This document shows positions 1-38,811 of a DNA stretch of 38,811 nt, piece by piece. Source of the DNA: Pseudomonadota bacterium (GTDB lineage Bacteria; Pseudomonadota; Gammaproteobacteria; Burkholderiales; Sulfuriferulaceae); contig JAJYHV010000012.1 of assembly GCA_021790515.1 (NCBI GenBank), forward strand, positions 1-38,811, in the 5' to 3' direction. Positions within the stretch are counted from its first letter, which is position 1. Each line of letters starts with the position of its first letter. The notes beneath the pieces are model-generated. The model was not told the origin of the DNA, did not search any database, and saw only the letters and a program-made list of their open reading frames with translations. Both the position numbers and the translations under genes were made by a program.

Positions 1-356
1 AAAGGTTTCAAGGCGTTCATGACGATTTCGCCTATCTGTCGCGAAGGTAGTTCGCGTTCACCCAACGACAGGATTTGTCGGATGACGCCATGAATGGCTT
101 TATCGACATATTCCGTTGGAACCGGTCGCTTGTGCAGCGCGCGTGTGAAACCCTCGCGTAGTTTTTCGTTGGAAAATTCTTCCCGGTTACCATTGGATTT
201 GACGACTTGGGGCAGGCGCAGGTCGCTGGTTTCATACGTGGTAAAACGTTTGTCACAGACGGTGCAACGCCTTCTGCGGCGGATGGAGTCACCGGATTCG
301 GAAACCCGCGAATCGATGACTTGTGTGTCCAACGTACCGCAAAAGGGGCATTTCAT
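1..356 (-). CDS. nrdR: Transcriptional repressor NrdR (3' end cut by window)
   Basis: NrdR is a zinc- and nucleotide-binding repressor of ribonucleotide reductase operons. The 118 visible codons start at ATG 356 and run off the left edge without a stop; the family is usually about 150 aa, so roughly the last fifth is missing. The N-terminus MKCPFCG followed by CTVC near residue 31 forms the four-cysteine zinc ribbon, with the basic stretch RRRRR between them. The ATP-cone domain follows from about residue 49 ([13 protein letters not shown]) and continues to the edge. It lies 50 bp downstream of glyA on the same strand, a common glyA-nrdR pairing in beta- and gammaproteobacteria. The spacer holds an 11-bp tandem repeat (separate entry). 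The identity is very clear from the sequence. Confidence 0.95.
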
Positions 357-375
357 GAGATATCAACCGTCATTA

Positions 376-410
376 ATTATCATCAAATTATCATCAACAA
401 TCGTCATCAA
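376..410. repeat. 11-bp tandem repeat in glyA-nrdR spacer
   Basis: ATTATCATCAA occurs twice in direct succession at 376-386 and 387-397, followed by a degenerate 13-bp copy at 398-410 that ends inside the glyA stop codon. On the coding (minus) strand each unit reads TTGATGATAAT, so each carries an ATG directly overlapping TGA. It fills most of the space between the glyA stop and the nrdR start. Confidence 0.8.
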
Positions 411-1654
411 CCGTACACAGGAAAATCAGCGCACAATTTTTGTACTGCGGCAATGGTGTTGCGGGTGACCGCAGCATCTTGCGGAGCATCCAGCACATCG
501 GCAATCAGATGGGCAAGCCGATGTGCTTCGTTGGCGCCGAATCCGCGCGTGGTCATGGCCGGAGTGCCGATGCGAATGCCAGAGGTGACAAACGGTTTTT
601 GTGGATCATTCGGGATGGCGTTTTTATTGACGGTGATGTGCGCCAGACCCAAAGCGGCTTCGGCCTCTTTGCCAGTCAGATTTTTGGGGCGCAGATCGAC
701 CAGGAATAAATGCGAGTCCGTGCGGCCGGACACAATGCGCAAGCCGCGCTGTTGCAGAATATCCACCATGATGCGTGCATTGGCGATGACTTGTTTCTGG
801 CTGGCTTTGAAGTCATCGCGCATGGCTTCGGCCAAGACAATGGCCTTGGCGGCGATGACGTGCATCAAGGGGCCGCCCTGTGTGCCGGGGAAAATGGTGG
901 AATTGAGCTGTTTTTCAAATTCATTGCGAGACAGAATCAAGCCGCCACGAGGACCACGCAGTGTTTTATGCGTGGTCGTGGTGACAAAATCGGCGATACC
1001 GACCGGGCTGGGGTACTCGCCTGCCGCAATCAGGCCGGCGTAATGCGCCATGTCCACAAACAGATAGGCGCCTACACTGTCGGCGATGTCACGAAAACGC
1101 TGCCAGTCGATGACCAGAGCATAGGCTGAAGCACCGGCGACGATCATTTTTGGTTTGTGTTCTTGCGCCAATCGGGCGACTTCGTCGTAATCGATGATTT
1201 CGGTTTCCGGATGCAAGCCATACGTGATGGCGTTGAACAGTTTGCCGGAAAAATTGACTGAGGCACCATGGGTGAGGTGTCCGCCATGGGCAAGCGACAT
1301 GCCGAGAATGGTGTCGCCGGGTTTGAGCACCGATAAATATACTGCGGCATTGGCCTGTGAGCCGGAATGAGGTTGTACATTCACATATTCTGCACCAAAC
1401 AAGGCTCGGGCACGGTCAATCGCCAGTTGTTCGATGACATCGACATATTCACAGCCGCCATAATACCGTTTGCCAGGATAGCCTTCGGCATATTTGTTTG
1501 TCAGTATGGAACCTTGGGCTTCCATGACGGCGGGGCTGGTGTAGTTTTCCGATGCGATCAGTTCGATGTGATCTTCCTGACGCTGGCGCTCATGGGTAAT
1601 GGCTTGCCAGATGGCTGGATCGGTTGCGGCGATGGTGTCCTGGTGTTTGAACAT
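407..1654 (-). CDS. glyA: Serine hydroxymethyltransferase
   Basis: This PLP enzyme converts serine and tetrahydrofolate to glycine and 5,10-methylene-THF, the main cytosolic source of one-carbon units. The 415 aa match the usual bacterial length. The PLP-binding lysine lies in [14 protein letters not shown] at about residue 230. The substrate-site stretch [15 protein letters not shown] lies near residues 29-43, and the glycine-rich GGHLTHG near 124-130. The start is ATG 1654, preceded on the minus strand by a run containing GGAACG about 8-13 bases upstream. It is transcribed away from the lipoprotein gene at 1911, so 1655-1910 is a divergent control region. nrdR follows on the same strand. 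No riboswitch-like fold was recognised in the leader. Confidence 0.97.
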
Positions 1655-1796
1655 GATGTATCGTTCCTGCTGTTGAATGTCGAAAAAGCCGTTTAAAATA
1701 CAGCGGCTGAGTTACAGGGTGGTATTCTAACATGTCGTGGCGTGTGTTTTCTGTGAAAAATATGATGATAGGCTCACACAAACTCGTTTTTTTGCG

Positions 1797-1802
1797 TATA
1801 AT
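1797..1802 (+). promoter_or_regulatory. -10 box (TATAAT) for Ala/Pro-rich lipoprotein gene
   Basis: A perfect TATAAT lies at 1797-1802, about 109 bases before the ATG at 1911. The -35 region at the proper distance (around 1774-1779, CTCACA-like) is poor. Transcription starting near 1809 would give a leader of about 100 nt. That leader includes an arm pair ACTTGC (about 1841-1846) and GCAAGT (about 1864-1869) that could form a short hairpin. A good Shine-Dalgarno (GGAG) lies near 1900. Confidence 0.55.
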
Positions 1803-1910
1803 TTCGGCACGAGCGAAAATTTTGGTTTCGTTTCGTCCAGACTTGCGCTATCGTTCTGGCGTGTGCAAGTTTACCTAAGACTGTTTTTTTGAATATTTGG
1901 AGATACATAA

Positions 1911-2231
1911 ATGACCCGTTCCTTGCTGATCGCCGCTCTGATGGCTTTGTCTTTGACTGCTTGTGGCAAAAAAGACGAAGCTCCCGCTCCTGATGCTTCT
2001 GCTCCTGCTGCTGACAACTCCGCTGCTGCTCCTGCTGCTCCAGCTGCTGCTCCTGCTGCTCCAGCCGCCGCTCCTGCTGCTCCAGCCGCTCCTGCTGCTG
2101 ACAACTCTGCTGCTCCAGCCGCCGCTCCTGCTGCCGGCGCTGCTCCAGCCGCTCCTGCTGATGCCGGCGCTGCTCCAGCTGCTGCTCCTGCCGCTCCTGC
2201 CGCTCCAGCTGCTCCTGCTGGCAGCAACTAA
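1911..2231 (+). CDS. Ala/Pro-rich low-complexity lipoprotein
   Basis: This is a 106-aa protein with a lipoprotein signal (lipobox LTAC, Cys18) followed by GKKDEAPAPDAS. About 75 residues then consist almost only of Ala and Pro in AAPAAP-type steps, broken by two ADNSA blocks and two Gly-Ala blocks, and the chain ends in GSN. After lipidation it would be an extended, flexible tether on the periplasmic face of the inner or outer membrane, since no folded domain is visible. The DNA is a GCTGCTCC/GCTCCTGCT repeat, so copy number may vary. Flanked by its own TATAAT promoter and a strong terminator, it is monocistronic and probably well expressed. Such proteins are often annotated only as hypothetical. 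I do not assign a function. Confidence 0.8.
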   Translation: MTRSLLIAALMALSLTACGKKDEAPAPDASAPAADNSAAAPAAPAAAPAAPAAAPAAPAAPAADNSAAPAAAPAAGAAPAAPADAGAAPAAAPAAPAAPAAPAGSN

Positions 2232-2251
2232 TCAGCTGTTTTTGTGGCAAG

Positions 2252-2279
2252 AAAAGCCGACTCTTTGAGTCGGCTTTTT
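2252..2279 (+). terminator. Rho-independent terminator after lipoprotein gene
   Basis: A 12-bp perfect stem (AAAAGCCGACTC at 2252-2263 with GAGTCGGCTTTT at 2267-2278) has a TTT loop and a T-run. It sits 21 bp after the lipoprotein stop codon. The A-tract on the left arm means it could also work in the opposite direction. Confidence 0.9.
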
Positions 2280-2289
2280 GTTTTTGGCG

Positions 2290-2295
2290 TACAAT
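2290..2295 (+). promoter_or_regulatory. Putative -10 box (TACAAT) for ygfZ-queF
   Basis: TACAAT at 2290-2295 lies directly behind the lipoprotein terminator and 33 bases before the likely ygfZ start. The -35 position falls in the right arm of the terminator stem and is weak (TTGAGT at 2265-2270 with a 19-bp spacer). Confidence 0.4.
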
Positions 2296-2327
2296 ATCCG
2301 CATCAAAACAATTTCATGGTAGGTAAA

Positions 2328-3269
2328 ATGATGGCGACAGCGTTGGATGCAGGATATGTTGATTTGTCGGTATTGGGGTTGATCGCCGTTTCGGGTGATG
2401 ATGCAATCACATTTTTGCAGGGACAATTAACCAGCGACGTACGTCAATTGGCCTCCGGGCGAGTGCAGTACAGTGGTATGTGTACGCCCAAGGGACGTTT
2501 GCTGGCGAGTTTTCTGCTTTGGCAGTCCGGTACTACCATATTTATCCAGTTGCCGCAAACCTTGCAGGAGAGCATCCAGAAACGTTTGTCGATGTATGTG
2601 TTGCGCTCGAAGGCAAAATTGGTGAATGTCGTGGCTGAATGGCAACGGTTTGGTGTGGTGGGTGCGGGTGCCGCTACACTGGTTGGTCAATTGGTTGAAC
2701 TGCCTGTCCAAAACATGGCAATGCGTGAAACGTCTGGGTTAATGGTGTTGCGACTTGCTGATGATCGTTATGAACTGATGGTGCCATTGTCTCGGTGTGA
2801 AGCCGTGGCGACCACCCTGGCAGCAGCTGCGATGGCGCTTTCGATTGACGAGTGGGTCGGCTTGGATATTGTAGCGGGCGTGCCCGTGATATTACCTGCC
2901 ACACAAGAACAGTTTGTACCGCAAATGGTGAATTTTGACCTTATTGGCGCAGTGGATTTCAAAAAAGGTTGTTATACCGGGCAGGAAATTGTCGCCCGTA
3001 GTCAATATCTGGGAAAATTGAAGCGTCGCATGTACCGTATTCACGCCACAGAGTCGATGGCGGCGGGCGAGAGCCTGTTTAGCCCCGAGATGGGCGATCA
3101 GGCCAGCGGGATGATTGTGCAGGCAAGGTCGGCGGCAAGTGGCGGCTGGGACGCGCTGGCGGTGGTGCAGGTGAGTTGTGTTGGCCATGCGTTGCACTTG
3201 CGCTCTCCCGATGGTGAACAGGTGACATGGCAGGAATTGCCCTACGCAGTGAGTACGCTGGATGGTTGA
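2328..3269 (+). CDS. ygfZ: Folate-binding Fe-S/tRNA-modifying protein YgfZ (CAF17-like)
   Basis: YgfZ belongs to the GcvT-like folate-binding family and supports assembly or repair of certain Fe-S enzymes, including MiaB-type tRNA modification. The diagnostic motif KGCYTGQE lies at about residues 213-220, followed by IVARSQYLGKLKRR. The reading frame stays open further upstream, but that part overlaps the preceding terminator. The starts at 2328 or 2331 (ATGATG) follow a GGTAGGTAA ribosome site, and 2328 is chosen here, giving 313 aa. The N-terminal domain shows the expected FLQGQLTSDV stretch near residues 29-38. The last 8 bp overlap queF, so the two are translationally coupled. Identity is clear; only the exact start is open. 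Confidence 0.92.
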   Translation: MMATALDAGYVDLSVLGLIAVSGDDAITFLQGQLTSDVRQLASGRVQYSGMCTPKGRLLASFLLWQSGTTIFIQLPQTLQESIQKRLSMYVLRSKAKLVNVVAEWQRFGVVGAGAATLVGQLVELPVQNMAMRETSGLMVLRLADDRYELMVPLSRCEAVATTLAAAAMALSIDEWVGLDIVAGVPVILPATQEQFVPQMVNFDLIGAVDFKKGCYTGQEIVARSQYLGKLKRRMYRIHATESMAAGESLFSPEMGDQASGMIVQARSAASGGWDALAVVQVSCVGHALHLRSPDGEQVTWQELPYAVSTLDG

Positions 3270-4092
3270 GTCGGGAGAATGTTTGTTGGGGCAAGCGGTA
3301 GATTATGCCGCTAACCGTGATGCCAGTATTTTGTTTGCCTTGGCAAGGGCGCCGTTGCGCGTTGAAATTGGTGTGGGCGTTGCGTTGCCTTTTCTTGGCG
3401 CGGATGTCTGGAATGCGTATGAGTTGTCTTGGCTGAATATGCGTGGCAAGCCGGAGCTCGCGCTGGCAACGCTGATATTCCCGGCGGAATCCCCTTTCAT
3501 GATTGAATCCAAATCGCTCAAGCTGTATCTGAATGCTTACAGTCAGAAGAACATGCCAGATATGGAGGCAGTGCGACAACAAATAGCCACCGATTTGTCT
3601 CGTGTGGCAGGTGCTGCGGTGCAAGTGCGGATGCGCCACCCGGCTTCTCTTGAAGGAGAAGCGATGACTGAGTTGCCCGGTTTGTTGCTTGACCGGCTTG
3701 ACGTGCAGATACATCCTGATGATGACGGCGTGAGGCTGTTGAGAACGGTAGCAGGTGAGCCACCGATAGAGCAGACGCTTGTCTCCCGGTTGCTGAAGTC
3801 CAATTGTCCGGTAACGGGGCAACCCGATTGGGCCAGCGTACAGATTCACTACCACGGCAGTCCGATTGACGAAGCTGGTTTGTTACGTTACCTGATTGGT
3901 TATCGTCGGCACCAGGCGTTTCATGAGCAGTGCGTCGAACAGATTTTCATGGACATCTTGCATGCGTGCCAACCGATGCGTCTATCCGTGCATGCGCGCT
4001 ACACCCGGCGCGGTGGATTAGACATCAATCCATGGCGCAGCAATTTTTCGACTGCGGGCTTACCGGACAATATCCGGCATCCACGGCAGTGA
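3262..4092 (+). CDS. queF: NADPH-dependent 7-cyano-7-deazaguanine reductase (long QueF)
   Basis: QueF reduces preQ0 to preQ1 in queuosine biosynthesis, using NADPH in the cytosol. At 276 aa it is the two-half (tunnel-fold tandem) long type. The N-terminal half carries ESKSLKLYLNAYSQ, with Glu82 in the QueF signature. The C-terminal half carries SNCPVTGQPDW, with the catalytic Cys182 that forms the thioimide intermediate and the nearby Asp189. FHEQCVEQIF follows in the substrate site. The ATG at 3262 overlaps the end of ygfZ by 8 bp. ygfZ-queF pairing makes sense as two genes touching tRNA modification, though this is inference. A GC-rich hairpin lies 35 bp downstream. Confidence 0.95.
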   Translation: MVESGECLLGQAVDYAANRDASILFALARAPLRVEIGVGVALPFLGADVWNAYELSWLNMRGKPELALATLIFPAESPFMIESKSLKLYLNAYSQKNMPDMEAVRQQIATDLSRVAGAAVQVRMRHPASLEGEAMTELPGLLLDRLDVQIHPDDDGVRLLRTVAGEPPIEQTLVSRLLKSNCPVTGQPDWASVQIHYHGSPIDEAGLLRYLIGYRRHQAFHEQCVEQIFMDILHACQPMRLSVHARYTRRGGLDINPWRSNFSTAGLPDNIRHPRQ

Positions 4093-4126
4093 GTTGTGTT
4101 CATCCTGTTTCTTTTTTGGTCCGAAA

Positions 4127-4146
4127 CCCCGGCCTGAAGGCCGGGG
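4127..4146. repeat. CCCCGGCC-TGAA-GGCCGGGG hairpin, IS200/IS605-end-like
   Basis: A perfect 8-bp stem with a four-base loop lies between the converging queF and BI-1 genes. There is no T-run, so it is not a classic terminator. The core CCGGCC-loop-GGCCGG is the same as in two hairpins at 16463-16480 and 16566-16581. It therefore looks like a dispersed repeat, possibly a leftover end of an IS200/IS605-type element, that may double as a transcript end. Confidence 0.6.
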
Positions 4147-4211
4147 ACGAGTGTGACATCTCAACCGTCGCGTTGTGCGCGATCATCGCACGACGCCATG
4201 GAACACTCCGG

Positions 4212-4904
4212 TTAACGTCGCTCGTTGCCGGACAGTGCCATTAACAGGTTGAGCAGATTGACAAAAATGTTGTATACATCCAGATAAATGGATAGTGTGG
4301 CCATGATGTAATTGGTTTCGCCGCCACGAACGACACGGCTGACATCAAACAGCAGGAAACCGGAAAATACCATGATGGCAATGGCAGAAATCGCCAATGA
4401 TGCGGCAGGTACCTGAAAGAAGATGTTGGCAATCGATGCCAGTATCAGCATCACCAGTCCGACCATCAGGAACTGACCCAAAAAGCTGAAATCTTTTTTG
4501 CTGACAATTGCAATGGTAGACATGGTGAGCAATATCGCACCGGTACCACCGGCTGCCATGCCAATCAGTTGCGCGCCATTGCTCATGTGTAACGCGACTT
4601 GCAGAATTGGTCCGAGCATGAGTCCCAGCAGAAAAGTAACGCCTAGCAACAGTACGACGCCCATGCTGTTGTTACGGTTGGCTGCGATGCCCATGAACAG
4701 GCCGAACATGGCAGCGAGCATGAGCAGCGATGACAGGAGCGGATGCTGGGCCATGAACAGGAAGTTCATGTGAACGCCCATGTTCGCTCCGATGACAGTC
4801 GGAATCATGGTGATCCCGAGCATCATCCATGTGTTGCGCATGACTTTTTGTTGTTCGGCAACCGGGGCGGTTGCCGTGTTGACGTAGGGGTAATCGTAAG
4901 GCAT
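4212..4904 (-). CDS. Bax inhibitor-1/YccA family membrane protein
   Basis: This is a 230-aa inner-membrane protein of the BI-1 (TMBIM) family, which includes E. coli YccA and YbhL and bacterial calcium-leak channels. It is almost wholly hydrophobic, with about seven membrane segments; examples are MLGITMIPTVIGANMG, LLSSLLMLAAMFGLFMGIA and FLMVGLVMLILASIANIFF. The C-terminal part contains SGFLLFDVSRVVRGGETNYIMA, holding the conserved Asp/Arg/Glu pattern. The start at 4904 is chosen over further-upstream options because AAGGAAACA lies just before it. YccA interacts with FtsH in E. coli; whether this one does is not shown. The N-terminal NTWMMLGITMIPTVIGA pattern resembles betaproteobacterial members. 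Confidence 0.9.
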   Translation of the reverse strand: MPYDYPYVNTATAPVAEQQKVMRNTWMMLGITMIPTVIGANMGVHMNFLFMAQHPLLSSLLMLAAMFGLFMGIAANRNNSMGVVLLLGVTFLLGLMLGPILQVALHMSNGAQLIGMAAGGTGAILLTMSTIAIVSKKDFSFLGQFLMVGLVMLILASIANIFFQVPAASLAISAIAIMVFSGFLLFDVSRVVRGGETNYIMATLSIYLDVYNIFVNLLNLLMALSGNERR

Positions 4905-5091
4905 ATTGTTTCCTTGTGGTGAACCATCAATGCCGGTAAGACTAACCGAGCTGGTGAAAAGTTGCAAGTTTTGTGTCAGTTATTCTGCATATTGTATCTG
5001 ATCCGGGCTTATCATGGGTTTGGCCACTTTTCGGGTAAAAAAATGTCTCACCTCTGGTGGGTGATGTTCAGTTCGCGCCGGAGCAATAAAC

Positions 5092-6378
5092 ATGAAACCG
5101 TGGTGCTATTTGTTGTGGGGAATATTGATGCTGGATCAATACGCGATAGCGGGTAACATTCAAGCAGTCCCGCAGACAGAATCCATCGTTTTGGGGATGG
5201 GGTGTTTTTGGGGCGCTGAAAAACGTATGGATGAGCAACCCGGGGTAATATCCACGGAGGTTGGTTATGCGGGTGGGGTGGGTGTTGCGCCCAATTATGA
5301 ATCGGTATTGGCTGAAGCCCGACGCTACGTCGCCTCGACCCATGCCGAGGCGGTGCATGCTGAAGTGGTAAAGGTGACGTTTGACCCGGCGCGAACGAGT
5401 TTGCGCCATATTTTGGCGGCATTTTGGGAGAATCATGATCCGACGCAAGGTAACCGTCAGGGAAACGACGTCGGCGCCAATTACCGGAGCATCATTTTGT
5501 ATGATTCACCTGATCAACGTTTGGTGGCAGAAGAAACCAGGCAAACATACCAGATGGCGCTGACTCGTGCAGGCTATGGCAAAATCACCACTGAAATTGT
5601 TCCGTTGCAACGGTTTTATCCAGCGGAAAATTGGCATCAGAAATACCTGCAAAAGCATCCGGATGGATATTGTGGCTTGGGTGGGACGGGGGTGGCGTTT
5701 CCGGGCGACGTGACATATCGGTATAGCGCGCCTGTGCCTGCGTTGGATGGTCGACAATTGAATCAGGCACGGCAGCTGGTTGTGTTTGAAGGGGAGGATT
5801 GCCCTTATTGCCGTCAGTTTGCACATGATATGTTGTCACATTGGCGTGCCAGTGTTCCTGTCATGACAAGCCTGTCTGCCCAACCACCGACGGGATGGAA
5901 GTTGAAATCGGCATTATGGGCAACACCAACAATCGTGTTGTTTGAACAGGGACAGGAAATCAGCCGTTATACCGGTTATGATGGCGATGTTCCCCGTTTC
6001 TGGCGCTGGATAGGGGAGGAAATATTGACGCCCGAGCAACGGGAAATCGCTTTGCATGGTGGCACGGAGCCCGCATTTACCGGGTCATTTCTGGATAACC
6101 ATCAACCTGGAACGTATGTCGACGCTGTGACCGGGCAACCATTGTTTCGTAGTGATGCCAAATTTGACAGCCGCAGCGGTTGGCCGAGTTTTTTTGCTCC
6201 GGTTCCGGGCGCATTGGTCTTGCGTGAAGATGATAGCCATGGCATGCATCGGGTGGAAGTATTGAGTGCCAGTTCCGGCATACATTTGGGGCATGTGTTT
6301 GATGACGGCCCACCACCCACGGGGCAGCGTTATTGCATTAATAGCGCCGTCTTGCGTTTTGTAGCAGATAAACGCTGA
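5092..6378 (+). CDS. msrAB: Peptide methionine sulfoxide reductase MsrA-thioredoxin-MsrB fusion
   Basis: This 428-aa protein repairs both S- and R-methionine sulfoxide. A hydrophobic N-terminus (about residues 4-20) suggests export or a membrane anchor. MsrA follows, with catalytic Cys38 in GCFWGAE, FWENHDPTQG near 111-120 and a recycling Cys194 in DGYCGLGG. Residues about 225-310 form a short thioredoxin-like domain with CPYC (237-240) and the cis-proline stretch WATPT. MsrB comes last, with SGWPSFF, GIHLGHVFDDGP and catalytic Cys415 in RYCINSAV. No zinc CxxC pairs are present in MsrB, and Ser362 sits where PilB-type MsrB has its resolving Cys. The order A-thioredoxin-B differs from Neisseria PilB, where the thioredoxin domain is first. 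GGAG precedes ATG 5092. It lies upstream of grxD, a second thiol-redox gene. Confidence 0.93.
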   Translation: MKPWCYLLWGILMLDQYAIAGNIQAVPQTESIVLGMGCFWGAEKRMDEQPGVISTEVGYAGGVGVAPNYESVLAEARRYVASTHAEAVHAEVVKVTFDPARTSLRHILAAFWENHDPTQGNRQGNDVGANYRSIILYDSPDQRLVAEETRQTYQMALTRAGYGKITTEIVPLQRFYPAENWHQKYLQKHPDGYCGLGGTGVAFPGDVTYRYSAPVPALDGRQLNQARQLVVFEGEDCPYCRQFAHDMLSHWRASVPVMTSLSAQPPTGWKLKSALWATPTIVLFEQGQEISRYTGYDGDVPRFWRWIGEEILTPEQREIALHGGTEPAFTGSFLDNHQPGTYVDAVTGQPLFRSDAKFDSRSGWPSFFAPVPGALVLREDDSHGMHRVEVLSASSGIHLGHVFDDGPPPTGQRYCINSAVLRFVADKR

Positions 6379-6554
6379 CGGCGTGTTTGTTTTCATCCGG
6401 ATTTTTATGTGAGACGTTGCAACGGGGCGTTGTGATTTGAACACTGGCTGATTGTAAATCCGGAACAGTGCAACGGTTGACGTGCCGGCTATCTGCAGCG
6501 TATCATACCCGATGAAATTTATCAGGTATTGTCATTAAACGAATGGAGAGCGGT

Positions 6555-6875
6555 ATGAGTGCACAGGATAAGATTCGCGAACAAGTGACAGGACATGCTG
6601 TGGTGTTGTATATGAAGGGTACGCCTCAGTTTCCGCAATGTGGTTTTTCTGCCAATGCCGTGCAGTTACTCAAGTCTAGTGGTGTCAAGGATCTGTTTAC
6701 GGTGAACGTGTTGGCCGAACCGGAAATTCGTCAGGGTATCAAGGAATATGCCAATTGGCCGACCATTCCGCAACTGTATGTCAAAGGCGAGTTTGTCGGC
6801 GGCTCGGACATCATGAAGGAGATGTATGAGGCAGGTGAGTTGCAGACATTGATTGCAGGGGTTATGTCGGCATAA
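6555..6875 (+). CDS. grxD: Monothiol glutaredoxin Grx4 family
   Basis: This is a 106-aa monothiol glutaredoxin with the CGFS motif at residues 29-32, preceded by KGTPQFPQ and followed by the conserved NWPTIPQLYVKGEFVGGSDI glutathione-binding stretch. Family members carry a glutathione-ligated [2Fe-2S] cluster and work in Fe-S delivery and iron sensing rather than as general dithiol reductases. An ATG at 6543 is in frame, but the GGAGAG at 6545-6550 fits the ATG at 6555, which gives the family's normal N-terminus MSAQDKI. It lies 176 bp behind msrAB and converges with der; no terminator was seen in the 92-bp gap to der. Confidence 0.95.
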   Translation: MSAQDKIREQVTGHAVVLYMKGTPQFPQCGFSANAVQLLKSSGVKDLFTVNVLAEPEIRQGIKEYANWPTIPQLYVKGEFVGGSDIMKEMYEAGELQTLIAGVMSA

Positions 6876-6967
6876 TCTTTAGGGAAGCGCTGATTTACTC
6901 CGCCATGAGCAGTGTTGCGGGTTATGGTGGATGGCTGATGCTTTTCTGGTTGGTGGCAGGTAAAATC

Positions 6968-8389
6968 TCATTTTGAGGGTGTGCGTTTCGGTACTGCTCG
7001 CTTGCTCGCGCGAACCGGAAAAACACGCCGTTTCTTGGCGCGGGTTTCGGAAACTGTTTCCCGGACAGGTTTTTTTTCTGCGTAAGGATTGTGGCTGACA
7101 TTGAATTGCACTTTGAGCGGGGTGCCATGCAGCTGGAAGGCGCGCAGGAAAACGCCTTCCAGATAACGGCGGTAGCTTTGAGCAATTTGATCCAGCGCAT
7201 TGCCGTGGATAACGATGAGTGGCGGATTCATTCCTCCCTGATGCGCGTAACGTAATTTGGGGCGGAAAGCGCCGGTGAATGGTGGTTGGTGCGCAGCAAC
7301 GGCATCGATGAGTACCCGTGTCAGCAGTGGCGTGGGCAGTTTGGCCATGGCTGCCTTGTAGGCTTCGTCGACCGAGCGTAGCAGGCCGGTGAGACCACTG
7401 CCATGCAGTGCTGAAATATAATGGAAACGGGCAAATTCGAGGAATTGCAGTTTGCGGGCAATTTCCCGTTTGATGTGATCGCGTTCATAGTCGCTCATGC
7501 CATCCCATTTGTTGACAGCAATGACCAATGCGCGCCCTGCCTCGAGAATGAAGCCGGCCAGATGCGCATCTTGTTCGCCGATGTCGGCGTGGGCGTCGAG
7601 GACTAATACCACGACATTGGCATCAGCAATGGCTTGCAGGGTTTTGATGACGGAAAACTTTTCGATGGCTTCAAAAACCTTGCCGCGTTTGCGTACACCG
7701 GCGGTATCGATGAGAGTGTAATGGTGACCTTGGCGTTCAAAATCGATATAAATGCTATCGCGTGTGGTGCCGGGTTGATCGAAAGCGATGACGCGTTCTT
7801 CGCCGAGCAAGGTGTTGACCAGGGTAGACTTGCCCACGTTGGGACGTCCGACCAGTGCAATCTTGGGATGTTCGGGTTCAGGTTCCGCCACCTGTTCGGG
7901 TAAATGCGCCAATGCGACATCGACCAGTTCGTTCAGGCCTTCGTTGTGGCTGGCTGAAATGGTCAGAGGCGTGCCCAGTCCCAGTTCATAAAATTCGGCG
8001 GCAGCAATGTCGTGTTGGATGCCTTCAGCTTTGTTGACCACGACATGCACCGGACAGGCAGCTTGACGCAATCGGTCGGCGATGATTTTATCCTGTGCAG
8101 TGCAACCGGTTCTGGCATCGACCATGAATAGCACAACGTCTGCTTCGTCGATGGCTTGCAAGGTCTGGCGCGCCATTTCATGCATGATGCCGTCTTTGAC
8201 GACGGGTTCCAGTCCGCCGGTATCGACGACCAGATAGGGTTTGTCGCCCAGCTTGCCCAATCCGTAATGGCGGTCGCGGGTGAGCCCCGGTAAATTGGCC
8301 ACCAGCGCATCACGGGTTTTGGTCAGTTGATTGAATAAGGTGGATTTGCCGACATTGGGACGACCAACCAGAACGATGGTCGGTTTCAT
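6968..8389 (-). CDS. der: Ribosome-assembly GTPase Der (EngA)
   Basis: Der is the double-GTPase factor needed for 50S subunit maturation. This 473-aa copy has two G-domains with GRPNVGKS P-loops at about residues 9-16 and 181-188, switch motifs DTGGL and DTAGV, NKAEG and NKWDG guanine-recognition sites, and a C-terminal KH-like domain from about residue 350. The last 35 residues are strongly basic, as in many family members. It is the last gene of the ndk-to-der run; its ATG overlaps the bamB stop by 4 bp (ATGA), indicating coupled translation. Confidence 0.97.
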
Positions 8390-9543
8390 GACAGGCTGAT
8401 GAAATACAAGCCGCCCTTGCCGGTTTGTACCAGCAGTCCATTGCGATATGGGACGGGGGCGGTGAGGATAGGAGAACCATCCGTGGCAATACGGGCGACA
8501 AAGTGGCCATCTTCCAAAGACAGGAAGTGAATGTAGCCTTGCAGATCGCCGACGGCCAGATAGTCACCGACACGGCATGGCGCAGTCAGCTGACGCAGGT
8601 GCAACGCGCTTTGTTTCCACAGGTTGACGCCGTGTTCGCTTTCAAAGGCGTAGACATTGCCTTCCGTGTCGCTGACATAAATGTTGTTGTCATCCATGGC
8701 GAGTCCGCTGGTGCTGGACATATCCTTGGCCCAGAGCTGGTTGCCGCTGTGGACATCGAAACAGGAAAGCCGCCCCTGAAAATTGACAGCGCATGCTTCG
8801 TGATCGTTGACGACCGGATTGCTGGTGACGTCGTTGATACGCTCGATTTCTGTTGCGCCATGCGGAATGGATACTTCGGCATCCCATCCTATGCTGCCGG
8901 TGTCCAGTGTCAGGGCAAGCAGTTTACCGCCCGCATAACCTGCGAATACGCCACCTTTGTACAGAACAACACCAGCCTGGCTTTGCAGGGTAAGTGACGG
9001 TAAGGTGTGGCGGTAACGCCATTTTTGCACGCCGGTCGCTGCATCAAGCCCATAGATGTCGCCATCGCCAGTGCGTACGACCAAAATGCCGTCAGCTGCC
9101 CTGGGCAGACCTTCAATGCTACTGGAGAGTGTGGTTTTCCAACGCTGTTTGCCGCCGGCGTCATAGGCAATCAGTTCACCTTTTTGGGTGCCCAGAAACT
9201 CGCTGTCGAGTGAAGCACCAACGCCAGCGCTAAGATTCGCGGGCGTTTTTATTTTCCAGACACGTTGGCCATTTTGCGGATTGATGCGCGCCAGTTCATT
9301 ACGGTTGCTGGCAATGTAGATGGCGTCCAGCACGGCAGCCGGGCTGAAAGCGGCTGTTTTTTTGTCGGACAGACGGGTATGCCAGACCGTGGCGACATTG
9401 ATCTGGTTTTTGATGACTAATAGCGGAGCAGGTTTGGCAACGACCTGTTTTTTACCGCTGAACCAGTGCATGGGGTTCAGGCTTGCGCAGGCGCTGAGTG
9501 CCAGTGTGAGTAATAGGCTGGATGCTGCGAGTGGCAATTTCAT
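8386..9543 (-). CDS. bamB: Outer membrane protein assembly factor BamB
   Basis: BamB is the beta-propeller lipoprotein of the BAM complex, which inserts beta-barrel proteins into the outer membrane. The chosen start (9543) gives a lipoprotein signal [19 protein letters not shown] with Cys19, and 385 aa in total. The body shows repeated PQQ-like blades such as [13 protein letters not shown]-type stretches ([44 protein letters not shown]). It is coupled by 4-bp overlaps to yfgM upstream and der downstream. A longer frame upstream overlaps yfgM and is not credible. Confidence 0.95.
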
Positions 9544-10226
9544 GGTTTGACGGTTCCGGCAATAGCATTTAATTTGATTTCGACGACTTGACGATAAGGG
9601 CTGCTGGCCGGCAATTCGCTGAGCGCTGCCTGCCACGCACCGATAGCGGATTGACGATTGCCAAGTGACAGGAAAATATCGCCCCTGAGGTCATTATACA
9701 GGTCGGCATCGGAATCGGTGGCCTGTTTATCATGGTCGGCATTGAGTAAATCGAGTGCTTCTTTGGCTTGGTGCTGATCCAGCAGCAGAGCAGCCAGATG
9801 CAGTCTGGCCAGATTTTTTATGCTGTTTTCCTTGCTGTGATCAAGAATCCATTGCAGGTCTTTTTTGGCTGTCGCGATTTGTGCGGCTGATTGCGCCGGA
9901 TTCCGGGCGATATTGCTGCCGTCGCTTGCCGCCGCAATCAATGCGCTGCGTGATGTATAGGGGCTGTTCGGATAACGCTGAATCAATGTGTTGGCCAGTG
10001 AGTTGACTGCCGAAATCTGTTGGACCTGTTGCATGCCCTGCAGCGTGGCGTACAGGCTCGCTGCTTGCAGGGCTTCTTGTTGTTGCCGGTGTTGCCACCA
10101 TTGCCAGCCGACGGCACTCGCTGCCAGAGCCAGAACGATGCCGGTCAGCAGATCACCGTATTTTTTCCAGAATGTTTTGAGTTGATCGATGTGTTCCTGT
10201 TCTTCAAAACTGAGGTCATGGTTCAT
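9540..10226 (-). CDS. yfgM: YfgM family TPR-like membrane protein
   Basis: YfgM is an ancillary subunit of the SecYEG translocon that works with PpiD in E. coli, and it is usually found between hisS and bamB, as here. The 228-aa protein has a short cytoplasmic head (SFEEQEHIDQLKTFWKKYGD), one membrane segment at about residues 24-45 (LLTGIVLALAASAVGWQWW) and a periplasmic helical region with TPR-like repeats to the end. It overlaps hisS and bamB by 4 bp each. The assignment rests on this topology and on gene order. Confidence 0.9.
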   Translation of the reverse strand: MNHDLSFEEQEHIDQLKTFWKKYGDLLTGIVLALAASAVGWQWWQHRQQQEALQAASLYATLQGMQQVQQISAVNSLANTLIQRYPNSPYTSRSALIAAASDGSNIARNPAQSAAQIATAKKDLQWILDHSKENSIKNLARLHLAALLLDQHQAKEALDLLNADHDKQATDSDADLYNDLRGDIFLSLGNRQSAIGAWQAALSELPASSPYRQVVEIKLNAIAGTVKP

Positions 10227-11500
10227 GGTTGCGAGCTCCGGAATGTCAGGATGTGCTGGATGGCGTCTGCTGCACAGTATGCCTGTTGAGGCAAATCCAG
10301 GCGCAGGGACTTGAGTGTAATCTGTTGCGCAGCGATTTCATTGTCGCCGATGATAACAGCAAAGCGGGCTCCGCTTGCGTCCGCTTTTTTCATTTGCGCT
10401 TTGAAATTGCCGCCACCACAATGTAGCAGCGTGGAAATGCCTGCCTGCCGCAGTTGGCGGGCAATTTGCCAGACATGATGTTGGGCGGCTTCGCCCTGAT
10501 GAACGATGTATACGTCGGTCGGCGGAGTTTTCATGTCAATGGCTTGTATCTCGCACAACAGCAGCAGGCGTTCAAGGCCAATGGCAAATCCGCAGGCCGG
10601 TGCAGGTTTACCGCCCATTTGAGCCATCAGGCCATCATAACGGCCACCGGCACACACCGTGCCTTGAGCGCCAAGCTGGTGACTGACCCATTCAAAAACC
10701 GTATGGTTGTAATAATCCAGACCGCGTACCAGTCGTGGGTTGATGGTAAAGGCGATATCGTGTGCGCGGAGAATGCGCTGGACGGTTTCGAAGTGCGCGA
10801 TGGCGATATCATCAATTTCATCCATCAATTTGGGGGCAGCTTCGACAATCGCTTGCATGGCAGGATTTTTGCTGTCCAGAATGCGTAATGGATTGCTGTG
10901 CAGACGCCGGCGGGCGTCTTCATCCAGTGCTGATTCGTGGGCGGTGAAATAAGCAATCAGCTTGCTGCGATGGCGTGCACGCGCCGTGCTGTCGCCTAAT
11001 GTATTGATTTCCAGTGTCAGGTCGCTTAATCCCAAGCGTTGCCACAAGTCAGCCGCCATGACGAGATGTTCGGCATCAAGTTCGGCATCGGCAAAACCCA
11101 TGGCTTCGATACCAAGTTGATGAAACTGGCGATAACGGCCTTTTTGTGGCCGTTCGTGGCGGAACATGGCGCCTTGATACCATAGTCGGCGTGGCCCCTG
11201 ATACAACAGGCTGTGTTCGATGATTGCCCGCACACAGGCGGCGGTACCTTCCGGACGTAAAGCCAGTTGTTCGCCGTTCAGCGCATCGGTAAAGGTATAC
11301 ATTTCTTTTTCGACGATGTCGGTGACTTCGCCAATGGCGCGACTGAACAGGGCGGCCTGTTCTACGATGGGTGTGCGGATTTCCTGATAGCCGAAAGCTG
11401 CCAGCCATGCGTGCAGGCGAGTTTCCAGCCATTGCCAACGAGGGGTTTGATCGGGCAGGATGTCGTTCATCCCGCGGACGGCCTGTAATGCTTGCGACAT
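10223..11500 (-). CDS. hisS: Histidine--tRNA ligase
   Basis: This is a 425-aa class II aminoacyl-tRNA synthetase charging tRNA-His. Visible motifs are QAVRGMNDILP at the N-terminus, motif 2 around RRLWYQGAMFRHERPQKGRYRQFHQ (about residues 104-128), the histidine-binding LVRGLDYYNHTVFEW and AGGRYDGL, motif 3 PACGFAIGLERLLLL, and a C-terminal anticodon-binding domain. It starts at ATG 11500, 27 bp after ispG. That short spacer contains a perfect 9-bp tandem duplication (separate entry). It is coupled to yfgM by a 4-bp overlap. Confidence 0.97.
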   Translation of the reverse strand: MSQALQAVRGMNDILPDQTPRWQWLETRLHAWLAAFGYQEIRTPIVEQAALFSRAIGEVTDIVEKEMYTFTDALNGEQLALRPEGTAACVRAIIEHSLLYQGPRRLWYQGAMFRHERPQKGRYRQFHQLGIEAMGFADAELDAEHLVMAADLWQRLGLSDLTLEINTLGDSTARARHRSKLIAYFTAHESALDEDARRRLHSNPLRILDSKNPAMQAIVEAAPKLMDEIDDIAIAHFETVQRILRAHDIAFTINPRLVRGLDYYNHTVFEWVSHQLGAQGTVCAGGRYDGLMAQMGGKPAPACGFAIGLERLLLLCEIQAIDMKTPPTDVYIVHQGEAAQHHVWQIARQLRQAGISTLLHCGGGNFKAQMKKADASGARFAVIIGDNEIAAQQITLKSLRLDLPQQAYCAADAIQHILTFRSSQP

Positions 11501-11507
11501 GGTTTAG

Positions 11508-11525
11508 CCTTGTTGACCTTGTTGA
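11508..11525. repeat. 9-bp tandem duplication in ispG-hisS spacer
   Basis: CCTTGTTGA occurs twice without a gap (11508-11516 and 11517-11525) in the 27-bp spacer between ispG and hisS. On the coding strand it reads TCAACAAGG; the AAGG nearest hisS lies about 8 bases before its ATG and can serve as the ribosome site, so the duplication also duplicates that site. Confidence 0.75.
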
Positions 11526-11527
11526 TT

Positions 11528-12832
11528 TTATGATGGGTTTTTTGATTGAATCGGGATGATGCGCGTCTGGTGGCGCGCATCATCCATGCTTGCATCGCTG
11601 TGGCTGGTTTGCCCCGGCACATAATGTTCCCGCACATAGCGCTCTACGATGTGCTGGAACTCTTCGGCAATTCGTTCCCCTTTCAGGGTGACGGTTTTGA
11701 CGCCATCAACATAAACGGGCGCTACCGGAACTTCACCAGTGCCGGGCAAGCTGATACCGATATTGGCATGGCGTGATTCGCCCGGCCCATTCACCACGCA
11801 ACCCATAACGGCGACCTGCATGGCTGCCACGCCGGGATGCTGGTTGCGCCAGACCGGCATTTGGTCGCGCAGGTAGCGCTGGATATCTTGAGCGAGTTGC
11901 TGGAAGACAGTACTGGTGGTGCGCCCGCAACCGGGACAAGCGATGACCATGGGCGTAAAAGAACGTAATCCCATGGTTTGCAGAATTTCTTGCGCCACGA
12001 TGACTTCTTGACGGCGTTCACCGCCAGGTTCCGGCGTTAGTGAAATACGGATGGTGTCGCCGATACCTTGTTGCAGCAGGACGGCCAGTGCTGCAGTTGA
12101 TGCGACGATGCCCTTTGAGCCCATGCCCGCTTCAGTCAAGCCCAGATGCAGGGCGTAATTGCAGCGACGCGCCAGTTCCTGATAGGCATCGATGAGTTCC
12201 TGAACACCGGACAGCTTGCATGACAGGATGATTTTGTCGGCAGGAAGTCCCAGTTGTTCGGCACGGTGTGCTGATTCCAGTGCAGAGGTAATGAGCGCTT
12301 CACGCATCACCCATTCCGGCGGTTGTGGTGTGGGTTGGCGGGCATTTTCGTCCATGACGCGGGCTAAATGTTCCTGGTCGAGACTGCCCCAGTTGACGCC
12401 GATGCGCACGGGTTTATCGTGTCGGCAGGCAATGTCTATCAGCGTAGCAAACTGTTCATCACGTTTGGCACCGCGTCCGACATTACCGGGATTGATGCGG
12501 AATTTGGCAAGTGCTGCGGCGCAGGCGGGTACGGCGGTGAGCAACTTGTGGCCATTGAAGTGAAAGTCACCGATAAGCGGCACCGGGCAGCCACGTTGAT
12601 CGAGGGCATCACGGATATAGGGCACCGCTTCGGCAGCTTCCTGGGTGTTGACGGTAATGCGTACCAGTTCTGAACCAGCCTGCCACAGATCATGAATTTG
12701 TGTGGTAGTGCCGACAATATCCGCTGTGTCAGTGTTGGTCATGGACTGGACGACAATCGGCGCATCGCCGCCAACCGGGACATTGCCCACCATGACGGTT
12801 CGGGTAGGGTGACGTGAAAGCTTGTTGTGCAT
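11528..12832 (-). CDS. ispG: 4-hydroxy-3-methylbut-2-en-1-yl diphosphate synthase (IspG/GcpE)
   Basis: IspG converts 2C-methyl-D-erythritol 2,4-cyclodiphosphate to HMBPP in the MEP isoprenoid pathway, using a [4Fe-4S] cluster. The 434-aa sequence has the TIM-barrel domain first ([22 protein letters not shown]-like [16 protein letters not shown]) and then the cluster ligands Cys299 and Cys302 (CPGCGRT), Cys345 and Glu352 (GCVVNGPGE). It lies between rodZ and hisS, its usual place in beta- and gammaproteobacteria, 20 bp behind rodZ. The final ~25 residues ([17 protein letters not shown]) look unstructured and are not part of the family core. Confidence 0.97.
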
Positions 12833-12852
12833 GAGTGGAATGTTCAGTTGTA

Positions 12853-13743
12853 TCAGGGAAGGGTCAAACGGGCAACCTTGACGGCAGTATGGGGAGCCAG
12901 ATCAATGGGTTGGTGATTGTCGGTCAGATGTACCTGCGCAGCATTGCCGATTACCAGGGATAGCTGTGAAGTGCTGTCGAGACTGGCCATATCGCCGGCA
13001 TGATACATTTTCGCCATGAGTTTGTGGCCTTGTGCGTCGCGAATTTCGACCCACGAATCGCCGCTGAACTGTAATTCAAGGTGTTGATTCTTTTGTGCGC
13101 TGGTCGGTGCCGGCATTGCTGATTCTTGCGCGGTGGCTTGCGTGATCGCTGAAGGGATTTTCGTTGAAGACGTGTCGGACATCACCATTGTATTGGGTGG
13201 CGTGACTATGTTGGCCGGTGCATGAGCAGGCACGCTGGTTGACGTGACGATCGGGGTGTCGGTTGGCGTAACGGGTGCGGATTGCGAAGGATGCAGGTTG
13301 TTGCGGCGCAGGATACCGCCGTCTGTTGCAGATAACCAGTGATAGGCAATCCAGGGGGCCAGAAGCAGAATCAGCAGTGCCATCAGGATAAAAGTCAGGC
13401 GGAACCACGAATGTGGTTTTTCCAGCGTGATGTGTTCGTGATGGACAGATAATTTGCTATCGTTGTTTGCCGTGTGGGGTAATGCACGGATAAGTGCATC
13501 GGGATCCAGATTCAGCAAGCGGGCATAGCTGCGTACGAATCCGCGACTGAAAGCCCAACCCAGTTCGTCGAAGTGGTTGCTTTCCAGTGCTTCGATTTGG
13601 CGTGGACTGATTTTGATGCGTTGCGCGACGTCAGCGGTACTCATGCCGATCTGCTGCCGCGCTTCGCGCAAATGTGTCCCGACGTCGATCGGTATATCGA
13701 CCGATGTCACGTTGGAAGAAATGGTTTTCATTTCGTCAGTCAT
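12853..13743 (-). CDS. rodZ: Cell-shape protein RodZ (HTH plus DUF4115)
   Basis: RodZ is a bitopic membrane protein that links MreB filaments to the wall-synthesis machinery. The 296-aa reading has an N-terminal helix-turn-helix domain ([26 protein letters not shown], about residues 21-46), the conserved [19 protein letters not shown], one membrane helix at about 113-137, a Pro/Thr/Ser-rich periplasmic linker, and a C-terminal DUF4115 domain ([18 protein letters not shown]). The start at 13743 is preferred over the longer frame, which would read back through pilF. It follows an AGGG at 13749-13752 and overlaps the pilF stop by 8 bp. Confidence 0.92.
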
Positions 13744-14518
13744 AATTGCCCTGATTGAGCAGACGGGTTTCCGGTGCGTCAGGAAAGTTGCTGCGCAGCA
13801 GCATGCTGGCGCTGGCTTCAGCATTGGCATTGTTGGTTTTGTGCGCGATACGGATGGCGAGCCAGAGCAGTTTGGCATTGTCCTTGTTGAGGTCATGGAT
13901 CAGCATTTCTGCTTCGGTGTAGCGCCCTTGCCGATAGTAGATTTCGGCCAGCGGAACTTGTGCTTTGGGTTGATTCTTGTCGCGACGCAGGGATTTTTCC
14001 AGATAGCCTTCGGCAATGAGGGGGTGCCCGGCATTGATTTCGCACAAACCGGCGTTGGTCAGGGAGTTTTGCCGTTTGTTGTACAGGGGATTGGCGGTGG
14101 CGATGTTGAATTGTTTCATTGCTGCATCGAAATGTTTCTGACTGCACAAGAACCAGCCGTAATTGTTGTGAATTTCAGGTTCGTTGGGCGCCAGGTTTAG
14201 CGCACGGTCAAAATTTTCCTGTGCCGGTCCGGTTTCATTGAGCGCCATGTAAATCAGTCCCAGAATGTCGTATGCTGAGGCATAATTTTCGTCGGCATCC
14301 AATGCCTTGTGCGCTTCATCAAGAGCGATGGCATATTGTCCCCGCTCAAAATAGCCAGCGGCTAACTCGGTATGGATTTGTGCGCGTTCCAGTTGAACGT
14401 TGTGATAGTTGTCCGCAGGGTCTTGTGAAGCGACGGCGGGCGCGGTGAGATTGGCGCAGCCGGTCAGTAACAGGCAGAACAGGGTCAGTGTGGCGAATGT
14501 CAGGCCAAGTGATTTCAT
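13736..14518 (-). CDS. pilF: Type IV pilus biogenesis lipoprotein PilF/PilW
   Basis: This is a 260-aa outer-membrane lipoprotein (lipobox LTGC, Cys21) built of TPR repeats, the pilotin that helps the PilQ secretin reach the outer membrane. TPR-like units are visible from about residue 50 ([75 protein letters not shown]). It lies between rlmN and rodZ, the standard place for this gene, with 4-bp and 8-bp overlaps. A PilZ-domain gene at 35299 fits with the cell making type IV pili. Confidence 0.92.
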
Positions 14519-15600
14519 GCGACTTTCTCCAGTTTATGCACGGTGCGACGGGTTTTGTCCTGTACGCGACCTGCCAGTTGACCGCAGGCAGCGTCGATAT
14601 CGTCACCACGGGTTTTACGGATAGTTGCCACCAGTCCGGCAGTGGTGAGCAGCGATTGAAAACGCTGTACCGTTTCTGCTGTTGAACGCCGATAGTCGCT
14701 GCCGGGAAACGGGTTGAATGGAATCAGGTTGAATTTGCAGGGAACGTCTCGCACCAACTCGATGAGTTCACGTGCGTGCGCCGGTTGATCATTGATGCCC
14801 GCCAGCATGATGTATTCGAAAGTAATGAAATCACGCGGCGCGCGGTCGAGATAACGCTGGCAGGCGGCCATCAATTGTGCCAACGGATATTTGCGGTTGA
14901 TGGGAACCAGTTCGTTGCGCAGGGCATCGTTAGGAGCATGCAGAGATACGGCGAGCGCAACCGGACAGTCTTCACGCAACTGATCCATGGCCGGCACCAA
15001 TCCGGAGGTGCTGACGGTGACTCGCCGGCGCGATAATCCCCACGCATGGTCATCCAGCATCAGACGCAGGGCAGGGATCAGGTTCTGGTAATTGGCTAAT
15101 GGCTCACCCATTCCCATCATGACTACATTGGTTATCGGGCGCTCATCGGATGAATCGCTGGTCAGCGTGTGGTTTGCCCACCAGAGTTGGCCGATGATTT
15201 CAGCGACTGACAGGTTACGGTTAAAGCCTTGTTTTCCGGTGGAGCAAAAACTGCAGTCCAATGCGCAACCAACCTGAGAAGATATACACAGCGTACCGCG
15301 GTTGGTTTCAGGAATGAAAACTGTTTCAACCCCGTTTTTACTGCCAACATCCAGCAACCACTTGCGCGTGCCATCGCTGGCAATTTGCTCACTCAGCATG
15401 CGGGGCGGTTCAACGACAGCAAGTCGGTTCAGCTTTTCGCGCAAGGACTTGGCCAGATCACTCATGTCGTCAAAACGGGATACGCCGGCCTGATGAATCC
15501 AGCGTGCGACCTGTCGGGCACGAAACGGTTTCTCACCCTGATTGGCAAACCAGTTGGTTAATCCATCCAGATCAAAATCGAGCAGGTTGGTCGCAGACAT
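14515..15600 (-). CDS. rlmN: Dual-specificity 23S rRNA/tRNA m2A methyltransferase RlmN
   Basis: This radical-SAM enzyme methylates C2 of A2503 in 23S rRNA and A37 in some tRNAs. The 361-aa sequence has the cluster motif CALDCSFCS (Cys112, 116, 119), GEPLANY-type SAM-binding stretch ([12 protein letters not shown]), and the C-terminal catalytic Cys near residue 339 in DIDAACGQL. No clear Shine-Dalgarno precedes ATG 15600; the space is filled by a duplicated AT-rich block (separate entry). The stop overlaps pilF by 4 bp. Confidence 0.97.
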
Positions 15601-15638
15601 TTTAATAATGGAATACCAGTTTAATAATGGAATGCCCG
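15601..15638. repeat. 19-bp-period tandem duplication upstream of rlmN
   Basis: TTTAATAATGGAAT occurs at 15601-15614 and again at 15620-15633, so the two 19-bp units 15601-15619 and 15620-15638 differ only near their ends. The array fills nearly all of the 45-bp spacer between ndk and rlmN and abuts the rlmN start codon. No purine-rich ribosome site is visible on the coding strand within it. Confidence 0.8.
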
Positions 15639-15645
15639 TTGCTGG

Positions 15646-16071
15646 TCAGCGAGGATAGACATTCAGCGCTGGGAAGAAATAGGCGATTTCGACGGTGGCA
15701 TTTTCTGCCGAGTCCGAACCATGGACGGCATTGGCGTCGATGCTGTCGGCAAAGTCGGCGCGAATGGTGCCAGGGGCTGCTTTTTTCGGGTCAGTGGCGC
15801 CCATCAGATCACGGTTGGTGAGAACGGCATTTTTACCGCGCAGTACCTGCACCATAACCGGGCCTGACACCATGAAATCAACCAGGTCTTTGAAAAAAGG
15901 GCGTTCGCGGTGAACAGCGTAAAAGCCTTCTGCTTCGGCGCGAGAAAGGTGCACCATGCGTGCAGCGATGATACGCAGTCCGGCATCTTCAAAACGCTGG
16001 TAAATTTTGCCGATCAGGTTTTTGGCAACGGCGTCTGGCTTGATGATGGACAGGGTGTGTTCTACGGTCAT
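15646..16071 (-). CDS. ndk: Nucleoside diphosphate kinase
   Basis: This is a 141-aa housekeeping kinase that moves the gamma-phosphate from ATP to other (d)NDPs through a phosphohistidine. The family signature [12 protein letters not shown], with the active-site His in the VHGSDS context near residue 117, is complete, as is the N-terminal [12 protein letters not shown]-type stretch ([19 protein letters not shown]). Start is ATG 16071, with GGAG about 10 bases upstream. It is the first gene of the run to der. Upstream lies a 14-bp triple repeat at 16135-16176. Confidence 0.97.
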
Positions 16072-16134
16072 GATGCAAACTCCAATGATGATATGAAACC
16101 AGAATAATAATGTTAGCTGCTTGTCGAAAAATTA

Positions 16135-16176
16135 TTGCGTATGCCAGGTCGCGTTTGCCGAGTCGCGTTTGCCAGT
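16135..16176. repeat. 14-bp x 3 tandem repeat upstream of ndk
   Basis: Three successive 14-bp units start at 16135, 16149 and 16163. The last two share TCGCGTTTGCC exactly, and the first (TTGCGTATGCCAGG) is diverged. The array lies 64-105 bp before the ndk start codon, within or near its promoter region. Confidence 0.75.
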
Positions 16177-16462
16177 ATTTTGTTGAAAAATCATTTAAAA
16201 CTTTCATTTACGACACGTAAATTTCGGTTTTCCATCTCTTTTCGCCTTATCTTGACCACGCGCATGACGTTTTTTAATGACCTGTTGGTGTGCGTGCGTC
16301 TTGTAAACCGCGACAAAATGGATGTTGTCACATCGGTTCACACGCAGGCACCGCGATGATTCGTTAATGATAACTCGTTAAAGTAACACGAAAAAGAGAT
16401 AAAATAAACCAAAAAGATGATTTTTTGTCTGTTTTTAATCCGACTTTCGCAGCAATCAGGTC
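16177..16462. other. Gene-free AT-rich stretch upstream of ndk
   Basis: No convincing gene is present. An open frame on the plus strand at 16135-16359 encodes a basic, non-conserved-looking peptide and begins inside the 14-bp repeat, so I do not annotate it. The sequence is AT-rich (for example ATAAAATAAACCAAAAAGATG near 16400-16420), fitting a spacer or a decayed region next to the hairpin cluster. Confidence 0.4.
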
Positions 16463-16581
16463 ACCGGCCTTTAGGCCGGTGGATGTTTGGTCAGGGAGAG
16501 GTGTGCATCCCTCCCTGACCGCGCCTTTAAAACCTCGCCGTTCAGGGCGAGGTTCGGCGCTCCTTCCGGCCTTTAGGCCGG
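16463..16581. repeat. Cluster of four perfect hairpins, IS200/IS605 (PATE)-like remnant
   Basis: Four inverted repeats follow one another within 120 bp. They are ACCGGCC-TTTA-GGCCGGT (16463-16480), a 10-bp stem GGTCAGGGAG/CTCCCTGACC (16489-16498 and 16511-16520), a 9-bp stem AACCTCGCC/GGCGAGGTT (16531-16539 and 16546-16554), and CCGGCC-TTTA-GGCCGG (16566-16581). IS200/IS605 elements end in imperfect subterminal hairpins rather than inverted terminal repeats, and the CTCGCC-loop-GGCGAG type is common near tnpB ends. No transposase or TnpB frame is present, so this would be a non-autonomous or decayed copy. The assignment to a family is inference. Confidence 0.5.
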
Positions 16582-16691
16582 GGTTTTAAACCGGCAAGGC
16601 AATAGAATAAAATTTGCATGATAATCGTGCGGAATTTTTTCACAGCGAAACTTTGCACCATCGGGTGTGTGGAGTGTGAAACTCGAGAAGA

Positions 16692-17522
16692 TCATCCCAT
16701 TGCTTCACGTAATCTGACAGAACGTTCAGCACGCCAGTCGGATGGAAATGCTATCGCGTTGGATGGAAACAGCAGGATAACCGTAGAGCCGAGCAAAAAC
16801 CGTCCCATTTCTTCCCCTTGTTGCAATTCGATGGTGTCGTGGCAGATTTTTGACCAGGGTTGTTGTTTGTGTCCGGCGTTGATGACGCCATCCCATACCG
16901 TGGCGATGCTGCCCACCAATGCGGCACCGACCAGTACCATGACAAAACGGCTGTCATCGGATGAAAATTCACATACCAGTCGTTCGTTGCGTGCAAACAG
17001 GCCAGGTACATGGTGGGCATTGGCAGGATTGACCGAGAGCAGTTGTCCGGGGATATAGTGCGTGCTGACAAGTTTCGCCCGCCGGGGCATGTGTACGCGA
17101 TGATAGTCTTTGGGGCTCAGATACAGAGTGCAAAATTTTCCATGCATAAAATGTTTGGCCAGTACCACGCTGCCTAGCAGTTGTTCTGTGCTGTAGGTTT
17201 TGCCTTTGGCCTGAAAAATCTGATTATCATCAATATTGCCCAGTTGACTGATCGTGCCATCTACAGGGCATAGCCAATCGGCAGCGGCGGCAGGACGTGC
17301 GTCGTCGCGCAAGGCACGGGTAAAAAAAGCATTGAAACTGCTGTAGTGATCCGGTACGGGATCGGCAGCTTCTGCCAGATTGACCGGATAACGGGACAGA
17401 AAGTATTGGATGAGGCGACGTGACAACCAGCGTTGTTCGGATTGCGCCAGCCAACCGGCCAACCGGCTTAATTGCGTGTTGGGTAACAATTGTTTGCAGC
17501 GGACGATGAAGGATTCGGGCAC
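16692..17522 (-). CDS. psd: Phosphatidylserine decarboxylase proenzyme
   Basis: Psd makes phosphatidylethanolamine from phosphatidylserine at the inner membrane. The 276-aa proenzyme self-cleaves at the LGST motif (residues 244-247), turning Ser246 into the pyruvoyl group of the small subunit. The self-cleavage triad is visible as Asp88 (CPVDGT), His144 (DYHRVHMP) and Ser246. The start is GTG at 17522, which gives the usual N-terminus; no strong ribosome site precedes it. A TATAAT on the minus strand at 17550-17555 leaves a leader of only about 20 nt. It is transcribed away from the HiPIP gene. Confidence 0.96.
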   Translation of the reverse strand: MPESFIVRCKQLLPNTQLSRLAGWLAQSEQRWLSRRLIQYFLSRYPVNLAEAADPVPDHYSSFNAFFTRALRDDARPAAAADWLCPVDGTISQLGNIDDNQIFQAKGKTYSTEQLLGSVVLAKHFMHGKFCTLYLSPKDYHRVHMPRRAKLVSTHYIPGQLLSVNPANAHHVPGLFARNERLVCEFSSDDSRFVMVLVGAALVGSIATVWDGVINAGHKQQPWSKICHDTIELQQGEEMGRFLLGSTVILLFPSNAIAFPSDWRAERSVRLREAMG

Positions 17523-17549
17523 GGTTGAAGAATTGTATCAAAAGCCGAC

Positions 17550-17555
17550 ATTATA
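17550..17555 (-). promoter_or_regulatory. Extended -10 box for psd
   Basis: On the minus strand the sequence reads TGTTATAAT, an extended -10 element (TG-N-TATAAT), about 28 bases before the psd GTG. A matching -35 hexamer at normal distance is weak (TTACCA with a 20-bp spacer), which extended -10 promoters tolerate. Confidence 0.55.
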
Positions 17556-17701
17556 ACAAATCTCCGCATTTTCCTTGGTAATTTGTCTTGATAAATCCAT
17601 GCGGTGAGAGAGTTGTGCGGCAAATTTTGCGGGGCAAACGGGTAAAGCAAATGAGTGGAGTAAGTGACAGGACAAATGGAAATGACCTGTTTATCTCGTT
17701 A

Positions 17702-17737
17702 TTCCGCCCTAGTCAGGCGGAAAAAAAACGCTATAAT
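17702..17737 (+). promoter_or_regulatory. HiPIP promoter with inverted repeat over the -35 region
   Basis: TATAAT lies at 17732-17737, 40 bases before the HiPIP ATG. Just upstream is a perfect inverted repeat TTCCGCC (17702-17708) / GGCGGAA (17716-17722) with a 7-base centre, followed by eight A residues. The -35 position (around 17709-17714) falls in the middle of this repeat and does not resemble TTGACA. This suggests an operator or an activator site. Confidence 0.5.
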
Positions 17738-17776
17738 GGCACTTGGTATTTTGTTCAATACGCAAGGAGCTTATCC

Positions 17777-18049
17777 ATGGATTCATCCCGTCGTTCGTTT
17801 CTGAAAACCGCAACTTTGTTGGCTGGCGTTGCCGCTGTTCCTGTGACTTTTATGAGCCGCGAAGCTTTTGCTGCCAAGGTGGCCAAGGCTTCCATGCAGT
17901 ATCAGGACACACCAAAAGGGACTGCTGAGTGCAGTACTTGTGTTCAGTTCATTCCTGGAAAAACCGCCAAGGCAAAGGGTACCTGCAAGGTGGTTGACGG
18001 CGCTATCAGCCCACATGGCTGGTGCTTGGCTTATACAGCCAAGAGCTGA
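17777..18049 (+). CDS. hip: Tat-exported high-potential iron-sulfur protein (HiPIP)
   Basis: HiPIPs are small periplasmic electron carriers with one [4Fe-4S] cluster cycling between 2+ and 3+, delivering electrons to reaction centres or terminal oxidases. This 90-aa precursor starts MDSSRRSFLKTATLLAG, a Tat signal with the twin arginines at 5-6, and a cleavage site near FAAK (residues 31-34). The mature part has the four cluster cysteines at 52, 55, 70 and 83 (C-x2-C-x14-C-x12-C), the last in HGWCLAY with the usual aromatic neighbour. AAGGAGC at 17764-17770 sets the start at 17777 over longer in-frame options. It stands alone between divergent psd and convergent dedA. The partner oxidase is not in this window. 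Confidence 0.95.
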   Translation: MDSSRRSFLKTATLLAGVAAVPVTFMSREAFAAKVAKASMQYQDTPKGTAECSTCVQFIPGKTAKAKGTCKVVDGAISPHGWCLAYTAKS

Positions 18050-18102
18050 ACGCTATCGGAATCAAACCGAGGTTCGGGTATGTGCGTTGATGCCCGAATT
18101 TG

Positions 18103-18146
18103 CCACACAACAAAAAACCCCTTTAAAGGGGTTTTTTGTTGTGTGG
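18103..18146. terminator. Perfect 44-bp palindromic bidirectional terminator
   Basis: The 22 bases 18103-18124 are exactly repeated in reverse complement at 18125-18146, with an A-run, a CCCC/GGGG clamp and a T-run. It can end transcription from HiPIP (plus) and dedA (minus). The dedA stop codon (18123-18125 on the minus strand) sits at its exact centre, so the last dedA codons are part of the stem. Confidence 0.92.
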
Positions 18147-18785
18147 ATGTTGTTGTGCGCGTTTTTGTGCGGCGAGGCGTTCGCGCTGTTCGAGTTGGCG
18201 TTGCCACAGAATATAACCGATGCTGCCGATGAGGCTGATGCCGATGATGGCGAGGGTAATGTGCTGCAGTTGTTTCTGGATGAGCGGCAGGTTGTTGCCA
18301 ACGAAATAACCCATGCTGATCAACAAGGTTGACCAGGTGCCGACACCAAGCAAGGTATAAGCCGAAAAGCGCAGAAACGGCATGGCAGACAGGCCGGCCG
18401 GCAAAGATATCAAGTGGCGGATACCGGGAATGAGGCGACCTGTAAAGATGGATATGGCACCATAGTGGCGAAAGAAGTGATCGGTTTTATGCAGCAGAGC
18501 AGGGCGAACAAAGAAATATCGCCCCCAGCGTTCCAGAAAGGGGCGTCCGACCCAGAGAGCAAATGCATAGTTGAGGGAAGCACCGCAGAGCCCGCCGGCA
18601 AGCGCATAAAACAGAATCAATGGCAGGCTCATTTTGCCCTGAAAAGCCAGGAAACCGGCAGGAATCAGGATCAGCTCGGAGGGCACAGGCGCTACGGTGG
18701 ATTCAAGCAGACAAAGCAAAAAAATGCCACCATAACCCCAGTGTTGCACGGTTTGGACGATGGTGTCGATGATATGGTGCAACAT
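18123..18785 (-). CDS. DedA family membrane protein
   Basis: This 220-aa inner-membrane protein of the DedA/SNARE-associated family includes members that flip undecaprenyl phosphate or phospholipids and support proton-motive force and envelope integrity. It has the family's GYGGIFLLCLLESTVAPVPSELILIPAGFLA near the N-terminus (about residues 18-48), with the conserved E-x-x-x-P-x-P-x-E pattern, and FFRHYGAISIFTGRLIPGIRHLISLPAG near 104-131, the R-x-x-P-x-x-R motif. Further membrane helices follow at about 138-160 and 173-193. The C-terminal tail (RERLAAQKRAQQHPHNKKPL) is basic and cytoplasmic, and its end is encoded by the terminator palindrome. Confidence 0.93.
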   Translation of the reverse strand: MLHHIIDTIVQTVQHWGYGGIFLLCLLESTVAPVPSELILIPAGFLAFQGKMSLPLILFYALAGGLCGASLNYAFALWVGRPFLERWGRYFFVRPALLHKTDHFFRHYGAISIFTGRLIPGIRHLISLPAGLSAMPFLRFSAYTLLGVGTWSTLLISMGYFVGNNLPLIQKQLQHITLAIIGISLIGSIGYILWQRQLEQRERLAAQKRAQQHPHNKKPL

Positions 18786-18854
18786 GGGTGATTTCCGATC
18801 CGGGTGTTATGGAGATACGTTGCGATACAGGTGTGTTTATCAGGGGTCGATATT

Positions 18855-20189
18855 TTATGATGCCAGGAGTTTGTCGTGCCAGATATGGGCATCACGCCGG
18901 ACGACATCCTCATCCAGTTGGGTAAACCGGCGTTCGTCGAGCAGCAATTTGCCGTTGACCCAGACATGACTGACGGCGTGCCGGTTGGCAGCATATACCA
19001 GTTGTGTTGCTGGATGGTAACACGGTTGGGTTTCCGGCTGTGACAGGTCGACGGCAATCACGTCGGCCAGTTTCCCTGGCCGAAGAGAGCCGATGTCGTG
19101 ATCCAGCCCCAGTGCACGGGCACCATTGATGGTTGCCATTGCCAGCACGTCGTGCGCTGGTAATGTGTCGGCCGCGCGGGTATTGCCTTTGGCAAGCAGG
19201 GCGGCAAGCCGCATGGTGTCAAACATATCAAGGGTGTTGTTGCTGGCGGCACCGTCAGTACCCAGGCCGATATTGATGTGACGGGCAGATAGTCCGGCGA
19301 TTGGGGCAATGCCGCTGGCCAGTTTGAGGTTGGAAGCCGGACAATGGGCGACATGGCAACCGTGTTCGGCCAGTAGATGTTGTTCATCGTTATCAAGATG
19401 AATGGCGTGTACGGCAATCAGGCGTGGACTGGTCAATCCCAGGGCATGTAGCCTGGCAAGCGGGCGTTGGCCATATTTGGCAAGACTTTGGGTGATTTCG
19501 TCTTCGGTTTCATGCAAGTGCATGTGAATCGGGACATCCAGTTGTTCGGCCAGAGCGATAAGCCGTTCAAAACCGTGGTTATCGAGCGTATATGGGGCGT
19601 GTGGCGCAAAGGCGAAGTTGAGTAGTGGTTCGTCGCCCAGATGGTCACGCATGAACAATCCCTTGTTCAGGTAATCGATAGTGTCGGACGCGTAGGCCGT
19701 GGGGATGTCGATGACAATCATGCCAATCATGGCGCGCATGCCACATGCAATGGCGGTTTCGGCTGCGATTGTCGGAAAAAAATACATGTCGTTGAAACAG
19801 GTAATACCGCCACGCAGCATTTCGGCGCAGGCCAGACGGGTGCCATCGCGTACGAAATCAGCGCTGACGTGACGTTTTTCTGCCGGCCAGATGTGACCTT
19901 TTAACCAGTCCATGAGTGGCAGGTCGTCTGCATAACCTCGCAACAGCGTCATGGCGGCGTGGGTATGCAGATTAATAAGGCCGGGCAGGATAACATGCTG
20001 GTTTAGTTGATGACTGGTGCGGGGTTGATAGCGGATACGTGCCTGTTCAATGGGCAGCAGGTCAATGATTCGTTGATGGTGAATGACCAGTGCGTGATGA
20101 TCGAGAACGGTATTGGCCGGTTCAATGGGGATAATCCAGCGTGCTTCGATAAGCGTATCGACGGTCTGGGTATCGGCTGGAAAGGACAT
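18855..20189 (-). CDS. mtaD: 5-methylthioadenosine/S-adenosylhomocysteine deaminase (TRZ/ATZ family)
   Basis: This is a 444-aa amidohydrolase of the ATZ/TRZ subgroup whose best characterised bacterial members deaminate methylthioadenosine or S-adenosylhomocysteine. Metal ligands are visible: HTH in INLHTHAAMTLLRGYADDLPL (about residues 74-94), HMHLHETEDE, AVHAIHLD and the aspartate in GTDGAASNNTLDMF. The start at 20189 lies 7 bp behind maf, with AAGG 9-12 bases upstream. Substrate cannot be fixed from sequence; guanine or other amino-heterocycle deaminases share this pattern. It follows pycA-pycB-maf on the same strand. Confidence 0.85.
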   Translation of the reverse strand: MSFPADTQTVDTLIEARWIIPIEPANTVLDHHALVIHHQRIIDLLPIEQARIRYQPRTSHQLNQHVILPGLINLHTHAAMTLLRGYADDLPLMDWLKGHIWPAEKRHVSADFVRDGTRLACAEMLRGGITCFNDMYFFPTIAAETAIACGMRAMIGMIVIDIPTAYASDTIDYLNKGLFMRDHLGDEPLLNFAFAPHAPYTLDNHGFERLIALAEQLDVPIHMHLHETEDEITQSLAKYGQRPLARLHALGLTSPRLIAVHAIHLDNDEQHLLAEHGCHVAHCPASNLKLASGIAPIAGLSARHINIGLGTDGAASNNTLDMFDTMRLAALLAKGNTRAADTLPAHDVLAMATINGARALGLDHDIGSLRPGKLADVIAVDLSQPETQPCYHPATQLVYAANRHAVSHVWVNGKLLLDERRFTQLDEDVVRRDAHIWHDKLLAS

Positions 20190-20196
20190 GTTTGCG

Positions 20197-20793
20197 TCAG
20201 CCTTCGGAGGAAGACAGGATGTCCCATGATTCGGCCGCCAGCATACGGGTGAGCGCAATCAGAGGCAGACCAATCAAGGCGGTGGGGTCGTCACCGGACA
20301 AGCTTTCCATTAGCGCGATGCCCAAACCTTCTGAACGGGCACTTCCGGCGCAGTCCCAAGGTTGATCGCGCTGCAGGTAAGCATCGATTTGTGCGGCGCT
20401 GAGCGTACGCAGACGGACGTGGGTGACGATGGTGTCCTGTTGCAGGTGGTGTGTCTTGCTGTTATACAGGCTCAATGCTGTGTAAAACGTGGTGGTTTTC
20501 CCGTTCATGCGTTTGAGTTGTTCGGTTGCCGCAGCATATCCTCCGGGTTTGCCGAGCGCTTGATTATCCAGGCTTGCCACTTGATCCGAACCAATGATGA
20601 GTGCATCGGGGAATCGGAGTGCCAATGCCTTCGCTTTTTGTGCGGACAGGCGGAGCGCCGTAGCAGCGGGTTTTTCGTCGGGCAATGGCGTTTCATCGAT
20701 GGCCGGGGTTGCTGTCTGGAAGGGTACGCCCAACCGTTCCAGCAATTCACGGCGGTAAGGTGAGCTTGAGGCCAAAATCAGTGTACGGGTCAT
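20197..20793 (-). CDS. yceF: Maf-like nucleotide pyrophosphatase, YceF subtype
   Basis: Maf proteins hydrolyse modified or non-canonical nucleotides to monophosphates. At 198 aa it begins LILASSSPYRRELLERLG, the family's N-terminal phosphate-binding loop, and has the catalytic-site stretch IIGSDQVASLD near residue 65. DCAGSARSEGLGIALMESLSGDDPTALIGLPLIAL matches the YceF branch, whose E. coli member prefers 7-methyl-GTP, rather than the dTTP/UTP-type YhdE branch. Its ATG overlaps the pycB stop by 4 bp. Confidence 0.92.
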   Translation of the reverse strand: MTRTLILASSSPYRRELLERLGVPFQTATPAIDETPLPDEKPAATALRLSAQKAKALALRFPDALIIGSDQVASLDNQALGKPGGYAAATEQLKRMNGKTTTFYTALSLYNSKTHHLQQDTIVTHVRLRTLSAAQIDAYLQRDQPWDCAGSARSEGLGIALMESLSGDDPTALIGLPLIALTRMLAAESWDILSSSEG

Positions 20794-22640
20794 TCTGGCT
20801 GAATTTCCAATAGCGCCTGATCTGGCGTCACCATATCACCTTTGCTGACAAAAAGGTTGATGACGGTGCCGGAAATAGGCGCCTGGATTTCATTTTCCAT
20901 TTTCATGGCTTCAATGATAAGAACAGGGTCGCCCGCCTTGACTTTTTGTCCGGTCACAACGAGAACGTCGACAATGCTGCCGGGCATGGCGGTGGTAACG
21001 TGACCGCTGTGACTTGGGCGCGGACATTTGTCTGCCGGTTTTGTGGTCTGCCGGGTTGTGGCAGTGTTGCCGGCTTCTGTGGCGATGGTTACTTCATTCA
21101 GCGTTTCAACAAATACTTCTTCTGAGACGCCGTCGACAGACACATAGTAAGGGCATTCGTTTTGCTGGGTAGCGCGTCCGGTACCTGTGAGCTTGATGTG
21201 GTAGGTTTCGCCATGCAGGGTGACACGAAATTCGTCAGCGGCGACCCGTTGTTGCTGATTGCCGGTATTTTTGGCGCTGACTGGCAGCAAAACCTCCGGT
21301 GACAGCGTGCCGGCATTGCGCTCCTGTAAAAAAGTGCGTCCGAGATCGGGGAACATGGCATAGGTGAGGATGTCTTCCTCGGATTTCGCGATGCCTTCTA
21401 CTTCGTTACGTAGTTTGTCCAGTTCATCCGGAATGAGGTCGGCCGGGCGGCAGGTGATGACTTCTTGATTGCCGATGGCCATGTTGCGTATGGCTTCGTT
21501 GACGGCTCCCGGCGTTTGCCCGTATTTGCCTTGCAGGTAATGTTTGACTTCATTGCTGATGGTTTTATAGCGTTCGCCGGTCAGAACATTCAGTACGGCC
21601 TGGCTGCCGACAATCTGTGATGTGGGGGTTACCAGCGGAGGAAAACCCAGATCGGCGCGAACACGGGGAATTTCGGCCAGCACTTCGTCCATTCGGTCGA
21701 GCGAGCCTTGTTCTTTCAATTGGTTGGACAGGTTGGAGATCATGCCGCCGGGTACCTGGCTGGTCAGAACGCGGGGATCGACGCCGGTGAAACTGCTTTC
21801 AAATTGCCAGTACAGCTTGCGTACTTCACGAAAATAGGCGGCGATTTCTTCCAGATTGTCGAGTTTGATGCCTGTGTCGTAGGGCGTGCCGGCAAGTGCT
21901 GCGACCAGACTTTCTGTGGTTGGGTGGCTGGCGCCCTCGGAAAAGGCGGAGTTGCAGGTGTCAATGATGGTGGCACCAGCTTCAATGGCCTTCAGGTGGT
22001 TCATGCTGGCCAGGCCGGACGTGGCGTGGCTATGGTTGTGGATGGGCAGGTTGGTCGCTGTGCGCAGTGCGGTGGTCAGTTCAAAGGTGACATTTGGAGT
22101 GAGCAGGCCAGCCATGTCCTTGATGGCAATGCTGTCACAACCCAGATCGGCCAGTTGTTCGGCCAGGCGAATGAAATGCGGGATGTCGTGTACCGGGCTT
22201 GTTGTGTAGGAAATGGCGCCCTGCGCATGTTTGCCGGTTTTTTTGATGGTTTCGATGGAAACCCGCATGTTACGGATATCATTCATGGCGTCAAAAACGC
22301 GAAAGATATCGACGCCATTGTTGGCCGCTTTCCAGACAAAATCGCGCACTACATCGTCAGCATAGTGGCGATAACCCAGCAGATTCTGCCCGCGTAGCAA
22401 CATCTGAATGGGTGTGTTGGGAAGCGCTTTGCGTAGTGAAGTCAGACGCTCCCAGGGGTCTTCTTTCAGAAATCGTACACAGGCGTCAAATGTGGCGCCT
22501 CCCCAGGCTTCCAGTGACCAGAAACCGATGTTGTCCAGTTTGGGACAAATAGGCAGCATATGCTCGGTGCGCAGGCGCGTGGCAATCAAGGATTGGTGGC
22601 CGTCGCGCAGGACGAGGTCGGTGATGAATACGTTAGGCAT
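20790..22640 (-). CDS. pycB: Pyruvate carboxylase subunit B (carboxyltransferase plus biotin carrier)
   Basis: This 616-aa protein has a DRE-TIM carboxyltransferase domain (LVLRDGHQSLIATR at about residues 8-21, IKDMAGL with the metal/substrate residues, HNHSHATSGLA), a PYC_OADA conserved domain (about 300-470) and a C-terminal biotinyl domain with the biotin lysine in EAMKMENE. The same architecture serves in oxaloacetate decarboxylase alpha (OadA), but no membrane OadB or OadG is nearby. A biotin carboxylase gene lies directly upstream with a 16-bp gap. The pair therefore best fits the two-subunit pyruvate carboxylase, making oxaloacetate from pyruvate. The ATG at 22640 is chosen; an upstream extension has no homology pattern. 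Confidence 0.9.
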   Translation of the reverse strand: MPNVFITDLVLRDGHQSLIATRLRTEHMLPICPKLDNIGFWSLEAWGGATFDACVRFLKEDPWERLTSLRKALPNTPIQMLLRGQNLLGYRHYADDVVRDFVWKAANNGVDIFRVFDAMNDIRNMRVSIETIKKTGKHAQGAISYTTSPVHDIPHFIRLAEQLADLGCDSIAIKDMAGLLTPNVTFELTTALRTATNLPIHNHSHATSGLASMNHLKAIEAGATIIDTCNSAFSEGASHPTTESLVAALAGTPYDTGIKLDNLEEIAAYFREVRKLYWQFESSFTGVDPRVLTSQVPGGMISNLSNQLKEQGSLDRMDEVLAEIPRVRADLGFPPLVTPTSQIVGSQAVLNVLTGERYKTISNEVKHYLQGKYGQTPGAVNEAIRNMAIGNQEVITCRPADLIPDELDKLRNEVEGIAKSEEDILTYAMFPDLGRTFLQERNAGTLSPEVLLPVSAKNTGNQQQRVAADEFRVTLHGETYHIKLTGTGRATQQNECPYYVSVDGVSEEVFVETLNEVTIATEAGNTATTRQTTKPADKCPRPSHSGHVTTAMPGSIVDVLVVTGQKVKAGDPVLIIEAMKMENEIQAPISGTVINLFVSKGDMVTPDQALLEIQPE

Positions 22641-22656
22641 GAGACTATCCGAAAAG

Positions 22657-24075
22657 TTACAATCCGTTATGGGCCGAAATGGCAGCGGCAATGGCAGCAG
22701 CCAGAATTTCTGGTGGCTTGCCGGTAGCATAGTTTATCAGTTCCGGGTGCGATTCGACGAATGAAGTGTCGAAATGTCCGCTGCGAAAGGTGTTGTTGCC
22801 GAGAATTTCCAAATAATACGGGATGGTGGTTTTGACGCCAAATACGGTCATGTCGTTGAGCGCGCGGCGGCCACGTTCGATGACACCCTCCCAGGTCAGG
22901 CTCCAGACAGTCAGTTTGGCGCACATCGAGTCATAATAAGGTGGAATGACATATCCGCTGTACATGGCAGCATCGGTGCGTACGCCAGGGCCGCCCGGCG
23001 CGTAGTAGCGGGTGATGCGGCCAAAACTGGGCAAGAATCCGTTTTTTGGATCTTCCGCATTGATGCGGAACTCCATGGCAAAGCCACGGTGTTGGATGTC
23101 TTCCTGTTGATACTGTAGCGGAAGTCCACTGGCAACCCGAATCTGTTCCTGAACGATATCGACGCCTGTGATGGTTTCGGTAACGGTGTGTTCTACCTGT
23201 AGGCGGGTATTCATTTCCATGAAATAAAACTGGTTGTCGGCGTCGAGCAGGAATTCGACCGTGCCAGCGTTTTCGTAATCGACTGCACGTGCGGCGGTGA
23301 CGGCGAGTTTGCCGATGTATTGTCGTTGTGCTTCGGTCAGTTGTGGCGATGGGGCGATTTCGATCAATTTCTGGTTGCGACGCTGAATGGAGCAGTCGCG
23401 TTCAAACAAATGGATGACGTTGCCGTGGTGATCGGCCATGATTTGCACTTCGATATGGCGCGGATTGACGACGCATTTTTCCAGAAAGACTTCGGGTTTG
23501 CCGAAGGCTTTGCCTGCTTCGGATACCACGCGATCATAGTTTTTAAGCAGTTCGGCTTCCGAATCGCAGCGCCGGATGCCGCGTCCACCCCCACCGTTGG
23601 TGGCTTTGAGCATGACAGGGTAACCGATTTGCGCAGCAAGCTGGCGGGCGGCTTCTACGTCCTTCAGGTTGCTTTCGCTACCTGGCGTCACCGGAATGCC
23701 AGCCTTTATCATGGCTTTGCGCGCCTGGACTTTATCGCCCATCATACGGATGACATCGGCGTTCGGGCCGATGAACAGAATGTTGCGTCGTGCGCATATT
23801 TCAGCCAGCATCGGGTTTTCGGACAGGAATCCATAACCGGGGTGCAGGGCATCACAACCGCTGGCGACAGCAAGGTTGACAATGTTGTGTGCGTTGAGGT
23901 AACCCTGTACCGGATCGGAGCCGATATTGTAGGCTTCGTCAGCCTTTTTGACATGGAGTGCATGCCGGTCGGCATCACTGTAAATGGCGACAGAGGTGAT
24001 ACCCATTTCCGAGCAGGCGCGCACGATACGTACGGCAATTTCTCCCCGGTTTGCGATAAGAATTTTTTTAATCAC
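22657..24075 (-). CDS. pycA: Pyruvate carboxylase subunit A (biotin carboxylase)
   Basis: This 472-aa ATP-grasp enzyme carboxylates biotin on its partner using bicarbonate and ATP. It shows KKILIANRGEIAVRI at the N-terminus, the glycine-rich ATP loop ATNGGGGRGIRR (about residues 158-169), the catalytic EMNTRLQVEHTVTE, and the C-terminal biotin-carboxylase domain. AccC of acetyl-CoA carboxylase looks alike, but it normally pairs with accB. Here the next gene carries the transferase and biotin domains, so it is called PycA. The start codon is GTG at 24075, with AGG about 14 bases upstream. It is divergent from rpmF across about 500 bp. Confidence 0.9.
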   Translation of the reverse strand: MIKKILIANRGEIAVRIVRACSEMGITSVAIYSDADRHALHVKKADEAYNIGSDPVQGYLNAHNIVNLAVASGCDALHPGYGFLSENPMLAEICARRNILFIGPNADVIRMMGDKVQARKAMIKAGIPVTPGSESNLKDVEAARQLAAQIGYPVMLKATNGGGGRGIRRCDSEAELLKNYDRVVSEAGKAFGKPEVFLEKCVVNPRHIEVQIMADHHGNVIHLFERDCSIQRRNQKLIEIAPSPQLTEAQRQYIGKLAVTAARAVDYENAGTVEFLLDADNQFYFMEMNTRLQVEHTVTETITGVDIVQEQIRVASGLPLQYQQEDIQHRGFAMEFRINAEDPKNGFLPSFGRITRYYAPGGPGVRTDAAMYSGYVIPPYYDSMCAKLTVWSLTWEGVIERGRRALNDMTVFGVKTTIPYYLEILGNNTFRSGHFDTSFVESHPELINYATGKPPEILAAAIAAAISAHNGL

Positions 24076-24112
24076 GCTGTATTGATACCTGTGGTTAAAT
24101 GGTCAATTGGTC

Positions 24113-24134
24113 GGCAAAACAACTGCATTTTGCC
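24113..24134. promoter_or_regulatory. Inverted repeat in pycA leader/promoter
   Basis: GGCAAAA (24113-24119) and TTTTGCC (24128-24134) form a perfect 7-bp inverted repeat with an 8-base centre, 38-59 bp before the pycA start. It could be an operator or a leader hairpin; no T-run follows on the minus strand. Confidence 0.4.
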
Positions 24135-24399
24135 AGTATGGTATTAAAAAACGGTTCGGAGTATTCGTCGATTTCGTTCGAATTCCGTTTTTTGTCATTC
24201 CTTTGTCTCAAGTTCACTCGAAATGCTCCGGCATCTTGCAAACCGCCCATTCGGTTGTTTCAATCCGGCTCTGGTCGTAATGTGCCGTTCCGGTCTGTAC
24301 ATTCAGGTTCGTCGAGAAGTTTCGCCGGGAATGTATTGGGTTATCCATGAAGGGTATTCATGAAAAGTTTCTGCGGTGATTCTTTGCTGATGACATGAT
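24135..24399. other. Gene-free part of the pycA-rpmF divergent region
   Basis: About 265 bp with no credible gene on either strand; short open frames here have no ribosome site or recognisable motif. I see no tRNA or riboswitch fold. Confidence 0.4.
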
Positions 24400-24439
24400 G
24401 AATATCATGTGAATATCATGAATATCAGGCTGAATATCA
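24400..24439. repeat. Four helically phased GAATATCA repeats
   Basis: GAATATCA occurs at 24400-24407, 24411-24418, 24420-24427 and 24432-24439, all in the same orientation with 11-, 9- and 12-bp steps, i.e. about one helical turn each. The array ends 20 bp upstream of the rpmF -35 box, which suits a cooperative activator or a curved-DNA element. It is listed as a repeat because no regulator can be named. Confidence 0.7.
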
Positions 24440-24459
24440 GGCAAATTTTTCCATAAATT

Positions 24460-24488
24460 TTGACAAATGCCAAGCCAGATTATATCAT
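24460..24488 (+). promoter_or_regulatory. Sigma-70 promoter for rpmF-plsX-fab operon
   Basis: A perfect -35 TTGACA at 24460-24465, a 17-bp spacer and -10 TATCAT at 24483-24488 form the best sigma-70 promoter in the window. The predicted start near 24495 gives a leader of about 78 nt, which contains the 12-bp tandem repeat at 24520-24543. Confidence 0.75.
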
Positions 24489-24519
24489 TGTCTTTTTTTG
24501 TCGTGGCGATTGTCGCGGT

Positions 24520-24543
24520 GTTGTGACAAATGTTGTGACAAAT
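24520..24543 (+). repeat. 12-bp tandem repeat in rpmF leader
   Basis: GTTGTGACAAAT is repeated exactly at 24520-24531 and 24532-24543. The core TGACAAAT is also found at 24461-24468, within the -35 box of the promoter. It lies between the promoter and the rpmF ribosome site, so it may be a protein-binding site or a slippage product. Confidence 0.75.
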
Positions 24544-24572
24544 CGATACGGACAATACTGGAGTATTTTATC

Positions 24573-24752
24573 ATGGCTGTGCAACAGAACAAAAAATCCC
24601 CTTCCAAACGTGGAATGCATCGCGCGCACGATTTTCTGGTCAACCCGCCACTGGCTGTGGAGCCGGTGACCGGTGAAGTGCATTTGCGTCATCATATCAG
24701 TCCGAACGGTTTTTATCGCGGCCGCAAGGTGGTTGCCACCAAGGGTGAATGA
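24573..24752 (+). CDS. rpmF: 50S ribosomal protein bL32
   Basis: This 59-aa basic ribosomal protein has the typical bL32 opening [19 protein letters not shown] and the central [17 protein letters not shown], ending [10 protein letters not shown]. The zinc cysteines of some L32 proteins are absent, as in the common proteobacterial zinc-free form. The ATG at 24573 has CTGGAG about 10 bases upstream. rpmF leading into plsX-fabH is a classic proteobacterial arrangement tying ribosome and lipid synthesis. Confidence 0.97.
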
Positions 24753-24821
24753 TATTTCCGGCAATCCGCTGGCAGATCAGTTTCGGGTGTCATGAACGCC
24801 ATTGCTGAGACTGGGGTTTGT

Positions 24822-25856
24822 ATGGGTGAGTGTGTCACTGTTGCCGTTGATGCCATGGGTGGCGACCATGGGCCGCGAGTGACGGTAGCGGCGGCGTTGC
24901 GTTGTGTGCAGCGCGATCCGGATTTGGTGGTTATTCTGGTCGGGCAGCAAGACGCGATTGAACAGGCTTTGCGTGCCCGGCGAGCAGTTGCGCATGAGCG
25001 TCTGCGCATTTGTCATGCGGAGCAGGTAGTGGAAATGGATGAATCTCCCGCACTTGCCATGCGTAGCAAAAAACAATCTTCCATGCGTATTGCCATCGAT
25101 TTGGTCAAAAGTGGCGAGGCGGCAGCCTGTGTGTCGGCGGGTAATACCGGAGCATTGATGGCAACGGCGCGATTCGTGCTGAAGATGCTGCCTGGTATCG
25201 AACGTCCGGCAATTGCCAGTGAACTGCCTACCATGCAGGGTAGGGTCGTCATGCTCGATTTGGGTGCGAATGTCGATTGTACGCCTGAACATCTTTTGCA
25301 ATTTGCGGTCATGGGATCCGTGCTGGTTTCCGCGCTGGATCGTAAGGAAGCACCTAGCGTTGGTTTGCTCAATATTGGCGAAGAAGACATCAAGGGTAAT
25401 GAAACTGTCAAACGGGCATCCGAATTGTTGCGGCGCAGCGGGTTGAATTTTTATGGCAACGTGGAAGGCGATGACATTTACAAAGGGACGACTGATGTCG
25501 TCGTTTGCGATGGCTTTGTTGGCAACGTGGCGCTAAAGACCTCGGAAGGTTTGGCAAAGATGGTGTCAACGATGCTGCGGGAAGAATTTTCCCGCCATTT
25601 TTTTCGGCGTATTGCTGCCGTGATTGCCTGGCCGGTATTGAACGCTTTCAAACGGCGAGTGGATCCCCGCCGTTATAATGGAGCAACCTTGCTGGGATTG
25701 CGTGGTGTGGTGATCAAGAGTCATGGCGGGGCAGATCGTTTTTCATTTGAACAGGCCATTGATCGTGCCGTGCATGAAGTGCGCGAGGCGGTGTTAGAGC
25801 GTATTAGCGAAAAAATGGCAATGGCACAACATATAACACAACAGGATGCAGCCTGA
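24822..25856 (+). CDS. plsX: Phosphate acyltransferase PlsX
   Basis: PlsX moves acyl groups from acyl-ACP to phosphate, making the acyl-phosphate used by PlsY at the first step of phospholipid synthesis. The protein starts [18 protein letters not shown], with the conserved DAMGGD, and has [21 protein letters not shown] and [14 protein letters not shown]. Start choice: ATG 24822 has GGGG 5 bases upstream and gives the usual N-terminus (344 aa). An in-frame ATG at 24792 would add 10 residues. The end overlaps fabH by 11 bp. Confidence 0.94.
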
Positions 25857-26817
25857 ATTGACCCTTTTTTCTACCATTGCAGGAACGGGAAGCGCACTAC
25901 CAGAGCGTATCGTTACCAATCATGAACTCGCTGAACGAATCGACACAAGCCATGAATGGATTGTGGAACGCACGGGCATTCATCAGCGACATCTGGTCTC
26001 CGAAGGGCAGAATACCAGTGATCTTGCTTGTGCTGCGGCATTGCAGGCCATTGCTGCATCGGGTATCGACGCGGTGGAAATCGATCTTGTTGTGGTGGCG
26101 ACCACGACTCCGGATCTGGTTTTTCCAAGTGTTGCCTGTCTGGTGCAACAAAAACTCGGTATCGTCAATCGCTGTCCGGCTTTTGATTTGCAGGCTGTGT
26201 GTAGTGGCTTCATTTATGCGTTGTCGACGGCAGATAACTTTATTCGTGCCGGACAGGCGCGTTGTGCCTTGGTGATTGGTGCAGACGTCATGTCGCGCAT
26301 TACTGACTGGAATGACCGCAGCAATTGCATCCTGTGGGGTGATGGTGCTGGTGCGGTTGTTTTGCGTGCCAGCGATACACCGGGTGTTTTGGCAACGCAT
26401 TTGCATGCGGATGGTCGTTACCGCGATTTGTTGCATGCGGGTTCTGCACCGGATGGTGGCGGCTGTGCCGTGCGTATGCAAGGGAATGCGGTCTTTCGTT
26501 TTGCAGTCAGAACGCTGGACGAAATCGTGGATGAAACGCTGGAAAAAAACGGGTTGCAAAAAGATGATATTACCTGGTTGGTGCCGCATCAGGCCAATAT
26601 CCGTATCATCGAGGCAACAGCGAAAAAATTGGGCATGTCAATGGACAAGGTGGTGGTGACAGTCGATCGGCATGCCAATACTTCCGCCGCTTCGGTGCCG
26701 CTGGCGCTGGATACGGCTGTGCGGGACGGGCGTATCAAAAAGGGTGATACTTTGCTGCTGGAAGCGTTTGGCGGCGGGTTTACCTGGGGCTCTGCATTGA
26801 TAAAATGGATGGTGTGA
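25846..26817 (+). CDS. fabH: Beta-ketoacyl-ACP synthase III
   Basis: FabH starts fatty-acid synthesis by condensing acetyl-CoA with malonyl-ACP. The 323-aa chain has the full catalytic triad: Cys119 (QAVCSGF), His248 (VPHQAN) and Asn278 (RHANTSAAS). The C-terminal [13 protein letters not shown] is typical. It overlaps plsX at its start by 11 bp. Its last codons fall next to a 12-bp duplication that contains its stop codon. Confidence 0.97.
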
Positions 26818-27806
26818 ATACGAGCATGAACACGAGCACAAGCAGGAACGATCAGCATGATTCGACAGGTTTTGCAATGGTTTTTCCTGGGCAGGGTTCA
26901 CAGTCGGCAGGGATGATGCAAGCGTGGTCAGAAGTGTCGGTAGTGCGTGATACGTTTGTGCAGGCATCTGATGCGTTGGGTGAGAATCTCTGGCAAATGG
27001 TGACTGAAGGTCCATTGGAAACGCTGAATCTGACAGTGAATACGCAACCGGCGATGCTGGCTGCTGACGTGGCAATATTTCGCGCGTGGCGAGAACAGGG
27101 CGGCGCCATGCCGGCCGTAACAGCCGGACATAGTTTGGGCGAATATGCCGCGCTGGTAGTTGCCGGTGCGCTTGATTTTTCCGACGCTCTGCGGTTGGTG
27201 CGGCTGCGTGCTGAGTTGATGCAGTCGGCCGTGCCCGAAAATACGGGTGCCATGGCGGCTATTCTTGGATTGGACGATGCGACGGTGCGCGCTGTCTGTC
27301 GGGAAGCGGCAGAGCATCTGGTGCTGGAAGCAGTCAATTATAATTCTCCTGGTCAAGTGGTGATAGCCGGGCATCGGCTGGCTGTTGAGCGCGGCATGGC
27401 ATTGGCTAAAGAACGGGGTGCGAAACGGGCATTGTTGTTGCCCGTTTCAGTGCCGTCGCATTGCGCGCTGATGCGTCCGGCAGCGCAAACGCTTGCCAGT
27501 GCGCTGACGGAGGTTGCCGTATCCGTGCCCATGGTTCCCGTGTTGCATAACGCCGATGTGGCGGCATATCGTGATCCACAACAGATTCGGGATGCGCTGG
27601 CACGGCAATTGTATTCGCCGGTGCGTTGGGTGGAAACCGTGGCAAAAATGGTATCCGACGGTGTCGTGCAGGTAGCGGAATGTGGTCCTGGCAAGGTGCT
27701 GGCCGGACTGATGAAACGTATCGAAGCAGACATGCAGGTGTTTGCGTTGACGACACCTGCCAGTTTGCAGGAGTTGAGTGAATGTCTGTTGAAACAGGAG
27801 GCGTGA
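26805..27806 (+). CDS. fabD: Malonyl-CoA:ACP transacylase
   Basis: FabD loads malonyl groups onto ACP for chain extension. The catalytic serine lies in [10 protein letters not shown] (Ser110 from the start used here), with [12 protein letters not shown] at the head and [16 protein letters not shown] near the end. Start is uncertain: ATG 26805 gives 333 aa with about 24 extra N-terminal residues, and ATG 26826 removes seven. Neither has a good ribosome site. The 12-bp near-duplication GTGAATACGAGC/ATGAACACGAGC (26814-26837) lies exactly at this junction. The stop overlaps the fabG ATG (TGATG). Confidence 0.94.
26814..26837. repeat. 12-bp near-perfect duplication at fabH/fabD junction
   Basis: GTGAATACGAGC (26814-26825) and ATGAACACGAGC (26826-26837) match at 10 of 12 bases. 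The first copy contains the fabH stop; the second begins with a possible fabD start. Twelve being a multiple of three, the fabD frame is kept. Confidence 0.55.
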
Positions 27807-28561
27807 TGTTATCTACACAGACAACACCGACACGCGTGGCACTGGTGACAGGCGCGAGTCGAGGGATAGGCCAGGCGATTGCCTTGCAGTTGGCGCGCAG
27901 TGGTTGTTATGTCGTTGGCACGGCAACCAGTGAAAAAGGGGGTGAGGCTATCAGCGAATATCTCGCCCGGCAGAGCTTGGCAGGCCATGGCATGTTGCTT
28001 GATGTCACCAACCAGACCAATGTGGATGCGGCGCTGGAAGATATCACCCATCGGGTCGGGAACGTATCGATACTGATTAACAATGCCGGTATTACCCGTG
28101 ATGATTTGCTGATGCGCATGAAAGACAGTGCTTGGGATGAGGTTATTGATGCCAACCTGACTTCTGTATTCCGTTTATCCCGTGCCGTATTGCGTGCCAT
28201 GATGAAAGCACAATATGGGCGGATCATTAACATTGCCTCGGTTGTCGGCGTGATGGGGAATGCTGGTCAGGTGAATTATGCTGCCGCCAAGGCAGGCATG
28301 ATTGGTTTTTCCAAATCGCTGGCGCGTGAGGTGGGCAGTCGCCAGATTACGGTGAATTGTGTTGCACCGGGTTTCATTGATACGGATATGACTCGCGCTT
28401 TGCCGGAAAAGGCACGCAGCGGCCTGATTGGTCTGATTCCGCTTGGGCGTTTGGGGGATGTGGCTGATGTGGCGCACGCGGTGGATTTTCTGGCATCGGA
28501 CGCGGCGGGATATGTCACGGGAGCAACCCTGCACGTTAATGGCGGAATGTATATGGATTGA
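27806..28561 (+). CDS. fabG: 3-oxoacyl-ACP reductase
   Basis: This NADPH-dependent short-chain dehydrogenase does the first reduction of the elongation cycle. The Rossmann motif TGASRGIGQAIA, NNAGITRD, catalytic Tyr-Lys in YAAAKAGMIGFSKSLA, and C-terminal GATLHVNGGMYMD are all present. The start at 27806 (251 aa) is chosen because AGGAGG lies at 27796-27801 and the ATG overlaps the fabD stop as TGATG; an in-frame ATG at 27782 lies inside fabD. Confidence 0.96.
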   Translation: MLSTQTTPTRVALVTGASRGIGQAIALQLARSGCYVVGTATSEKGGEAISEYLARQSLAGHGMLLDVTNQTNVDAALEDITHRVGNVSILINNAGITRDDLLMRMKDSAWDEVIDANLTSVFRLSRAVLRAMMKAQYGRIINIASVVGVMGNAGQVNYAAAKAGMIGFSKSLAREVGSRQITVNCVAPGFIDTDMTRALPEKARSGLIGLIPLGRLGDVADVAHAVDFLASDAAGYVTGATLHVNGGMYMD

Positions 28562-28696
28562 ATCCGCTGTTTTCATAAATTGGCGCGCATCTTCGCTGGT
28601 CTTTTGTTTCATGTAAAACTTTTGCCCGATTGGGCGTACGAAGACGGTTGGCTGAATTTACCTGCTGTCTTTCTATTCTTTGGGGCATATTTTTGT

Positions 28697-28735
28697 TAAA
28701 ATGGGCACGCTTTTTGTCTGTTGCAAAAGGGTGCC
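28697..28735 (+). promoter_or_regulatory. acpP extended -10 promoter and leader hairpin
   Basis: TGTTAAAAT (28694-28702) is an extended -10 box with TAAAAT at 28697-28702, 69 bases before acpP. The new transcript would begin at a composite hairpin: GGCAC (28704-28708) with GTGCC (28731-28735) and, inside, TTTTG (28712-28716) with CAAAA (28724-28728). A separate promoter would explain high ACP levels within the operon. Confidence 0.45.
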
Positions 28736-28770
28736 TGGTGTTTGGCTGTTAATTATTGGGAGTGGTTTGC

Positions 28771-29010
28771 ATGGAAAATATCGAGCAACGCGTCAAAAAG
28801 ATCGTCGCTGAGCAGTTGGGTGTTGATGAAGCAGAAATCAAGTTGGAATCTTCTTTTGCCGGCGATTTGGGCGCAGATTCTCTGGACACGGTTGAACTGG
28901 TGATGGCGCTGGAAGAAGAATTCGAATGTGAAATTCCGGATGAAGAAGCGGAAAAGATTACCACAGTACAACAGGCTGTGGATTATGTGAATGGGCATCA
29001 AGCAAAATAA
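28771..29010 (+). CDS. acpP: Acyl carrier protein
   Basis: This is a 79-aa acidic four-helix carrier of growing acyl chains. The phosphopantetheine serine is Ser37 in [18 protein letters not shown]. The ATG at 28771 follows GGGAG about 9 bases upstream; an in-frame earlier start near 28756 lacks a ribosome site and adds residues not typical for ACP. It is spaced 209 bp after fabG and 160 bp before fabF, and probably has its own promoter. Confidence 0.98.
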
Positions 29011-29170
29011 TCCGGGGTCATGAACGCATCGTTTTGCTGTTGGCAGGACGATTTTGATAGCCTCCGGCTTGGTTCGGTTTCGGGAATCGTGGAACAATGA
29101 ATCAACCGGAGGCATTGGCTGTTTTGGCAGAAAATCTTGTTTTTCTGCTGTTTGTTGTGGTGGAGACGTC

Positions 29171-30409
29171 TTGTCCAAGCGTAGAGTCGTGATTACTGGT
29201 CTGGGAATCGTTTCCCCTGTAGGTGTGGGGGTCGAATCCAGTTGGCGCAATATTGTGGGTGGCGTGTCCGGCATTACCCGGATCACCCGTTTTGATCCGG
29301 CGCCTTTTGCTTCGCAGATTGCAGGTGAAGTGCGGGATTTTGATGTCACGCAATATCTCAATCCCAAAGATGCTCGTCGTATGGATCTTTTCATCCAGTT
29401 TGGCATGGTGGCGGGGATGGAGGCAATTCGGGACTCTGGTCTGGAAGTGACGGAAGCCAATGCTGAACGTATTGGAGTCAGTATCGGGTCGGGGATTGGT
29501 GGTTTGCCGATGATTGAAAGTACGCACAGTACGTATTTGCAGCAAGGTGCGCGCAAGATTTCCCCGTTTTTTATTCCAGCGTCGATCATCAATATGATAT
29601 CGGGTAATTTGTCGATTCAATATGGCTTTAAAGGGCCAAATCTGGCGATGGTCACTGCTTGCGCCACGGCCACACATGCCATTGGCGATTCTGCCCGTTT
29701 GATTGAGTATGGTGATGTGGATATCATGATTGCCGGTGGCGCTGAATCAGCGCTGAGTCCGTTGGGTATCGGCGGATTTGCCGCTGCGCGGGCTTTGTCG
29801 GTGCGTAATGATGACCCGGCAGCTTCCAGTCGGCCGTGGGACAAGGACCGCGATGGTTTTGTCATGGGAGAAGGCGCCGGTGTGTTGGTGCTGGAAGAGT
29901 ATGAGCATGCGCGAGCTCGTGGCGCAAAAATTTATGCCGAACTGGTCGGCTTTGGCATGAGTGGTGATGCTTATCACATGACCGCGCCGATGGAAAATGG
30001 TGAAGGCGCCGCCCGGTGCATGCGCAATGCGTTGCGCAATGCCGGTGTCAATCCGGACGAAGTCGATTATATCAATGCGCATGGTACGTCAACTCCGCTG
30101 GGTGACTTGTCGGAGACTTCCGCTGTGAAACTGGCGCTTGGCGATGCCGCATATCATACGGCCATCAGTTCGACAAAATCCATGACGGGACATTTGTTGG
30201 GTGCTGCTGGCGGTGTGGAAGCGGTATTTTCCACGCTGAGTGTCTATCATCAGATCGCGCCTCCCACCATTAATCTGGACAATCAAGATCCGGCTTGTGA
30301 TCTGGATTTTGTGCCCAATGTGGCGCGTGAAATGCGAATTGATGTCGCGTTGTCCAACTCGTTTGGTTTTGGCGGTACAAACGGGACATTGGTATTCCGG
30401 CGCATCTGA
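29171..30409 (+). CDS. fabF: Beta-ketoacyl-ACP synthase II (TTG start)
   Basis: FabF extends acyl-ACPs with malonyl-ACP. The 412-aa chain carries Cys164 ([11 protein letters not shown]), the two catalytic histidines in [12 protein letters not shown] and [12 protein letters not shown], and [11 protein letters not shown] near the end. The family N-terminus [11 protein letters not shown] is reached only from the TTG at 29171, which has GGAGACGTC directly upstream; the frame stays open to an ATG at 29054, but that extension has no family counterpart. Use of TTG may lower its translation relative to acpP. Confidence 0.93.
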
Positions 30410-30482
30410 GTCAGTTATTGGCTATCGCTCGTGCCCGGTGTATTCGGTGGCGTCTGAAACAAACCCCGTGAGGTAATGAGCA

Positions 30483-31790
30483 ATGCCATACGCCGTGCTG
30501 GATACCTGGCCTGATTTGTTCGCGCATCATGCGCAATATCCGGTCGAGTTCCCTGTGTTACTGGAAAGCGGAGGGGGGCAGGGTTGGGATATGCTGATGG
30601 CGTATCCGAGTGCTGTGGAACGATTTTTCGATGCCAATCTCGTGCAGTTTTTTGAGCGTTTGCATGATGTCTGGCGTGTCACGCAACAACCTCCTGATCC
30701 GACGTTGGCACATTTGCCGTTTCGCGGTGGCTGGTTGTTGTATCTGGATTATGAAGCGCTGCGTGTTTTTGAGCCAACAGTGGCTGGCTGGACGGACAGG
30801 GAAGATGATTTTCCGCGGGCCGTACTGATGCAGATACCGGCCGCTGTGTTACAGGACAAGGCGCGCCATCAGACATGGGTGTATGCTGACGACGAGGTGA
30901 TGCTGCGCGAATTGTGTGTTGCCATGCAGCGACCGTCACGTCCGCCTGATGACGCAGTGTCTGTTGCTGACGTGACAGAAGAAGATGCGAATCTGTTTTT
31001 GGATGCAGTGCAAAAAATCCAGGCGTATATTGCCGCCGGTGACGTTTTTCAGGTGAATTTATCCCGACGCTGGCAGGCCAGGGTCAAGACATCACCTCAA
31101 ATTATTTATCGTCTGTTGCGTCAGGTAAATCCGGCTCCTTTTTCAGCCATTGCTCGTTTTTCCGCTGAGCACACCTTGTTGAGCGCTTCGCCGGAGCGTT
31201 TGTTTCGCCGTCAGGGTTCGCGCTTGGAAACGCGACCGATTGCCGGAACAATTGCCCGGGTTGCTGATGCCCGGCAAGACGATGAATTGCGTGCGGTATT
31301 GCTGGCGCACCCCAAGGAACGAGCCGAGCATGTCATGCTGGTTGATCTGGAGCGTAATGATTTGGGGCGGGTGTGTCTTCCCGGTTCGATTCGGGTGGAA
31401 GAATTGATGGGCATATCTACATATGCCTTTGTGCATCATATTGAATCTACGGTCAGCGGAAAACTGCGCCCGGATGTCGTTCCGCTCGATTTGCTGCGCG
31501 CGTTATTTCCTGGTGGTACCATTACGGGTTGTCCGAAAGTACGTACCATGCAAATCATCCGTGAACTGGAATCATCGCCGCGAGGCGCTTATACGGGCAG
31601 TGTCGGTTATTTGAACCGCGATGGTGATATGGACATGAATATTCTGATTCGCAGCTTCGCCATGACGGGTGATCAAGTACGGTTTTCTGCCGGTGCGGGC
31701 ATCGTGGCGGATTCAGTGGCAGTGCGTGAATTGGCAGAAACACGCGCCAAAGCAAGAGGGATGTTGCGCGCATTAGGAATCATGGCATGA
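30483..31790 (+). CDS. pabB: Aminodeoxychorismate synthase component I (PabB-like)
   Basis: PabB aminates chorismate to 4-amino-4-deoxychorismate for folate. The 435-aa chorismate-binding enzyme has an N-terminal domain (residues 1-165) and a catalytic domain with IQAYIAAGDVFQVNLSRR, ASPERLF, ERAEHVMLVDLERNDLGRV, FPGGTITGCPKVR and SAGAGIVADS. Where E. coli PabB has PIKGT with a nucleophilic Lys, this protein has PIAGT with Ala254, as in anthranilate synthase TrpE. The PabC gene next door, overlapping by 4 bp, strongly favours a PabB role. No glutaminase (pabA/trpG) lies in the window. Confidence 0.85.
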   Translation: MPYAVLDTWPDLFAHHAQYPVEFPVLLESGGGQGWDMLMAYPSAVERFFDANLVQFFERLHDVWRVTQQPPDPTLAHLPFRGGWLLYLDYEALRVFEPTVAGWTDREDDFPRAVLMQIPAAVLQDKARHQTWVYADDEVMLRELCVAMQRPSRPPDDAVSVADVTEEDANLFLDAVQKIQAYIAAGDVFQVNLSRRWQARVKTSPQIIYRLLRQVNPAPFSAIARFSAEHTLLSASPERLFRRQGSRLETRPIAGTIARVADARQDDELRAVLLAHPKERAEHVMLVDLERNDLGRVCLPGSIRVEELMGISTYAFVHHIESTVSGKLRPDVVPLDLLRALFPGGTITGCPKVRTMQIIRELESSPRGAYTGSVGYLNRDGDMDMNILIRSFAMTGDQVRFSAGAGIVADSVAVRELAETRAKARGMLRALGIMA

Positions 31791-32590
31791 TACTCGTGAA
31801 CGGATTGCCCGCTGATTGTGTGAGCGCCCGGGATCGCGGCCTCGCTTATGGCGATGGTGTTTTTCGCACCATGCGTTTGCAGCGGGGACGAATCCTGCAC
31901 TGGGAACGCCAATACGAACGGTTGGCACAAGATTGCGCCGTATTGGATATGGTTTGTCCTGCCAGACAAGCATTCGAGCAGGATATCGATGTTGTGCTTG
32001 CCCGGTATGATACGGGTGTGGTCAAATTGACCGTGACGCGAGGAGAGGGTCGGCGGGGGTATGCGCCGCACGGGATGATTACGCCTACGCGCTTGCTGCA
32101 TTATGCGACGTTACCGGTATATCCTGATGACTGGTTGCATCGGGGGGTGGCAGTACGTTTGTGCCGGTTGCGTCTTGCCCGGCAACCGAGGCTTGCGGGC
32201 ATTAAACATCTGAATCGACTGGAACAGGTGTTGGCGCGCGCCGAGTGGCAGGATGACGAAATTTTTGAAGGCTTGTTGTGCGATCAGCGCGGATGGCTCA
32301 TCAGCGGGACGATGACAAATTTGTTCGCGCGACAGGGAAACCGGTTGTTGACACCTCGATTGAGTCACTGTGGTGTGGCCGGATTGACGCGGGATTTGGT
32401 CATGGAATCGGCACCAGCGCTGGGATTGACTGTGCAGGAAGATGCGTTGACGGTGGAATTTCTCAAGGCGGTTGACGAAGTGCTGTTGTGCAATAGCCTG
32501 ATTGGTGTCTGGCCGGTATGCCGTCTGGATGATAAAGTCTGGCCGGTGAGCGGGTTGGCGGCAGCGTTGCGCGAGAAATTGCTGAATTGA
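31787..32590 (+). CDS. pabC: Aminodeoxychorismate lyase
   Basis: This PLP fold-type IV enzyme splits aminodeoxychorismate into p-aminobenzoate and pyruvate. It is 267 aa, with RDRGLAYGDGVFRTM near residues 15-29, the PLP lysine Lys140 in AGIKHLNRLEQVLAR, and SGTMTNLFA, the phosphate-binding loop. Its ATG overlaps the pabB stop (ATGA). The stop codon is the first part of a 14-bp repeat array leading into mltG. Confidence 0.95.
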   Translation: MILVNGLPADCVSARDRGLAYGDGVFRTMRLQRGRILHWERQYERLAQDCAVLDMVCPARQAFEQDIDVVLARYDTGVVKLTVTRGEGRRGYAPHGMITPTRLLHYATLPVYPDDWLHRGVAVRLCRLRLARQPRLAGIKHLNRLEQVLARAEWQDDEIFEGLLCDQRGWLISGTMTNLFARQGNRLLTPRLSHCGVAGLTRDLVMESAPALGLTVQEDALTVEFLKAVDEVLLCNSLIGVWPVCRLDDKVWPVSGLAAALREKLLN

Positions 32591-32650
32591 AAGTGCATGT
32601 TGAAAGTATCATGTCGAAAGTGCCATGTTGAAATCATTATGTTGAAATGG
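32583..32650. repeat. 14-bp tandem repeat at pabC/mltG junction
   Basis: Units beginning ATGTTGAAA or ATGTCGAAA lie at 32597, 32611, 32625 and 32639, exactly 14 bp apart, and a partial unit (TTGAAAGTGC, 32587-32596) contains the pabC stop. Each unit carries an ATG, but only those at 32597 and 32639 are in the mltG frame, since 14 is not a multiple of three. Confidence 0.85.
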
Positions 32651-33649
32651 TTGGTGTACGCTGCGTTGGCCGGTATTCTGGTCGTACTGGTCGTGGTTTT
32701 TTCCTGGTCCGGCACGGCGTTGCCTTTGTCGCAAGCGAGGGCGGTGGACGTGAAACCAGGCAGTGGCTTGTCGGTCATTGGTCGCCAGCTACAGCAGGCG
32801 GGTATCTTGCCAAAAGGGCATCAGGCTCTGATAAAGTGGTGGTTTCTGGCGCATGCCAGTGGTGAGGCAGCGCACGTGCAAGCGGGTTTTTACGTGGTTG
32901 AGCCAGGTGTATCGCCCTGGAATTTGTTGCGGAAAATGGTGCATGGAGATGTCACGTCGCGGCATATCCAGTTTATTGAAGGCTGGACATTTGCCCAAAT
33001 GCGCGAAGCGCTGAACCGGTACCCGTGGATTGCCCATGATACGGAAAGCATGAGCGATGCCGAGATATTGCGCGCATTGTCCATTCCCCACCGCCATGCG
33101 GAGGGATATTTTTTCCCTGACACGTATGATATTGCCAGCGGCAACGATGATTTGTCGATTTTACGCCGCGCGTATACCACCATGCAGCAACGATTGATGT
33201 CTGCCTGGCAGACCCGCGATCCCGGGCTGCCCTATCAGACACCGCAACAGGCGCTGATTATGGCTTCTATCATTGAAAAAGAGACGGGTAATGCGAATGA
33301 GCGTTCGCTGGTTGCTGCAGTATTCGTCAATCGCTTGCGTCTTGGCATGCGCCTGCAAACCGATCCCACAGTAATTTATGGTTTGGGCAATGCGTTTGAA
33401 GGCAGATTGCACAAAAAAGATTTGGCTATGGATACCCCCTGGAATACGTATACTCGTTATGGTTTGCCGGCAACGCCGATTGCCATGCCGGGGATAGCGT
33501 CGATTCAGGCGGCTTTGCATCCGGCACACACGAACGATTTGTATTTTGTCGCCAAAGGCGATGGCACGCATGTATTCAGTACGGATCTGTCCGCACACAA
33601 TCGGGCAGTGAATGTTTATCAGAAACAACGCGTGTCAGGAGTGCGATAA
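32639..33649 (+). CDS. mltG: Endolytic murein transglycosylase MltG (YceG)
   Basis: MltG is a membrane-anchored lytic transglycosylase that cuts new glycan strands and sets their length. Start 32639 gives 336 aa with an N-terminal membrane segment [19 protein letters not shown] and a large periplasmic YceG-like domain. The LysM-like region ([21 protein letters not shown]) comes first; the catalytic Glu lies in [15 protein letters not shown], and [12 protein letters not shown] and [13 protein letters not shown] follow. An in-frame ATG at 32597 would add 14 residues made of the repeat array. No ribosome site is clear for either. The stop overlaps tmk (TAATG). Confidence 0.94.
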
Positions 33650-34263
33650 TGCCGTTTATCAGTTTCGAGGGGATTGACGGCGCAGGAAAGTCAAGCCATA
33701 TCAATTGGATGGCTGATTGGCTGCGTGAACAAGGGTGCGTGGTGGTGACAACGCGTGAACCGGGCGGCACTCCTTTGGGTGAACGGTTACGTGAATTATT
33801 GCTGCATCAGGCAATGGTTGCCGATACGGAACTGTTGCTGATGTTTGCGGCGCGTGCCGAGCATTTGGCACAGGTCATCCGGCCGGCATTATCTCGTGAT
33901 GAATGGGTGTTGAGCGATCGGTTCACCGATGCAAGTTATGCGTATCAGTGTGGTGGGCGTGGCATTGAACCGGCGCGTTTGTCGATACTGGAACAATGGG
34001 TGCAGCAGGGTTTGCAGCCGGATTTGACGCTTGTGTTCGATGTGACGCCGACACTTGCTCGCGAGCGTTTGCGGGCTGGCGATGCGCCTGACCGCTTTGA
34101 ACAGGAACAGCAGGCATTTTTTGAACGAGTCCGTGCAGTATATTTAACGCGTGCCGATGCTGAACCGCAGCGTATGCGGGTTGTGGATAGCAGTCAGAGT
34201 CTGGCCGTCATCCGTGAACAATTGCGCCGGATAGTGCAACCCGTGGTGGATAAAGCCAAATGA
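33649..34263 (+). CDS. tmk: Thymidylate kinase
   Basis: Tmk phosphorylates dTMP to dTDP. The 204-aa sequence has the P-loop [12 protein letters not shown] (residues 6-17), the [14 protein letters not shown] substrate loop, [19 protein letters not shown] and a lid region with few basic residues. It overlaps the mltG stop by one base. The stop codon is followed at once by AGG and a 13-bp triple repeat leading to holB. Confidence 0.97.
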
Positions 34264-34267
34264 GGTT

Positions 34268-34306
34268 GATTATCGTGATTGATTATCGTGATTGATTATT
34301 GTGGTT
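34268..34306. repeat. 13-bp x 3 tandem repeat at tmk/holB junction
   Basis: GATTATCGTGATT occurs at 34268-34280 and 34281-34293, and GATTATTGTGGTT at 34294-34306. The third unit contains the only usable holB start (GTG 34298), and the first two contain GTG in other frames. The AGG that should serve as ribosome site (34263-34265) is pushed about 33 bases from GTG 34298. Confidence 0.88.
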
Positions 34307-35302
34307 GAGTATCCATGGCACACTGCCGTGTTGCAGAATTTGTGGCGGGGGCGAGAGCGCCTGTCACATGCATTATTGTTGCATGGTGCACCGGGTTTGG
34401 GTAAAGCGGCTCTGGCGCGCGAATTTGTGCAACTTCTATGCTGTGCATCGACAACCGGCAGTGTGGCGTGCGGGGTATGTGATGCTTGTCGCTGGATTCA
34501 GGCGGAGAATCATCCTGATGTACATTGGGTGGTGCCGGATGAGTCGGAAGACAGTAGCGATGCGCACCGTGCATCGTCGAGTATCAGCGTGGGGCAGATT
34601 CGCGTCGCGAGCGAGTTTTTACAGCGCCCGTCCCATTATGGCGGATGGCGGATTCTGGTTGTTTTCCCGGCAGAAAACATGAATCTGGCGGCGGCGAACG
34701 CGCTACTCAAAACGCTCGAAGAGCCGTTGGACAATTCACTATTGTTATTGGTCAGCCATCAAATTGCACGGTTGCCGGCGACCGTGCGTAGCCGTTGCCA
34801 GCAAATTCATCTTGATTTGCCTGATGCTGCGTTAGCGGAAGACTGGTTGCGCGCACAAGGCGTAGCGTCTCCTGCCATATCACTCGCGCTGGCAGGCGGT
34901 GCGCCGTTACGGGCGCAGGAATTGGCCGCACCGGAAGTGGAGCAGGCAAGGCAGGAATTGTTGACAAACCTGCTGGTGCCGGAGAAGATGTCCCCTTTAC
35001 TGCTTGCGGCGCAATATGCGCGGATGTCGCCAGAAAACTGGCTACGTTGGTTGACATGGTTGCAGCAATGGGTGCACGATTTGCTGTCGCTGCGCATCGG
35101 TGGCTTAATCAGGTATCATGTCGATTGTTCGGATGTGGCGGCGGCGCTGGCGGTGCGCTCCGATTTGCCGGTTTTGTGGCAATTACAACAACGATTGTTG
35201 CAGGCGAGGCAGGCGGCTCTCCATCCGTTGAATTTGCAATTGGTGTTGGAAGAGATTTTATTGGCCTATTGTGCTGTGTTTTTGAAGAGGAATAAGCAAT
35301 GA
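34298..35302 (+). CDS. holB: DNA polymerase III subunit delta'
   Basis: HolB is a stator subunit of the clamp-loader complex. The protein opens VEYPWHTAVLQNLW and has HALLLHGAPGLGKAALAREF, the zinc-binding cysteines in CC...CGVCDAC (about residues 48-64 region), SISVGQIR, NAANALLKTLEEP and SHQIARLPATVRSRCQ. The frame closes at TGA 34289, and the first plausible start is GTG 34298, inside a 13-bp repeat. An ATT at 34292 is possible but unlikely. Length is then 334 aa, normal for the family. The stop overlaps pilZ (ATGA). Confidence 0.93.
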   Translation: MVVEYPWHTAVLQNLWRGRERLSHALLLHGAPGLGKAALAREFVQLLCCASTTGSVACGVCDACRWIQAENHPDVHWVVPDESEDSSDAHRASSSISVGQIRVASEFLQRPSHYGGWRILVVFPAENMNLAAANALLKTLEEPLDNSLLLLVSHQIARLPATVRSRCQQIHLDLPDAALAEDWLRAQGVASPAISLALAGGAPLRAQELAAPEVEQARQELLTNLLVPEKMSPLLLAAQYARMSPENWLRWLTWLQQWVHDLLSLRIGGLIRYHVDCSDVAAALAVRSDLPVLWQLQQRLLQARQAALHPLNLQLVLEEILLAYCAVFLKRNKQ

Positions 35303-35658
35303 GTTCCATGGCAAGTATTGCGCGCCCGGGAGTATTATCGCTGGCAATCAAAGAAAAGTCAGCGCTGTTTGCCGCCTACATGCCTTTTGTCAAGGGTGGA
35401 GGGCTGTTTTTGCCTTCGACCAAAACTTATCAATTGGGTGACGAAATTTTCATGTTGATAAGTTTGCTGGAAGACCCGAATAAAATTCCCATTTCCGGCA
35501 AGGTGGTCTGGATTACGCCGGTTGGATGTCATGGCGGAAAAACGCCAGGCATCGGCGTGCAGTTTGATGAAAATGACAATGGCATTTTGGCCCGTAATCG
35601 CATCGAAGGGGTATTGGCGGGAGCGCTGAAAGCCATTCGGCCCACGCATACCATGTAA
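35299..35658 (+). CDS. pilZ: PilZ-domain type IV pilus protein
   Basis: A 119-aa protein of the PilZ family found between holB and tatD in many proteobacteria. In Pseudomonas the PilZ protein is needed for type IV pilus assembly; this branch usually lacks the RxxxR c-di-GMP motif, and I see none here. Visible features are FVKGGGLFLPSTKTYQLGDEIFMLISL and KVVWITPVG...GIGVQF. It overlaps holB by 4 bp and tatD by one base, and agrees with pilF at 13736. Confidence 0.92.
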   Translation: MSSMASIARPGVLSLAIKEKSALFAAYMPFVKGGGLFLPSTKTYQLGDEIFMLISLLEDPNKIPISGKVVWITPVGCHGGKTPGIGVQFDENDNGILARNRIEGVLAGALKAIRPTHTM

Positions 35659-36443
35659 TGATGCTGGTTGATTCGCATTGTCATCTGGATTTTCCTGCGT
35701 TTGCCGGGCAAGAATCGGCCGTGATGGACGCCATGCGCATGCATGGCGTCGGCCATGCGTTGTGCGTGTCTGTCAATCTGGCTGATTTTCCCCGTGTACT
35801 TGATCTGGCGACGCGGTATGCGCACATATTTGCCTCGGTCGGCGTTCATCCTGACAATGATGAGACAACCGAACCCGCACAGACCGAACTGGTGGCGCTT
35901 GGGCAGCATGAGCGGGTAGTGGCAGTGGGAGAAACCGGGCTGGATTATTATCGCTTGCAAGGTGATTTGGATTGGCAGCGCGAACGCTTTCGTACCCACA
36001 TCCGTGCAGCGATTGCCTTGAATAAGCCGCTGATTGTGCATACTCGCTCGGCGGCTGAAGATACCTTGCGTATTCTGCGCGAAGAGGATGCGGCACAAGT
36101 GGGTGGCGTGATGCACTGTTTTACCGAAAGCATGGATGTGGCGGAGGCAGCACTGGAACTGGGTTTTTATATTTCATTTTCGGGTATTGTGACGTTCAAG
36201 AGCGCTTTATCACTGAAAGAGGTAGCGAAACAGGTTCCGCTGGAACGAATTCTGGTTGAAACCGATTCACCCTATCTTGCCCCCGTGCCGCACCGCGGCG
36301 CTACCAACCAACCCGCCTGGGTACGTTATGTGGCCGAGGAGGTTGCCCGTTTGCGCGATATGCCGTTTGAGGCGTTGGTGCAAGCCAGCACGGCCAACTT
36401 TTTTCGGTTGTTTCGTGCGGCAAAGCCGGTGATAGTGGCATGA
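35658..36443 (+). CDS. TatD family metal-dependent hydrolase (YcfH type)
   Basis: This is a 261-aa TIM-barrel hydrolase of the TatD DNase family. Metal ligands are seen in VDSHCHLDF (His7, His9), VGETGLDYY (Glu), VHTRSA, and GVMHCFTES, with ETDSPYLAPVPHRG at the end, matching the YcfH branch linked to holB and tmk. The exact substrate is not known from sequence; TatD proteins act on nucleic acids, and some on D-tyrosyl-tRNA or other substrates. It overlaps the pilZ stop by one base and the next gene by 4 bp. Confidence 0.93.
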   Translation: MMLVDSHCHLDFPAFAGQESAVMDAMRMHGVGHALCVSVNLADFPRVLDLATRYAHIFASVGVHPDNDETTEPAQTELVALGQHERVVAVGETGLDYYRLQGDLDWQRERFRTHIRAAIALNKPLIVHTRSAAEDTLRILREEDAAQVGGVMHCFTESMDVAEAALELGFYISFSGIVTFKSALSLKEVAKQVPLERILVETDSPYLAPVPHRGATNQPAWVRYVAEEVARLRDMPFEALVQASTANFFRLFRAAKPVIVA

Positions 36444-36982
36444 GGCGATTTTTTGGGTTGTTGTTGCTGTTGAGTTTGACGGCTTGTGTGCCGGATGTTT
36501 TGCTGCCGTCTTCTTATACGTTCACGTCTGAAGCGATGCAGCAGGCGCTGGATAAATCTTTTCCTCTCGAAAAGCAGTATGCCGGGCTGCTGGATCTGAC
36601 GCTTTCCCAGCCTAAAATCGAATTGCGCCCGACCGAAAAACGTGTGGTGTTGACTTGCCGGACGACGCTGACGCTGCTTGCAGGCGAGCAACCGGTGCAA
36701 GGCGAATTACAGGTTTCCAGTCAATTGGCTTACGACGCCACGCAGCGTACCGTGGTATTGCAGCATCCTAAACTGGAAAAGGAAACTTTGAGCAACATTT
36801 CCGCATCCATGACTCCGATTTTGCAAAATATAACCGCAATGTTGGTGCAAAAGAAGATGGATGGTCTGGTGGTGTATACGTTTGCGCCGAACCAGTTGCG
36901 GGTGCTGGGGACGACATTGGTGCCGGACGACATCGATATCACCCCGTTCGGTGTGGTGCTGCACGTGAAACCTGCAGCATAA
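36440..36982 (+). CDS. YceB-like DUF1439 lipoprotein
   Basis: This is a 180-aa lipoprotein (MRRFFGLLLLLSLTAC, Cys16) resembling E. coli YceB and other DUF1439 proteins. Typical stretches are FPLEKQYAGLLDLTLSQPKIELRPTEKRVVL and the amphipathic beta pattern to the end (FGVVLHVKP). The fold is thought to bind hydrophobic ligands in the periplasm, but the function is unknown. It is the last gene of the long plus-strand run, coupled to tatD by a 4-bp overlap, and is followed by a 233-bp gap to the convergent porin. Confidence 0.85.
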   Translation: MRRFFGLLLLLSLTACVPDVLLPSSYTFTSEAMQQALDKSFPLEKQYAGLLDLTLSQPKIELRPTEKRVVLTCRTTLTLLAGEQPVQGELQVSSQLAYDATQRTVVLQHPKLEKETLSNISASMTPILQNITAMLVQKKMDGLVVYTFAPNQLRVLGTTLVPDDIDITPFGVVLHVKPAA

Positions 36983-37019
36983 AAAAAGCGCGATCCTTTG
37001 TCGAGTTACCTGGGGCGCT
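36981..37019 (-). terminator. Possible porin terminator
   Basis: On the minus strand AGCGC (37015-37019) can pair with GCGCT (36987-36991), followed by seven T residues (36981-36987). The loop is large (about 23 nt) and the distance from the porin stop about 200 bp, so this is only a candidate. Confidence 0.3.
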
Positions 37020-37036
37020 GCTGATTCGTCGTACCC

Positions 37037-37137
37037 GCAGGATGGCTGCGTGGTGCAGTGCAAGGCGCGAAATGCGACGTTGTGTTGCCCACAACCAGCG
37101 GTTCGCAACGATGCAATGTGCCGCGCAGCCGTCCTGC
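37037..37137 (+). repeat. 101-nt imperfect hairpin, pairing favours plus-strand RNA
   Basis: Arms 37037-37062 and 37112-37137 match at 21 of 26 positions as reverse complements. Four of the five differences are T/G pairs that allow G-U pairing only in plus-strand RNA, giving 25 of 26 paired bases. Nested inside are GCGAA (37067-37071) with TTCGC (37102-37106) and GTTGTG (37079-37084) with CACAAC (37090-37095). It lies between the converging yceB-like gene and porin. It could be a structured 3' end, a small RNA or a MITE-type repeat. Confidence 0.5.
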
Positions 37138-37215
37138 CCTTTGGGTTGCAACGGGCATGGCAAATCAAGCCCGACAGGCTCCTAGACAAGATGTTCGCGC
37201 ATGTGTGGGTGTTTT

Positions 37216-38622
37216 TCAAAAATTGTATTGTAACATCAATCTGTTATCAACATACGCCGTACCGACGAACGGGATGTCGTGTTCGATGCCGAGACGGTTT
37301 CTGATGGTCAATCCCTTGAGTGCGCCGCTGCAATGCCAGGCGATGTCCAGCATATACGCCGTGGCGTTGGCGACATAGGGCGCGGTGTAGTACCAGGAAA
37401 CGGTGGGCAGGATATCCAGTTGTTTCATCGGGTGCAGGTCTGAGCCCAGCATCCAGGCCGACCCCGGTGCGCGTGCCGACACCAGACCATAGTTCATCAC
37501 TGTGGTGTACAGCGGGTCGGTGTTGTAGATGAAGGTGTAGGGCGAATAAAAATTGCCGTTGTACACAGGCCCTGCGTAAGCGCCGTTCGGGTTGCCGGCG
37601 GTGCCACCAATTGCCGTGACCGTATTTTTGACAGCCTGGTTGTACGCCAGGAAGATATCGCTTTTGTTTTGGTCGAATTTCATTCCACCCTTGAAGCCGT
37701 AAATGTCGGCGTCGACCGAGCCGATGTCCCCCGAGCCATGTTCGTCGGCATTCTGAAAATCGAAAAAGAATTTGTGTCCGGCAAAGGTGGGGGTGTAGCC
37801 CGCTTCCACATACACCATGTCGGTCAGTCCATACCAATCGTAATACCATGCCTGCGCAAAACCCTGCGCGTTGTTCCAGGTCAATCCGGAATCAACTGCG
37901 CCGCCGCTCTGGCCGGGATAAACGACTTTGTCATATGACAACAGCGCCAGGCTGGTTTCAGAGAATGCGTCGTTGGTGCGGTTTTTGTAATCCAGAATGC
38001 GATCAAAGGAAAACTGCACGTCAGAAGCCAGGTTGATTTTGGTGCTGACGCCCTCGAACAGGTTGGGAATCATAAACCCGTCGCTCGGATTATTCCATGG
38101 GTTGTTGATGAGTTCGTTACCGGCGCGCAACATGAAGGTCTTGTTTTCATATTGCAGATACGCTTCGCCCAACATGCCCAGCGAGGGCGACGTGCCCATC
38201 AGCAAGGGGTTGAGATAGGGGAGGCCATAATTTGCCTTGTAATAGGGCGCGCTGTTGTAGGTATAATTGTTCAGGCCGACGTCATAGGCGAAATAATAGG
38301 CCAATGCGGCCGTGAAACCATCCCAGTTGGCGGTTTGCGCCTTGACCTTGCCGCCGAGCGAAAACGAATTCATGTCGGTCAGTTCGGTTTTCAGTTGCGG
38401 GCTGGATTTGTCGCCATAATACAGCGGAAACGGAGCGGATACGCTGTTGGAATCAGTGCCTGCGAAGTCGCGGCTGAAGTCGTAGACCCGGATGTCGCCA
38501 TTGACATTGCCGTTACCCAGCCAGTCGGTAAAATTGCTGACGGATACATCGTCGGCAAAAGAGGCTGCGCTGCTGATCGCCAGTATGGCCAGCACGAACA
38601 GAGATGGTTTTTTTATGCGCAT
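37216..38622 (-). CDS. OprD-like outer-membrane porin
   Basis: A 468-aa exported protein with signal MRIKKPSLFVLAILAISSAASFA (cleavage near residue 24) and alternating beta-barrel stretches rich in Tyr, Asn and Gly throughout. The final residue is Phe (VDNRLMLQYNF), the BAM recognition signal. GDIRVYDFSRDF near the N-terminus, VSWYYTAPYV, and RNRLGIEHDIPF near the end fit the OprD/OprB-like substrate-specific porins. Substrate cannot be told. AAGGGAG precedes ATG 38622. A long inverted repeat lies in its promoter region. It stands alone and converges with the yceB-like gene. Confidence 0.85.
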   Translation of the reverse strand: MRIKKPSLFVLAILAISSAASFADDVSVSNFTDWLGNGNVNGDIRVYDFSRDFAGTDSNSVSAPFPLYYGDKSSPQLKTELTDMNSFSLGGKVKAQTANWDGFTAALAYYFAYDVGLNNYTYNSAPYYKANYGLPYLNPLLMGTSPSLGMLGEAYLQYENKTFMLRAGNELINNPWNNPSDGFMIPNLFEGVSTKINLASDVQFSFDRILDYKNRTNDAFSETSLALLSYDKVVYPGQSGGAVDSGLTWNNAQGFAQAWYYDWYGLTDMVYVEAGYTPTFAGHKFFFDFQNADEHGSGDIGSVDADIYGFKGGMKFDQNKSDIFLAYNQAVKNTVTAIGGTAGNPNGAYAGPVYNGNFYSPYTFIYNTDPLYTTVMNYGLVSARAPGSAWMLGSDLHPMKQLDILPTVSWYYTAPYVANATAYMLDIAWHCSGALKGLTIRNRLGIEHDIPFVGTAYVDNRLMLQYNF

Positions 38623-38663
38623 GGTTTAAAACTCCCTTAGTGAAAAGTGTGTATAAATTTGTG

Positions 38664-38698
38664 CATATCGCAATGTTTTGGTGCGCAGTTGCGATATG
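38664..38698. promoter_or_regulatory. Inverted repeat (operator-like) upstream of porin
   Basis: CATATCGCAA (38664-38673) and TTGCGATATG (38689-38698) form a perfect 10-bp inverted repeat with a 15-bp gap, 25 bp centre to centre. A -10-like TATACA lies on the minus strand at 38651-38656, and the promoter-proximal arm falls over its -35 region. No good -35 hexamer is present, as expected where a dimeric regulator controls the promoter. Confidence 0.6.
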
Positions 38699-38778
38699 TT
38701 TTTATTTAAACAACGAGTGGCGTAACAAAATCGACACAAAACGAATGGTCAGGAATAATCAAGCATAAATCATGCCGT

Positions 38779-38811
38779 AATTTATTGCGCCATGAATTTA
38801 TTGCGCCATGA
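38779..38811. repeat. 16-bp tandem duplication at the right edge
   Basis: AATTTATTGCGCCATG occurs at 38779-38794 and 38795-38810 without a gap. The window ends one base later, so further copies may follow. Confidence 0.8.

Follow-up and report, generated by a model that had tools for sequence, protein, structure and literature searches.

A hairpin downstream of a yceB-like gene is very probably the larger inner hairpin of a decayed MITE with IS1182-like ends

MITEs of the IS1182 family have been described in Methanosarcina acetivorans, where elements of 160 and 169 bp are reported with ISMac2 as their partner in the part of that study devoted to them (PMC3852290); the kind of element considered here is thus already known. 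Another study presents 67 stem-loop families that were new to it, and Bor-1 of Bordetella stands among the rows that carry no earlier reference (PMC2267715). That transcripts of MITEs form stable stem-loops is mentioned in a 2024 review of these elements in prokaryotes, whose main text uses neither of the words 'IS1182' and 'hairpin' (PMC10969869). A description of the present element was not found in the open-licence literature, covered mostly at the level of titles and abstracts, and searches of the literature for the terminal-repeat strings returned nothing relevant, the sole exact match being a primer. What is new here is the evidence that, across many genera and with differing terminal repeats, the interior fold is preserved by changes on both sides of its pairs, which makes an own function of a MITE interior testable.

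The window analysed is a stretch of 38,811 nucleotides from a Pseudomonadota bacterium (contig JAJYHV010000012.1), in which a sequence-only reading had pointed to a possible structured RNA downstream of a yceB-like gene. The locus consists of the following parts.

36440..36982, plus strand: yceB-like gene (DUF1439), left neighbour, with its stop 54 nt before the hairpin
37022..37036, plus strand: left remnant of the element, the stretch inward of the left terminal repeat, which is itself gone; similarity starts at 37022
37037..37137, plus strand: hairpin A, 101 nt, with outer arms of 26 nt at 37037-37062 and 37112-37137; covariation in 33 aligned hairpins, that of the window included
37079-37084 / 37090-37095, plus strand: apical stem of hairpin A, with a loop of 5 nt
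37138..37145, plus strand: CCTTTGGG, remnant of mini hairpin P3, which is CCTTCGGG in several other genomes
37146..37162, plus strand: junction at the place of the missing hairpin B, which the long form has, from comparison with the C10, C73, C30 and C19 copies
37163..37181, minus strand: right terminal inverted repeat, GAGCCTGTCGGGCTTGATT, with one mismatch to the family
37182..37185, plus strand: CTAG, presumed right copy of a target duplication that is itself demonstrated for the C19 copy only
37216..38622, minus strand: ORF, convergent right neighbour, called porin-like from its appearance, with no Pfam match at E 0.001

The arms of hairpin A proved on recounting to be exactly as the sequence-only reading had described them: five of the 26 positions depart from perfect complementarity, and on the plus strand four of these are G.U pairs and the fifth is G.A. 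The plus-strand fold has an MFE of -65.8 kcal/mol (z -7.9) and the minus-strand fold an MFE of -53.0 kcal/mol (z -4.7), and on either strand none of 200 shuffles was as good. With one non-pair and wobble pairs tolerated, and 29-58 unpaired bases separating the arms, the longest plus-strand inverted repeat in the window is the one of 26 bp at the hairpin, against 17 on the minus strand and 17-24 in eight mononucleotide shuffles of the plus strand; the default repeat finder run on the window missed the hairpin. That the structure is no simple terminator, as had also been claimed, agrees with the finding of no terminator-like site within 36900-37300, where the succession of a stem and a T run that characterizes intrinsic terminators does not occur. 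Rfam gave no match at gathering score in the window, and the element offers an identity for this high-copy class of hairpins. At relaxed thresholds, a long copy from the same genome (L036) had no Rfam match up to E 5, and the locus L246 had nine sub-threshold matches, to eight microRNA families and rne-II, none of them useful.

The repeated unit is larger than the hairpin: it reaches from about 37022, where similarity to other copies sets in, to 37185, the last base of the CTAG that follows the right terminal repeat. A query of positions 36983-37215 against the genome of the window (G000; 1,995,863 bases in 80 contigs) gave 28 matches, the window itself counted, and five other genomic places share 91-99% identity with the stretch between about 37022 and 37152. 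Intact copies have GGAGCCTGTCGGACTTGATT and its reverse complement at their borders. In a copy-number search, as the sequence-only reading had proposed, the terminal repeat has 25 matches in this genome at up to three mismatches, with none for the reversed-pattern control, and measured from repeat to repeat four copies span 268 bp and one 174 bp, the rest being shorter or partial. The long form comprises hairpin A, the mini hairpin and hairpin B, and a branched fold is predicted for the whole. In intact copies GGAGCCTGTCGGACT precedes the stretch corresponding to 37022..37036, while the copy in the window has neither the left terminal repeat nor hairpin B and keeps the right terminal repeat. 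Since hairpin B is flanked by two GGTTGCAAC repeats in the 268-bp copies, slippage is the likely cause of its loss here. Two promoter-like consensus matches flank the window copy on the minus strand, at 37250-37222 and 37004-36976, where 0.2 would be expected in shuffles. Remnants that have lost one or both hairpins lie at L042:878-949 and L046:780-944, and a 50-bp stretch in another genome (G031:C73:73760-73809) holds only two facing repeats of another type. A separate repeat of about 68 bp occurs at L298:1422-1490 and 8392-8460 of the window's genome and at many places in the related genome G015.

That the element moved by transposition is seen at the copy at C19:44513-44780, opposite which G015 has an empty site, where the alignments of the two flanks overlap by 4 bases. 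The empty site reads GGGA-CTAG-ATGACAT, where the genome of the window has CCAG, the element and CTAG. The 4-base overlap together with the CTAG at the empty site implies an element of 266 bp with a 4-bp CTAG duplication, and the left CTAG of the C19 copy has since mutated to CCAG. The duplication is demonstrated at this one site, the window copy having no left end. The element is short, multicopy and without a transposase gene, and its intact copies have paired terminal inverted repeats, as is characteristic of MITEs. We consider it very probable (about 0.93) that the unit in the window is a decayed MITE with IS1182-like ends of the ISAzo2 group, whose intact form is 266 bp plus the duplicated CTAG, and that the window hairpin is its larger inner one, A.

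The ends of the element recur widely, with CTAGGAGCCTGTCGGACTT found at up to one mismatch in 45 of 300 genomes of the order and no control hit among the matches listed. In G177 exact ends, 1,586 bp apart end to end, enclose a frameshifted transposase gene that matches NF033551 (IS1182) in two frames, each below the family cut-off when taken alone. A related transposase on plasmids is annotated as ISAzo2 family in Aromatoleum, and four of the five plasmid copies fetched have ends of the type CTAGCAGCCTGTCGGRCTT or CTAGGAGTCTGTCGGAC, with one or few differences, on both sides; the fifth has a more diverged end on one side only. IS1182 matches are also flanked by CTAG-type ends in G213 (both sides) and G061 (one side). 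An autonomous partner with the same ends is thus represented by G177 (exact ends, frameshifted gene) and by G213 and the plasmids (near-identical ends). We suggest that an IS1182-type transposase moved the element in trans; with no IS1182-family match in the window's own assembly, its source would have been lost or lie in a gap. The model of hairpin A gave nothing clear against 13 IS loci, the single match being at E 0.2, so that the interior of the element is not simply a deleted IS interior; derivation from the partner by deletion is not seen at these 13 loci. A blastn search of plasmids with the long copy from the window's genome and with L246 gave no matches.

An IS1182 match at E <= 1e-30 is present in 15 of the 43 genomes that were chosen because they carry the hairpin or the CTAG repeat, and IS1182 copies elsewhere have other ends, for example GAGGCTGTAGAAAAA. 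When the ends of 11 IS1182 loci were sought by inverted-repeat search, six pairs were obtained, all of other kinds, along with a weak pair at L353; L339, L340, L344 and L349 gave none, the bounds being off for L340, L344 and L349, and direct matching revealed CTAG-type ends at L340 and L349. The IS1182 copies at L232, L240, L233, L341-L343, L345, L354 and L347 have ends beginning GAGGCTGT..., GATTCTGT... or CAGGCTGT..., several of them flanked by, for instance, TAAC/GTT or GGCCG. Among the matches listed for named genome contigs, the core TGCAAGGCG is exactly present in none of 76 short CTAG-ended elements, and 38 of the 76 listed (L115-L231) are exactly 168 bp long. The hosts of these 168-bp elements without the hairpin core are as distant as Sulfuricella, Halomonas, Pseudomonas and Endozoicomonas.

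The hairpin itself belongs to a widespread family. Of 300 genomes from the order, 77 have a match at E <= 1e-4 to a covariance model of seven hairpins, and of 369 from the class, 70 have one at E <= 1e-5 to a model of 33 hairpins, the window's genome being counted in both; copy numbers are floors because only 11-13 candidates were scored per genome. These tallies were made without a shuffled-genome control, and their independent check is a terminal-repeat test on the best-scoring loci. In this test 50 of 53 hairpin loci are enclosed by inverted repeats that agree at 14 or more of 16 positions, against one of 53 with the right flank read backwards. The failures are L271, L301 and L308; the 53 were drawn from 58 loci (L245-L273 and L300-L328), of which L264, L302, L317, L322 and L327 were excluded as lying near contig edges. 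At least ten different terminal-repeat sequences surround the hairpin in these loci.

The covariance check proposed by the sequence-only reading gave a clear answer, as both sides change in 34 of the 38 base pairs in a MAFFT alignment of the 33 copies of hairpin A. Paired cells make up 93.4% of these 33 hairpins, compared with a shuffled mean of 70.8% (none of 500 shuffles as high), and pairing falls to 35-42% when the partner columns are slid by 1-3. Seven positions are invariant; in the window fold four of them make up the pairs C25-G77 and G28-C73, which flank an internal loop, G31 is paired, and A61 and A72 are unpaired. The outer arms are the most variable part of the hairpin, and their pairing is nonetheless kept. 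Hairpin B is a homologue of A, and its orientation is usually opposite to that of A. In 25 of 40 sources the A model finds it, with scores of 36-72 bits, at a distance of about 7 nt from A. In a set of 28 from 32 (L021, L256, L271 and L263 were dropped for truncation or insertion), 26 of its 29 predicted pairs have changed on both sides. At L260 and L262 hairpin B lies on the strand of A, flipped relative to the other elements.

The sequence-only reading had taken the bias towards G-U pairs as a sign that a plus-strand RNA is kept. The bias does extend to relatives: hairpin A, read on its own strand, has 68 G.T cells against 9 A.C cells, counts that are inflated because a G.U-favouring structure model chose the hits and related sequences are not independent. 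Counted per sequence, 26 of 33 lean towards G.T, one towards A.C and six towards neither, and the own strand folds more stably in 26 of 33 hairpins, the opposite strand in 7. Hairpin B has 55 G.T against 14 A.C on its own strand, a ratio freer of selection bias since B was extracted by position, though the core determined its orientation and its structure is a prediction; A and B pooled from 46 class-level modules give 97 against 13. However, the strand on which B shows this bias is usually opposite to that of A, so that selection is unlikely to act on a single RNA spanning the element. The bias is general, and it holds per hairpin rather than for one transcript. The data agree with a single-stranded action of each hairpin, whether as DNA or as RNA, two forms that the bias cannot separate.

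A structured RNA that controls the 3' end or the stability of the yceB transcript in cis would have in its favour the very stable plus-strand fold 54 nt past the yceB stop, and an insertion at this place could still influence the end of the mRNA. Conservation beside orthologous genes is absent, however: among 14 yceB loci of the genus the hairpin occurs only at that of the window, being missing from the 12 others that are informative downstream and from the available part of the thirteenth (L297, which ends at a contig edge just after yceB). In G015, whose yceB protein is 93% identical, the same gene converges on yceB, and the spacer between the two is shorter and has no element; as this spacer aligns poorly at the window locus, it documents absence and not a clean empty site. 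A protein-guided search of named genomes yielded no yceB relatives. With the same element at unrelated sites and no terminator-like pattern, we regard a yceB-specific RNA as highly improbable, and the candidate was rejected on the grounds that the hairpin is missing at other yceB loci and that the unit is a dispersed mobile element. What survives of the sequence-only reading is the structure, with its strong covariation on both sides of the stem, and the excess of G.T over A.C in relatives; its tie to yceB does not survive. Lying between two converging genes, the element is a passenger at the yceB locus.

For the decayed MITE with IS1182-like ends, the question becomes why its hairpins are kept. 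Quasipalindrome correction is template switching between the arms of a palindrome, and it could maintain the pairing of the outer arms in the absence of selection, leaving the hairpins as inert filler. This would suit the high variability of outer arms that are still paired and the copies from which whole hairpins have been cleanly lost, but correction would remove the internal loops and G.T pairs that persist, the invariant positions cluster around internal loops, and G.T exceeds A.C in A (68:9), in B (55:14) and in the class-level modules (97:13); as a full account it is doubtful. It is unlikely that the hairpins are bidirectional RNA features, protecting transcript ends or slowing transcription for host or element and so making insertion near gene ends tolerable. 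The window copy does lie between converging genes, and among the 27 of 51 loci that a crude count of ORFs could resolve, 10 arrangements are convergent, 14 tandem and 3 divergent; this count is too rough to serve as proof. In the other 24 loci the ORF calls extend into the element and gave no clear arrangement, and L264, L302, L309, L317, L322, L324, L327 and loci of less than 2,400 bases were skipped. The T run of an intrinsic terminator is also absent. Integron attC sites have the core motif GTTRRRY. A recombination site of single-stranded hairpins of this kind would account for the variable stems with their fixed core and for the preference of each hairpin for one strand; nevertheless, the motif is absent by eye from both strands of 37037-37137, and the copies are units bounded by terminal repeats and a CTAG duplication, which makes this reading scarcely credible. 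We tentatively favour selection on the single strand, in which some factor would bind the single-stranded form of each hairpin, as ssDNA in replication or transposition or as RNA. It is possible, and we put it forward with reserve, that the class to which this genome belongs, Gammaproteobacteria in the GTDB sense, contains a widespread and so far unnamed superfamily of MITEs with a common core of two hairpins, which would be selected as single strands, usually opposite ones, and has been combined with many types of terminal repeat. Such a core would be a portable single-strand recognition module for several transposition systems, or an aid to survival in the host. The window locus, a decayed MITE, is ordinary; the family behind it, with its conserved two-hairpin core, is the more interesting.

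Among known systems, ERIC and REP/BIME resemble the present element as dispersed palindromic repeats of bacteria, and are set apart by description only: their sizes and tags differ, REP/BIME having a GTAG/CGTC tag and an associated RAYT protein. Bordetella is possibly of a related host order. Its Bor-1 repeat, of 93-117 bp, and the other stem-loop families share with hairpin A their high copy number and intergenic position (PMC2267715); Bor-1 is likened to hairpin A by description only, not by sequence, and kinship is possible. The YPAL or RU-2 repeats of Yersinia are also dispersed and palindromic, of about 168 bp, and are said to be co-expressed with upstream genes; as described there, their inverted repeats are internal and their target duplications measure 3-26 bp, in contrast to the terminal repeats and 4-bp CTAG found here (PMC2229807). 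The ISAzo2-group IS1182 insertion sequences have ends of the type CTAGSAGYCTGTCGGRC with CTAG outside, and differ in encoding a transposase and in lacking a clear hairpin A or B. A conserved two-hairpin interior is not part of the description of the Methanosarcina acetivorans MITEs in the passages concerned with them, and the present element measures 266 bp; in being short, non-coding and multicopy, with inverted repeats assigned to an IS1182-family element, those MITEs and the present element are alike (PMC3852290).
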